NCBI GenBank assembly: GCA_020048155.1 | Contig: JAIFMY010000042.1 | Span: 1 to 48,178, forward strand | Reading direction: 5' to 3' | Length of the DNA: 48,178 nt | Source: Bacteroidota bacterium | GTDB taxonomy: Bacteria; Bacteroidota; Bacteroidia; Bacteroidales; DYOH01 | In this document: positions 1 to 48,178 of the stretch, in pieces | Layout: each line of letters begins with the position of its first letter | Numbering within the stretch: position 1 is the stretch's first letter | Notes under the pieces: model-generated | What the model was told of the DNA's origin: nothing | Databases searched by the model: none | Seen by the model: only the letters and a program-made list of their open reading frames with translations | Program-made: the position numbers and the translations under genes

Positions 1-729
1 AATTTTTTCAACGCAGTGCTTGAGGTTATGATGAAGATGACCATGTTTGTGATACAATTCACCCCACTTGGTATTATAGGCATAGTATCTGAAGTAATAG
101 CAGCCAATAAGGAGAATCTGGTAAGTCTTGCCGGAAGTCTTGGGGCATATATGGCAACTGTTTTGCTTGCCTTAGCCGTACATTCGCTCATTACGTTGCC
201 TCTGATACTGAGGTATATTGCTAAGGTAGACCTACGTAAGCATTTTAAAGCCATGCAGACCACCTTGCTTACAGCTTTTTCCACAGCATCCTCGGGTGCA
301 GCTTTGCCGCTTACTATACAATGTGTAGAGCAAAACGCTGGGGTATCCAAGAAAATCAGCAATTTCGTTTTGCCGCTTGGTGCTACTGTAAATATGGATG
401 GTACAGCACTCTATGAGTGTGTGGCTGCCATTTTTATTGCCCAAGCTTATGGCATAGAACTTACCTACACCCAAGAAATAATTATAGTATTTACATCATT
501 ATTGGCCTCTATTGGGGCTGCCGCTATTCCCATGGCCGGTTTGGTGATGATGGCCATTGTGCTCAATGCCGTAGGGCTTCCGCTCGAAGGTGTAGGATTG
601 ATATTGGCTGTAGACCGTATACTCGATATGTTCCGTACTATGGTAAATACCTTGAGCGATACTGTAGGTGCTGTAGTAGTGGCACGCTTAGAGGGCGAAG
701 AATTGCTTATTTCACGCGATAAAAAATAG
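1..729 (+). CDS. Dicarboxylate/amino acid:cation symporter (DAACS), 3' part
   Basis: The reading frame is open from the first base of the window, so the gene's 5' end lies upstream and only about 242 C-terminal residues are seen. These cover the transport core of a GltP/GltPh-type Na+- or H+-coupled symporter of the inner membrane. Visible family landmarks are the serine-rich hairpin 1 (AFSTASSGAALPLT), the TM7 cation/substrate motif NMDGT, hairpin 2 (AAAIPMAG) and the TM8 motif DRILDMFRTMVNTLSD. The TM8 motif keeps both aspartates, the arginine that in characterised homologues holds the side-chain carboxylate, and the asparagine. That arginine favours glutamate/aspartate or a dicarboxylate over neutral amino acids; this is inference from family knowledge. 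It converges on aroC with a shared terminator hairpin between them. Confidence 0.93.
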   Translation, partial: NFFNAVLEVMMKMTMFVIQFTPLGIIGIVSEVIAANKENLVSLAGSLGAYMATVLLALAVHSLITLPLILRYIAKVDLRKHFKAMQTTLLTAFSTASSGAALPLTIQCVEQNAGVSKKISNFVLPLGATVNMDGTALYECVAAIFIAQAYGIELTYTQEIIIVFTSLLASIGAAAIPMAGLVMMAIVLNAVGLPLEGVGLILAVDRILDMFRTMVNTLSDTVGAVVVARLEGEELLISRDKK

Positions 730-743
730 TTTTCCAATTATCT

Positions 744-785
744 AAAAACTATTCCAATGATGATTTCATTTGGAATAGTTTTTTT
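744..785. terminator. Bidirectional intrinsic terminator between symporter and aroC
   Basis: A perfect 14-bp inverted repeat (744-757 with 770-783) surrounds a 12-nt loop. It is flanked by A-rich and T-rich tracts, so it can terminate transcription in both directions between the two convergent genes. Confidence 0.85.
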
Positions 786-816
786 GCGTATTTACCTGGG
801 TCAATCGCAATTTTAT

Positions 817-1905
817 TCAATAGAAATCGCATTTGTTGGTACGTGCCATGAGAAGATAGTCCGCTACCACAAGTGCGGCCATGGCTTCTACAATAGGCAC
901 TGCGCGTGGTACTACACACGGGTCGTGTCTTCCTTCGGCTTTCAGGGTGGTATCTTGGCCTTTGGTATCTACTGTTTGCTGTTCTATTTTAATGGTGGCC
1001 ACTGGCTTAAATGCAGCACGGAAATAAATATCCATTCCGTTTGATATTCCGCCTTGCACCCCCCCCGAATTGTTGGTACGTGTAAGTATACGCCCATCCT
1101 GATTGTAAAAAGCATCGTTGTGTTCAGAACCTTTTAGCCCAAGTGAGCCAAAACCTGAACCTATCTCAAAGCCTTTCACGGCGTTTATACTCACTATCGC
1201 TTTGGCTAGTTCTGCATGCAATTTGTCGAAAACCGGCTCACCAATACCGGGGGGAACACCTTTTATAACGCAAGAAACGGCACCGCCAATGGTATCGCCG
1301 GCATCGCGCACAGTTTCAATAAGCGCAGTCATTTGGGCTACAAGTTCTGTTTCGGGGCACCTCACATCGTTGCTTTCGGTCATACTCAAGTCTAATTCTG
1401 CGTAGCTCTTGCTCATGTGCACATTGCCAATAGACGATGTATATGCCTGCACGGTAATATCGTAATGTGCCAAAAATTGCTTCGCAATGGCACCGGCCAC
1501 CACACGCGCAGCCGTTTCGCGGGCAGAGGAGCGTCCGCCACCACTTACATCGCGTATTCCGAATTTTTCGTCCCATGTATAGTCAGCATGCGATGGGCGG
1601 TAAGTTTGCTGCATGGCATTGTAGTCAGATGAGCGCTGGTTGGTATTGCGTATCAGAAAACCAATAGGCGTGCCGGTAGTAGTGCCATCAAGCAAGCCGG
1701 ATTGAAATTCCACTGCATCCAATTCGTTTCGTGGGGTAGTGAGGGCCGATTGTCCCGGCCTACGACGAGCCATTTCAGCCTTGATCATGCCCATATCCAG
1801 TTTTATACCACTGGGGCAACCATCAATAATACCGCCAATACTCGGGCCGTGCGATTCGCCAAAAGTTGTAAGCCTGAATATATTTCCTATCGTATTTCCA
1901 GCCAT
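817..1905 (-). CDS. aroC: Chorismate synthase
   Basis: This enzyme makes chorismate from 5-enolpyruvylshikimate-3-phosphate, the last step of the shikimate pathway, using reduced FMN. The 362-residue protein begins [20 protein letters not shown] and carries the family signatures: [15 protein letters not shown] near the N-terminus, [18 protein letters not shown] in the middle, and the conserved SGGVQGGIS. The frame extends 67 codons upstream to 2106, but that extension is hydrophobic, unlike any AroC. The start at 1905 matches the normal length, and a TAnnTTTG-type -7 box lies at 1929-1936 just upstream of it. The conserved Gly-Gly stretch is encoded by a run of eight G on the coding strand (1059-1066). 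Confidence 0.97.
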
Positions 1906-1928
1906 ATATTTTCCATTTTCATTTTCAG

Positions 1929-1962
1929 CAAAATTAATTGTACATTTGATTGCATACTTCAA
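1929..1962 (-). promoter_or_regulatory. Candidate Bacteroidota promoter for aroC
   Basis: On the minus strand TAATTTTG (1929-1936) matches TAnnTTTG exactly, and a TTG lies 23 bp upstream (1960-1962), slightly wider than the usual spacing. It sits 23 bp before the chosen aroC start. Confidence 0.45.
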
Positions 1963-2047
1963 TGCATATGAATTTATTTTGGAAAAAAGTCGATATTGTT
2001 TTTCAACAAGCAAGTTGTAGGAAATAATGACTGATAATAAACATATT

Positions 2048-3409
2048 ATGAAAAAAAAAATATTATATATTCTGGTAACTTTGCTTACCGGAATGCTGCT
2101 GAGCACACAAACTAAAGCCCAATTGGGTTCAGATGATGCAGAGACAGGATGTGGTGCATCGGAATTTTCGCTGGGCTTGCTATTTTCGCCCCCATGGGCT
2201 CAAAATCATGAATATTTGTTCGATATACTTGACAAAGAAGGCTATTACACAACATCAGATTCTCTGGACTATATTGTATATCGGATTCCAATAAAATTAT
2301 TTGTGTATAAGAGGTCAAAAAACCCATTGGTAACAGATGAAGTAATAAAAACCTACATTCAGGAACTGAACCATTATAATTTGTTGAATCGCACCGGAAT
2401 AGTATATTATCTCAATGATAGGCCTGAAATAGAGACCAATGACCGCAAGGCCCGGCTTGGTTATTATTTAGAAGCACCATGGATCTCGCTTTGGAATTAT
2501 GAACGTGGTTGCGTAAATGTGCATATAGCTGAATACATAAACAAAGGAAAAGGTACTGTGCGCGGAACTTATAACTATGCCACTAAATCTGCATTTGTAA
2601 AGGCCAACTCTTCCAGTACATCTCTTGCACACGAAATAGCCCACCATTTCGATTTGCTTCATCCTCACAGGCATTGGAAACGAGGCAAGATGAGACAAGA
2701 AAGTGTTGACCGTAATCGGAAAATTAAATTTTCGCTTTTCAGACATGGAAGAAATTGCGATAACAATGGCGACAAGCTTTGCGATACACAGGCAGAACCA
2801 AATCTGACCAACTTTGTGAACAAGCAGTGCGAGTATACCGGTACCAATACCGATAACTGGGGAGATGCTTACCATCCGGAAACAAACAACATCATGAGTT
2901 ATCCCACTTACAGAGATTGCCGCAACGAGTTTACCCCCTCGCAAATAGCCGTGATGCTTGCTGCTGCTTCCAAAAGCAGACATGCCAGTGGTTGGAAGGT
3001 AAAAAACAAAGGCCAAAACGTGAATCAGCAATTGAATTTCGATTTTAATGAGCCAGACAATACCCTGAAAATGGCTACAGAATTTAAAATGGGTGAAAGA
3101 CAATGGCATAGCTTTCATTCGATATACAAAGGCAAACGAAAAAAATCTGCAGTAGATGTTTGCGATTGGGTAAGGGTGTATATAGCCGACAACAAGCCGG
3201 TTACGCTCAGGCTTGTAAGCGCGCAGGCCGCTATGCCTACTGTAAGTTTGCAGGCTTTCAATTCTTCAGAAAAACTTGTAAGTACGGAGTCTGCCGATGC
3301 TTATACCATCACCATACCTTCAGGTTTCGAAGGCCAGACGGTGTACATCAAAATTACCAACAAATCGAAAAACCCTTATTCAGATTATTACCTGGAATGG
3401 GTTAAGTAA
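2048..3409 (+). CDS. Secreted M43-like (pappalysin-type) zinc metalloprotease
   Basis: The predicted product is a 453-residue exported protease. A signal peptide ([19 protein letters not shown], cut near the TKAQ at 22-25) is followed by a metzincin core. The zinc motif [11 protein letters not shown] at residues 195-205 provides three histidines and the catalytic glutamate. A Cys-rich loop with [18 protein letters not shown] lies at about 237-253, and the Met-turn NIMSY at 281-285. This order is typical of the M43 pappalysin family. In most metzincins the third residue after the second histidine is glycine; here it is Asp202. The C-terminal ~130 residues look like a beta-sandwich accessory domain, and no T9SS C-terminal signal is evident. 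The start at 2048 was preferred to 2027 because it begins the signal peptide. Substrate unknown. Confidence 0.85.
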
Positions 3410-3424
3410 TGAAGTCTACGAAGT

Positions 3425-4576
3425 ATGATGAATGCTGAAGCTCATGAAACGCTGCCTTTAGGACTTTATAAGTTGTTGAAGAAATGCATTTCGGATAAAA
3501 TAGAAACGCCGGTATTTGTAACACATCTGGAGCAGGTAAAAAAGAATTTAGATTTCTTTTGCCATACTTTTGGTTTTACGCCAGATGAGGTGTACTATCC
3601 GGTGAAAGTAAATTTTGAACCCCAAATACTTTTATTATTGCACAGCCTTGGCTGCCAATTTGAAATAGCTACATACCAAGAGGCTGAAAAACTTAACCAA
3701 CTAGGCATACCGGCTTCGAAGATGCTGCTGGGGCATCCGGTATGCCCGTTTGACCAGATGCAAAAATTGTATAGGCTTGGTGTAAGGCAGATGGTGATAG
3801 ATAGCCCGCAAGCAATAATAAAGATTGCAAAGTTGGGACGCGATGTGGATGTTCTGATGCGCCTGCAAGTAAGCAACAAAGGCTCTGAATGGTCGCTGGC
3901 AGATAAGTTTGGAGTTCCCGAAATTGACATCTATTATTTATTAGAAAAAGGGATGGATTTTGGATTAAAAATGCATGGTTATTCGTTTCATGTGGGTTGG
4001 AACAATCAGAACCCTGAAACTTGGGTGAAAGCCTTGCAACATGCCTCTACATATTTTCCATTTATCGACGGGAATGGTTATGAAAAAATAATACTCAATG
4101 TAGGGGGCGGATGGCCTGCACATATGGTGCAGCAGAAAGAAATTGCTGCGAACCTTGCCCAGGCTATTTTACCCCAATTTGAATCTTTTAGAAAAAATGG
4201 AGTAAAAATAATTGCAGAACCCGGTTCCTTTCTGGTTGCCAACTGCAGAGCCTTGCTCATGCAGGTAAACGAAATACATTACCGTGGTCTCAACAAATGG
4301 GTTTATATGAATACGGGTATACAACAAGGTTTTCATTGGATAATGGGGGGATTGAAGTATAATATATTTATGCCCGAAGCCGAACCCTATGCCACTGCCA
4401 CCAGGTTTGTCATCACCGGTGCCAGCCAGGATAGCCACGATATTTTCGATGACAGATGTATGTTGCCTTCAAACCTGAAATCGGGCGATTATCTCGCAGT
4501 TTTTCCGGCAGGAGCTTATAACTATACAAGCGGATCTTATGGCGGGCTAAGCATGCCACCCGATATAATTCTGTAA
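3425..4576 (+). CDS. PLP fold-III decarboxylase (ornithine/diaminopimelate/arginine decarboxylase family)
   Basis: This 383-residue protein belongs to the alanine-racemase-fold group of PLP decarboxylases. Visible elements are the PLP lysine in YYPVKVN (Lys61), the cofactor-stacking histidine in SFHVGW (His189), the phosphate-binding GGG (227-229), EPGSF (265-269), and a C-terminal AGAYNYTSGSYGG supplying the conserved tyrosine. At the position of the active-site cysteine (GPTCDG in ornithine decarboxylase) it reads GASQDSHD, so cysteine is replaced by Gln335. The substrate is therefore uncertain and the activity may be altered. It starts 15 bp after the protease gene and is followed 29 bp later by an MFS carrier. 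A decarboxylase plus product or substrate carrier pair is plausible, but this is inference. Confidence 0.85.
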   Translation: MMNAEAHETLPLGLYKLLKKCISDKIETPVFVTHLEQVKKNLDFFCHTFGFTPDEVYYPVKVNFEPQILLLLHSLGCQFEIATYQEAEKLNQLGIPASKMLLGHPVCPFDQMQKLYRLGVRQMVIDSPQAIIKIAKLGRDVDVLMRLQVSNKGSEWSLADKFGVPEIDIYYLLEKGMDFGLKMHGYSFHVGWNNQNPETWVKALQHASTYFPFIDGNGYEKIILNVGGGWPAHMVQQKEIAANLAQAILPQFESFRKNGVKIIAEPGSFLVANCRALLMQVNEIHYRGLNKWVYMNTGIQQGFHWIMGGLKYNIFMPEAEPYATATRFVITGASQDSHDIFDDRCMLPSNLKSGDYLAVFPAGAYNYTSGSYGGLSMPPDIIL

Positions 4577-4605
4577 CCCTACTTAAAAAAAACTACCTTC
4601 GCGCC

Positions 4606-5919
4606 ATGAAAGCAATGCTAAAGAAAAACTTAGCCAGATACCATACGCTTACCCCTACCGAAAGCAGAACTTTCAGGCTGCATATTGCCTATTCTATCAT
4701 AGAGGGTATCATAGCAGGTGTGGTGATACTCAACGATTTTATATTGCTCAAGAGTTTGCAAGGTACCAAAGTGCAAGTGGCATTTCTGGTACAATCTGCT
4801 TCAATAGTACTTTTGGCGTCTGTAGTATTCAACGAGATGCTAAACCGAAGCCGCAACCGCAAGAAATTGCTCTTATGGGTGGCCATTATGTTCAGAGGGC
4901 CGTTGGTGTTTTTGGCAATGTTTCCGCAAAGCTATGAGCAATTGGGCAATCCGGTCATATGGCAACACTCATTTCTCATCATTTTGTTTATGTACTATTT
5001 GGCTCAGCCCATGATGCTTCCTACCATTTCGCTTTTCCTGAAAAATATATACAGGCATGAGTATTTCGGCCAATTGTATGGTTTTGCTACCATGACCAAT
5101 AAAATAGTGATGCTCGTAGTTACTGCGGTTTTTGGCATAGCGCTCGATGCCGATCATTTTGCTTTTACCAAAATATACCCTGCACTTGGGCTTGCCGGTA
5201 TTTTGTCCATATATCTCATTTCGCGCATTCCATATGTTTCAGCCACAGCCGCAAATATAAAATTGGCCCTGTGGCAATCGGTGAAGAATTTGGTGTTCGA
5301 AATGATTCATATTTTAAAGACGAATGCTCCATTTCGCGATATGCAAATCGGCTTTATGCTTTACGGAATAGCGTTTTTGTTGGCAGAGGCTATGTTGTCA
5401 CTATTTTTACTCAATATTCTCAACTGCAATTTTACAACCGTGGCCTTTTACAAAAATTCATACAATATACTGGCCATATTGTTGTTGCCATTTTTTAGCC
5501 GACTAATAGGCAAGCTCGATCCTCGCCGCTTTGGAGTATTTACTTTTGCATCGCTTGGCTTGTTTTATTTCTTCTTTATGCTTACCGAGTATTTTCCGTA
5601 CCATTTCCAGATTGGAGATATAGCCATATACCCCATGTTGCTCCTCTCATATGTTTTTCATGGCATATTTGCTGCTACCATGAGCCTGTTGTGGTTTATA
5701 GGGTCTGCATATTTTTGCAAACCTACTGAGGCAGGCACATATCAGGCAGTACATACATCGCTTACAGGAGTGAGGGCCATTTTTGCACCGCACATGGGTG
5801 TGTTTTTTCTTGCATATATCAGCTATACAGGTGTTTTTGTCATTGCTATTTTATTTTTGTTATCTGCCATACTCGTATTGCTGGCTTCTATGAAGTTAAA
5901 AAAGGTAATTATTTCTTAA
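4606..5919 (+). CDS. Major facilitator superfamily-like transporter
   Basis: The 437-residue protein is almost entirely hydrophobic, with about twelve predicted transmembrane helices and short basic loops such as NRSRNRKK between early helices, as in MFS carriers. No substrate-specific motif is recognisable. A near-consensus -7 box (TACCTTCG, 4594-4601) lies just upstream, and the gene is 29 bp behind the PLP decarboxylase, so it may be co-transcribed with it or have its own promoter. Moving an amine or amino acid linked to that enzyme is a guess based on position only. ATG at 4615 is an alternative start three codons later. Confidence 0.75.
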   Translation: MKAMLKKNLARYHTLTPTESRTFRLHIAYSIIEGIIAGVVILNDFILLKSLQGTKVQVAFLVQSASIVLLASVVFNEMLNRSRNRKKLLLWVAIMFRGPLVFLAMFPQSYEQLGNPVIWQHSFLIILFMYYLAQPMMLPTISLFLKNIYRHEYFGQLYGFATMTNKIVMLVVTAVFGIALDADHFAFTKIYPALGLAGILSIYLISRIPYVSATAANIKLALWQSVKNLVFEMIHILKTNAPFRDMQIGFMLYGIAFLLAEAMLSLFLLNILNCNFTTVAFYKNSYNILAILLLPFFSRLIGKLDPRRFGVFTFASLGLFYFFFMLTEYFPYHFQIGDIAIYPMLLLSYVFHGIFAATMSLLWFIGSAYFCKPTEAGTYQAVHTSLTGVRAIFAPHMGVFFLAYISYTGVFVIAILFLLSAILVLLASMKLKKVIIS

Positions 5920-5935
5920 AATATATTTCAATTAC

Positions 5936-5966
5936 TTGTAAGTAAGCATAATATGTCATAGGTTTG
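5936..5966 (+). promoter_or_regulatory. Bacteroidota-type promoter for the glutathione peroxidase gene
   Basis: TTG at 5936-5938 is separated by exactly 20 bp from TAGGTTTG (5959-5966), a full match to TAnnTTTG. It ends 28 bp before the start codon. Confidence 0.65.
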
Positions 5967-5994
5967 CTATGCATTCATTAAAATCATACCATTC

Positions 5995-6531
5995 ATGAAA
6001 TCGATTTCACTATTCATATTGTCATTAATTATTTCAAGTACCATCATGGCACAAACAAATTTTCACAGTTTCAAAGCCAAAGACATTGATGGCAATGAAG
6101 TGATGTTAAGCAAATATGCAGGTAAAAAGCTGCTTATAGTAAATGTAGCATCGAAATGCGGTTATACCAAGCAGTACAAAGACTTACAAGAATTGTACAA
6201 TAGTTTTGGAGGCAGCAATTTTGAAATTATTGCCTTTCCTGCCAACGATTTTCTATCACAAGAACCAGGTTCAAACGATGAGATAAAAGCATTTTGTACT
6301 CAGAATTTTGGAGTATCATTTACCATGATGTCTAAAATATCGGTAACAGGAGATAAGATTGATCCAATTTACCAATGGCTCACTCAGAAAAGCCAGAACG
6401 GAGTATTGGATGCACCGGTAAAATGGAATTTTCAGAAGTTCATGATTGATGAGAATGGTAATCTTGTTGATTTTTGTGAACCAAAGGAACTACCCACCAG
6501 TGATAAAATATTGAATTGGCTCAAAAAGTAA
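5995..6531 (+). CDS. Periplasmic glutathione peroxidase family protein
   Basis: This thiol peroxidase-type enzyme of 178 residues has an N-terminal signal peptide (MKSISLFILSLIISSTIMAQ), so it probably acts in the periplasm. The peroxidatic cysteine is Cys55 in NVASKCGYTKQY, and the WNF motif (Trp144, Asn145) of the catalytic tetrad is present. The tetrad glutamine, normally in FPCNQFG, is replaced: the sequence reads FPANDF with Asp85. Bacterial members of this family commonly use thioredoxin rather than glutathione; which reductant is used here cannot be told from sequence. It has its own promoter and terminator, so it is probably monocistronic. Confidence 0.92.
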   Translation: MKSISLFILSLIISSTIMAQTNFHSFKAKDIDGNEVMLSKYAGKKLLIVNVASKCGYTKQYKDLQELYNSFGGSNFEIIAFPANDFLSQEPGSNDEIKAFCTQNFGVSFTMMSKISVTGDKIDPIYQWLTQKSQNGVLDAPVKWNFQKFMIDENGNLVDFCEPKELPTSDKILNWLKK

Positions 6532-6564
6532 GTTTTTCATAGTTCAGGGTTAGATTTATATTTG

Positions 6565-6593
6565 AAAGCTATTGCTACGGCAATAGCTTTTTT
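6565..6593 (+). terminator. Intrinsic terminator after the glutathione peroxidase gene
   Basis: An 11-bp perfect stem (6565-6575 with 6580-6590) has a TACG tetraloop and runs into six T in all. It lies 33 bp after the stop codon. Confidence 0.85.
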
Positions 6594-6625
6594 CGTTATA
6601 TATATGGGATTAAAAGCCCAAAGGG

Positions 6626-6656
6626 TTGTAAATGCGCCTGCGTTAGACTAATTTTG
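6626..6656 (+). promoter_or_regulatory. Bacteroidota-type promoter for the two-kinase operon
   Basis: TTG at 6626-6628, a 20-bp spacer and TAATTTTG at 6649-6656 match the consensus exactly. The first kinase starts 18 bp downstream. Confidence 0.65.
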
Positions 6657-6674
6657 CAAGAATGAACAATAGAA

Positions 6675-9272
6675 ATGTTTATGCCTGAACAATTGTTAGA
6701 AATTGAGTACTGGAAAAGTCTTTATGAAAATAAGGAGTGCCTTGTTGCAGTATTTTCAGATGCTTTATTGGCAAAGTTTCACAATTTAAATGAACCGGCA
6801 GAAAATATTATTTTGTCGGCTGTCTCAGATTTTATACGTCAATATGCCTATAATAAATCTGATCAGCCTGTTTCAGTGGCTTTGCCCGATGGCCGCAATG
6901 CACTTATTTCACAATTACAAACCCCACACGGAAATCTGATTGGCTATAAAGCCGTTGTTTCTGCCAGAAATAAATATCTCATAAGTGAAAGTACCGATGC
7001 TGTTAGTATAGAAACATTATCGAATCTTTATGGAAATATGCCTTACGGTTGTGCTATTTTTGTACACAAAGGTATGCCCTACGATGCCTTTCCGGTTGTT
7101 TTTGTAAACAGAATGTTGCGGAATTTGTTTGAGATTGATATTGCGGATGATGAAGAAATTGACATTTTGCAATTGATGGCAGATATCCCTGAATTTCAGA
7201 ATCATTTGCAGCTGCTTATACATGAAGGCTTGTCGCAGGATTTTTCAACAGAAGTAGATAGGCGGCAAATGCAATTTCGAATAAGTTTGTTGCCACTTGG
7301 CCACCAAAAATATGCATTACTTGTTAGCAATACCACCGCATCGTACCAGATTCTGCAATCGGTTCTGAGTACCCAGAGTTACCTCAAGCAATTATCAGAC
7401 CACATCGATTCACTTTTTTGGTTGAGTAAGTATAGTCCCAACGGCAATATCAGTTTGTTGTGGATCAATACCAAATCTGCGCATTTGCATGCCCTATGCG
7501 ATGCCAATAGCGGCAGCAAACTCATTTGGTTTTCTGAACGTGTATTTCCGACAGACATGCATATTATTCATGATGCCAATTTTGTAAGCGCACCCAATCA
7601 TCTGAACAGAAACCTGACTCTGCGATTATACGATGAGCAAGATAGGCTCAGGTGGTACTGGTTAAATACCTATGCGGTAAACGACAATACTACAGGTGAT
7701 ATACGCATAGCCGGTATAGCTACGGATATAACTCTGCGCGTAGAAGCTGAAGAAAAACTCTACAAGAGCGAAGAGAATCTGTTAGCCATGGTCAATAATT
7801 CGCCACAGGTGTATTTGCTCATAAGCATACAAGGTACTTTACTCAATTTCAATAGCTCAGCTTCGCAGTTCTTTCATAATATCTTTAATTTTAGTCTGTA
7901 CGAAAACGTATCGTTGATGACTTTGCCCGAATTTGAAGAGAAAGATGCCCTGATGGAACATTTTATGCTATGCATAAATAATGAATATCAGCATTTTAAT
8001 ATATCTTTCAAAACAGGAATAGGGATTATATGGCTCGATGTACATATGATGCCGGTATTGGGACGCAATGGGCAGCTTTATGCTATATCTCTGAGCGCTT
8101 TAGATGTAACCGAACGTTACATGTCTGAGAAAATGCTGAAAGAAGCCAAAGAGATGGCCGAACAGGCCGACAAATTGAAATCCGAATTTCTTTCGAATAT
8201 GTCGCATGAATTACGCACACCCATGAATGCCATCATTGGCTTCAGCGAGTTGCTGCGCGATGAAATGAAATCGGAAGAATATACCGAATATCTGAACATC
8301 ATACACGAATCGGGGCAGCAACTGATGGTGCTTCTAAACGATATCATAGATATCTCTAAGATAGAGGCCGGACAACTACAAATACATGAGCATTCGTTCA
8401 ATCTGAATATATTGCTATCGGATTTATACAATTTTTTTGCATCCAATCAGCTACTCAGCAACAATTCTATTGCCTTCACAGTGCACTATGCACTAAGCAA
8501 TATTGATGCACACTTTATGGGCGACGAACAACGAATCAGGCAGATAATCACCAATTTTCTGAGCAATGCTTTTAAGTTCACATCCAAAGGTTCCATCAAG
8601 CTGGGTTATACACTCACCAACCAATTTATACGCATATACGTATCAGATACCGGCCCTGGTCTTACAGCAGTGCAAGAAGGCATTATTTTTGAGCGATTCA
8701 GGCAAGCCGATGGAAGCATAACACGCAATTTTGGAGGCACCGGGCTAGGTTTGGCCATTTGCCGTGGACTGGTTGAGCTCATGCATGGCGAAATAGGAGT
8801 AAATAGTGTGTTGGGTCAAGGCTCAACCTTTTACATTTCAATCCCCCTCAAAACCGTAAACCTTTATAGAACAGATGATTTTGCAATTGAATTTGCAAAC
8901 CTTCCATATAATTGGAATGGCAAGGCCATACTTCTGCTCGATGAAGAAAAAGATAATATTTTATACATAAAAAAAATACTTACTCCCACCCAAATAGAAG
9001 TTCTCAGTGCAGTAAACGGCCATACAGCCATAGAGTTACTAAATTCTGAAAACCAGATTATGGCGGCTATTATAGATAGTAAAATGCACAACTCTAAACC
9101 CGATGAGGTGGCACGGGCTCTTACTATGGTAAGGAAAAATCTGGTTGTCATTTTACAATGCGAGAATACCGAAGTATCGGCTGATAGTAGCTTTGAATAC
9201 CATGCGCAGATAAACAAACCCGTAGACAGAAACCACCTACTGAGGCTCATAAAACTAATGGTGAGGGAGTAA
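6675..9272 (+). CDS. PAS-domain hybrid histidine kinase with a degenerate receiver
   Basis: An 865-residue cytoplasmic sensor kinase with no clear transmembrane segment. Residues ~1-360 form PAS-like sensory segments, with another PAS at ~365-485. Next come a HisKA dimerisation domain with the phospho-accepting His511 (SNMSHELRTPMNAI), and an HATPase domain with the N-box (NFLSNAFKF), DTGPG and GGTGLGLAICRG. A C-terminal receiver-like domain occupies ~740-865. The receiver keeps an acidic cluster (LLLDEEKDN), a candidate phospho-aspartate (AAIIDSKM) and the lysine (INKPV), but it lacks the LPxxDG context and the conserved Thr/Ser (VVILQC). It may therefore be a weak or non-phosphorylated receiver. 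It heads a two-gene operon with the next kinase, 19 bp downstream. Signal and target are unknown. Confidence 0.92.
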   Translation: MFMPEQLLEIEYWKSLYENKECLVAVFSDALLAKFHNLNEPAENIILSAVSDFIRQYAYNKSDQPVSVALPDGRNALISQLQTPHGNLIGYKAVVSARNKYLISESTDAVSIETLSNLYGNMPYGCAIFVHKGMPYDAFPVVFVNRMLRNLFEIDIADDEEIDILQLMADIPEFQNHLQLLIHEGLSQDFSTEVDRRQMQFRISLLPLGHQKYALLVSNTTASYQILQSVLSTQSYLKQLSDHIDSLFWLSKYSPNGNISLLWINTKSAHLHALCDANSGSKLIWFSERVFPTDMHIIHDANFVSAPNHLNRNLTLRLYDEQDRLRWYWLNTYAVNDNTTGDIRIAGIATDITLRVEAEEKLYKSEENLLAMVNNSPQVYLLISIQGTLLNFNSSASQFFHNIFNFSLYENVSLMTLPEFEEKDALMEHFMLCINNEYQHFNISFKTGIGIIWLDVHMMPVLGRNGQLYAISLSALDVTERYMSEKMLKEAKEMAEQADKLKSEFLSNMSHELRTPMNAIIGFSELLRDEMKSEEYTEYLNIIHESGQQLMVLLNDIIDISKIEAGQLQIHEHSFNLNILLSDLYNFFASNQLLSNNSIAFTVHYALSNIDAHFMGDEQRIRQIITNFLSNAFKFTSKGSIKLGYTLTNQFIRIYVSDTGPGLTAVQEGIIFERFRQADGSITRNFGGTGLGLAICRGLVELMHGEIGVNSVLGQGSTFYISIPLKTVNLYRTDDFAIEFANLPYNWNGKAILLLDEEKDNILYIKKILTPTQIEVLSAVNGHTAIELLNSENQIMAAIIDSKMHNSKPDEVARALTMVRKNLVVILQCENTEVSADSSFEYHAQINKPVDRNHLLRLIKLMVRE

Positions 9273-9291
9273 CATAATCAATCTGAAAATC

Positions 9292-12200
9292 ATGAACGTG
9301 AATAGTTTTCTTATTTCCTGCGTAAAAGATATTTTCAATAAGACCCAAGCAACCGAAAATTTGCCCATTTGGCGCGAAGAATACAAACGCTTGAGAATGT
9401 TGTATACACAGGCATTTGATTTTATAGATGCTGGTCTTGAAGGAATAGAAAGTAAAAACTTGGAGCTTAATCCGGAACAAATATTAGAAGACCTTACTTC
9501 ATTCAATCCTCATCTTCAGTTTCTTGTGGATAATGTGACTATCCCTATAGACAATGCCCCCATAGGTGTAGCCATGCTCAAAGATGGCAAGATAATGTAT
9601 AGCAACGACGCGGTAAGCGATATTTTTGGATACACCAAAGCAGAATTGCTTTCAATAGAACCGGGGGTCCTTATATCAGATGATTTTCGAGATAAAATAA
9701 ACTACATGCACGGCAATATAGGTTTTGTAGGTAGCAATAGCCCGAGTGGATTCGATGTAAAAGTTGTGGCTAAAGGAGCGATAAATAAATGGATAAATAT
9801 TTCAAGCACACAATTCATAAACAACGAGCAGAATTTCATCATCGATTTTATCAGAGATATAACCATTCGTAAAGATTTCGAACTGCGACTGCTCAATTCC
9901 GACAATCTTTATTTCAGCACCATCAATTCGTTGCGCGATTTCATTTTTGTAATCGATCGCGATTTTCGCATCCTATTGGCCAACGAAGCATATATGGGTT
10001 TTCACCGCACTATATTCGGCGACAAACCATTTATTAATGAGAATCTGTCGGATGTGAGGCCTTTTTTCGACGATAACACCTGGGAGGAGTACAATTCTGT
10101 GTTTTTGGTAGGAAAAGAACATGAATCGGATCAAAAATTTATCATAAAGGGAAAGGTATTTTACCTAAAAATAAAAAAATCGCCTGTGGTCATAAATGGA
10201 TCAGTGGTAAGGGTGATAACCATCATCATAGATATTACCAAAGATACCATAGTTAAACAGACAATGGCTCTCAATGAGCAAAAATTCAGGCAACTGGCAT
10301 ATGAGGCCACCGAAGGTATCATCATGTCTGATTTGCATGCCAAAATAGTAGATTGGAACCGTACTATGGAGCGTATCACCGGGTATACCAACGAAGAAAT
10401 GGTAGGCAAAATGTTGAATAATTTTGAACAGATGTTGCCTGACCATACACCTATAAGTACCGATTTGACAGCGTACCACCAACTCCTCAAAAATCCGGCC
10501 CCCGATGTTTTTAATGTAAAACGTGAATTCAGGCTGCAAAAGAAAAATGGCAATCTGGCAAATGTACAAATCACCCTATTCCCTATAAAAACCGATGCTG
10601 AGTATCTGCTCGGAATACTGCTCAATGATGTGACCGACATCAGACGTATAGAGCAAATGCGCGAGCAACGCCGGCAGGAAGTTGTAAAACTATCACAAGC
10701 AGCACTCGATATGATGGAAATACAGTCGCTGCATGGTACACATACATATATTGTAAACTGGTTGTCCAACAATTTGTTAGGCGCGCCAGTTTTTTATCTC
10801 AATATAGAAGAAATAAAAAGTACAGCCGAGTTTAGCGCATATACAGGCATTCAGACATCGCAACGGGAAATTCTCAACGAGGCTTTCCCTGCATGGGATA
10901 AGACTCATATATCGCTCACAGAGGAGTTTTTGATATTGCTTCAACGTGGAAAATTATTCAAACTCGAAAAAAATATTCCCGAATTTGTGCTGCAGAGCTA
11001 CAGCAATGAGGAGCTCAATATGTTTAATCACATACTTGGTACTGTAAGCATATATGGCATAGGCCTCACTTGGATTGGACAGATTTTTGGGGTGATACTA
11101 CTTCAGATCCCGGACGAAACTGCAACCGACCATACACCTGTGATAGAAGCTTTTGTGCATCAGGCAACCATAGCTGTGCGGCGCAAGATAATTGAAGCGG
11201 ATTTGGCCAAAGCCAGAACACGTGCAGAAGAAGCCGACCATATGAAATCTATGTTTCTGGCCAATATGTCGCACGAAATACGTAGCCCGCTCAATGGGAT
11301 ACTTGGGTTTACAGACCTTATGCGTCGTATGCAACTGCCCGATAAGGCGCAAAAGTTTACTCATCTGATACACCAGAATGGGAACCACTTGCTTGAGCTT
11401 ATCAACGATATTATTGATTTTTCGAAAATTGAAGCCGGACAGCTCGAAATAAACCCCGAGCAAGCTAATCTTTACGATTTGGTCACCCAAATAGATCAAA
11501 TGTTCCGTAACCAATTGTCTTCGCAAGGCATTTTAATTGAGCAGCTCAAGTTTACTGTTGTTAATGAATTGGAGGCCGGAAACTCGCAGTATATGCTCGA
11601 CTCACTGCGCTGGCGGCAGGTTATTATCAATCTGCTTAGCAATGCATTCAAGTTCACCACTGAGGGGGAAGTCAGGTTTATTGTTAAAAAACAAGAACGC
11701 GATTTGTATTTTGAGGTGTCAGATACAGGTATAGGCATTCCCCCCGAAAAACTGAAATGGATATTCGACCGTTATTCTCAAGTTGGGCCCCAAATCACCC
11801 GTCAGTATGGTGGTTCAGGCCTCGGATTGTCCATAACCAAAGGGCTGGTTTCGCTTATGGGAGGCGAGATAAAAGTATTGTCGCAAGAAGGTGCCGGCTC
11901 TGTTTTTAGCTTCAAGATTCCGGCATTGCATACACCATCGCAACCTGAACTAGAACAGGTATTAGCCGCAAGCCAACAAATAGATTTGAAAAATAAGCAT
12001 GTTTTGCTCATTGAAGACGATATCATCAGTCAGGAATATATTTTGAATATACTTGAAAACCTGAATGTGAAACTTACTATTAAAAGTTCGGCTCGAAGCA
12101 TAGATAAGTGGTTGCAAGAACTTGGCCATATCGACATTGCACTGATAGATCTTCAATTACCTGATGTCGATGGTTTTGATGTGATAAAAAAAATAAAAGA

Positions 12201-12348
12201 GTACGACGCAGCAATATATTGCATCGCACAAACAGCCTTTGCCACTGCCGAATATAAGAAAAGGTGCTTCGACGCCGGATTCAATTTTTATATTTCAAAA
12301 CCATACAAAAGCGGCCATCTGGTAGAAGCCCTCATGCAAGCAAATTAG
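9292..12348 (+). CDS. Multi-PAS hybrid histidine kinase with intact receiver
   Basis: A 1018-residue soluble hybrid kinase. In order: a helical N-terminus (1-80), three PAS domains (~85-195, ~200-320, ~328-455), and a GAF-like region (~465-630). Then come HisKA with His661 (ANMSHEIRSPLNGI), an HATPase domain (NLLSNAFKF near 780, DTGIG at 811, GGSGLGLS near 840), and a complete receiver (903-1018) with acidic residues Asp909/Asp910, phospho-acceptor Asp953 (LIDLQLPDVDG), Thr981 and Lys1003. It follows the previous kinase by 19 bp and is probably co-transcribed. The intact receiver here could complement the degenerate one in its neighbour, but no DNA-binding output or separate response regulator is nearby. 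It converges on the MORN gene with only 14 bp between them. Confidence 0.93.
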   Translation: MNVNSFLISCVKDIFNKTQATENLPIWREEYKRLRMLYTQAFDFIDAGLEGIESKNLELNPEQILEDLTSFNPHLQFLVDNVTIPIDNAPIGVAMLKDGKIMYSNDAVSDIFGYTKAELLSIEPGVLISDDFRDKINYMHGNIGFVGSNSPSGFDVKVVAKGAINKWINISSTQFINNEQNFIIDFIRDITIRKDFELRLLNSDNLYFSTINSLRDFIFVIDRDFRILLANEAYMGFHRTIFGDKPFINENLSDVRPFFDDNTWEEYNSVFLVGKEHESDQKFIIKGKVFYLKIKKSPVVINGSVVRVITIIIDITKDTIVKQTMALNEQKFRQLAYEATEGIIMSDLHAKIVDWNRTMERITGYTNEEMVGKMLNNFEQMLPDHTPISTDLTAYHQLLKNPAPDVFNVKREFRLQKKNGNLANVQITLFPIKTDAEYLLGILLNDVTDIRRIEQMREQRRQEVVKLSQAALDMMEIQSLHGTHTYIVNWLSNNLLGAPVFYLNIEEIKSTAEFSAYTGIQTSQREILNEAFPAWDKTHISLTEEFLILLQRGKLFKLEKNIPEFVLQSYSNEELNMFNHILGTVSIYGIGLTWIGQIFGVILLQIPDETATDHTPVIEAFVHQATIAVRRKIIEADLAKARTRAEEADHMKSMFLANMSHEIRSPLNGILGFTDLMRRMQLPDKAQKFTHLIHQNGNHLLELINDIIDFSKIEAGQLEINPEQANLYDLVTQIDQMFRNQLSSQGILIEQLKFTVVNELEAGNSQYMLDSLRWRQVIINLLSNAFKFTTEGEVRFIVKKQERDLYFEVSDTGIGIPPEKLKWIFDRYSQVGPQITRQYGGSGLGLSITKGLVSLMGGEIKVLSQEGAGSVFSFKIPALHTPSQPELEQVLAASQQIDLKNKHVLLIEDDIISQEYILNILENLNVKLTIKSSARSIDKWLQELGHIDIALIDLQLPDVDGFDVIKKIKEYDAAIYCIAQTAFATAEYKKRCFDAGFNFYISKPYKSGHLVEALMQAN

Positions 12349-12362
12349 ACTTGAGTATATGG

Positions 12363-14957
12363 TTATTTGAAAAACTGATTGAATATATCGTCGGTGAAAG
12401 TGGTATATACAGTCTGATGTCCTTTGCTCTGCTTTTTTACCTCATCGGCTATGAACATAAGTTTGTTTTTTTCAGCAGGTTTTAGATTGAGCAATACATT
12501 CCGAAACAAATAGTTGTGCATATATTTGCCGGAATAGCTAAAAGGCAGGTTGCTCATAAGGTAAAAAGTACCTGTGAACACTGGGGGGGCGGCAAGCAAA
12601 TAATTGTGCTCAGTCCTATAATTTACACTTTTGTAAGCAACCGATGCTTGATCTATTATTACACCCACAGTATCGGAACCCGCATGCCTGAAATCTGAAA
12701 TGATTTGGTTAAGACTAATGCCTTCAACCGAGATATCGCAAGATTTCTGTATGAGCGCAAGATTGGGAATAAAATAATTGATTGAGTCGAGATAAAATAC
12801 TGTTCCAGCAAAGTACAATATAACTTTGCCGCTATGCTTTTGCTGTTGCACCAATGCTTTGCGCAAAGTAAGCAGAAAATCAGCCCTGTCAGTTTGGTTT
12901 ACAATATTTACTTCGTATCCAGAGCCTTCAAACCATTCTATAAGTTCATCTTTCCGTTCGAGCGTCACATCAGAAGTCTGAAAAATCCAGACACTATTTT
13001 TCCTTATGGGGTTTGATTCTATTTTAACTTGAATTATTTCCGATTCGGTTTTTCCATAATCGTTGATAGCCTGAACCTGTATCAGGTTATTTTCTTCTTT
13101 AACCAAAGCAGTACATTCTATGATGATATCGAAACCGTATTCCGGATTTTTAGCAAAGTTTATCTGCATTTGATTATACACCAACTTATGATTTACATAT
13201 AATTGTATATTGTGCAACGGAGTAGACGAACGTATACCAAACTTCAGGTTTACCAATTTTTGGGTAGAACGGTAAGAAGCATCGATGGGTTTAATCCAAA
13301 GTACTTCGGGTGCCAACTGTGTAGGGGGGGTTTCGGTAATAAATACATTTTTACGGAAAAGACCTTTAAGGGTATCCTTTTGGTTTGTATACACCCCGTA
13401 TCCATCGTACATATCATCTTTCCAACTACCCAGATAAGATGCACCATTGCTCAGAAGTTGCAAACCAAAACCATTTCTATAATTATTTTTAAACATACCT
13501 TGAAAATAGTTTCCATGCTCATCAGTGTATCTTCCGAATCCATGAAAATTGCTCAGAAACCAAGCGCCGGAGTATTGCCAACCGCCAGATGAGATGTATT
13601 GTCCTGTGCCTTCGAAACAATTGCCACTAATGCAACCAAAAAAACCGTCGGTAGAAGCCACAAGTTTATGTTGTTTCCATATACCGTTCAAAATTCTTCC
13701 GTCGGGGTAGTGCATAGAACCCTCACCTTCTATAGTATCTTTTTTGAATTGTCCTTCAAATCTTTTGCCATCTGAAAAATAAAAAGTACCAATTCCATCT
13801 CGGTAATCGTCGCGGAATGGCCCCAGATATTTTTCACCATTTACGAATGTATGCAGACCAACGCCATGCTTTTTGTTGTTTCGCCAGGTTCCTTCGTATT
13901 CGTTTCCTGTATCGAAAAAGTTGTACCCCCATCCATTGCGTTTATCATCGAGCCAGAATCCTGTATATTTTTCACCCGAAACCCAAGTATATTCGCCAAA
14001 ACCACTATGGCAATTGCCGGTTTGGCAAGCGTTTTTCAAGGTATCTGCAACCAAATACTTTCCATTTACATAAAATCCTTTTTGAGAGTATCCGAAAGGG
14101 TAGGTCAATTCGCCAATTCCATGAGGCAAAAAAGCCAGCATCTCGCCGGTGTAAGTAGCACCATACAAAGGCGAATTGTTGCGGAACAACAAACTTCCGG
14201 TGCCTTTAGCGCAGTTTCCGGCAAGGCATGTATCGGCATGAAAGGCAATTACGATATCATCGAGCGTTTTTCCATTTTTCCACATATTTGTTTTTTCGCT
14301 CCCAGAAGCCATTTTATATGTACCAAGGCCATTGGGTAAGCCATTGTACCAATTTCCTACATAAGTGTCGCCATTTGGATACCACATGGTGCCAAAACCG
14401 TTGATGGTATCGTATAGCCAGCGACCATCGTATATCATACCGTTGCTAAAGATTTGTTTTCCATTTCCGTGGCGCCAGCTACCAAGCCATTCACCGTCAT
14501 ATACATCGCCATTTACCCATTTGTACAAACCTACCCCGGTACAGCAATTGCCTTGCAGGCAGCCAAACGAAGAGTTGCTTACACCCGAAGGCACATTATT
14601 GGTCCATGTAGCCGACATAAAAGAGGAGTCAGCATAAAACAGAGTTCCACTTCCGGCTTTCTGGCCATTTATCCAGTTGCCTGTATAAATTTCGCCATTG
14701 GCACCATACTCGGTACCAAGGCCCGCCCTGGTTCCTTTTTCAAATAACCCTATATAAATGAGTTTGTTGTCCTTTTTGAGGAGGCCTTTGCCCTCGGGCA
14801 TATTTCCTGCAAAATTGCCTTCGTAAGTATTTCCATCAGCAAGTTTAGCTATGCCATACCCATCTGCACAATTTCCGGAGATACACTGGATTTTGCTTTG
14901 GGCCGAAGCGAAGAAAGGAAAAAGAATACAAGCCAATACGAATAAATAACGGTACAT
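12363..14957 (-). CDS. Secreted MORN-repeat protein with a C-terminal caspase-like domain lacking the catalytic dyad
   Basis: An 864-residue exported protein with a signal peptide (MYRYLFVLACILFPFFASAQ). Residues ~25-535 are about twenty MORN-type repeats (YEGxWxxGxxxGxGxY). They are arranged in five blocks, each opened by a CxxGNC motif at residues 25-30, 133-138, 244-249, 311-316 and 442-447. A beta-sandwich-like linker (~548-650) follows. The C-terminus (~653-864) resembles the peptidase C14 caspase fold: the strand ILYFAG at 713-718 is where caspases read ...GHG, and VGVIIDQAS at 764-772 is where they read DAC. The histidine is replaced by Thr719 and the cysteine by Ala771, so cysteine protease activity is unlikely. 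A TATCTTTG -7 box (14976-14983, minus strand) lies 18 bp upstream of the start. Function unknown; a scaffold or binding role is more plausible. Confidence 0.85.
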   Translation of the reverse strand: MYRYLFVLACILFPFFASAQSKIQCISGNCADGYGIAKLADGNTYEGNFAGNMPEGKGLLKKDNKLIYIGLFEKGTRAGLGTEYGANGEIYTGNWINGQKAGSGTLFYADSSFMSATWTNNVPSGVSNSSFGCLQGNCCTGVGLYKWVNGDVYDGEWLGSWRHGNGKQIFSNGMIYDGRWLYDTINGFGTMWYPNGDTYVGNWYNGLPNGLGTYKMASGSEKTNMWKNGKTLDDIVIAFHADTCLAGNCAKGTGSLLFRNNSPLYGATYTGEMLAFLPHGIGELTYPFGYSQKGFYVNGKYLVADTLKNACQTGNCHSGFGEYTWVSGEKYTGFWLDDKRNGWGYNFFDTGNEYEGTWRNNKKHGVGLHTFVNGEKYLGPFRDDYRDGIGTFYFSDGKRFEGQFKKDTIEGEGSMHYPDGRILNGIWKQHKLVASTDGFFGCISGNCFEGTGQYISSGGWQYSGAWFLSNFHGFGRYTDEHGNYFQGMFKNNYRNGFGLQLLSNGASYLGSWKDDMYDGYGVYTNQKDTLKGLFRKNVFITETPPTQLAPEVLWIKPIDASYRSTQKLVNLKFGIRSSTPLHNIQLYVNHKLVYNQMQINFAKNPEYGFDIIIECTALVKEENNLIQVQAINDYGKTESEIIQVKIESNPIRKNSVWIFQTSDVTLERKDELIEWFEGSGYEVNIVNQTDRADFLLTLRKALVQQQKHSGKVILYFAGTVFYLDSINYFIPNLALIQKSCDISVEGISLNQIISDFRHAGSDTVGVIIDQASVAYKSVNYRTEHNYLLAAPPVFTGTFYLMSNLPFSYSGKYMHNYLFRNVLLNLKPAEKNKLMFIADEVKKQSKGHQTVYTTFTDDIFNQFFK

Positions 14958-14975
14958 AAGTCGGTATTTTTATGA

Positions 14976-14983
14976 CAAAGATA
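14976..14983 (-). promoter_or_regulatory. Candidate -7 box for the MORN gene
   Basis: Minus-strand TATCTTTG is a full match to TAnnTTTG, 18 bp before the start codon. No TTG is found at the expected distance, so support is partial. Confidence 0.4.
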
Positions 14984-15075
14984 AATCAATATACAAATTT
15001 TTCCACTAAGAAAAAAATCGCTCAAAGGTAATGGGGACTACATTAATTAACAAATATCAAATATAATACCAATAT

Positions 15076-15129
15076 AAAAGGCCTGACTTATCTCTTTTGG
15101 GACTCCAAGGAGATTGGTACAGGCCTTTT
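15076..15129 (-). terminator. Long hairpin downstream of the STAS-like gene, probable terminator
   Basis: A perfect outer stem AAAAGGCCTG/CAGGCCTTTT (15076-15085 with 15120-15129) encloses a second imperfect stem (ATCTC/GAGAT and TTGG/CCAA). On the minus strand the structure ends in a T run and lies 26 bp after the stop of the gene at 15156-15575. Confidence 0.65.
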
Positions 15130-15155
15130 CGATAAACTGTAGACTTATATAAAAC

Positions 15156-15575
15156 TTAGCTTGCCATTTGTAAATCTTTATTGAGCCAACTCTGAGCCTT
15201 TTCATACGTGTCAAAAAGTTGAAATTCAATAGTCTCGGGCTTCAAATGCCTGAGTAAATCATCTATCACTATTTGAGTGATCATGTCACCACTTTTTACA
15301 AGAGCTATTTTCCCAATTCCATTTTTACTGATTACAGTATTTATGAATTTGTAAAAATGTGGTTTAAAGTCAAATTCACCTTTATATGTTAGGTTTTCCA
15401 AATTAGCCAATACTTTCTTGGGTTTGGAATATTTAAGATAATAAGCCAGATTTAAAAGTTTCGAACGATAATTTTGCTGCCTGAGCTGTGAACTAGCCTG
15501 CGACCATTGAACTTCTAGTAAAGATTTTGAAGTCAGGTAGTTCAGAGTTTGATATTCATCTGCGTAAATGATCAT
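15156..15575 (-). CDS. Small SpoIIAA/STAS-like protein
   Basis: A 139-residue soluble protein without signal peptide or membrane helix. The C-terminal half alternates strands and helices (KIALVKSGDMITQIVIDDLL, then IEFQLFDTYEKAQSWL) and ends with the helix motif FDTYEKAQSWLN. That arrangement resembles SpoIIAA-like/STAS proteins common in Bacteroidota, where the last helix reads like 'f.d.eeAlaWL'. No function is known for the group beyond possible regulatory binding. It stands alone, divergent from the acyl-CoA synthetase gene, with a terminator hairpin behind it. The family call is tentative. Confidence 0.6.
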   Translation of the reverse strand: MIIYADEYQTLNYLTSKSLLEVQWSQASSQLRQQNYRSKLLNLAYYLKYSKPKKVLANLENLTYKGEFDFKPHFYKFINTVISKNGIGKIALVKSGDMITQIVIDDLLRHLKPETIEFQLFDTYEKAQSWLNKDLQMAS

Positions 15576-15712
15576 AATGCAATTATTTTACTCTTAAGAT
15601 GCAATGCATGCCTTGCGCGTTGCGTGATGATCTATTTTTTTTTGGAAAAGAATAGAATACTTATGTGATGAGATTAATCATATGTCCTGCAAACGTTTTC
15701 CGTGTAAAAGAA

Positions 15713-15743
15713 TTGGCAGGCACAAAGAACTATTTTACTTTAG
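15713..15743 (+). promoter_or_regulatory. Candidate promoter for the ADP-forming acyl-CoA synthetase gene
   Basis: TTG at 15713-15715 and TACTTTAG at 15736-15743 are 20 bp apart; the -7 box has one mismatch to TAnnTTTG. The remaining divergent intergenic sequence (15576-15781) shows nothing else I can name. Confidence 0.4.
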
Positions 15744-15781
15744 CGCCTATAAAGCAAATAATTTAATTAATATTGTAAATA

Positions 15782-17854
15782 ATGGTAAATCAGCAGCTTA
15801 TAAATCCGAAAAGCATAGTTGTGGTTGGCGGAACCGACAATATAAAAAGCCCGGGCGGCAAAGTGCTCAAAAATTTGATTGATTCCGGATTTGCCGGCGA
15901 ATTGTATGTAGTGAATCCAAAGCAGGAACAAGTGCAAGGCCTGAAGGCTTACAAAGATGTTACCATGCTGCCATCTGCAGATTTAGCCATTTTCGCTATT
16001 CCTGCCCGATTTATTCCGGAAACTGCAAGAATATTGGCTCAACAAAAAAATACAAGGGCATTCATAGTGCTTTCTGCTGGTTTCAGTGAGGAAAGTGCGG
16101 AAGGGAAAATGCTCGAAGATGAACTTGTATCTGTAGTAAATTCAGTAAATGGTGCGCTGATAGGTCCTAACTGCATAGGAGTGCTCAATACCAATTATGC
16201 TGGGGTTTTTACCACACCCATTCCTGCCTTGTCAACCTCAGGAGTCGATTTTATAAGCGGTTCCGGAGCTACTGCCGTTTTCATCATGGAAGCCGGAGTG
16301 CCAAAAGGACTGAGCTTCTCGAGCGTGTATTCGGTAGGAAATTCTGCCCAAATGGGGGTAGAAGAAATATTGGAGTATCTGGACAACAGTTTTGACCCCG
16401 AAACCAGCTCAAAAGTAAAATTGCTGTATGTAGAAAGTATTTCGAAACCCGAAAAACTGGTTAAACATGCCACCTCTCTCATAAAAAAAGGTTGCCGTAT
16501 AGCTGCCATCAAATCCGGAAGTTCGGAGGCCGGAAGCCGCGCAGCTTCGTCGCATACCGGAGCTATGGCTAGCCCCGATTTGGCGGTAGATGCGCTATTT
16601 CGCAAAGCAGGCATAGTACGTTGCCATGGACGCGAAGAACTGATAAGCGTAGCTTCTTTATTCATGCATAAACCCCTGACCGGGAAGAATATTGCAGTAA
16701 TCACGCATGCAGGCGGACCTGCAGTTATGCTTACCGATGCGCTTTCGAAAGGCGGTCTGAATGTGCCACCTATAAACAATGAACGAAAAGCAGAATTGCT
16801 GGAGAAACTATTTCCAGGCTCGTCGGTAAACAATCCGATAGATTTTTTGGCTACCGGAACCGCAGAACAGTTGGGACACATCATAGATTATTGCGAAAAT
16901 GTTTTTGATGAAATAGATGCCATGGCGGTTATTTTTGGTAGCCCCGGTTTGTTTGATGTGTATGATGTTTATGATCTGCTTCACGAAAAAATGAAACAGT
17001 GCAGCAAACCTATTTACCCCATACTGCCCTCTGTAGTAAATGTGAAGAATGAAATAAAAGCATTTTTGGATAAAGGACGAATCAATTTTCCGGATGAAGT
17101 AATTTTTGGAAATGCCCTGGCCAGCGTGCATCAGACACCAAGCCCATTTGTTGCAGAAGAATTGAGCATAAAAGCTGACGTGGAAAAGATACGGAATGTA
17201 ATAGAGCAAAATACCGATGGCTATCTGCTACCAGAGCAAGTGCAGCAACTGCTGGATGCAGTGCAGATAGACCGGGCACAGGAACAAACAGCCAAAAGTA
17301 CAGAAGACGCTTTGGCTGCTGCTGCTATACTCGGTTTTCCTTTAGTAATGAAAGTGGTAGGTCCTGTACACAAATCGGATGTGGGTGGTGTAGTGCTTCA
17401 TGTGAAAAATACAGAGACAGTTGAAAGAGAATTTAAGCGCATGATACAAATACCCGAAACTACGGCTGTGTTGCTTCAGCAACAGCTATCGGGCATAGAG
17501 TTGTATATAGGTGCCAACCGCGACGATGTATTCGGGCATATGATACTTGCAGGCCTGGGAGGTATTTTTGTGGAAGTGCTTAAGGATGTGCAACCCGGGC
17601 TTTTGCCTGTGGGCAAAGAAGAAGCCAGGTACATGATAAGCAAATTGCGAGGTGTGCACATGCTCGAAGGTGTCCGCGGCCAGGAACCTGTAGACATTGA
17701 TAAGTATACAGATGCTATAGTGAGGCTTTCTGAATTGCTAAAACATGCACCTGAAATAGCCGAGATGGATATAAATCCGCTTTTGGGCAGCAGCAAGCGC
17801 GTAGTAGCTGTAGATGCCCGCATAAGGCTCGACAGGACGATTCATAAACATTGA
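15782..17854 (+). CDS. ADP-forming acetyl/acyl-CoA synthetase, fused alpha-beta subunits
   Basis: A 690-residue enzyme of the acyl-CoA synthetase (NDP-forming) family, which interconverts acyl-CoA + ADP + Pi and acid + CoA + ATP. The N-terminal Rossmann CoA-binding domain (residues ~8-135, SIVVVGGTDN) is followed by succinyl-CoA-ligase-like domains carrying the phosphorylated histidine His258 in SSHTGAMA. An ATP-grasp beta domain (~475-690) includes ALAAAAILGFPLVMKVVGP and ends with EMDINPLL, the metal-binding region. Alpha and beta parts are fused as in many bacterial homologues. It could allow ATP formation from acetyl-CoA or amino-acid-derived acyl-CoAs; the substrate cannot be read from sequence. 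It appears monocistronic and converges on the third kinase. Confidence 0.93.
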   Translation: MVNQQLINPKSIVVVGGTDNIKSPGGKVLKNLIDSGFAGELYVVNPKQEQVQGLKAYKDVTMLPSADLAIFAIPARFIPETARILAQQKNTRAFIVLSAGFSEESAEGKMLEDELVSVVNSVNGALIGPNCIGVLNTNYAGVFTTPIPALSTSGVDFISGSGATAVFIMEAGVPKGLSFSSVYSVGNSAQMGVEEILEYLDNSFDPETSSKVKLLYVESISKPEKLVKHATSLIKKGCRIAAIKSGSSEAGSRAASSHTGAMASPDLAVDALFRKAGIVRCHGREELISVASLFMHKPLTGKNIAVITHAGGPAVMLTDALSKGGLNVPPINNERKAELLEKLFPGSSVNNPIDFLATGTAEQLGHIIDYCENVFDEIDAMAVIFGSPGLFDVYDVYDLLHEKMKQCSKPIYPILPSVVNVKNEIKAFLDKGRINFPDEVIFGNALASVHQTPSPFVAEELSIKADVEKIRNVIEQNTDGYLLPEQVQQLLDAVQIDRAQEQTAKSTEDALAAAAILGFPLVMKVVGPVHKSDVGGVVLHVKNTETVEREFKRMIQIPETTAVLLQQQLSGIELYIGANRDDVFGHMILAGLGGIFVEVLKDVQPGLLPVGKEEARYMISKLRGVHMLEGVRGQEPVDIDKYTDAIVRLSELLKHAPEIAEMDINPLLGSSKRVVAVDARIRLDRTIHKH

Positions 17855-17865
17855 TTTTTTAAGAG

Positions 17866-17910
17866 GGCTCAAATGCACAGATTATGGTAAAAATGTGTGC
17901 ATTTGGGGCC
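17866..17910. terminator. Hairpin between convergent acyl-CoA synthetase and kinase genes
   Basis: A 10-bp perfect stem (17870-17879 with 17896-17905) is extended outward by further pairs through a small bulge, with a 16-nt loop. There is no strong T run on either strand, so termination is likely but not certain. Confidence 0.5.
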
Positions 17911-17921
17911 ATTTTCGCCAA

Positions 17922-20423
17922 TCAGGAAATCATGATGTCGTTGTTTGGATTGAGATAAAAATCAATCATATGCATCAATTGTTTCTCTGAAAGAGGTTTG
18001 GCCATATAGTCATTACACCCATAGTCTTTTACCCTTTTTACATCATTTTCCATTGCATTTGCTGTAAGTGCAATGATGGGTTTGTCGAAACCCTTGTTGC
18101 GCAATTCGCGGGTAGCTTCCAATCCATTTTTTATTGGCAATTGTATATCCATCAGTACTATATCATATTTGTTGCTAAGCGCCATATCTACAGCAAGTTG
18201 TCCATTAATAGCATGATCCAGTTTTACCTGAGTAGGTTTTAAAAGCTCATAAATGAAATAATAATTGAGTTGGTCATCTTCTACCACCAATATCTTCTTA
18301 GTTTTCCAATTGAAACTTGTCGATAATCTGGAAGGACCCGAAGAACTGTATCCGGATTGTTTTTCTTCTTCAATGGGCAAACTCAGAATAAATTCAGAGC
18401 CTACATTTGGTTCCGATACCACACTCAGTTTTCCGCCCAGAAGTTCGGCATAACCGTAAGAGATGGTAAGCCCTAAGCCGGTACCTCCAAATTTGCGGGT
18501 TGCACTTTCGTCGCCTTGTCTGAAACGCTGAAAAATAATGGGCAATTTTTCCTGTGTAATGCCAATGCCCGTATCGCGCACATAGAAAATGACATTTTCT
18601 CCTTTCTGTATCTTGTAACCAATAGTAATGCTTCCATCAAAAGTAAATTTTGAAGCATTAGAAAGAAGGTGCTTCAGTATGGTCATGAGCTTTTCCCTAT
18701 CGGTGGCTATTTTTCGAATGGGTGTATTGGTATCTATATTTGTAAATACCCTGATATTCATACGCTCAGTGTTTTGGAGGCGTTCAGTTACATAATCTCG
18801 CGATTCGTCTATGAGTTGAATGAGATCCACCTCTGAGTATTCTATTTTCACCTGACTTGCTTGTAGTTTACTGGCTTCTACTATATCGGTTACTATGGCA
18901 AGTAGTTGTCTTGTACTCTCGGTGATTACGTTCAGGTATTTGTACCTCACATCGTCGGTCATGTGCCGCTCTTTAAGCAACTCGCTGAAACCCAAAATCC
19001 CATTCATGGGTGTTCGTATTTCGTGGGAAATATTGGCCAGAAAAGCAGACTTAAGCCTATCAGAGTCTTCTGCGCGTTTGAGTGCAGTTTCAAGTTGTTG
19101 GGTGCGTTCAGCTACAATGGTTTCTAGGTGTTGACGGTATTTATTGAGTTCTTCTTCAACTTTTTTACGTTCAGTGATGTCTCTTATTACACTTATTATA
19201 CCCCGGCTTCCATCGAAATCGATATTTGTAAGGTTTACTTCCACAGGTATAAGTATATTGTTCTTTGTTTTGATCCGAGCTTCAAAAATGATGCTTTTGT
19301 TGTAACCACTGGTTTCGGGAATAAAGAAATTGGCTTCGGTGAAAATTTCGTGAATAGATTTTTCAAGAATTTCTTCTTTGTTGTATTCTAGTAAGTTAAG
19401 GGCTTCGTGGTTGGTTTCTATTATTTTAGAACTTGATGTAATAATAAGAGCATCAGAAATATGTTCGAAAAGAGTTCTGAACTTAGATTCACTTTGCTTA
19501 AGAGCAACTTCAGCTTGCATTCGTTCGTTTACCTCACGGCTGAGCAATTCGTTTTTGGCATATAATTCTTCGTTTGTTGCTTCTATTTCCTCGTTCGTTG
19601 TTTTTAGAACTTCGTTTATTCGCAAAACTTCCTCAGCTCGTTCCTTTACTTTGTCTTCAAGATTTAGCCGATATAATGTAAGTTCTTCTTCAGCTTTCTT
19701 TCGGTCAGTTATATCCTGAAAGACCAATTGGGTAGCAGGTTTTCCGTTGTAGAAAATTTTTGAAATGGCTACTTCAGCATCAATCACTTCACCTTTTAGA
19801 GTAATAAGTTTTTCTTGAGCTGCTTCCGAAAATATTTCATCTCCGCTATATAAACTCTGCATGCGGCCTTTTACGAATTCCAGATAATCATGATGCACAA
19901 ATTCCAGTACACTTTTGCCAATGAAATCAGATTCTGAGTTTCCTCCAAGTATACGAATTGCGAATTTATTAATGAGTACTATCTGGCCTGCCTGATGAAC
20001 CCCAATGGCAATAGGCGATTCATCTATCAATTGTTTATACCTGTTTTTGGCATCACGTAACTCTTTCTGTATGAGTTCAATTTCAATTGCCTGACTCTGA
20101 AACACACTTATTTGTTGTCGGATTTCGTTGTTAGCACTCAGTAGCTTATCTTCAACCTTTACTTTTTTATTCAACATTTGTCTGAAAAGGTAGATACCTG
20201 ATAAGACCAAGAAAGAGGTTATGAATGGATAGTAATTGCTAAGAGAAGTGTGCCAATGGGCACCAGCAAAAAGCGATAATACCTCTAATACAATAAGCAA
20301 GCTTATGGCCACAAGAAACGCAAAATAATTTGCTTTAGTACCCACGTGTTTATACATGTTTCGCAGTAAAAACAGCGAAAAGATGTAAAATATGAGCGTA
20401 AAAATATGGATAACCAAATGCAT
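17922..20423 (-). CDS. Membrane-anchored PAS hybrid histidine kinase
   Basis: An 833-residue sensor. Three hydrophobic segments in residues 1-82 form an N-terminal membrane anchor with little periplasmic sequence. A coiled coil (~85-130), a PAS domain (~128-245), a second long coiled coil with repeated NEE/ATNEEL motifs (~246-310) and a second PAS (~310-425) follow. The kinase core has HisKA His467 (ANISHEIRTPMNGI), then HATPase with DTGIGI and GGTGLGLTISYG. The C-terminal receiver (~710-833) is intact: VVEDD, phospho-acceptor in LMDIQLP, LTANA and AKPLS. The input is probably cytoplasmic or membrane-borne. No partner regulator is adjacent. It lies 128 bp downstream of the PQQ-like propeller gene on the same strand; that gap shows no clear promoter or terminator. 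Confidence 0.93.
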   Translation of the reverse strand: MHLVIHIFTLIFYIFSLFLLRNMYKHVGTKANYFAFLVAISLLIVLEVLSLFAGAHWHTSLSNYYPFITSFLVLSGIYLFRQMLNKKVKVEDKLLSANNEIRQQISVFQSQAIEIELIQKELRDAKNRYKQLIDESPIAIGVHQAGQIVLINKFAIRILGGNSESDFIGKSVLEFVHHDYLEFVKGRMQSLYSGDEIFSEAAQEKLITLKGEVIDAEVAISKIFYNGKPATQLVFQDITDRKKAEEELTLYRLNLEDKVKERAEEVLRINEVLKTTNEEIEATNEELYAKNELLSREVNERMQAEVALKQSESKFRTLFEHISDALIITSSSKIIETNHEALNLLEYNKEEILEKSIHEIFTEANFFIPETSGYNKSIIFEARIKTKNNILIPVEVNLTNIDFDGSRGIISVIRDITERKKVEEELNKYRQHLETIVAERTQQLETALKRAEDSDRLKSAFLANISHEIRTPMNGILGFSELLKERHMTDDVRYKYLNVITESTRQLLAIVTDIVEASKLQASQVKIEYSEVDLIQLIDESRDYVTERLQNTERMNIRVFTNIDTNTPIRKIATDREKLMTILKHLLSNASKFTFDGSITIGYKIQKGENVIFYVRDTGIGITQEKLPIIFQRFRQGDESATRKFGGTGLGLTISYGYAELLGGKLSVVSEPNVGSEFILSLPIEEEKQSGYSSSGPSRLSTSFNWKTKKILVVEDDQLNYYFIYELLKPTQVKLDHAINGQLAVDMALSNKYDIVLMDIQLPIKNGLEATRELRNKGFDKPIIALTANAMENDVKRVKDYGCNDYMAKPLSEKQLMHMIDFYLNPNNDIMIS

Positions 20424-20551
20424 ATTATATTTTAACTATGCTAAAATAAGTAAAAAGCCAATCAAATTGCAACTTATCTATTATATTTTCAATCTTTTTG
20501 GAACATTCATCAAAATGTATCATTATTAGTAATTCATTGAACTAAAATGTA

Positions 20552-21991
20552 CTAAATTTCGCCAATACAATATAGCATTCCATTTTTTACTGCAACATAT
20601 ATTCTTTTATTGTACACCACAGGAGTAGCATCTATTTCCCATCCCTCTATTTTGTCGAGTATTTGAATTTCGCCTTTGCTTCCCACTTTTAGCAATACTA
20701 GTCCCGTGTCGTGTGCTACCAGTATTTTATCATGTATAAAAAGCGGTGTGGAAATGGCGCCGCCAATATACATTCTTGATAAAATGCGAGGTGAGGGCAG
20801 CCAGTCTTTGCCATTGAACGATAAACTTTTTGCTTGGGTATCTACCATATTATGTGCAACTACGGTTAAGTATCCATCGGTACCTATGATGGCAGCCATG
20901 CGCAAGGCAGTACTATCGGCAGTTGCATCATTTACGGCTACCGAGCCAACAATACCTCCATGCCAGTGAAACCATTTTTCGGATAGAGTTGGCAAGTACC
21001 ACACTATGGCTTCGCTTGGTGCCTTAGATGGGTCTAACATTAGCGCTCCGCCCGGCCCGGCAATGTAATCTTTTTCTATAGCTATTATTAACTTATTATC
21101 TGCTGTTGCAACAGGTGTACCATTGAGGTCGGCACCTATATTGAAGCACCAGGTGGTGTCCCTTTTGTCAAGATTGTACCCAATGATGCGTCCTGTACCC
21201 GTGGCTGTATATATGGTTCTACCAATCATAACCGGCGAAGACTCACATTCTATATTTGTACCATGTATAAGTGTATCAGTATCTTCAAAATATTTTATTT
21301 TCTTATAAATATGAGGTTGAAAATAACCATCCGATTTTTTTACCAATCCCGGATTGAGTATGGCAAAATATCCATTTTCGAGCGGAATGTATGCAGTATC
21401 GTTTATTACTAATGCTGAGGCATCTACATCCCGACTATAGCTGAGCGTGCGTTCCACATTGAAGCGCCACATTTCTTTACCAGTCAAATAGGATATGCCC
21501 CTGAAACTATAAGCATCTTTCGCATCTATACTCACTTTGGCCCCACGTCGGCTGCCTTGCAGTATTACATATTTCCATTCCGGGTCATTTGCTTTGGCAT
21601 TGAACCAAATAGTTGGGCTACCTTTTAGTATATCATCAAATTTGTAATCCCAGATAAGCATGCCATTTTCAGCATCTATTTTTTTCAATCCATAGTCAAA
21701 AGAAGGCTGAATAAGGTATATGCGGTTATTTTCGGACACAATAAGGGCTTGCCCGGTCCAACCGGCACCTTTCCATATTTTATCGCCCCCATAAGCAGGG
21801 CTAATTCCTTGCCCCAATGCATGTTCCCAAACTATACTCAAACTGTTTGGGAGTTCATTACCATAATAATTTCTTTTTTCGTTTCCGAGATAAGTATGGG
21901 TTCTAAATTCGATTTCTTGCGAATGAACGAAAGAAGCATGCTGCAAAAATAGTACAAGAAAAACTAAACGATGATACAACAATATATTCAT
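20552..21991 (-). CDS. Secreted PQQ-type beta-propeller repeat protein
   Basis: A 479-residue protein with a signal peptide (MNILLYHRLVFLVLFLQHASFVHS). The body consists of repeating four-stranded blades of the PQQ/quinoprotein type, with recognisable blade endings such as GLKKIDAENGMLIWDYKF, GISYLTGKEMWRFNV, GRIIGYNLDKRDTTWCFN and GMLYCIGEI. Proteins of this fold range from PQQ dehydrogenases to BamB-like scaffolds. I see no catalytic Asp/Glu set that identifies a dehydrogenase, so a binding or scaffold role is as likely. A -7 box (TATATTTG, minus strand 22021-22028) lies 29 bp upstream of the start. It is divergent from the coiled-coil/ABC operon. Confidence 0.85.
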   Translation of the reverse strand: MNILLYHRLVFLVLFLQHASFVHSQEIEFRTHTYLGNEKRNYYGNELPNSLSIVWEHALGQGISPAYGGDKIWKGAGWTGQALIVSENNRIYLIQPSFDYGLKKIDAENGMLIWDYKFDDILKGSPTIWFNAKANDPEWKYVILQGSRRGAKVSIDAKDAYSFRGISYLTGKEMWRFNVERTLSYSRDVDASALVINDTAYIPLENGYFAILNPGLVKKSDGYFQPHIYKKIKYFEDTDTLIHGTNIECESSPVMIGRTIYTATGTGRIIGYNLDKRDTTWCFNIGADLNGTPVATADNKLIIAIEKDYIAGPGGALMLDPSKAPSEAIVWYLPTLSEKWFHWHGGIVGSVAVNDATADSTALRMAAIIGTDGYLTVVAHNMVDTQAKSLSFNGKDWLPSPRILSRMYIGGAISTPLFIHDKILVAHDTGLVLLKVGSKGEIQILDKIEGWEIDATPVVYNKRIYVAVKNGMLYCIGEI

Positions 21992-22090
21992 GATTTTACA
22001 TAGAATTAGATATGGCGAGCCAAATATATTAGCTTTATATAAATAATTTTGATTTATTGGCTAAACTCTTTTTACATTGCCCGAATTCCT

Positions 22091-22098
22091 TATATTTG
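22091..22098 (+). promoter_or_regulatory. Candidate -7 box for the coiled-coil/ABC operon
   Basis: TATATTTG is a full match to TAnnTTTG and lies 28 bp before the chosen start codon of the first gene. No TTG sits at the ideal distance. The box also argues against the longer reading frame that begins at 22049, upstream of it. Confidence 0.5.
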
Positions 22099-22126
22099 CA
22101 GTAAAGAAACCAAAAAACATGATACT

Positions 22127-22834
22127 ATGGCTTTCGATTTAAATAAAATAAAAAGTCTTTTTGTTGTAGTGGATGAGGCACCCAAAAAAGAAGAAACAAC
22201 CCCAAAGCAAGAAGAGAAAAAAACAACAGACACCCCGAAACAAGTTGTGAATCAGAAGGAAAATTCATCTTTACGTGTTGAGAATATTCCGGAAGAAATC
22301 AAAAGTGAAGGTACTTCAAAAATAAATCAACTCATTTTTGACAATCTTACTACGGCCATAAGCAAAGCCAATTTGCCGGGCGAGGATTATCTTGAATTTG
22401 TTGATGCGCTCAGAGCCATGAAGGATATACCGCTCACAGACGAGCTAAAAATGCAAACTGTATTTGCAACCCTTAGCACCAAAGGACTGACAGTACCTAA
22501 AATACTTGAAAGTGCAGATTATTATACCAAAATTTTGGAAAACGAAAAGGCCAAATTTTACGAGGTACTCAAGCAACAGACTCACGGTCAAGTGAATCAG
22601 AAAGCCAACGAAGTGAATGTGCTCGAAAACGATAACAAACGTCTGGCCGATGAAATAGCTCGCCTAACCGAAAAAATATCGCAAAACCAGGCTAAAATGG
22701 AGCAACTTAAAAAGGATATGTCCGGAAATGAAGAAAAAATTAAATCTACAGAATCTGACTTCCTCTATACTTATGATCTGGTGGCCAATCAGATTAAAAA
22801 CAATGTTGAAAAAATCAAATCAATCAAATCATAA
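22127..22834 (+). CDS. Cytoplasmic coiled-coil protein, first gene of the ABC operon
   Basis: I do not recognise a named family. The 235-residue protein starts MAFDLNKIKSLFVVVDE and has a charged, low-complexity Lys/Glu/Thr/Pro linker (~20-65). A helical middle region follows (~75-150), then a long coiled coil (~155-235, with VLENDNKRLADEIARLTEKI). It has no signal peptide or membrane helix. The start at 22127 was chosen over 22049 because the extension is unlike the rest and crosses the likely promoter. The next gene begins 13 bp downstream and also encodes a coiled coil, so the two may form a complex. Its constant position before an ABC transporter suggests a cytoplasmic partner of that transporter; this is inference. 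Confidence 0.8.
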   Translation: MAFDLNKIKSLFVVVDEAPKKEETTPKQEEKKTTDTPKQVVNQKENSSLRVENIPEEIKSEGTSKINQLIFDNLTTAISKANLPGEDYLEFVDALRAMKDIPLTDELKMQTVFATLSTKGLTVPKILESADYYTKILENEKAKFYEVLKQQTHGQVNQKANEVNVLENDNKRLADEIARLTEKISQNQAKMEQLKKDMSGNEEKIKSTESDFLYTYDLVANQIKNNVEKIKSIKS

Positions 22835-22847
22835 ATCATAATTACCA

Positions 22848-23849
22848 ATGATAGCCGATACTCAATCAAAATCGAAATCGTTCTGGAAACGCCCGGAAGG
22901 AATAACCGGAACCGTTTTTGTGATAGGGCTTATAGTTACTATTGTGCTATTCGCCAATCCTATTATGTTATTTATTATTAGCTTATTGCAAAACTTAATT
23001 ACCACCATTGCACTATTTGTAGTACTGGGGGTGATGCTTTATGTACTGCTCGATCCCAATTTCAGGAATCTCGTTTGGTATATGTATAAAAGTGTAATGC
23101 GCTGGATAACAGGAATGTTTGTACAAATTAATCCAGTACTCATACTTGAATCTTATATCGATTATTTGTACAAAAACCTGAAAGAAATGGATACCCATAT
23201 TGGGAAACTTAAGGGACAAGTTGCCAAATTAAGGCGCATAATAGAAGATAACCGTCGCGAGATGGAAGAAAACCTGAAAATGGCTGAAGCCGCCAAAAAG
23301 AAAAACAACATGGAATTGGTAGCCATCAATACACGCCAGTTTGGCCGTTTGAAAGAATCGAACGAAAGATATGGTGTATTGCTCGGCAAAATGGAATTGC
23401 TTTATAAGGTCTTGGCTAAAATTTATAAAAACTCAGAATACCTTATAAAAGATACCGAAAATGAAGTGCGTATGCGCAAACAGGAAGCAGCCGCAATAAA
23501 AGCCGGCCATAGTGCTATGCGCAGGGCTATGAATATCATAAAAGGTGACCCCGATAAGAAAATGATTTTCGACATGGCCACTGAAGCTCTCGTAGAAGAT
23601 GTGCACAACAAGATAGGTGAAATGGAACGCTTCATCGAACTTTCAGGGAGTTTTATCGACAGTGTAGACCTGCAGAATGGTGTTTACGAACAACAAGGTT
23701 TGGAATTGCTCGAAAAAATGGAGAAAGAAGGCGTTTCTTTCTTGCTTGGCAATACCAATATTCCCGAATTGGATGATAATAAAGATGTTGAAAAAAGCGT
23801 AGACAAAGACCTCGGAAACATTAGTTCTTACAACAACCTATTTAGTTAA
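22848..23849 (+). CDS. Two-TM membrane protein with a large cytoplasmic coiled coil
   Basis: A 333-residue protein of no family I can name with confidence. Two hydrophobic helices (about 20-40 and 45-68) are followed by ~230 residues of mostly helical, highly charged sequence. This includes a heptad-rich segment (~110-165, KLRRIIEDNRREMEENLKM) and helices containing EVRMRKQEAAAIKAG and DMATEALVEDVHNKIGEMERF. Length, charge and helical-hairpin pattern are reminiscent of PspA/IM30- or ESCRT-III-like membrane-remodelling proteins, but no diagnostic motif is visible and this is only a hypothesis. The gene is 13 bp after the previous coiled-coil gene and 19 bp before the substrate-binding/OmpA fusion, clearly within one operon. 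Confidence 0.82.
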   Translation: MIADTQSKSKSFWKRPEGITGTVFVIGLIVTIVLFANPIMLFIISLLQNLITTIALFVVLGVMLYVLLDPNFRNLVWYMYKSVMRWITGMFVQINPVLILESYIDYLYKNLKEMDTHIGKLKGQVAKLRRIIEDNRREMEENLKMAEAAKKKNNMELVAINTRQFGRLKESNERYGVLLGKMELLYKVLAKIYKNSEYLIKDTENEVRMRKQEAAAIKAGHSAMRRAMNIIKGDPDKKMIFDMATEALVEDVHNKIGEMERFIELSGSFIDSVDLQNGVYEQQGLELLEKMEKEGVSFLLGNTNIPELDDNKDVEKSVDKDLGNISSYNNLFS

Positions 23850-23868
23850 CCAGCAATAGATTAACACA

Positions 23869-25404
23869 ATGAAAACAAAACTGACCCCTTTTTCTAAGCT
23901 GCTCATAGTAGTGGCCATATTGGCCAGCGTAGCTGTGGCAGTAAAATACCTGAACCTCATAGATTTCAATAAAATAACCCAAAACAATCAAGGTAGCAAT
24001 ACAACCCAGAATTTTGATGCAGAGGGTAAAACCATTCGCATAGGTGTAGTAACCTGGGGTGGATATGCAGGTGGACAATATTTCAACAAAGGCTTTAAAC
24101 CCAATTCTGAATCGCGTTACCTCAAAGAATATGGTTTCAACGTTGAATTCAAAGTAATAGATGATTTCAATGCCTCTCGCGATGCATGGAAAGCCGATGA
24201 AGTTGACTTGCTCTGGACTACCATAGATGCTTATACTACTGAAGCAGCCGGATTGGCTCAATACGACCCCAAAGTAGTGTTCCAGGCCGACTGGTCGCGT
24301 GGTGGTGATGCCATAGTGGTGCGCCGTGGTATTGATAAAGTATCGGATCTGCGTGGCAAAACAGTTGCCTTTGCTGAAATGACACCAAGCCACACTTTCC
24401 TACTTTGGATGCTCGAGGCCGGTGGTCTTAAGTATTCAGATATACAACCTAAAATTGTTGAAAGTGCTATTGATGCGGCAGACTTATTTAAAAAAGGTCA
24501 AGTGGACGCTGCTGTAGTATGGTCGCCTGACGATCAGGACTGTGTGGAAAAAGTAAGTGGAGCAAAAATTTTGCAAAACACCAAAAACGCTTCTCACATC
24601 ATAGCCGACGTATTTATCGCAAAAAAATCGTTTATTGATGCCAATAGGGTAGAGCTGCAAAACCTGATAGAAGGCTGGATGAAAGGCGCTGCCGAAATAA
24701 ATACCTCTGAAGATGCTAAGAAAGAAGCATCTAAGATACTTGCAGTTGGACTCAATATGCCTGAAGATTTTTGTTACAATGCAATCAACAATGTTCGCCT
24801 TTGTACTTATGGCGACAACCGCGTGTTCTTCAATCTCGATGGCAAAACCGATGAGGTTTCGGGTGAGGATATTTACAACCGCATGGAAATAAAATACAAA
24901 GAATTGGGCTATATCAAAGATCGTATACCAAATTGGAGAACCATTACCGACCCATCTTTCATTCGCGACATAGCTACGCTTACTGGTAACGAGCACCTTG
25001 CCGAAGGCAAAGCTACTTTTAATGAAGCTACTGCTGCCGACGAGACTTCCGAAGCCATTGCCTCAAAACCCGTTAGTATTTCTTTCCGTTCCGGCGAATC
25101 TATACTCGACGATAATGCCAAGTATATCATAGACAATGAGTTTCTGCCAATCGCCAAATCTTTTGGCAATGCACGTATACGTATTGAAGGGAATACCGAC
25201 AATGTGGGTAATTATGAAATGAACAAGCAGCTCTCGTTTCAACGTGCCAGTGCAGTGGCCAACTATCTGATAAGCGAACATCATTTCGATAAAAACAGAT
25301 TCATCATAGTAGGGAATGGCCCTGATAAACCACTTGCCGACAATAATACTGCCGATGGCAAAGCCAAAAACAGAAGAACTGATTTTCAGCTTCTGCCTAA
25401 CTGA
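23869..25404 (+). CDS. ABC transporter solute-binding domain fused to an OmpA-like domain
   Basis: A 511-residue envelope protein. An N-terminal hydrophobic segment (LLIVVAILASVAVAVKYL, 11-28) has no lipobox or clear cleavage site, so it is probably an inner-membrane anchor. Residues ~55-375 form a periplasmic binding domain of the taurine/nitrate/phosphonate type (IRIGVVTWGGYAGGQ; DLRGKTVAFAE; VDAAVVWSPDD). A linker leads to a C-terminal OmpA-like domain (~400-511). The two residues that contact diaminopimelate in peptidoglycan in characterised OmpA domains appear kept: Asp444 in EGNTDNVG and Arg459 in LSFQRASAV. The predicted molecule would bind a ligand near the membrane while gripping the cell wall. 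The following permease and ATPase genes complete the transporter. Confidence 0.9.
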   Translation: MKTKLTPFSKLLIVVAILASVAVAVKYLNLIDFNKITQNNQGSNTTQNFDAEGKTIRIGVVTWGGYAGGQYFNKGFKPNSESRYLKEYGFNVEFKVIDDFNASRDAWKADEVDLLWTTIDAYTTEAAGLAQYDPKVVFQADWSRGGDAIVVRRGIDKVSDLRGKTVAFAEMTPSHTFLLWMLEAGGLKYSDIQPKIVESAIDAADLFKKGQVDAAVVWSPDDQDCVEKVSGAKILQNTKNASHIIADVFIAKKSFIDANRVELQNLIEGWMKGAAEINTSEDAKKEASKILAVGLNMPEDFCYNAINNVRLCTYGDNRVFFNLDGKTDEVSGEDIYNRMEIKYKELGYIKDRIPNWRTITDPSFIRDIATLTGNEHLAEGKATFNEATAADETSEAIASKPVSISFRSGESILDDNAKYIIDNEFLPIAKSFGNARIRIEGNTDNVGNYEMNKQLSFQRASAVANYLISEHHFDKNRFIIVGNGPDKPLADNNTADGKAKNRRTDFQLLPN

Positions 25405-25417
25405 TTTTAAAAAGCCA

Positions 25418-25460
25418 GTTTCTGCTTAATCACATGTTGAAAATGGGGTTAGGCAGAAAC
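25418..25460 (+). other. Intra-operon hairpin with two competing 5' arms
   Basis: The 12-bp stem 25418-25429/25449-25460 includes one G-T pair and a 19-nt loop. The 3' arm can also pair perfectly over 10 bp with 25391-25400, which lies inside the end of the preceding coding region. No T run follows, so it is more likely an RNA stability or attenuation element than a terminator. Confidence 0.5.
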
Positions 25461-25489
25461 ATCATATAATATTGTGGTACAGTGAATTG

Positions 25490-25529
25490 AATATGCTCTG
25501 ATAGGTTTCAATATCTTCCGGAGCATATT
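25490..25529 (+). other. Second intra-operon hairpin before the permease gene
   Basis: A 9-bp perfect stem AATATGCTC/GAGCATATT (25490-25498 with 25521-25529) holds an inner GATA/TATC stem. It lies in the 188-bp gap before the permease and has no T run after it. Confidence 0.45.
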
Positions 25530-25592
25530 CTAAACTTTTCAGGATTATTGCATAAAAATCAATTTAAACATTCACCTTAATCACCCAAAAAC

Positions 25593-26885
25593 ATGTTTAG
25601 AGCCTTGTTCAAAATAGGAGGGCAAATAGCAGGCAAGCAGCGGATGATGATTGAAATAATCGGATTCGTTTTTTTTGTATTCATTTGGTGGCTGGTAACC
25701 CATCCTTTTCATAGCCCAAACATACAGTACAATGCTGTTGGCGGGCAAGCACCATATAAGTTCGAGTTGAAAGGCCCTGGTGGTTTTTCATATACTTCCG
25801 ACGGAAATTCCGTTGCAGGTAGTTTGGCTACAGGTTCTTATACACTTAGTGTTACAGATGGCAACGGTGCCAAAAATTTGCTGAAACTGGATGTGAAAAC
25901 CGACTCTACCTACACCACGGTAGATACAGCAGCCAATACACCGGGTATACGTGCAGATATTTCCATCCGAAAACCATTTATAAACCCCGGAATTCTACCT
26001 TCACCTGGAGATGTACTTTATTCGTTCAAAACTTTGAGTGCTGAAAAAGTAAACGTAAAACTTTCAGAAAATTTTCAGATTAGCGACGATGTGCTTAAGC
26101 AACTAGCTAAAGACAGTATACCAACTGAAGTAATAAACAAGCTGAAACCATTGGTAGGAAAATCTTTTTCGAGCAATGATGAACTGACTACTGCATTAAA
26201 TGACATACTTACACCTGCACAAACCGAAGATTTTAGTTATCAGATAGTAAATGGCTCGTTCGTAGGCAGCTATATGGGCGTGAGCAGTTTGGTTTTCAAT
26301 ACTTCGTATTCCATCATGCTCAACATACTTGGCTATTTGTGGGCTATAGTTCTGAGCCTTATGGTAGGTTTCCTGATTGCTTTGGTACCTTTTTTCAGAG
26401 GTTTGCTCAGCCGCTATATTGATGCTGTAAGGTTTATACCGCTGGCTGCTGTCACAGGCTTATTCATAGCATGGTTTGGTATAGAACTAAACATGAAACT
26501 ACAGTTCCTTGCGTTTGGTATATTCGTATTCCTGTTGCCAGTAGTAGTGCAACGTATCGATGAAGTAGACAGGGTTTACAAGCAAACAGCTTTTACGTTG
26601 GGAGCCACCGACTGGCAAATGGTTCGTTTTGTGTACTGGCCCAGTGTTATTTCTAAACTCATAGACGATATGCGCGTGCTTACAGCCATTTCATGGACCT
26701 ATATAATAGTAGCCGAAACCGTAAACAAGGACAACGGGATTGGTGCCCTCATATTCACTGCACGTCGCCACAGCCGCCTCGATGAAGTTTTTGCACTCTT
26801 GCTGCTCATCATCATCATCGGTTTTGTACAAGACCTTTTATTTACTTGGATAGACAAAAAAGTGAACCCGCATAAATACGCATAG
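25593..26885 (+). CDS. ABC transporter permease with periplasmic SprB-like insertion
   Basis: A 430-residue inner-membrane permease of the SsuC/TauC/nitrate type (BPD_transp_1). The first helix (~21-38) is followed not by the usual short loop but by ~90 extra residues. Residues ~45-102 (NAVGGQAPYKFEL, GSLATGSYTLSVTDGNGAKN) match the pattern of SprB-type Ig-like repeats found in large secreted Bacteroidota adhesins. The normal permease motif ILPSPGDVLYSF appears only at 134-145 and is followed by a second helical insertion (~150-225). The membrane core then proceeds normally from ~232, with the EAA-type cytoplasmic loop TLGATDWQMVRFVYWPSV (335-352) that docks the ATPase. The family is usually ~250-280 residues long. 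It is 3 bp before the ATPase gene. Confidence 0.9.
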   Translation: MFRALFKIGGQIAGKQRMMIEIIGFVFFVFIWWLVTHPFHSPNIQYNAVGGQAPYKFELKGPGGFSYTSDGNSVAGSLATGSYTLSVTDGNGAKNLLKLDVKTDSTYTTVDTAANTPGIRADISIRKPFINPGILPSPGDVLYSFKTLSAEKVNVKLSENFQISDDVLKQLAKDSIPTEVINKLKPLVGKSFSSNDELTTALNDILTPAQTEDFSYQIVNGSFVGSYMGVSSLVFNTSYSIMLNILGYLWAIVLSLMVGFLIALVPFFRGLLSRYIDAVRFIPLAAVTGLFIAWFGIELNMKLQFLAFGIFVFLLPVVVQRIDEVDRVYKQTAFTLGATDWQMVRFVYWPSVISKLIDDMRVLTAISWTYIIVAETVNKDNGIGALIFTARRHSRLDEVFALLLLIIIIGFVQDLLFTWIDKKVNPHKYA

Positions 26886-26888
26886 GCT

Positions 26889-27698
26889 ATGGGAGTAGAA
26901 TTTATAAATACCGATTTACCAGATATAATTGATCTGAAGGGAATTTCGCAGACATATGACGGGGGAAAAAGCTACGTTATCAACGATTTTAATTTGCTTA
27001 TTGAAGATAAGCCCGAAACTGGCCAATTTGTAGTGCTGTTAGGGCCTTCGGGTTGCGGAAAGTCTACTGTGCTCAGGTACATAGCTGGTTTGCAACACCC
27101 TTCTTCCGGCGAAATTATTATCAAAAACAAGCCGCTTTCCGATAAAGATCGTATTGGAATGGTCTTTCAGATGTATTCTTCTTATCCTTGGATGACTGTA
27201 CTCGAAAACGTAGCCCTAGGCTTGCGTTTCAAAGGTATGGGCAAGGAAGAGCGTACCCAGAAAGCTATGGATATGATTAAAATAGTTGGACTGGAAGGGC
27301 ATGAAAAGAAATTTGCAAAGTATCCTACATTATCCGGAGGCCAGTTACAACGTGTGGCTATAGCCCGCAGCTTACTAGTGAACAATGAGATTATACTCAT
27401 GGACGAACCTTTTGGTGCACTCGATACCAAAACCCGACTTACCATGCAGGATTTCATGATTGACCTGTGGGAAAAGGTAAAACCTACCATCATACTCGTC
27501 ACTCACGACATTTCGGAAGCTGTGTACCTAGCCGACGATATATATATGATGGGCACTGCACCGAGCAATATAGTTGAACATGTGGCTGTAAACTTGCCAT
27601 TTCATCGCGACCGAACCATTAAGCGCGAAAAGACATTTGTAGACTTAGTAAACTACGTGGAAGACCGAATGATGAAAATTGCAGGTGGCGAAAAATAG
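26889..27698 (+). CDS. ABC transporter ATPase (SsuB/TauB/NrtD type)
   Basis: The 269-residue nucleotide-binding subunit energises the permease encoded 3 bp upstream. All motifs are intact: Walker A GPSGCGKST, Q-loop VFQMYSSYPW, signature LSGGQLQRVAIARSL, Walker B IILMDEPFGALD and H-loop VTHDISEA. The Q-loop PW-x-TVLENV pattern is typical of taurine/sulfonate/nitrate importers. It is the last gene of the operon and is followed by a strong terminator. There is no fused regulatory domain. Confidence 0.95.
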   Translation: MGVEFINTDLPDIIDLKGISQTYDGGKSYVINDFNLLIEDKPETGQFVVLLGPSGCGKSTVLRYIAGLQHPSSGEIIIKNKPLSDKDRIGMVFQMYSSYPWMTVLENVALGLRFKGMGKEERTQKAMDMIKIVGLEGHEKKFAKYPTLSGGQLQRVAIARSLLVNNEIILMDEPFGALDTKTRLTMQDFMIDLWEKVKPTIILVTHDISEAVYLADDIYMMGTAPSNIVEHVAVNLPFHRDRTIKREKTFVDLVNYVEDRMMKIAGGEK

Positions 27699-27731
27699 CT
27701 CGTTTTATGTACACAAATGAATATAAACTAA

Positions 27732-27768
27732 CATCCCGAAAGTATTAAAGCTTTCGGGATGTTTTTTT
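27732..27768 (+). terminator. Strong intrinsic terminator of the ABC operon
   Basis: A perfect 11-bp GC-rich stem (27732-27742 with 27751-27761), an 8-nt loop and seven T follow. It lies 33 bp after the ATPase stop codon. Confidence 0.92.
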
Positions 27769-27811
27769 GCGAGGAATTTGAAAGTTTCGGAAAACAGAAT
27801 GATTAGCTAGT

Positions 27812-28510
27812 TCAGCTCAAAAATGCTTCTGGTTTGCCCATATCACGCCACTGATAGTCGCTGATGTCGTAACCCAGAATTTTATCGCTATTTCGCATTC
27901 GCAGGTACATGTTTATGATACTAAACTTACCTTTTTCTTCTATCATATCAAAAATGCGGTTGTTGAGTATGTGAATGCCACTAAAAGCGTATTTACGGAA
28001 AAAAGGTGAATTTATATCCGTGATTTTTTCGTTGGTGAAGGTATTCATCCAACCCCGCAAAAGCATACTTTCGTCGAAAAGCAGGTAGCGACTTGTTTCG
28101 CGGCGCTGCACAGCCAGGGTAGCAAGTGCATTGGTTTCGGTGTGCTGTTTTATAAGATTCGAAATTGGAAAATTCGTAAGCACATCAACATTATAAATCA
28201 GGAAATTGCTCGTACTATTGAGTATATCTTGCGCTTTAAGTATAGCACCACCAGTATCTAGTAGTTTGTCACTTTCATCGCTTATTACTATTTCAAGTCC
28301 AAAATTGTTGTTTTTATCCAAAAAAGATAATATTTGCTCGGCAAAATGATGCACATTAATTACAAAAGATTGTATTCCTTCGGAAGCAAGTTTCATGATA
28401 GCGAGTTCAAGCAGGGTTTTGCCCTGATAGGCGACCAAAGCTTTGGGGGTATTGCTTGTGAGCGGTCCAAGTCTGGTACCTAAACCTGCTGCGAGTATAA
28501 AAGCTTTCAT
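27812..28510 (-). CDS. MurU-like sugar-1-phosphate nucleotidyltransferase
   Basis: A 232-residue GT-A-fold nucleotidyltransferase. The nucleotide-binding loop AAGLGTRLGPLT and the lysine in TPKALV are at the N-terminus; DTGGAI and the metal-binding aspartate in YNVDVL follow, and the end reads WRDMGKPEAF. Overall pattern and length match MurU, which makes UDP-MurNAc from MurNAc-1-phosphate, better than longer glucose- or mannose-1-phosphate transferases. Its start overlaps the preceding RapZ-domain gene by four bases (ATGA), and an AmgK-like kinase heads the operon. AmgK plus MurU is the known anabolic peptidoglycan recycling pair of pseudomonads, so a similar role is inferred here. Confidence 0.85.
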   Translation of the reverse strand: MKAFILAAGLGTRLGPLTSNTPKALVAYQGKTLLELAIMKLASEGIQSFVINVHHFAEQILSFLDKNNNFGLEIVISDESDKLLDTGGAILKAQDILNSTSNFLIYNVDVLTNFPISNLIKQHTETNALATLAVQRRETSRYLLFDESMLLRGWMNTFTNEKITDINSPFFRKYAFSGIHILNNRIFDMIEEKGKFSIINMYLRMRNSDKILGYDISDYQWRDMGKPEAFLS

Positions 28511-28896
28511 AAACTCAATTCACTATGTATTATTGAAATATGCAAATCTTCAGAAACTGCTAGTTGAGCGGCTATCCACTCTGTAGCATAAACCGACCGG
28601 TGCCTGCCACCTGTGCAACCATAGGCTACGCTGAGGTTAGAATACTTTCGTTGCTTATATTTTTCGATGGCAGAAAGTATAATTTTAAGGGTTTGTTTCA
28701 AAAACAGATCCATTTCGGGATCATTTTTAAAAAAATCTTTAATTTGCTCATCTTTACCAGTATATCCTTTTAGACTGTCTATCAGACCCGGATTTTCAAT
28801 AAATCGGCAATCGAATACAAACCCCCCCCCGTGTCCGGATACATCAATAGGTATGCCCTTTCTGTATGAAAAACTAATCACATTTACCCTAACCAT
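28507..28896 (-). CDS. Stand-alone RapZ C-terminal domain protein
   Basis: A 129-residue protein equal to only the C-terminal domain of RapZ; the N-terminal P-loop kinase-like half is absent. The domain hallmark GCTGGRHRSV is present, as is GHGGGFVFDCRFIENPG near the N-terminus. In E. coli this domain binds glucosamine-6-phosphate and controls small RNAs of amino-sugar synthesis. Here it lies in an operon between an AmgK-like sugar kinase (4-bp gap) and a MurU-like transferase (4-bp overlap), which suggests amino-sugar sensing or processing. The three glycines are encoded by nine consecutive G (28822-28830 on the plus strand as C), an unusual run for this AT-rich genome and a possible slippage site. 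Confidence 0.88.
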   Translation of the reverse strand: MVRVNVISFSYRKGIPIDVSGHGGGFVFDCRFIENPGLIDSLKGYTGKDEQIKDFFKNDPEMDLFLKQTLKIILSAIEKYKQRKYSNLSVAYGCTGGRHRSVYATEWIAAQLAVSEDLHISIIHSELSL

Positions 28897-28900
28897 CGTC

Positions 28901-29884
28901 TTAGCTCAATTGATTGATTATTTTATATAATTCAGACAAATTTATATAGGTTTTTGCTGATTCGGTAACTTTTTTTAAGTTTTTCAATGCTATTTCTATA
29001 CTGCTCATAAAGTGTGGTTTACGCTCAATAATACCCCTTAGCCCATAGGCGCCTAGTGTTTGTAAAATTCTGAGTAAAGCAAACATGTAGTATTCGTGTT
29101 CGAAGGATGTGTTTTTGTTCACTTCTACAGGCAATTGCCGGCTATAAAACTCAGCCATGCGCAACCTGAAATCATCGCTAAGGTTTGCTTTTGCTTGAAA
29201 TAGCAGCGAAACTAAATCGTACCATGGATTTCCCTTTCGTCCACCCTGGTAGTCAATGAAATAAAATTTGCCGGCATGCTGCATGATGTTTCTTGCCTGA
29301 AAATCGCGGTACATAAACGATTTTAGCTCAAACCGTTGCAAATGAGCAATGAGCTTATCAAAATCTTGTTCCAGTTTCAGTTCGTTGTATGTGATATTGC
29401 ACAATTTGAGATAATTGTATTTAAAATAATTCAAATCCCACTTCATGGCCATGGCATCAAATTCCTTTACCGGATAAGCAGACTCAAACGGGAAATAGGG
29501 TAGCCCTGAGAACTGAAATTGAATGAGTTGCTCAAGAACCTGCTCATACATTCCTGCTTTTTCCGTTTCAGAAACCTGGCTGATCAAGTCTAAGAAATGG
29601 ATATTTCCCAAGTCCTCAATCATGCAAAACTTTTTGTCGGTACTCGTGTGGTATAGCCTAGCAATATGCAGGTTATATTTCTCGAAATGATGAGTAAAAG
29701 ATATATACGCTTCATTTTCGTCAGCATGCTCGTTGTACGAAACCAGAAAACTGGTACCATGCGGGTTAAAAATACGATAATACCTTTTATCAGATCCCGA
29801 AGGAGGAATAAGTTCCCATGAGTGCGCTTTTTCCTTAGTAGATTGTTCGTAAAATTCCAGAATTTGAGAGGGTTCAATATTCAT
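28901..29884 (-). CDS. AmgK-like sugar kinase of the aminoglycoside phosphotransferase fold
   Basis: A 327-residue kinase. The N-terminal motif PPSGSDKRYYRIF resembles the AmgK-type 'GDASxRRYfR' loop. The catalytic loop MYRDFQARNIM supplies the Asp and Asn, and FIDYQGGRKGNPWYDLVSLL is the metal-binding Asp plus the segment characteristic of AmgK ('IDFQDA..GP..YDL.SLL'). AmgK phosphorylates MurNAc and GlcNAc at the anomeric position. Sugar phosphorylation for peptidoglycan recycling is inferred from this and from the downstream RapZ-domain and MurU-like genes. It heads the operon. No consensus promoter was found in the 143-bp divergent region 29885-30027. Confidence 0.85.
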   Translation of the reverse strand: MNIEPSQILEFYEQSTKEKAHSWELIPPSGSDKRYYRIFNPHGTSFLVSYNEHADENEAYISFTHHFEKYNLHIARLYHTSTDKKFCMIEDLGNIHFLDLISQVSETEKAGMYEQVLEQLIQFQFSGLPYFPFESAYPVKEFDAMAMKWDLNYFKYNYLKLCNITYNELKLEQDFDKLIAHLQRFELKSFMYRDFQARNIMQHAGKFYFIDYQGGRKGNPWYDLVSLLFQAKANLSDDFRLRMAEFYSRQLPVEVNKNTSFEHEYYMFALLRILQTLGAYGLRGIIERKPHFMSSIEIALKNLKKVTESAKTYINLSELYKIINQLS

Positions 29885-30027
29885 TTTAAAGTATTTGTAT
29901 AAAAAAATGCAATAAAACTAGGTTCATGCATAGCAACATACTAAATTAATAAAAGATTTGATGAAAATATTGTTTCAATTGAATGATGTGACTAACTTGC
30001 AACCTCTTTTTTAAATATGAAGACAGA

Positions 30028-31785
30028 ATGAAAAAAATGTTTCGCACCATACTGTTTATTAGCACTTTTATAATATTATTTCATCCAGGAATGAGGGCAC
30101 AGAAACTAGATAAAATTAGAATTAAGATAGTTGAAACAACCGATGTGCATGGAGCTCTGTTTCCATTCGACCTCATTGAACAGAGCAAAACCTACTATTC
30201 ACTGGCCAGTGTAGCTACTTATATGCGAGAGCTGCGGGCAGATACGAGCCAGCATGTACTTTTTCTGGATAATGGGGATATATTGCAGGGTCAGCCTGTG
30301 GTTTATTATTCCAATTTTGAAGACACCGCCTCGCAGCACATATGCGCCAAGGTGATGAACTATCTGAAATACGATGCTGCCACCATTGGAAATCACGATA
30401 TTGAAGCAGGACATGCAGTGTACGACAAGCTTGTGGGTGAGTTTAATTTTCCCCTCATGGCCGCCAATGCCGTTAGAAACAATGATGGTAAACCTTATTT
30501 TGTACCTTACACGGTTTTCAATAAAGGGGGGGTAAAAATTGTTGTTTTGGGTATAGTGACCCCGGGAATACCCCAGTGGTTGCCCGAAAATCTTTGGGCC
30601 GGAATGCATTTCGAAGATATGATTGTATCGGCCAAATATTGGGCGGCTTATATAAAAGAACACGAAAATCCGGATTTACTTATTGGTCTTTTTCATTCGG
30701 GTACCGACCATACCTATGGCAACAAAACTGCCAACGATGCTTACAACGAGAATGCATCGGTGTTAGTGGCTCAGCAAGTACCAGGTTTTGACCTTATTTT
30801 CACCGGACACGACCACCAAGAATACAATGCATATGTAGATGGCCCCAATGGTAAAAAAGTACTGGTAATGAATGCTAAAAGCTATGCCAGATATGCCGCC
30901 GTTGTAGATGCTACCTTCATTTGGAACCCCGCTACAGATAAATACGATGCCGGTTTCAACCCGAAACTAATAGATATGAGCCAATACAAACCCGACTCAG
31001 CTTATATGGAAACTTTTGCCTCTGACCTCAGAACGGTGAGGGAGTATGTAGAGCATCCGGTAGGCATTTTTACCCGAAAACTTGATTCGAAGTCTGCTAT
31101 TTTTGGCCCTTCCGATTTTGTGAATTTTATTAACGAACTACAGCTTGAAATCACAGGTGCCGAAATTTCATTTGCTGCCCCCTTATCTCGAAACGCAGTG
31201 ATAGACACCGGATCTATAAAAGTGAGCGATATGTTTAAGTTGTATAAGTTTGAAAACCTGCTTTATACTATGGAATTGAGCGGTTTGGAAGTGAAAAATT
31301 ACCTGGAATATTCGATAAATGGCTGGTTCAGCACTATGGAAAACGAAGATGATACACTATTGAGACTAAAAACGGACAAAAAAGGCACTCTGAACCTCGA
31401 AAATCCGTATTTCAATTTTGATGCAGCTTCGGGTATTGAATATAGTGTAGATGTAAGCAAGCCCTACGGACAAAAAGTTGCGATACATAAAATGAGCAAC
31501 GGCAAAGAGTTTAAGTTGGATCAGACTTACAAAGTAGCAATTAACTCTTACCGTGGGAATGGAGGCGGAGGGCATTTGGTGCAAGGTGCAGGCATACCAG
31601 CCGACCAACTCGAAAAGCGCATCATCAAATCTACCGACCGCGATTTGCGCTTTTATATGATGAAATGGATTGAGAAAAAAGGACACATAACCCCAAAGAA
31701 GGTGAACAACTGGCAGTTGCGTCCTGCACGATGGGTGAAAAAAGCCATCAAACGCGAAGAAAATATACTCTTTAGTGGGTACTAA
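30028..31785 (+). CDS. Secreted 5'-nucleotidase / 2',3'-cyclic phosphodiesterase family protein
   Basis: A 585-residue exported hydrolase with a signal peptide ending near GMRAQ (21-25). The N-terminal metallophosphatase domain shows all metal-binding blocks: ETTDVHG (Asp39, His41), LDNGD, TIGNHD, LFHSG and FTGHDHQ. The C-terminal 5'-nucleotidase domain (~340-560) has the substrate loop SYRGNGGGGHL. Such proteins release nucleosides and phosphate from nucleotides in the periplasm (UshA/CpdB type); the exact substrate is not determinable. A run of seven G (30526-30532) lies in the coding region. It is monocistronic; a nucleoside phosphorylase lies 12 kb away and could use its products. Confidence 0.92.
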   Translation: MKKMFRTILFISTFIILFHPGMRAQKLDKIRIKIVETTDVHGALFPFDLIEQSKTYYSLASVATYMRELRADTSQHVLFLDNGDILQGQPVVYYSNFEDTASQHICAKVMNYLKYDAATIGNHDIEAGHAVYDKLVGEFNFPLMAANAVRNNDGKPYFVPYTVFNKGGVKIVVLGIVTPGIPQWLPENLWAGMHFEDMIVSAKYWAAYIKEHENPDLLIGLFHSGTDHTYGNKTANDAYNENASVLVAQQVPGFDLIFTGHDHQEYNAYVDGPNGKKVLVMNAKSYARYAAVVDATFIWNPATDKYDAGFNPKLIDMSQYKPDSAYMETFASDLRTVREYVEHPVGIFTRKLDSKSAIFGPSDFVNFINELQLEITGAEISFAAPLSRNAVIDTGSIKVSDMFKLYKFENLLYTMELSGLEVKNYLEYSINGWFSTMENEDDTLLRLKTDKKGTLNLENPYFNFDAASGIEYSVDVSKPYGQKVAIHKMSNGKEFKLDQTYKVAINSYRGNGGGGHLVQGAGIPADQLEKRIIKSTDRDLRFYMMKWIEKKGHITPKKVNNWQLRPARWVKKAIKREENILFSGY

Positions 31786-32073
31786 TGGCATATGTTTATA
31801 CCCGCAATTATTCTGAAATCGTGCATTTGATATAATCTTTGCAATTTCGAAAAGGCAAGGTATTGTTGGTGACGGATGTAATATTCTGAAATACTGATAT
31901 TTAAAATTCTCAAATATTTAGTGTATCAAAATGTACTTACTATAGCTGTTTCTTAACATATTTTTCTTACCAAACTCATATTGGCAAAATGCAATCCCTT
32001 TTGTAAAATTGTACCAGAAATCGATTGAAAAAAATGATTGATTCATAAGACGATACAAATTAATACCTTTAAT

Positions 32074-33300
32074 ATGACAACTACCAAAATGACATCGCAC
32101 GACTATATGGAGCGTGAAGAAAAATACGGCGCACACAACTACCATCCACTACCTGTAGTATTGGAAAGTGGTGAAGGCGTGTTTGTATATGACGTAGAAG
32201 GTAAAAGATATTTCGACTTTCTTTCTGCGTATTCTGCCGTAAACCAAGGCCACTGCCATCCAGTTATCATAAACGCACTTACTGAGCAAGCCAAAAAACT
32301 AACCCTCACATCACGCGCATTCTTCAATTCAGTTTTGGGCGAATACGAAGAGTATGTAACCAAATATTTTGGCTATGACAAAGTGCTGCCTATGAACAGT
32401 GGTGCCGAGGCCGACGAAACTGCCATAAAACTAACCCGCAAATGGGCTTACAAAGTAAAAGGTATACCAGCCAATCAAGCTAAAATAATAGTTTGTGCCG
32501 AAAACTTCCATGGTCGTACTACTACCATTGTATCTTTCAGCACCGATCCACAGTCGTACGCTGATTTTGGACCATTCACCCCCGGTTTCGAAGTGATTCC
32601 TTATAACGATATCCCTGCATTGGAAAAAGCCCTGCAAGACCCTAATGTAGCCGGATTTTTGGTAGAACCTATACAAGGCGAAGCCGGTGTATTTGTTCCC
32701 GATGAAGGTTATTTGAAAAAAGCTTTCGACTTATGTCGCAAACACAATGTACTGTTCATAGCCGACGAGGTGCAAACAGGTATAGCTCGCACAGGTAAAC
32801 TACTTGCTTGCGACCACGAAGGAGTTCGCCCCGATATTCTCATTCTTGGTAAAGCCCTTTCTGGCGGTGTACTTCCTATTTCAGCGGTATTGGCCGACGA
32901 TTATATCATGCTTACTATAAAACCTGGCGAACATGGTTCTACATTCGGCGGAAATCCCCTCGCTGGAAAAGTAGCCATAGCTGCGCTCGAAGTGATAAAA
33001 AACGAAAAACTTGCTGAAAATGCTGAGCGATTAGGTAAAATTCTACGCGATGGCTTGCGTAGCATCCACTCACCAATGATTGAGCTTGTGCGGGGCAAAG
33101 GCTTGCTTAATGCCATAGTGATAAAACCTACCAACGGCAAAGAAGCTTGGGACGTATGTTTGGCTATGCGCGACAATGGTTTGCTTGCCAAACCAACCCA
33201 TCAGCATATTATCAGACTTGCGCCACCGTTGGTTATAAACGAGGAGCAAATTCACGAAGCTATAGAGATTATTAAAAAATCTTTGGCTCAATTTGCTTAA
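32074..33300 (+). CDS. rocD: Ornithine aminotransferase
   Basis: A class-III PLP aminotransferase that converts ornithine and 2-oxoglutarate to glutamate semialdehyde and glutamate. The 408-residue protein shows [46 protein letters not shown] and the PLP lysine in [15 protein letters not shown] and [13 protein letters not shown] are also typical of ornithine aminotransferases rather than acetylornithine enzymes. The frame is open upstream to 32038, but [19 protein letters not shown] at 32074 (or M at 32089) is the better start. A near-consensus -7 box TACCTTTA (32064-32071) ends two bases before it. A terminator follows. The region 31786-32073 shows no other gene. Confidence 0.95.
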
Positions 33301-33344
33301 ACTTATTTCGGAGTTTATTTAGTGGATTAGTTTATTATAATAAG

Positions 33345-33374
33345 CCTTCCGGCCATGCAGCCGGAGGGTTTTTT
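33345..33374 (+). terminator. Intrinsic terminator after rocD
   Basis: A 9-bp GC-rich stem with one G-T pair (33345-33353 with 33360-33368), a 6-nt loop and six T (33369-33374) follow 44 bp after the stop codon. Confidence 0.88.
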
Positions 33375-33463
33375 ATTTTTGTGATAAAAAGTGCAAGAGT
33401 AGATAGATTCTAGCTATTGTACTGGATGAATAATTTTTACTTTTATAAAAAAAATAATTGTAA

Positions 33464-33907
33464 ATGGTACGTTTAGCAACATCTTCTGATGCCAGAATTA
33501 TAGCTGACTTTCAGGTAAATATGGCTTGGGAAACCGAGGAGTACAAATTGGATGCAGATACTGTAAAGCTAGGAGTGGATAATGTATTCCGAAACCCGCA
33601 GTATGGAAGATACTATGTGTACGAATCTGACAATCAGGTTGTAGCATCGCTTCTGATTACATATGAGTGGTCGGACTGGCGCAACCGCATGGTAGCCTGG
33701 ATACAATCTGTGTATGTAAAACCGGAATACAGGGAAAAAGGCATTTTTGCCTGCATTTACAATCACATCAAGGAACACATTTTACAAACCAATGAATTTG
33801 CCGGATTGCGATTGTATGTAGATAAGACCAACATCAAGGCCCAGAAAGTGTATGAAAAAATGGGCATGAACGGCCAGCACTATCAGCTATACGAGTGGAT
33901 GAAATGA
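33464..33907 (+). CDS. GNAT family N-acetyltransferase
   Basis: A 147-residue cytoplasmic acetyltransferase. The central strand WIQSVYVKPEYREKGIFACIYNHI contains the acetyl-CoA-binding loop (V..P..R.KGI), and RLYVDKTNIKAQKVYEKMGM is the C-terminal GNAT motif. The acceptor is not predictable. A weak promoter-like pair (TTG 33417-33419, TACTTTTA 33438-33445) precedes it. It converges with the DUF5684 gene with eight bases between them. Confidence 0.88.
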   Translation: MVRLATSSDARIIADFQVNMAWETEEYKLDADTVKLGVDNVFRNPQYGRYYVYESDNQVVASLLITYEWSDWRNRMVAWIQSVYVKPEYREKGIFACIYNHIKEHILQTNEFAGLRLYVDKTNIKAQKVYEKMGMNGQHYQLYEWMK

Positions 33908-33915
33908 AGACGCAA

Positions 33916-34305
33916 TTATTTTATTTCCTGCGAGCGATATTCGCTACTTCCGAATGCCAGAATAGGGGTGAATATAAGACTAAGTACCACCATGCCAGTA
34001 GTAAACCAGCCATCTTTGCCAAATAATTTCATCAATTTGTGCAAGGTTACTATGTACACTACTACATTTACCAATGGTACCAGATACAAAAATATAAACC
34101 ACCATGGGTACTGAGCTATGCGGTTGAAAACTATAAAGTTGAATACCGGTACTATGCTTGCCCAGCCAGGCTGGTCTGCTTTTTCGAAAATACGCCACCA
34201 AGCTACTACATGCACTACCAAAAATACAATATAAAAACTGAGCATCCCCATGCTTAGCCACGCCAGATATTCCAATACTTGTTCCTGAAATATGGGTTCG
34301 TTCAT
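33916..34305 (-). CDS. DUF5684-type small membrane protein
   Basis: A 129-residue membrane protein with about three to four hydrophobic helices. The motif VAWWRIFEKADQPGWASIVPVFN, followed by PWWFIFLYLVPLVN and a helix ending LMKLFGKDGWF, matches the small DUF5684-like family ('WkifeKAGkPGWaaiiPiyN'). Function unknown. The frame extends to 34413, but the start MNEPIFQEQVLEYLAW at 34305 gives the normal family length and removes a non-conserved extension overlapping the upstream gene. It is 38 bp behind the VWA gene and probably shares its transcript. Confidence 0.75.
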   Translation of the reverse strand: MNEPIFQEQVLEYLAWLSMGMLSFYIVFLVVHVVAWWRIFEKADQPGWASIVPVFNFIVFNRIAQYPWWFIFLYLVPLVNVVVYIVTLHKLMKLFGKDGWFTTGMVVLSLIFTPILAFGSSEYRSQEIK

Positions 34306-34343
34306 CTTAATTATTTTTTGGTTTAAATGCTGATATCCATATT

Positions 34344-36374
34344 TTACCTGAATTTGAGCAATACACCCTCGACCAGAATGAGAAGCAATGCTAAAAATAT
34401 GGTATAAAACCACAAAGGCGTTTCTGTTTGAATTGGAGTATTGTTGCCAAACTGATTGGTGATTGTATTGAGATTACTCAGGTTCATCCCTTCAAAATAG
34501 GCCAATATTTCAGATTCTTCTATGTTCTGAATATTCGATTCGCTTCTCGGATAGTTTATCGAAAAATTATTCAGATTTAAACCTGCATCAGCAATTTGGT
34601 AGTTTCCGGCCGTCAGCCATTTGCCCTCTACCATAAACTGTGAACTGCCTTGATTGTTATTTTGGATAGGAACTTCAAAGGTGTTTTCCCCGTTTTCTGG
34701 TATTATAGTAGCGTTATTCTTCTCATTGTCAGATTTGTATTCGGCTACTTCAACCCCCATCATATCTGCTATGGTATAGTAGGTAGGCAATTCGGAACCC
34801 GACTGATTTGCAATTTGGAAAAAAGTAGGTGCAAAAAGTGGATGCGTGGCAAAATTACTGATTTTAGGATTGAGTGAAGTTGCCAGAAAATAAAACCTGC
34901 CCATTCCCAAACTGGTTTGTATAAGTACGGGGTATTCTTCGAGTGTAAGAAGCAGATTCTCGGTTTTCGGATTTTGATTGTCTAATAAAAGCAGTTTATT
35001 GAAAACTGGAAGATTCAGGTTCGATTGTTCTTTCTGGAAAACATCTTTATACAATCTCGAATTGTAATTTATTTGGTTTACAGCATTTTGTGCAGTATCC
35101 AGGGTTTGTATGTGAATTTGAAATGCTGTGTTTAACCAATTGTTGAGTGCTGAAGCCTGTGAGCCCAAATCCGGCAGTTGAATGATGTTACCGCCTTGTT
35201 TCAAATACTGGCTCAATTCCTCAATCTGAGTTTCGTTGGCTATTTCAATTTCGTTGATTATAAGTAAATTATAACCATTAATATTGCCCAATGAACCCAA
35301 TTTTTGTTGTTCCGATTCAAGATTCATAAATCCATCTTCGGTATTGTACAACGCCCGTATATATTTGGAAGGCTGATTTTTCCATATCTCTTTTATCATA
35401 ATACCATATGGGACATAAATACTGAAATAAAGACGATTATCAAAAGGCATATCTTCGTCGTCTATTTCTATATAGCCGCTCGTACTGGCTGAACGAGTAT
35501 TGGGAAATTCGAAAGTTGCATTTGCAGAGCTTTTACCTTGCACATCTACAAGCTGAGTAGAAACCAAAGAGTCTTTGAGGAACATTCTTACAGTAACCGA
35601 TTGAGGATTCTCTGACCAATTGTGAATGATAGAATTGAGTTTTTCCTTTTTATTCAGAAAATGGACAGGCTCTTCAAACCATGCTGTATCTACCGACAAG
35701 TTTCCTATATATTCGGGCTTCATATGCACAATATTCAGGTTGAACGTACTGTCTGAAATCTCGCTAGGACGATCGGTTTTAATACTCTGAAAATCACTTA
35801 TATATATTAATCTTGAATTGTAGTTGCCATACAATTTGTGTATTTGGCTGGCTCTGTTGAGTACCTGTACTGTGGAACGCGAGAAACTGCTGAATCTGAT
35901 GGCAGACAGTTTTTCAAGTATTTGTTCTTTGCTTAAAATGTATTCGTCCGAAGCTACAAAATCATTAGTAATAAGAATGTAAGCGGCATTTGAGTGGCTA
36001 TTGTCCACAAAATTTTTGGCCTTTTCAGTAGCTTCATGCAGGAGAGTGTATTTGTTGTGGGTTATTTCCATGCTCAGCGAGTTATCTATGTACAAGATAT
36101 TGAGCACAGGCAATGCTTTATTTTCGGCAATTCCCCTGTTTATGTAAGGGTAAGCAAAAGCCAGAACCAATGAAACAATGAATAAAATACGAAGCAACAA
36201 AATGAGAAAATGTAAGATTCTGTTTACATTTTTGTTGCTTTTTTTAAGGTTATTGAGAAATTGTGTATTGCTGAAATAAATGGTTTTCAGCGATCTGAAA
36301 TTCAGGAAATGTATGAGTATGGGAATAGCTATGGCCAGTGCAGCCACTAAAAACAAAGGATACAGGAAACTCAT
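34344..36374 (-). CDS. BatA-like VWA membrane protein
   Basis: A 676-residue membrane protein. The N-terminus (FLYPLFLVAALAIAIPILIHFLNFR, then a second helix at ~55-75) is the two-helix BatA domain of Bacteroidota aerotolerance-like proteins. It is followed by a von Willebrand A-like domain with the metal-site motif DNSLS (in LYIDNSLSMEI). The remaining ~450 residues are a large extracytoplasmic region containing a glutamine-amidotransferase-like helix-strand segment near YNLLIINEIE, and a last C-terminal helix (WFYTIFLALLLILVEGVLL) closes the protein. Other bat genes and a MoxR ATPase are not in the window. It is three bases behind an unknown gene on the same strand. The role is probably envelope-related. 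Confidence 0.88.
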   Translation of the reverse strand: MSFLYPLFLVAALAIAIPILIHFLNFRSLKTIYFSNTQFLNNLKKSNKNVNRILHFLILLLRILFIVSLVLAFAYPYINRGIAENKALPVLNILYIDNSLSMEITHNKYTLLHEATEKAKNFVDNSHSNAAYILITNDFVASDEYILSKEQILEKLSAIRFSSFSRSTVQVLNRASQIHKLYGNYNSRLIYISDFQSIKTDRPSEISDSTFNLNIVHMKPEYIGNLSVDTAWFEEPVHFLNKKEKLNSIIHNWSENPQSVTVRMFLKDSLVSTQLVDVQGKSSANATFEFPNTRSASTSGYIEIDDEDMPFDNRLYFSIYVPYGIMIKEIWKNQPSKYIRALYNTEDGFMNLESEQQKLGSLGNINGYNLLIINEIEIANETQIEELSQYLKQGGNIIQLPDLGSQASALNNWLNTAFQIHIQTLDTAQNAVNQINYNSRLYKDVFQKEQSNLNLPVFNKLLLLDNQNPKTENLLLTLEEYPVLIQTSLGMGRFYFLATSLNPKISNFATHPLFAPTFFQIANQSGSELPTYYTIADMMGVEVAEYKSDNEKNNATIIPENGENTFEVPIQNNNQGSSQFMVEGKWLTAGNYQIADAGLNLNNFSINYPRSESNIQNIEESEILAYFEGMNLSNLNTITNQFGNNTPIQTETPLWFYTIFLALLLILVEGVLLKFR

Positions 36375-36377
36375 GCG

Positions 36378-37007
36378 TTAGATTACAGGTTTGTTATAAT
36401 ACAAATTCCTGTCCTCGCCATAAGTTTGATTCGTTTTCTTAGCAGCCAGTTCCAAAATAGTCAGTTCCCACGGGTATGCACCTTTAAGTACATGTTCAAA
36501 AAGATTATCCGGATTTTTATATATTTCATAATACACATCGTGCAACTTGTCGATAGATTCGCGCAAAAATGCCTGAATATGATCAAATGACTCAAATTCA
36601 GAAATGGCTCTGTATCGGGCAAATTCACTTCCAAGTCCGCCTCGGTCAGAGGTATATACACTTTCTGGTTTGTTTATCCAATTTTTGAGGTTTTCTTTAA
36701 AAAAGTCTCTGTACTGCAATCGCAATTCCGGATTTTTACCATTGGTACGCACGAGTACATTCATACCTACATGGCTATAACCTTCGCTTTCAGCCTGTTT
36801 GAAATAACCAATATTGTATCCGAACAGGTAGGTCAATTCATCACGAACGAAAGCCAAACCATGAAAATGCCATGTGGGCGCAACTCTTTGGTGCGTCCAC
36901 TGTCCTAGTTTTTCTATAAAATAGGGCTTTATTAGTCGAAATAATTCCTTGTTTACTTCTTTGCTAAGTCCCAGATTTTCAGGAATTTTGGATGATTCGC
37001 TATGCAT
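36378..37007 (-). CDS. Uncharacterised 209-residue cytoplasmic protein
   Basis: I do not recognise the family. The protein is soluble and mixed alpha/beta, rich in aromatic residues (WTHQRVAPTWHFHGL, YLFGYNIGYFKQAE, WINKPESVYTSDRGGLG), with no signal peptide and no membrane helix. It precedes the BatA-like VWA gene by three bases, so the two are almost certainly co-transcribed. A promoter (minus-strand TACTTTTG at 37040-37047) lies 32 bp upstream of its start, making it the first gene of a three-gene unit with the VWA and DUF5684 proteins. Confidence 0.75.
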   Translation of the reverse strand: MHSESSKIPENLGLSKEVNKELFRLIKPYFIEKLGQWTHQRVAPTWHFHGLAFVRDELTYLFGYNIGYFKQAESEGYSHVGMNVLVRTNGKNPELRLQYRDFFKENLKNWINKPESVYTSDRGGLGSEFARYRAISEFESFDHIQAFLRESIDKLHDVYYEIYKNPDNLFEHVLKGAYPWELTILELAAKKTNQTYGEDRNLYYNKPVI

Positions 37008-37039
37008 AAACTAAACGTGGTAAACTAAATTGTTCGTTC

Positions 37040-37072
37040 CAAAAGTATAAAAAATAATTGAAATAATTGCAA
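37040..37072 (-). promoter_or_regulatory. Candidate promoter for the VWA operon
   Basis: Minus-strand TACTTTTG (37040-37047) is a full match to TAnnTTTG. TTG at 37070-37072 lies 22 bp upstream. Confidence 0.55.
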
Positions 37073-37104
37073 TTGTTTATAGGCATATTTAATGAAAAGT
37101 GCTA

Positions 37105-39531
37105 CTAAAATGAAATCTGAAGTCTTAGGTTGAACAATCTTCCAGTAAGCCTGTTGGGAATGGCAAATTGCATGGTATTGTATTCGATGCCCGAAGCAGT
37201 TTGGTTTGGCACTATACGAACCCATTGGTAGGATGCTGTATTGAGTATGTCGAGCAGATTGAGTACCTCAAACCACAGATATACACCCTGATTATGAGAT
37301 TTACGAATGATCTGCAATTTATTTTCGAGGAAACCAATGCGTGAGTTTATACCCAAATCTACCCGCCTGTATGGTATGGTTCTGAAAATGGGACCTGTTT
37401 CTATTTCATTGGGTGCGCTTATAGGGACACCTGTTCCGTAGGTCATATTTACAAAAAATCGCATTTTGTCCATACCGGGGAAATAATCCTGAAAATATAT
37501 ATTCACCAGGAAAAGTTGGTCATTGGGGCGAAAGCGCCATGTATCTTTTACACCGTGAACTTGCTCGCGTGAGCGCATGAGCGAAAATCCTAACCACGAT
37601 TCGGCATCTGGCACAAATTCGCCATTTACTTTTACATCTATACCTGCGGTATAACCGTTGGCTTGCCATTGGGGGAAGTAACTTATTTTTATATTATCGG
37701 CCTGGTATGGAATGATTTGCTTCAGCCATTTGTAGTAAAGTTCTGCCGTTGCTTTGAACGGGCGATTCCAGATATTGAAATTTATATCGGTTCCGGCCAT
37801 TATTTGCCATGAGTCTTGTATTGCAATATCGCTCAGGTTCATATTACCCGCATTTGTAAACTCTTTAAATTCTGGGAACTGCAAATAGTTTCCGCCACTT
37901 ATTCGGTAAAGTATATCTAACTCTTTGGCTGGTTGGTAAGAAATATTGAAACGCGGACTAAAATATGTTTTCCCGTTGAGCGTGAAATGGTTGAATCGGC
38001 CGCCGGCGTTTAAACTTACTTTTCCGTGCTGCGAATTGAGAAATCTGGTATACACGGTATACGCCGTAAGTATGGAATTCTGAATTGTGATGTTTCCATT
38101 GTACGCATGCCACAATTCAAAATCGGTGGTAGTATATGGTAAACTATATCCGGTAGAGTCCAGAAGTGTCCATTGAGCTAGCTGGCTCTCAAATTGTTGA
38201 TTCACAATACCCAGCCCAGCCTGAAGTCTGCTGTTGTACGAAAGAAACTCATAAGTCAGGTTCGATTGTATTCTGCTGGAAAGAAGATAATTGCGCGCAT
38301 GTTCGAGCGTACTTCCTATGCCAATATTGAGCAAACTATCGCCATATTCGGGAGAGTCGAGCTGCTTGTTCAACTCATTGAGCCAATACTGCGCCAAAAT
38401 GTCGAATGTTTCGCTTTCATTGGCTCGGTAATACGAAGTACCGAGGCTAAAAGTTGAATTTTCTACAGGTTTGTACGTATATATGAGTGCCGAAAGGGTA
38501 GTTGTGTATAAATCATCTTCTTTACCATCGAAATACGTCGATATTTTGAGCGGTTGGCTTGCTGTTCCAAATTCGGTTTGTCGGTTGGTAGGTATGAAAA
38601 CATATCTGTTGCGTGCTGCGTAGGTGAAAAAATCGAAATTGCTTTTGCTGGAAAGTTGGTGGTGATAAAATATTTGTGCATCCATGAAGTTTGGCTGGTA
38701 TTCGCCATTCGTTTCCAAAGAACCGAGCAAGTATTTGCTTTGCTTGTATCGCAAACCAGCAAGTAAGTAGTTGTTTTTACCAACGGGGCTCATAGCTGAT
38801 ACACCTGCCCCAAGCAGTCCACCATATGCATTTCCAGCAAATTCGCTCGGCTTTTTGTACTCAATACTCAGTACCGACGAGATTTTATCGCCATAGGAAG
38901 CATCGAAACCACCTGCTGAAAAACTTACCAACCCGGTGAGGTCGGGGTTTATAATGCTCAAGCCTTCCTGCTGGCCGGAGCGAATAAGAATAGATTTTGG
39001 AATTTCAATGCCATGAATATACACTAGATTCTCATCGTAATTTCCGCCACGCACCGAGTACTGGCTGCTCAGCTCGCCGGCAGAACTTACACCGGGCAAA
39101 GTTTTTATCAATCCTTCTATTCCCCCTGAAATGGCGCCCGGCAGTGTAGATGCAATTTTGGGCGAAAGATTCACAACTGGCAAGTGTCTGTCCTTTTCAT
39201 ATCTTACTCGTATTTCATTCAATTCTTTATCAGACACATACATAGTTATGCGCACAAAAGAAGTATCATTAGCATCAAATTTTTTTTGTACAGATGAGTA
39301 CCCCAATAGAGTAAAATATATGCTAGCTTGGGTGGTGTCAGGCAGAACCAATTCGAAGCGACCGTACACATCGGAAGATGTGAAGTAAGAACTAGCAGGA
39401 ATACCGATTTTAACATACTCGAGCGGCGCCCCCATGGGATCGATTACCGTGCCATGTATACGGTAATTTTGAGCCTGTATGTGTAAAGAAATGGCTGACA
39501 ATATTGCCAGCCACAACAAACGAATCTTCAT
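37105..39531 (-). CDS. TonB-dependent outer-membrane receptor with carboxypeptidase-like N-terminal domain
   Basis: An 808-residue outer-membrane protein. A signal peptide (cut near IQAQ, residues ~18-21) is followed by a carboxypeptidase-regulatory-like domain (~23-105, IHGTVIDPMGAPLEYVKIG). A plug domain comes next (~130-235, with TLPGVSSAGELSSQYSVRGGNYDENLVYIHG and GGFDASYGDK), then a beta-barrel up to the C-terminal phenylalanine (LRLQISF). It starts nine bases after a TlpA-like thioredoxin gene on the same strand. No SusD-like lipoprotein is adjacent, so this is not a classical glycan-utilisation pair. The transported ligand is unknown; iron complexes and vitamins are typical for lone receptors. 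Confidence 0.93.
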   Translation of the reverse strand: MKIRLLWLAILSAISLHIQAQNYRIHGTVIDPMGAPLEYVKIGIPASSYFTSSDVYGRFELVLPDTTQASIYFTLLGYSSVQKKFDANDTSFVRITMYVSDKELNEIRVRYEKDRHLPVVNLSPKIASTLPGAISGGIEGLIKTLPGVSSAGELSSQYSVRGGNYDENLVYIHGIEIPKSILIRSGQQEGLSIINPDLTGLVSFSAGGFDASYGDKISSVLSIEYKKPSEFAGNAYGGLLGAGVSAMSPVGKNNYLLAGLRYKQSKYLLGSLETNGEYQPNFMDAQIFYHHQLSSKSNFDFFTYAARNRYVFIPTNRQTEFGTASQPLKISTYFDGKEDDLYTTTLSALIYTYKPVENSTFSLGTSYYRANESETFDILAQYWLNELNKQLDSPEYGDSLLNIGIGSTLEHARNYLLSSRIQSNLTYEFLSYNSRLQAGLGIVNQQFESQLAQWTLLDSTGYSLPYTTTDFELWHAYNGNITIQNSILTAYTVYTRFLNSQHGKVSLNAGGRFNHFTLNGKTYFSPRFNISYQPAKELDILYRISGGNYLQFPEFKEFTNAGNMNLSDIAIQDSWQIMAGTDINFNIWNRPFKATAELYYKWLKQIIPYQADNIKISYFPQWQANGYTAGIDVKVNGEFVPDAESWLGFSLMRSREQVHGVKDTWRFRPNDQLFLVNIYFQDYFPGMDKMRFFVNMTYGTGVPISAPNEIETGPIFRTIPYRRVDLGINSRIGFLENKLQIIRKSHNQGVYLWFEVLNLLDILNTASYQWVRIVPNQTASGIEYNTMQFAIPNRLTGRLFNLRLQISF

Positions 39532-39540
39532 TCAGAATAG

Positions 39541-40647
39541 TTATTTAGCAAATATTTCGGCCAATTTGGCTTCAAGCTTTTCTCCACGCAGATTTTTTGC
39601 AATAATTACCCCATTCGGGTCAATGAGCACGGTGAAAGGAATACCTTGAATACCGTATAATGCAACTGCATCACTTTCCCAGTATTTCAAATCGCTCACA
39701 TGGGGCCATGCGCCTAGTTGGTCGGCTTGAATGGCCTGCAACCAGTCTTCCTTTTCTTTGTCGAGCGAAACTGAAAAAAGAGTAAACCCCTTGTCTTTAT
39801 ATGTATTGTACATTCTTACCATATTGGGACTTTCCATGCGGCAAGGGCGGCACCATGCAGCCCAAAAATCTATCAATACATATTTACCTCTGGTACTTGA
39901 AAGAAGCAGAATATTTCCGCTGGTATCCGGGAAAGCTATTTCTGGGGCTACCGCACCTACTGCAAGTTTGCCAGCCAAGGAAACCTGGTTTGCAAATTCT
40001 GTAACATACTGGTTAGTCGGGTAGTTTTTGCGCAAGTCCTCAGAAACTTTTTTGAACAAGGTATAGTTTTCATCCATATCTAGTTTGTCTACAAAAAACA
40101 TAACTGTAAGTTTGCCGGCATTGTTTTGTATGAGGTTTTTTAGAAAGTCTATCTTTTTCTCTTCCAGAGCAGTATATTCTTCAAGCAATTTTTGAGTGGT
40201 CGCTTCGTCTTCACTATAATAACTTTCAGAGTATACGGCATCCAGGCTATCTTGCTTCGATTCGTAAAAGTTGAGTGTGCGCAACGAAGCGTAAAACAAT
40301 TCTGTTTGCTCTGAACCTGTAATTTTGGGCTCAAAGAATTTGTCGATATTGATTTCAATGGTTATATTCTGATTCGGGTCAAGAATAAGAATAAGATAGT
40401 TAGATTCGTCGAGTTGCAATTTATAAAAGTCACTTTCAAGCACATTGGCTTTAATGTTAAACTCATTCTTTTTGTTCAGCTCTGAGGTACCAATTACTTT
40501 GTTGGCTATCATGTCTACCAACTCTATTTTGGTGAAAGCTGTGTTGTTAAGCAATTTACCTTTAATTTGATTTACAGCGCTCACCTGATTTGTAAAGAAA
40601 ACCAAGATAACGAGCGGCAATGCTATTTTTATAAAAAATTTTAACAT
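39541..40647 (-). CDS. Secreted TlpA-like thioredoxin with DUF4369 domain
   Basis: A 368-residue exported protein. The signal peptide (ending near QVSA, 21-24) is followed by a DUF4369-like beta domain (~26-115), a helical linker (~120-225), and a thioredoxin-like domain (~230-368). That domain has the redox pair Cys266/Cys269 in WAAWCRPCRMESP and the cis-proline in GIPFTVLID. It probably reduces or resolves disulfides in the periplasm. It is the first gene of an operon with the TonB receptor nine bases downstream. Confidence 0.92.
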   Translation of the reverse strand: MLKFFIKIALPLVILVFFTNQVSAVNQIKGKLLNNTAFTKIELVDMIANKVIGTSELNKKNEFNIKANVLESDFYKLQLDESNYLILILDPNQNITIEINIDKFFEPKITGSEQTELFYASLRTLNFYESKQDSLDAVYSESYYSEDEATTQKLLEEYTALEEKKIDFLKNLIQNNAGKLTVMFFVDKLDMDENYTLFKKVSEDLRKNYPTNQYVTEFANQVSLAGKLAVGAVAPEIAFPDTSGNILLLSSTRGKYVLIDFWAAWCRPCRMESPNMVRMYNTYKDKGFTLFSVSLDKEKEDWLQAIQADQLGAWPHVSDLKYWESDAVALYGIQGIPFTVLIDPNGVIIAKNLRGEKLEAKLAEIFAK

Positions 40648-40919
40648 GAGAAAAAGTTTAAAATGTATGATTTATGGATAAAAAATTCAAGTAATTTCGC
40701 ACATTATAAGTCTTATTCAGTGTAAAATAGATCTTGTAATGTGGTCATAAAAGTAAATAAAATATGTGTTGACAAAATATAAAAACGCTTAAACTTCAAA
40801 ATTTGTATCTCACATTTTAACCCAAACCAATAGAGTAAGTTAAAAAAAGTGATTTATATGAAATCATGTGTTAAAAAAGTACTCAAATTCAAATCCATAC
40901 CCATTTACACAAAATTAGA

Positions 40920-40951
40920 TTTGAAATTATGGGTAAATGAAATTATTTTTG
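40920..40951 (+). promoter_or_regulatory. Bacteroidota-type promoter for the lipoprotein/Wzz-like operon
   Basis: TTTG at 40920-40923, a 20-bp spacer and TATTTTTG at 40944-40951 match the consensus exactly. It decides the start of the following gene, because a longer frame at 40937 would begin inside it. The rest of the 331-bp intergenic stretch (40648-40978) shows nothing else I can name. Confidence 0.7.
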
Positions 40952-40978
40952 CATGGCTTTCAAAAAACAAATTCATCT

Positions 40979-41785
40979 ATGATACGAGTTTTAGTAGTTG
41001 TACTATTTGCTGCCATTCTGAGTTGCAACAATCAGCCAGCAGGAAACACCGGTAATGAGTTTGAAAAGGATTCGATGCAATCTGAAACCTCTTCACCAGT
41101 TTTTCTCATCCCATCGCCTGCCGAAACATTTCAACTTCTGATGAATGAAAAAATGCAAATGAAACCCATTGCAGGCAATAGTCCCGATAATGTAAACAAG
41201 TATCAGACAGTTTTTTCTAGGGCTGCGAATCTGGGAATATACTCAACAGATGCCACATATGCAGTGCTATCCGGACAAAACAACCAAATAGGAGGTTACT
41301 TCAAGACCATCAAAATATTGCTCGAACAACTAAACCTAACACATTCGCTCGACCAGACTACCCTAGATAAACTGGAGCAAAATATGAATGCAACAGATTC
41401 ATTGTATGCCATGTCATTGGTGTTGTATGAAAAAATGAATACAGAGCTCGATAACGAAACTGGCCGACCTTTGCAAATAATGCTTATGTACGGCGGATGG
41501 ATAGAAGGTATGTACCTGACTACTCAATTGATAGAAAAATACGACTCAAAAAATCCATTGGCACTGCGTGTGTCAGAGCAAGATTTGGTATTAGACAATT
41601 TACTGGGTGCCATAGAAACTGTGCCGCAAGATGCAGAAACGGAGCTGATCGCTGCAAACATTGTGGAACTAAACAGCATATTGCAAACCCGATATGAGCA
41701 AGCCAATGCAATGCTCACCCCCGACAAATACGCAGAGTTTAAAACGAAAGTGAAAGAATTACGCAATAATATAGTGAATAATTGA
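40979..41785 (+). CDS. Uncharacterised lipoprotein
   Basis: A 268-residue protein starting MIRVLVVVLFAAILSCNN, a lipoprotein signal with Cys16 as the lipidated residue. A Ser/Thr/Pro-rich linker (~20-45) and an all-helical domain follow, with a conserved-looking YGGWIEGMYLTTQLIEKY. It has no named family that I can recognise. The start at 40979 was chosen because a promoter lies just upstream. It is followed within two bases by a secreted protein gene and heads a four-gene unit that ends in a Wzz-like protein. Confidence 0.8.
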   Translation: MIRVLVVVLFAAILSCNNQPAGNTGNEFEKDSMQSETSSPVFLIPSPAETFQLLMNEKMQMKPIAGNSPDNVNKYQTVFSRAANLGIYSTDATYAVLSGQNNQIGGYFKTIKILLEQLNLTHSLDQTTLDKLEQNMNATDSLYAMSLVLYEKMNTELDNETGRPLQIMLMYGGWIEGMYLTTQLIEKYDSKNPLALRVSEQDLVLDNLLGAIETVPQDAETELIAANIVELNSILQTRYEQANAMLTPDKYAEFKTKVKELRNNIVNN

Positions 41786-41787
41786 AT

Positions 41788-42288
41788 ATGAATGTTCAGC
41801 GATTGATTTTCGTTTTAGGTTTAATTTATTTTTCAGTACAATCGGTTTCCGCACAAAACAAGTGCGCAGCTCAAAGCTTATGCACAGCTGATTTTCTCGA
41901 TGGCTACGATTTTAAAAGCCAATCACGGTACCTTGCGATGAAGCCAGGCGACTCTTCTGTAACCAATATAGTACTGTATGCAAACCAGAACTACCGTGTA
42001 CTGGTGTGCAATGAAGATAGCGAAAATCCTGCACTTTTTAAGATACAAGCCAAAACAAAGCGCCCCGAGAGGCAAGTAAAACTCATAAGCGGCAACGATA
42101 CCATTTGGGAAGTTAAGTACTACATAGAAACCAATGAAGTATTTCATTCAGCCGGCAATTCTATTGACGTGTACGATATTTCCCCACGCAAAACAGCACA
42201 ATACACAGTAATAGTTTATCGTCCGCGTACTAAAAAACAAGTAGCAGACTGTGTAAATATATTAGTAGGAAGAGAATTAAGTAACTAA
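41788..42288 (+). CDS. Small secreted protein, uncharacterised
   Basis: A 166-residue protein with a signal peptide (MNVQRLIFVLGLIYFSVQSVSAQ) and an extracytoplasmic beta-rich body containing four cysteines (KCAAQSLCT near the N-terminus, VCNEDS, ADCVN). I do not recognise the family. The frame could begin at the TTG at 41782, but the ATG at 41788 is the natural start, two bases after the lipoprotein stop. It belongs to the same operon as the lipoprotein and the Wzz-like gene. Confidence 0.8.
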   Translation: MNVQRLIFVLGLIYFSVQSVSAQNKCAAQSLCTADFLDGYDFKSQSRYLAMKPGDSSVTNIVLYANQNYRVLVCNEDSENPALFKIQAKTKRPERQVKLISGNDTIWEVKYYIETNEVFHSAGNSIDVYDISPRKTAQYTVIVYRPRTKKQVADCVNILVGRELSN

Positions 42289-42302
42289 ACGATTCAGATA
42301 AA

Positions 42303-42647
42303 ATGGAAGAACAAAAAAACGAACAGAACTCAAACAAAGATCTTTATGCAATGCAAGAGATCATGCTGAAGCAGCAATCCTTGTTACTTCAGCAATTTGA
42401 AACCATGTCCAAAATGCAAGAGAAAGCAGAAGAAAAAAAGGATGAAATTGACCTAAGAAGATTGGTACCCGGATTTTTGCGAAGAAAAAAGAAAATATCA
42501 GACAATCAGGGTAATGAAAACTTAGAAGGAGCGTTTTTAACTTTACCAAAAATATTGCAAAGGGTACGAAAACTGGATTTTTCACAGTTATTCGCCAAAC
42601 TTTCAATTATCTGGGTAATAAATATATTGAGAGTATTGGTAAAATGA
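42303..42647 (+). CDS. Small helical protein upstream of the Wzz-like gene
   Basis: A 114-residue protein with a charged N-terminal coiled coil (QEIMLKQQSLLLQQFETMSKMQ) and a basic segment (LRRLVPGFLRRKKK). One moderately hydrophobic C-terminal helix (LFAKLSIIWVINILRVLVK) may touch the membrane. No family recognised. It overlaps the following gene by four bases (ATGA), which implies translational coupling. Confidence 0.75.
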   Translation: MEEQKNEQNSNKDLYAMQEIMLKQQSLLLQQFETMSKMQEKAEEKKDEIDLRRLVPGFLRRKKKISDNQGNENLEGAFLTLPKILQRVRKLDFSQLFAKLSIIWVINILRVLVK

Positions 42648-43519
42648 AAACTCTCATTTGGGTTTTTGTAATTTTAGGATTTGGGTATGGGATTTATAAG
42701 TTCATGACTGATGATAAATTATATAGAAGCTCTATGTTAATTGACTCAGGAGCCATTGAAATGACTTTTTACGAAGCTTTGATAAATAGTTTAAATAAGC
42801 TTGCAGGTTCACAGAGTTATAATGAACTCGCCAGAAAACTGAATATTACCCCTTTGCAAGCAGAACAAGTAGTAAAACTGGAATGGAAAGAATTTGATTA
42901 TTATCTGGATGTTATAAAAGAAGAAACAGACAGTACAGATGCTGAAATGAAAACCATTTTCTTCACCATTAGTGCTACGGTAAAAGATAACAGCATACTA
43001 CCTGTAATTCAGGACAGGCTTTTTGTATACATGTCGCAAAATATTTTTGCGGCTAACTCTAAGGAAATTAAAAAAGCAGTTCTTTCTGAGTCAATCATTA
43101 AATTAGAAAGCGAGCTCAATGTATTAGATTCGTTGAAGATGGCAGTTGTAGATCGAATAGGAGCTAAGAATAATGATCAGTATTTTGTTAAAGAAGCGAA
43201 TCTAGGTACTCCCGGAGGTATAATATTAAGTCAAAATCAGGAGCTTGAAGTAGAACCTCTTTTACCTTTTGAAAGAAGTCTGCAATTGCAGCGTGAACAA
43301 ATAAGAATGAAATCGGATGTATTGAAATTGGAAAGTGATTTCAAACTTATCGACGATTTTGCAGCCATCAACAATCCTGTTTATCCCGGTTACAAGACCA
43401 TTCTCTACTGGGCTATCGTAGGTACTATATTGGGCTCCGGTTTGGGTTTCTTAATCTTTCTATTAGCACCTGCCAAAACTAAAATGACAGAAACAGAAAT
43501 ATCAAATTCTGCAGTTTAA
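42644..43519 (+). CDS. Wzz-like two-TM protein (chain-length-determinant type topology)
   Basis: A 291-residue inner-membrane protein with one helix at each end (~4-20, and ~245-270, TILYWAIVGTILGSGLGFLIFLL). Between them is a large periplasmic helical domain starting LYRSSMLIDSGAIEMTFYEALINSLN. Topology and the proline-rich approach to the second helix (NNPVYPGYKT) recall Wzz/chain-length determinants and related co-polymerases. No glycosyltransferase, Wzy or tyrosine-kinase domain is nearby, so a role in polysaccharide export is only suggested. It is the last gene of the unit and precedes a strong terminator. Confidence 0.7.
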   Translation: MKTLIWVFVILGFGYGIYKFMTDDKLYRSSMLIDSGAIEMTFYEALINSLNKLAGSQSYNELARKLNITPLQAEQVVKLEWKEFDYYLDVIKEETDSTDAEMKTIFFTISATVKDNSILPVIQDRLFVYMSQNIFAANSKEIKKAVLSESIIKLESELNVLDSLKMAVVDRIGAKNNDQYFVKEANLGTPGGIILSQNQELEVEPLLPFERSLQLQREQIRMKSDVLKLESDFKLIDDFAAINNPVYPGYKTILYWAIVGTILGSGLGFLIFLLAPAKTKMTETEISNSAV

Positions 43520-43561
43520 TTAATGTTAGATTAAGAATTTAGGACTTTTATATAAATCTGT

Positions 43562-43597
43562 AAACCTTGATATGTTCAGCATATCAAGGTTTTTTTT
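43562..43597 (+). terminator. Intrinsic terminator of the lipoprotein/Wzz-like operon
   Basis: A perfect 13-bp stem (43562-43574 with 43580-43592), a 5-nt loop and a run of eight T ending at 43597. Confidence 0.92.
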
Positions 43598-43603
43598 ATC
43601 TCC

Positions 43604-43638
43604 TTTGTGTGCCAAATGTATTCTTTTTATTAGCTTTG
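43604..43638 (+). promoter_or_regulatory. Candidate promoter for the nucleoside phosphorylase gene
   Basis: TAGCTTTG (43631-43638) is a full TAnnTTTG match. TTTG at 43604-43607 lies 23 bp upstream, slightly wide. The start codon is 17 bp downstream. Confidence 0.55.
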
Positions 43639-43655
43639 ATAGAAAATTTTGAACT

Positions 43656-44459
43656 ATGCGCATACAAGAATCTGAACTAATTATAAATCCAGATGGCAGT
43701 GTATATCATCTGCAACTCAAGCCCGGTGAGGTGGCTTCTAAAGTCATATTAGTAGGCGATCAGGGTAGAGTGGATACTGTAGCCGGTTTTTTTAGTTCCA
43801 CAGAGTTTGTCCGTCAGAATCGAGAATTCAGAACCATTACCGGAACCTACAAAGGCGAAAGAATTACTGTTTTATCAACCGGAATAGGTACCGACAATAT
43901 TGATATAGTATTGAATGAATTAGATGCGCTCGCAAACATTGACTTGCAAACCCGCACACCGAAAGAGAAAACTACTTCTTACACTTTTGTCAGAATTGGT
44001 ACTTCAGGTTCACTGCAAGAAGATATACCTGTAGATATGCCGGTTATAAGCGAAATTGCATGTGGATTTGATGGCTTACTCAATTTTTACGATGGTTATG
44101 CCCGTATTTGCGACATTGACCATAGCCATTTGGTAGCTGCATTTGAAAAACTGGGTGTAAAAGGCATAACCATATCCGCCCCCGGGTTTTACGGCCCGCA
44201 GGGAAGGGTACTGAGATTGGATATTGTAGATCCGTATATCAATGAAAAACTACAGACATTTGCTTGGAACAACAAACGCATTACCAATTACGAAATGGAA
44301 AGTAGTGCTATTTACGGTCTTTCTGCATTGCTTGGCCATAAGGCTGTAACCATATGCAACATAGTAGCCAACAGGTATAAAAAGCAATATAGCCAAAACC
44401 ATCACCAAGCCATGCTCAATACCATTAGCAATGTTTTAGAAATCCTTATCAAGCTCTGA
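43656..44459 (+). CDS. Nucleoside phosphorylase (uridine/purine phosphorylase family)
   Basis: A 267-residue enzyme that would split a nucleoside with phosphate into base and ribose-1-phosphate. Recognisable blocks are the phosphate loop ILVGDQGRVDTVAGFF, LSTGIGTDNIDIVLNELDAL, FVRIGTSGSLQ, and the ribose-binding NYEMESSAIYGLSALLGHKAV. The pattern is closest to uridine phosphorylase-like members of the PNP/UDP family, but base specificity is not certain. The next gene begins one base after the stop, so the two are co-transcribed. Confidence 0.9.
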   Translation: MRIQESELIINPDGSVYHLQLKPGEVASKVILVGDQGRVDTVAGFFSSTEFVRQNREFRTITGTYKGERITVLSTGIGTDNIDIVLNELDALANIDLQTRTPKEKTTSYTFVRIGTSGSLQEDIPVDMPVISEIACGFDGLLNFYDGYARICDIDHSHLVAAFEKLGVKGITISAPGFYGPQGRVLRLDIVDPYINEKLQTFAWNNKRITNYEMESSAIYGLSALLGHKAVTICNIVANRYKKQYSQNHHQAMLNTISNVLEILIKL

Positions 44460-44460
44460 T

Positions 44461-45333
44461 ATGTCTGATATTTCGCAGAATAAAATACAAGTGCTTATAA
44501 AACTTTTGGATGATCCAGATATACTGGTATACAACGAAGTTGAAAAAAAAATTCTGGAGATGGGCTCATCTGTGATTCCAACACTTGAAAAAGCATGGGA
44601 ATCATCGGACAACAGTCTCCTGCATTCGCGCATAGAGAATATAATCCAACAAATTCAGTTTACCGAAGTATACACCGGATTTTCAGCTTGGCGTCAATCA
44701 TTGGAACTCAATATTGTGGAAGGTGCATTTTGGGTCGCCAAGTTTATATATCCTTACCTTGAGATGGACCGAATAAATACCAAACTGAGTAGCATCATTT
44801 TGGATTTGAGAAACGAATTGAACCCTTCTATCACGCCACTTGGTAAAATTAAGGTTGTAAATCACATTTTGTACGATATCCATAAATTTTCTAGAAATGT
44901 GTCAAATCAAAGCTCCCCTCAAAACTCATGTATTAATGAAGTTCTCGAAATTGGAAGAGGCAATTCAGTGACATTAGCCATTATTTACCTTACAATGGGC
45001 TGGGCTGTAGGCTTACCGCTTGTTGGGGTTAATCTGCCCATCAATTTTATTATCGGATATCTGAAACCCGGTGCTGAAAGCCTGACAAGAAGTAAAATAA
45101 AAGCTTCGGACATTGAGTTTTATGTTAATCCTACCAACTATGGCGCGGTACTTAGAACCGCTGAAATAGACCAGTTCCTCAAACAGCAACAAATAGAAAA
45201 ACGAAATGAGTATTATCTGCCTTGTAACAACATTACTATAATAAAACGTCTGATTTCTACCCTCATTCTATTTTACGAGCAAGGCCCATATGACAAGCTA
45301 AACAAACTCAATAAACTTATGGATTTACTATAA
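44461..45333 (+). CDS. SirB1-like transglutaminase-core protein
   Basis: A 290-residue soluble protein. Residues ~1-70 are helical and HEAT-like (VLIKLLDDPDILVYNEVEKK, VIPTLEKAWESS). Residues ~85-240 match the Transglut_core2/SirB1 pattern: INTKLSSIILDLR, GKIKVVNHILYD, SSPQNSCINEVLEIGRGNSVTLAIIYLTMG, VGLPLVGVNLPINFI. The cysteine in QNSCINEV and the GNSVTLAIIY helix are typical of the family. The biochemical role of SirB1-like proteins is unclear. The gene is one base behind the nucleoside phosphorylase, and a bidirectional terminator follows. Confidence 0.85.
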   Translation: MSDISQNKIQVLIKLLDDPDILVYNEVEKKILEMGSSVIPTLEKAWESSDNSLLHSRIENIIQQIQFTEVYTGFSAWRQSLELNIVEGAFWVAKFIYPYLEMDRINTKLSSIILDLRNELNPSITPLGKIKVVNHILYDIHKFSRNVSNQSSPQNSCINEVLEIGRGNSVTLAIIYLTMGWAVGLPLVGVNLPINFIIGYLKPGAESLTRSKIKASDIEFYVNPTNYGAVLRTAEIDQFLKQQQIEKRNEYYLPCNNITIIKRLISTLILFYEQGPYDKLNKLNKLMDLL

Positions 45334-45334
45334 A

Positions 45335-45359
45335 AAAAACCTCCGATTTGGAGGTTTTT
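45335..45359. terminator. Bidirectional terminator between the SirB1-like gene and tRNA-Lys genes
   Basis: A perfect 10-bp stem (45335-45344 with 45350-45359) with a GATTT loop is flanked by A8 on one side and T5 on the other. It can end both the plus-strand gene and the minus-strand tRNA transcript. Confidence 0.85.
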
Positions 45360-45363
45360 CAGG

Positions 45364-45436
45364 TGATCCGCCTGGGATTCGAACCCAGGACCCCATCCTT
45401 AAAAGGGATGTGCTCTACCGGCTGAGCTAGCGAATC
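45364..45436 (-). tRNA. tRNA-Lys (anticodon TTT), copy 2 in transcription order
   Basis: Minus-strand sequence of 73 nt with a 7-bp acceptor stem (GATTCGC/GCGGATC, one G-T pair), D arm (GCTCAGCCGGTAGAGC), an anticodon arm CATCC-CTTTTAA-GGATG with TTT at 34-36, and a T arm (CCTGGGTTCGAATCCCAGG). The discriminator is A and CCA is not encoded. It is identical to the second copy upstream. Confidence 0.97.
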
Positions 45437-45470
45437 TAATACTCAAAATTTGAATATCGATATTTTTCAG

Positions 45471-45543
45471 TGATCCGCCTGGGATTCGAACCCAGGACCC
45501 CATCCTTAAAAGGGATGTGCTCTACCGGCTGAGCTAGCGAATC
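45471..45543 (-). tRNA. tRNA-Lys (anticodon TTT), copy 1 in transcription order
   Basis: It is identical over all 73 nt to the neighbouring tRNA-Lys, 34 bp away on the same strand, with anticodon TTT and no encoded CCA. This copy is nearer the promoter at 45567-45596. Confidence 0.97.
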
Positions 45544-45566
45544 AGTTGCTTAACTGAAAAGCGTTG

Positions 45567-45596
45567 CAAATATACGTTGTTTACTGAATATTGCAA
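45567..45596 (-). promoter_or_regulatory. Bacteroidota-type promoter for the tandem tRNA-Lys genes
   Basis: Minus-strand TATATTTG (45567-45574) is a full match, and TTG (45594-45596) lies 19 bp upstream. The first tRNA begins 23 bp downstream, a distance that fits a short 5' leader. Confidence 0.7.
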
Positions 45597-45661
45597 TACA
45601 AATTCATATTTTTTTAAAATATTTAAGTAAATAATTCTAAATATCATAAAAACAGATATTT

Positions 45662-46612
45662 ATGTTACAGAATGTACCTTTAAAAGACGATATTACAGAG
45701 TCCTACAATAGAATAGTTAGATATATTCATCGAACACCTATCTTTACTTCTGAAACCATAGACTACATATCGGGAGCTTCTATGCATTTCAAGGCCGAAA
45801 ACTTGCAAAAAGTAGGTGCTTTTAAGTACAGAGGCGCCACCAATGCCATTCTTTCTTTACCCAAAGAAAAACTTGTACACGGCGTTTGCACACATTCGTC
45901 GGGTAATCATGCACAGGCGCTTGCTTTGGCAGCCAAAAATATGGGGGTGAAGTCCTATATTGTCATGCCGTCTAATTCGCCACAGGTTAAGAAAAATGCT
46001 GTAGCCGGATATGGTGGGATAATTATTGAATGCGAACCAACACTGGCAGCGCGCGAATCTACACTCGCAGATGTTGTGAAGGAGCACCAAGCAGCTTTTA
46101 TTCACCCATATGATAATTATGATGTGATTGCAGGGCAAGGGAGTTGTGCATTTGAAATTATCCAAGAACTTGGCCATCCAGATTATATTGTCGTACCCGT
46201 GGGTGGAGGCGGATTGCTGTCTGGTACACTTCTGGCAGCACATTATTTTTCGCCCCAAACCAAGATTATTGCCGCAGAACCTGAAGGTGCTTCAGATGCA
46301 TGGAAAACTTTTGCAACTGGTGTTTTTCATCCTTCAGTAAATCCAACTACTATAGCAGATGGCCTACTTACGTCATTGGGCGAATATACCTGGCCTATTA
46401 TCCGGCAATACGTATCAGATATTATTACCGTTTCGGATGAAGATATAATTGCGGCCATGCGTTTGGTGTGGGAAAGAATGAAACTAGTAATAGAGCCCAG
46501 TGCAGCTGTATCGCTTGCAGCGGTTCTACACAAAAAACAGATTTTTGCAAATAAACGTGTAGTTGCTATATTTACGGGTGGAAACGTAGATTTAAGCCGT
46601 TTACCTTTTTAA
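45662..46612 (+). CDS. Threonine/serine dehydratase family PLP enzyme
   Basis: A 316-residue fold-II PLP enzyme. The PLP lysine is in VGAFKYRGA (Lys55), the substrate loop SSGNHAQA at 79-86, the phosphate loop VGGGGLLSG near 180, and the C-terminal FTGGNVDL near 304. The single-domain form without a regulatory ACT-like domain is typical of catabolic threonine/serine dehydratases and serine racemases, which cannot be separated by sequence alone here. It would deaminate threonine to 2-oxobutyrate or serine to pyruvate, or racemise serine. It is followed four bases later by the YbgC-like gene. Confidence 0.9.
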   Translation: MLQNVPLKDDITESYNRIVRYIHRTPIFTSETIDYISGASMHFKAENLQKVGAFKYRGATNAILSLPKEKLVHGVCTHSSGNHAQALALAAKNMGVKSYIVMPSNSPQVKKNAVAGYGGIIIECEPTLAARESTLADVVKEHQAAFIHPYDNYDVIAGQGSCAFEIIQELGHPDYIVVPVGGGGLLSGTLLAAHYFSPQTKIIAAEPEGASDAWKTFATGVFHPSVNPTTIADGLLTSLGEYTWPIIRQYVSDIITVSDEDIIAAMRLVWERMKLVIEPSAAVSLAAVLHKKQIFANKRVVAIFTGGNVDLSRLPF

Positions 46613-46616
46613 TGAT

Positions 46617-47030
46617 ATGATACAAGCGGATACAAAAATAAGGGTCAGATACGCCGAGACCGACCAAATGGGATATATGTATTATGGCAACTATGCATCG
46701 TACTACGAAGTGGGACGTACCGAACTTATGCGAAATGTAGGTGTCACTTACAGCGAGCTGGAGAAAATGAACATCATGATGCCAGTAATTGAACTAGCCA
46801 TAAAATACCGCAGGGCAGCCCGCTATGACGATGTGGTAACGGTGCGCACCATGCTGAAGGAAATGCCCGAAATGCGAATTCGGTTCGATTATGAATTGTA
46901 TAACGATTCTGAGGAATTGCTGAATACGGGACATGTGACACTCTTTTTCATAGATGCCACTACCCGCAAGCCAACCAAATTGCCGCAGGAAGTATACGAT
47001 TCTATAAAAGGCTATTTTGGTGAAGTCTGA
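46617..47030 (+). CDS. YbgC/FadM-like acyl-CoA thioesterase
   Basis: A 137-residue hot-dog-fold protein. The N-terminal catalytic motif VRYAETDQMGYMYYGNYASYYE contains the active-site aspartate and the Tyr-x-Asn-Tyr segment of 4-hydroxybenzoyl-CoA-thioesterase-like enzymes. RTELMRNVGVTYSELE and the strand VELAIKYRRAARYDDVVTV follow the family pattern. It hydrolyses acyl-CoA in the cytoplasm; chain-length preference is unknown. It starts four bases after the dehydratase and ends seven bases before the convergent mnmA. Confidence 0.93.
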   Translation: MIQADTKIRVRYAETDQMGYMYYGNYASYYEVGRTELMRNVGVTYSELEKMNIMMPVIELAIKYRRAARYDDVVTVRTMLKEMPEMRIRFDYELYNDSEELLNTGHVTLFFIDATTRKPTKLPQEVYDSIKGYFGEV

Positions 47031-47037
47031 TATGTTT

Positions 47038-48131
47038 CTATTCGTTTATAACACCTGAGCCGCAAAGCTCGCCATTGAAATACCAAGCTGCAAATTGTCC
47101 TGCGGTGATGCCTCTTTGTGACTCGTCGAACTCTATAAACAATCCTTCCGCAAATTGACGCAAAATGGCTTTTTGCAATGGTTGTCGGTATCTTATACGC
47201 ACCATGTATTCTCTCGTTTCGCCAGGTTGCAAGAAGAGCGATGGCCTTACCCAGTGTGTTTCAGTATTTTTTATAAAAAGTGCCTTTCTGTATAGGCCAG
47301 GGTGTTCATCACTTTGTCCGGTGTATACACTGTTGGTATTCACATCTATGGCTATTACAAACAAAGGTTTGGCTTTTCCACCCACATTCAGACCTTTGCG
47401 CTGACCAATGGTGTAAAAATGCGCCCCTCTGTGCTTTCCTACTACTATGCCATCTTCCGGTTTATAAAAATAGGGTTTGGCCATTGCTTCCAGCGAATCA
47501 CCTCGTTTATGAAAATTGTAGTACACTTCAGGAATTTCGAATATAAAACCATCTTTGGCTTGAAGTTGCTGCTGTAGAAAAGTAGGCAAATCAACTTTTC
47601 CCACAAAGCAAATTCCCTGAGAGTCTTTCCTCTCTGCGGTTGCAAGTCCAAGGTCCGCGGCAATTTTACGTACTTCGCCTTTCACCATATGTCCTATAGG
47701 AAAAAGCGCAAACTTAAGCTGCTCTTGGCTTAGCTGGCAGAGGAAATAGCTCTGATCTTTGTTGGTATCAGCCCCCGCTATGATACAATATTCACCGTTT
47801 ACTTCAGATTTTTGGGCATAATGGCCAGTGGCTACATAGTCTGCCCCTTTTTCGAGGGCTACTTTCAGGAAAATATCAAATTTGACCTCACGGTTGCAAA
47901 GTACATCGGGGTTTGGAGGTCTACCACCTCAAAAGGGATATCTAATTTTCGCGCTACAAGTTGGGCAAAGGTTATATCGTCATTGGCAGGACAATCGCCA
48001 TGAAGCAAGCCAGTGGTATCGTGCCAGTTTTTCATATAAATAGCATGTACATCGTAGCCGGCATCCTTTAGCAACCATGCCGCCACGCTCGAATCTACAC
48101 CACCTGAAAGGCCAACAACTACTTTTTTCAT
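47038..48131 (-). pseudogene. mnmA: tRNA 2-thiouridylase, disrupted by an internal deletion and frameshift
   Basis: MnmA thiolates U34 of tRNA-Lys, -Glu and -Gln. The N-terminal part starts at 48131 with the PP-loop [10 protein letters not shown] and runs correctly through KNWHD and PFEVVDLQ. It then reads [11 protein letters not shown] and stops at 47865. A second frame, open from about 47918 to 47038, carries the rest of the enzyme: [14 protein letters not shown] with the catalytic cysteine, [27 protein letters not shown] with the second cysteine, and [11 protein letters not shown]. Between DLQ and PNPD the ~20 residues that family members have (QYxxRIVDYMFxEYxxGRTP-like) are missing. The junction at about 47911-47918 lies in CTCCAAAC, where a CCAAA shared by both sides could have mediated the deletion. 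It is either a real pseudogene or a sequence error. Confidence 0.85.
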
Positions 48132-48178
48132 TGAAAAGAAATTTCGTTGCAAAATTGATATTTTTTCCAAGAAAACAT

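Follow-up and report, generated by a model that had tools for sequence, protein, structure and literature searches.

Organization of the locus

The window, that is the whole analyzed stretch of 48,178 nucleotides from a Bacteroidales genome (G000), contains a reading frame for a protein of 864 amino acids with an N-terminal MORN region, an Ig-like domain and a C-terminal caspase-like domain. The features of this gene and of its upstream neighbor are listed below; all of them are located on the minus strand.

12363-14957, minus strand: gene of the secreted MORN-Ig-pseudocaspase, 864 aa (open reading frame and translation, no internal stops)
14898-14957, minus strand: putative N-terminal signal peptide, residues 1-20, MYRYLFVLACILFPFFASAQ (sequence by eye; helix 2-16 in the model)
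13323-14897, minus strand: MORN region, residues 21-545 (PF02493, E 3.3e-41, 10 stretches; strands in the model)
13014-13322, minus strand: Ig-like beta domain, residues 546-648 (alignment to the Ig-like region of the paralogue L001; beta strands in the model)
12366-13013, minus strand: pseudo-caspase (C14-like) domain, residues 649-864 (homology to L001, PF00656 in the orthologues, Foldseek match to MALT1)
12801-12803, minus strand: Thr719 at the position of the catalytic His (alignment to live homologues)
12645-12647, minus strand: Ala771 at the position of the catalytic Cys (alignment to live homologues)
12651-12653, minus strand: Asp769, a retained Asp of the S1-pocket type (Asp in 63 of 63 live and 4 of 4 dead sequences; pocket assigned by analogy with TbMC2 Asp211, PMC6426788)
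15156-15575, minus strand: upstream gene of 139 aa (no Pfam or NCBIfam match; 45% identity to the gene beside the G001 orthologue)

Sequences that keep the catalytic His and Cys are called live here, and those in which they are replaced are called dead. Orthologues of nearly equal length are present in G001 and G002, so that the dead gene was found in all three genomes examined of this GTDB family. The gene L001 (683 aa, G000:C136) is a live relative in the genome of the window and combines MORN repeats with a full PF00656 domain.

Pfam identified 10 individual MORN repeats, and about 42 strands can be counted in the full-length model, corresponding to about 21 beta-hairpins, which agrees with the roughly twenty repeats counted in the first-pass annotation. 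A CxxGNC motif opens each of five MORN blocks (Cys 25/30, 133/138, 244/249, 311/316 and 442/447). The Ig-like domain between the MORN region and the caspase domain was absent from that annotation; the corresponding region of L001 matches PF17957 (Big_7) below the threshold, with 17.1 bits. The full-length model reached a pLDDT of 71 and a pTM of 0.28, and because of this low pTM the domain arrangement in it is unreliable. Searches of the window protein for a type IX secretion C-terminal domain (CHU_C or Por-type) yielded no Pfam match up to E 1, and PADLOC and NCBIfam searches with the dead protein gave no matches. Export, as initially proposed, is consistent with the apparent signal peptide recognized by eye at the N-terminus, and by its architecture the protein belongs to a secreted MORN-Ig-C14 family of the Bacteroidales.

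The C-terminal domain has a caspase fold

The Pfam profile PF00656 failed to reach the window protein itself, for which Pfam reported MORN repeats without a caspase domain. Both orthologues exceed the cut-off of this profile (28.6 and 23.0 bits, cut-off 21.4 bits), and BLASTP aligned the C-terminus of the window protein with the live paralogue L001 at 24% identity over 269 aa (E 1e-14). An AlphaFold model of residues 545-864, based on 27 relatives from genome contigs, showed a pLDDT of 74.8 and a pTM of 0.59. Using this model, Foldseek returned caspase domains of MALT1 as the top matches (E 7.9e-8); the same list also includes unrelated chitinases and dextranases with low TM-scores, and the model of the caspase domain is poorly predicted past residue 771. 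A profile of the dead sequences compared by sequence with solved structures gave no convincing caspase match. Taken together, the alignment to L001, the PF00656 matches of the orthologues and the Foldseek result place the domain in the caspase fold of peptidase family C14, as the first-pass annotation had assumed.

The paracaspase MALT1 (PDB 8v4x, 3v4o, 4i1p) is the nearest solved fold according to Foldseek and, for the live family, also according to a sequence profile. MALT1 likewise joins Ig and caspase domains but, unlike the window protein, it is active, eukaryotic and intracellular and contains no MORN repeats.

Loss of the catalytic dyad

The window motifs VILYFAG-T-VFYLD (T719) and VGVIIDQ-A-SVAYK (A771) align with the L001 motifs YFAGHGMQLD, containing the catalytic His, and VILDACRDN, containing the catalytic Cys. 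The two columns are occupied by H and C in 63 of 63 aligned live homologues, which confirmed the earlier claim that both catalytic residues are lost. The replacements are T/A in the window, L/Q in G001, L/S in G002 and Y/F in G058, a genome of another family.

The exchanges extend beyond the dyad. The Asp of the NPxNDA motif is present in all live sequences and gone from all four dead ones, and the same holds for the R and P following the Cys (positions 772 and 775), which are invariant in the live proteins. Conservation reaches 90% or more in 74 columns of the alignment of the 63 live homologues. Of these columns, 24 are kept in the window, 32 each in G001 and G002, and 41 in G058. By analogy, only one of the two S1-pocket Asp residues for a basic P1 would remain, since each of the four dead sequences lacks the Asp of the NDA motif and keeps Asp769. 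The acidic specificity pocket, which is typical but not defining for pseudo-orthocaspases in PMC6426788, would then not be retained. Judged from the alignment, the window protein lacks the His-Cys dyad of family C14. It is a pseudo-orthocaspase in the usage of PMC6426788, where the term denotes a p20-like domain in which at least one residue of the dyad is replaced.

An active enzyme could in principle use a shifted or different catalytic pair, and the window domain does hold C740 and five His. The domain of G001, however, contains neither Cys nor His and that of G002 no Cys, and a shifted dyad was rejected for the lineage on these grounds. Furthermore, the replacements differ among the orthologues (T/A, L/Q, L/S) and therefore there is no conserved substitute residue. 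We consider an active enzyme of this kind highly improbable.

Pseudo-caspases had been regarded as little described in bacteria in the first-pass annotation, but 858 pseudo-orthocaspases are documented among 9,994 bacterial orthocaspases, including 10 of 1078 in Bacteroidetes (PMC6426788). Dyad substitutions were also reported in an earlier survey (PMC3501461), and deletion of SyOC led to a higher oxidative-stress tolerance in Synechocystis (PMC7889975). The dead lineage resembles these proteins in its p20-like caspase fold, the substituted dyad and the frames kept open during evolution. The published pseudo-orthocaspases are mainly alphaproteobacterial and cyanobacterial, and the cyanobacterial ones commonly show Y/S or Y/N at the dyad positions, with both S1 Asp residues retained (PMC6426788), whereas the dead lineage carries T/A, L/Q or L/S, has lost one S1 Asp and is apparently exported on a MORN ladder. 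A literature search for bacterial MORN proteins with a caspase or C14 domain found no relevant description.

Distribution of the dead lineage

The orthologues in G001 and G002 are 33-35% identical to the window protein across about 840-850 aa. A profile search in 393 genomes of the order recovered the three family members with more than 500 bits and all others with less than 165 bits. In 395 genomes of the class only one match was found besides the own genome, a live sequence from another family, and viral contigs contained no relatives. The contig scan used a live-only profile, as a mixed live/dead profile gave no usable pattern, and further dead relatives are for this reason beyond its reach. 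The C14 matches with readable sites showed nearly always H and C; the exceptions are the MORN pseudo-caspase of G058 (Y/F; 830-codon frame, L157 57-2546, minus strand) and one non-MORN protein each in G002 and G000. The latter two are C14-like proteins with Tyr/Leu at the dyad positions (L055, G002:C226) and with Gln for the catalytic His and a retained Cys (L003 904-2295, minus strand). In divergent orientation to the G058 gene lies the gene of a WD40-C14 protein of 1301 residues (L157 2816-6718, plus strand).

A first tree joined the family lineage and G058 with a support of 96/88, which was flagged as long branches meeting; after removal of the family lineage G058 shifted, weakly, beside a live sequence. 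The GTDB family of G058 is represented by one genome. The loss of the dyad is a property of a lineage and not of a single genome.

Conservation is inverted between the domains

In live pairs the caspase domain is the most conserved part, with 63-69% identity compared with 42-51% for MORN and 36-51% for Ig. In the dead lineage it is the least conserved one: the window protein and its G001 counterpart share 41% in the MORN region, 34% in the Ig-like domain and 23% in the caspase domain (ranges for G001 and G002: 38-41%, 27-34% and 22-23%). Constraint has shifted between the parts of the protein. The corresponding identities of G001 and G002 to each other are 62%, 53% and 53%. The dN of this pair is 0.29-0.40; dS is saturated, and for this reason we do not claim a dN/dS ratio.

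The faster evolution of the caspase domain, together with the retention of only 24 of the 74 live-conserved positions in the window, also fits plain relaxation, in which the domain would be a functionless, slowly degrading vestige and the MORN ladder alone would matter. However, the full-length frames have stayed open in all three genomes despite about 22-23% caspase identity between the window and the others, the predicted core fold is retained, and the domains of G001 and G002 are still 53% identical. The open frames and the retained predicted fold suggest purifying selection on the dead domain, and we regard a mere vestige as rather unlikely.

Live relatives, papain-like partner and gene neighborhood

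The live proteins with signal peptide, CxxGNC-MORN blocks, Ig-like domain and C14 domain (L001 and many MAG loci among L117-L149) are homologous to the dead protein over the whole length and are widespread in Bacteroidales. The exported MORN-caspase setting is therefore not unusual, contrary to what the first-pass annotation had supposed. Unlike the dead proteins they keep His, Cys and the NDA Asp, have the caspase as the most conserved part, and in most cases are followed by a papain-like C1-DUF4384 gene. This gene encodes a papain-family protein that also contains DUF4384 and begins like a signal peptide, and it is the usual downstream neighbor on the same strand; the copy in the genome of the window matches PF00112 (E 1.5e-13) and PF14326 (E 2.3e-8). 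One such pair is located at L005 6581-7984, which is the papain-like neighbor of L001, and 8186-10246, and the arrangement occurs in about a dozen GTDB families, with further loci at L117, L119, L121, L132, L140-L146 and L149.

A papain-like gene lies downstream of 29 of 39 live MORN genes and of none of three dead ones, counting genes with at least 900 bases visible downstream or a match found, with G058 excluded by a contig end; the missing neighbor counts as a single event because there are few dead sequences and three of the four form one lineage. In the window the downstream neighbor is a convergent histidine kinase gene (9292-12348), whose end and the stop of the dead gene are 14 bases apart. 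Three hybrid histidine kinase genes lie near the dead gene (6675-9272, 9292-12348 and 17922-20423). The gene downstream of the orthologues resembles CHU_C type IX secretion proteins, over the cut-off in G001 and just under it in G002. The synteny of the 139-aa upstream gene with the orthologue holds in G001.

G000 carries the dead gene as well as the live L001 with its papain-like partner, and the shared architecture would suit a decoy or regulator that binds the substrates of L001 or pairs with it in a cFLIP-like or dominant-negative manner. Against this, G001 (98% complete) and G002 (78% complete) keep the dead gene and show no live MORN-C14; matches to MORN and C14 co-occur in them solely on the contig of the dead gene. 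The dead gene therefore is independent of the live pair. The best matches to the papain partner in G001, G002 and G058 are partial, about 35% identical, and correspond to a longer paralogue of a type that G000 possesses too. With one S1 Asp lost, the pocket is also less likely to capture substrates. Further C14 proteins of these genomes could still act as partners, and we judge a decoy role unlikely, if marginally less so than a vestige.

A proposed change from protease to structural protein

Pseudo-orthocaspases are already on record for bacteria, and Bacteroidales commonly encode secreted MORN-caspases; what is unusual is a dead lineage within that family. The identity of the window protein as a pseudo-orthocaspase inside the secreted MORN-Ig-C14 family is well supported. 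A dead domain amid many relatives with intact catalytic residues suggests the conversion of a protease into a structural or binding part without cutting activity. For the function we infer, with a probability of roughly 60%, binding or scaffolding in the envelope without proteolysis; the location and the order of events are likewise inferred.

The protein would be exported via Sec. It would fold into a long MORN beta-ladder, probably braced by disulphides, followed by the Ig-like domain and a caspase fold incapable of cleavage. It may act in the periplasm or on the cell surface. There the function would lie mainly in the MORN ladder, and the caspase fold would persist as an end domain that serves structure or protein binding. 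Its ancestors were presumably secreted MORN-Ig-C14 proteases of the live type from Bacteroidales. The genes of that type are usually followed by the gene of a secreted papain-like protease, and in the dead lineage both the active site and this neighbor are missing. More tentatively, and with considerable doubt, one could envisage a conserved exported pseudo-caspase lineage that went from protease to envelope scaffold by loss of the dyad, one S1 Asp and the papain gene, with selection moved to the MORN region, possibly more than once in Bacteroidales.

Secreted MORN-caspases are apparently widespread in uncultured Bacteroidales, and their frequent pairing with a papain-like gene suggests an extracytoplasmic cascade of two proteases. 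A natural dead branch and a live paralogue in one genome offer a direct route to the question of what role the caspase fold has besides cutting.

Follow-up and report, generated by a model that had tools for sequence, protein, structure and literature searches.

RapZ has been studied as an enterobacterial sRNA adaptor. The C-terminal domain of E. coli RapZ is a dimer, and its C-X5-R-S loop binds sulphate and malonate (PMC5737377). The domain binds glucosamine-6-phosphate (GlcN6P), for which RapZ has nanomolar affinity, and full-length RapZ is described as unresponsive to Glc6P and GlcN (PMC7073468). Replacement of C247 with either alanine or serine abolishes the function of E. coli RapZ, a loss that was termed unexpected for serine and for which the authors suggest a possible catalytic thiol; the C247 variants are also without RNA binding, and the GlcN6P crystal probably contained a transformed product (PMC9841335). 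HpaP of Xanthomonas (Cui 2018), a protein described as having ATPase and phosphatase activities, is cited together with RapZ homologues in PMC7073468.

The MupP-AmgK-MurU recycling pathway of Pseudomonas and Caulobacter shares with the locus described here an anomeric kinase beside a nucleotidyltransferase, for which AmgK and MurU are the nearest families. Tannerella forsythia, a member of the same phylum as the organism considered here, possesses the same two enzymes, and E. coli carrying T. forsythia AmgK and MurU served as the positive control for labelling with a MurNAc probe (PMC13041923). T. forsythia differs in having MurK and MurQ and no predicted AnmK (PMC7670621). The MurNAc salvage route bypasses the fosfomycin target (PMC5371407), and gut and oral Bacteroidota that possess the module may therefore differ in their response to cell-wall antibiotics. 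A literature search covering few subscription papers returned no paper naming RapZ together with AmgK, none naming RapZ with 'protein tyrosine phosphatase', and none naming it with 'phosphotransferase' and 'peptidoglycan recycling'. The partnership between the RapZ C-terminal domain (RapZ_C) and an AmgK-like kinase is real and widespread and, within the literature covered, apparently undescribed.

The locus and its gene products

The window, which is the whole stretch of DNA that was analysed (48,178 nucleotides), contains on its reverse strand three genes identified from their open reading frames and from Pfam matches, with NCBIfam matches in addition for the two enzymes. These genes encode an AmgK-like sugar kinase with an APH fold (28901..29884; 327 aa), a lone RapZ_C (28507..28896; 129 aa) and a MurU-like nucleotidyltransferase (27812..28510; 232 aa). 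The ORF coordinates agree with the first-pass annotation of this DNA, which had described a 4-bp gap and a 4-bp overlap; the gap (28897-28900) separates the first two genes, and the overlap (28507-28510) joins the last two.

The kinase matches APH (PF01636; E 4.4e-10, 40.2 bits against a cut-off of 23.2), retains conserved R-D-F-x-x-x-N and I-D-x-Q motifs, and has 3csv as its nearest solved chain (E 1.2e-12). Its best NCBIfam family is AmgK (NF045759), where its 72.4 bits lie below the equivalog cut-off of 550; NF045698 is likewise matched below cut-off, with 46.5 of 500 bits. The AmgK models, of 324 and 360 positions, leave no room for RapZ_C, which here is fused or linked to the kinase. The transferase matches NTP_transferase (PF00483; E 2.5e-24, above the cut-off), and MurU (NF045761) is the best of 40 NCBIfam families for it, at 124 of 250 bits and so below the equivalog cut-off. 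Solved chains matched by the transferase include 4y7t, named 'Nucleotidyl transferase' (E 2.2e-19), and 8hhd, named MurU (E 1.9e-16), and further matches are to mannose-1-P and glucose-1-P transferases. Of the AmgK-like and MurU-like labels given in the first-pass annotation, the assignment to the nearest family stands, and the scores remain under the curated cut-offs. Reading the two enzymes as AmgK and MurU is nonetheless likely, and their similarity to these families suggests that they act on MurNAc. The three genes probably form a salvage module for MurNAc, and possibly also for GlcNAc, in which AmgK would make MurNAc-1-P and MurU would make UDP-MurNAc.

The 129-aa protein matches RapZ_C (PF22740; E 9.6e-34, above the cut-off) over residues 3-127 and is the only RapZ_C copy in the window genome. 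It has in common with E. coli RapZ and B. subtilis YvcJ the fold of the C-terminal domain and the C-X5-R-S phosphate loop, and differs from them in having no N-terminal kinase-like domain with its Walker motif. The search for that domain (PF03668) was empty in the one window genome (3.9 Mb in 251 contigs, with a completeness of 91%), and no full-length RapZ was found elsewhere in it. The earlier observation that the kinase-like half of RapZ is missing thus holds genome-wide, and the associated proposal of a role independent of that half is supported. An AF2 model of the protein (pLDDT 94.4) superimposes on E. coli RapZ-CTD (5o5s) with Z 20.9 and rmsd 1.2 over 122 residues, and RapZ_C is accordingly modelled with the same fold.

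The C-X5-R-S loop (28594..28617, reverse strand) is encoded by codons 94-101 of RapZ_C, reads C-T-G-G-R-H-R-S and corresponds to C247-S254 of E. coli RapZ. The C, H, R and S of this loop are invariant in all 132 rows of an alignment reduced from 141 by removing duplicates and rows of fewer than 90 residues. Just one of 126 RapZ_C ORFs is without the motif, and that ORF is truncated by a contig end; the 899 other ORFs of these loci contain 34 matches in 328,813 residues, or 0.10 per 1000. A C-X5-R-S/T loop is the signature of cysteine-dependent phosphatases. RapZ_C shares with the PTP-type enzymes the succession of strand, C-X5-R-S loop and helix at an oxyanion site, as judged from the AF2 model and from the E. 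coli sulphate site. Their fold is absent from the Foldseek and VIA lists for the RapZ_C model, and a global PTP fold was provisionally set aside for that reason; the best VIA rows other than RapZ are polynucleotide kinase and PFK (Z ~6), which are no better than a common arrangement.

Four of the five pocket residues of E. coli RapZ (H190, T248, G249, H252 and R253) are conserved in the window RapZ_C. By alignment, the His190 position falls at codon 37 (28786..28788, reverse strand) and is Gly, as in 127 of 128 kinase-linked rows; the four canonical rows have H, H, N and Y. Kinase-linked domains further differ from E. coli RapZ and B. subtilis YvcJ by a Gly-Gly-Gly insertion (28822..28830, reverse strand; codons 23-25), which occurs in 126-127 of the 128 kinase-linked rows and in none of the four canonical ones.

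Co-occurrence and fusion of the kinase and RapZ_C

RapZ_C was found in 20 of 148 sampled genomes of the phylum, fused in frame to the kinase in 16 and adjacent to it in 4; a MurU-like gene then follows in 15 of these 20 loci, and canonical RapZ is not represented among them. Searching the same 148 genomes with the kinase (query A3) gave 50 matches, of which 21 are close and 29 distant, the latter all in a single family (f16). Twenty of the 21 close-kinase genomes carry RapZ_C (Fisher p 8e-24, a value that overstates independence because the genomes are related). From a second sample of 253 genomes of another class, three weak kinase matches (G188, G293 and G311; E 1.5e-5 to 7e-4) were removed before counting, which left 66 genomes with a credible kinase; 58 of these were additional to the first sample, and RapZ_C is present in 57 of the 58. 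When both samples are pooled, 77 of 79 close-kinase genomes have RapZ_C, and the two exceptions (G009 and G342) belong to one genus. Co-occurrence over the 148 and 58 genomes rules out chance neighbours. RapZ_C is a near-obligate partner of this kinase, as co-occurrence and fusion show. The first-pass annotation had placed the two together in a salvage setting on the basis of this locus, and the link is borne out both by the pooled counts and by the abundance of fusions in relatives.

Families f36 and f40 encode RapZ_C in a frame of its own (130-170 aa), located apart from the kinase in all 25 kinase genomes, as exemplified by G169, where the kinase lies at C2:873614 and RapZ_C at C2:326112. 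MurU-like genes are present in these genomes as well, and a search of 30 genomes detected such a gene in every one. Directly after the lone RapZ_C, 17 of the 25 loci of these families (L149-L168, L184-L188) have an MFS transporter gene, identified by a PF07690 match only and with no NCBIfam name; its substrate is perhaps a muropeptide or an amino sugar. In 8 of the 9 loci read from family f16 (L122-L130), the distant AmgK-like kinase lies beside a longer MurU-like protein (~310-320 aa); the family is without RapZ_C, AnmK and MurQ. In genus g34 (L121, L182-L183), a tandem pair of the close kinase and MurU occurs in genomes where RapZ_C has no match, which makes the genus a natural test case.

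A named search gave 586 confirmed matches, of which the best 80 were kept; these 80 loci over-represent fusions, since the query (A2) consisted of fused proteins only and since just the best matches were retained. The best 80 come from Bacteroidales, Chitinophagales, Saprospirales, Ignavibacteria, Calditrichia, Elusimicrobia, Acidobacteria, Gemmatimonadales and Delongbacteria. Among them are Phocaeicola plebeius, Parabacteroides chinchillae, Bacteroides timonensis and a Tannerella MAG (L065) that has both the fusion and the transferase. Taken with the 20 phylum loci, 95 of the 100 are fused and 5 split, and a MurU-like gene follows in 68, does not follow in 28, and has no room in 4, so the transferase neighbour seen in the window recurs widely. 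Some genomes carry both canonical RapZ and the kinase-linked domain: among 14 named genomes, four (two of Acidobacteria and two of Elusimicrobia; L131-L134, L145-L148) have a frame of canonical length (294-350 aa) alongside the fusion. Since the two coexist, kinase-linked RapZ_C is a branch of its own, and this branch is marked by the Gly-Gly-Gly insertion and by Gly at the His190 position.

When a kinase tree of 124 tips is rooted on f16 and its tips are scored as fused, adjacent, unlinked or none, 8 state changes are required, compared with at least 25 in 200 shuffles. The window kinase falls within a 73-tip clade (support 0.95; nearer nodes weakly supported) in which 66 tips are fused. The adjacent-gene states (the window; L019 and L020; L007; L045) and the loss in G009 and G342 all lie inside the fused part of the tree. 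Given this nesting, the lone RapZ_C of the window is most simply explained by a fission that left the two genes adjacent, and the separate genes of the window probably arose secondarily from the common fused form. The other candidate explanation, a frameshift artefact in a true fusion, was rejected as less likely than a real split because RapZ_C has its own ATG (at 28896, 4 bp past the kinase stop and in a different frame from the kinase), because a kinase-model match extending beyond the end of the kinase runs into two stop codons, and because other genomes (L007, L019, L020 and L045) also contain split pairs. A predicted structure of the fusion (pLDDT 90.5, pTM 0.71) is confident for the domains and carries no information on how they meet.

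A proposed role for RapZ_C in MurNAc salvage

AnmK converts anhydro-MurNAc to MurNAc-6-P, and AmgK needs free MurNAc. The window genome has AnmK, and MurQ was not detected in it; MurQ was counted as present at E <1e-50, weaker matches probably being GlmS SIS domains. MupP of the Pseudomonas/Caulobacter pathway was not detected among the 4 HAD proteins scanned in the window genome, the best of which scored 27.2 of 359 bits (NF009696); the 4 come from 6 HAD_2 matches, the other two being short matches in small contigs that were left out. A 6-phosphatase between AnmK and AmgK is therefore missing, and RapZ_C is a candidate for this step in lineages without MurQ or MupP.

We put at roughly 0.4 the probability that RapZ_C is a cysteine-dependent amino-sugar-phosphate phosphatase that acts on MurNAc-6-P as the partner of AmgK. 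The thiol of Cys94 in the C-X5-R-S loop would take off the 6-phosphate of the MurNAc-6-P that AnmK produces, and free MurNAc would then be handed to AmgK, often inside one fused polypeptide, for conversion to MurNAc-1-P and, by MurU, to UDP-MurNAc. RapZ_C would stand in for the HAD enzyme MupP, which does this job in Pseudomonas. The presence of RapZ_C in nearly all close-kinase genomes, including the 25 of f36 and f40 where the gene is unlinked, is consistent with this proposal, as are the invariance of C, H, R and S in a motif that is rare in other ORFs and the coincidence of the loop with the E. coli sulphate site (PMC5737377). The inactive C247 variants, the suggested thiol and the probably transformed GlcN6P of E. 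coli RapZ (PMC9841335) also point to chemistry, and the phosphatase activity described for HpaP agrees with it.

The distribution of AnmK argues in the same direction up to a point. Among the 148 genomes, all 7 that have AnmK and not MurQ carry RapZ_C, compared with 8 of the 97 that have both. Among kinase-bearing genomes, RapZ_C is present in 59 of 59 with AnmK (one AnmK match, in G254, is a contig-edge fragment), and the 31 genomes without RapZ_C are all without AnmK; these 31 come from two lineages only, family f16 and genus g34, and the correlation therefore includes few independent events. Of the 77 RapZ_C genomes, 17 carry MurQ and 60 do not. A real difficulty is that 18 of the 77, from 13 genera, are without AnmK, which rules out AnmK-made MurNAc-6-P as the only reason to keep RapZ_C. 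Further points against a phosphatase are that the invariant Cys is common to canonical RapZ, which binds GlcN6P with nanomolar affinity (PMC7073468), that no PTP-type fold was listed by Foldseek or VIA, and that the loss of RNA binding may itself explain the defect of the C247 variants (PMC9841335). Promiscuous HAD phosphatases could also fill the step, and one of HxpB type is present in the window genome.

It is possible, and nearly as credible, that RapZ_C is instead a metabolite sensor whose ligand, GlcN6P or another amino-sugar phosphate, is bound but not turned over, and which tunes AmgK so that salvage proceeds when precursor is scarce. The selectivity described for full-length E. coli RapZ (PMC7073468), the modelled fold, the 16 fusions among the 20 phylum loci and the retention of RapZ_C in genomes without AnmK all agree with sensing. 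Other observations weigh against it: the Gly that replaces His190 in 127 of 128 domains suggests that the ligand may be something other than GlcN6P; the Cys, which looks catalytic, is invariant; the f36 and f40 genes, which lie far from the kinase and often before an MFS gene, are a less natural arrangement for an allosteric domain; and the AmgK/MurU pairs of f16 and g34 manage without RapZ_C. The first-pass annotation had suggested a sensor domain that may regulate or assist salvage. A sensor is still a possible reading, perhaps with a ligand other than GlcN6P, and a role confined to sensing sits uneasily with the inactive C247S variant and the probably transformed product of E. coli RapZ (PMC9841335). 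We lean slightly towards catalysis, which fits the observations at least as well.

If RapZ_C is the phosphatase proposed above, a MupP-less UDP-MurNAc recycling pathway would exist in Bacteroidota, Acidobacteria, Elusimicrobia, Calditrichia and other groups. More speculatively, and on balance doubtfully, RapZ C-terminal domains in general might be thiol enzymes acting on amino-sugar 6-phosphates, by dephosphorylation or by some other conversion, with the AmgK-linked branch as the MurNAc-6-P phosphatase and the GlcN6P sensing and RNA-adaptor functions of E. coli RapZ built upon that ancient activity. The widespread natural fusion to a peptidoglycan-salvage kinase predicts the class of ligand that RapZ_C binds.

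An improbable alternative is that RapZ_C is a structural partner, a dimer that holds an AmgK oligomer together or passes substrate to it, with the loop binding a phosphate of the substrate or of ATP and contributing neither signal nor catalysis. The dimer of E. coli RapZ-CTD (PMC5737377), the frequency of fusion and the branch-specific Gly-Gly-Gly insertion, which may be a contact, would fit this arrangement, but a purely structural part would need no invariant C-X5-R-S loop and would not be expected to survive unlinked to the kinase. Slightly less probable still is an anomeric kinase and NDP-sugar pyrophosphorylase for a sugar other than MurNAc, which the scores below the AmgK and MurU cut-offs and the mannose-1-P and glucose-1-P transferase matches would allow, but against which stand the best NCBIfam matches, the MurU-like gene in every genome searched, the Tannerella MAG, the use of T. 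forsythia AmgK, not necessarily fused, and MurU in MurNAc labelling (PMC13041923), and the many RapZ_C genomes without MurQ.

Other features of the window

The conserved Gly-Gly-Gly of RapZ_C is encoded by a run of nine G (28822-28830, reverse strand), and it is conceivable that this tract could slip, giving rise to sequencing frame errors or to phase switching. A terminator-like hairpin (27730..27763), which forms a 14-pair stem with a T tail on the forward strand and a 13-pair stem on the reverse strand, lies between the 3' end of the operon and a convergent ABC-transporter gene. The ABC transporter genes (23869-27698, forward strand) encode an ATPase, a permease with a long N-terminal extension, and a substrate-binding protein of the NMT1/phosphonate-binding type (511 aa) that has a C-terminal OmpA domain.
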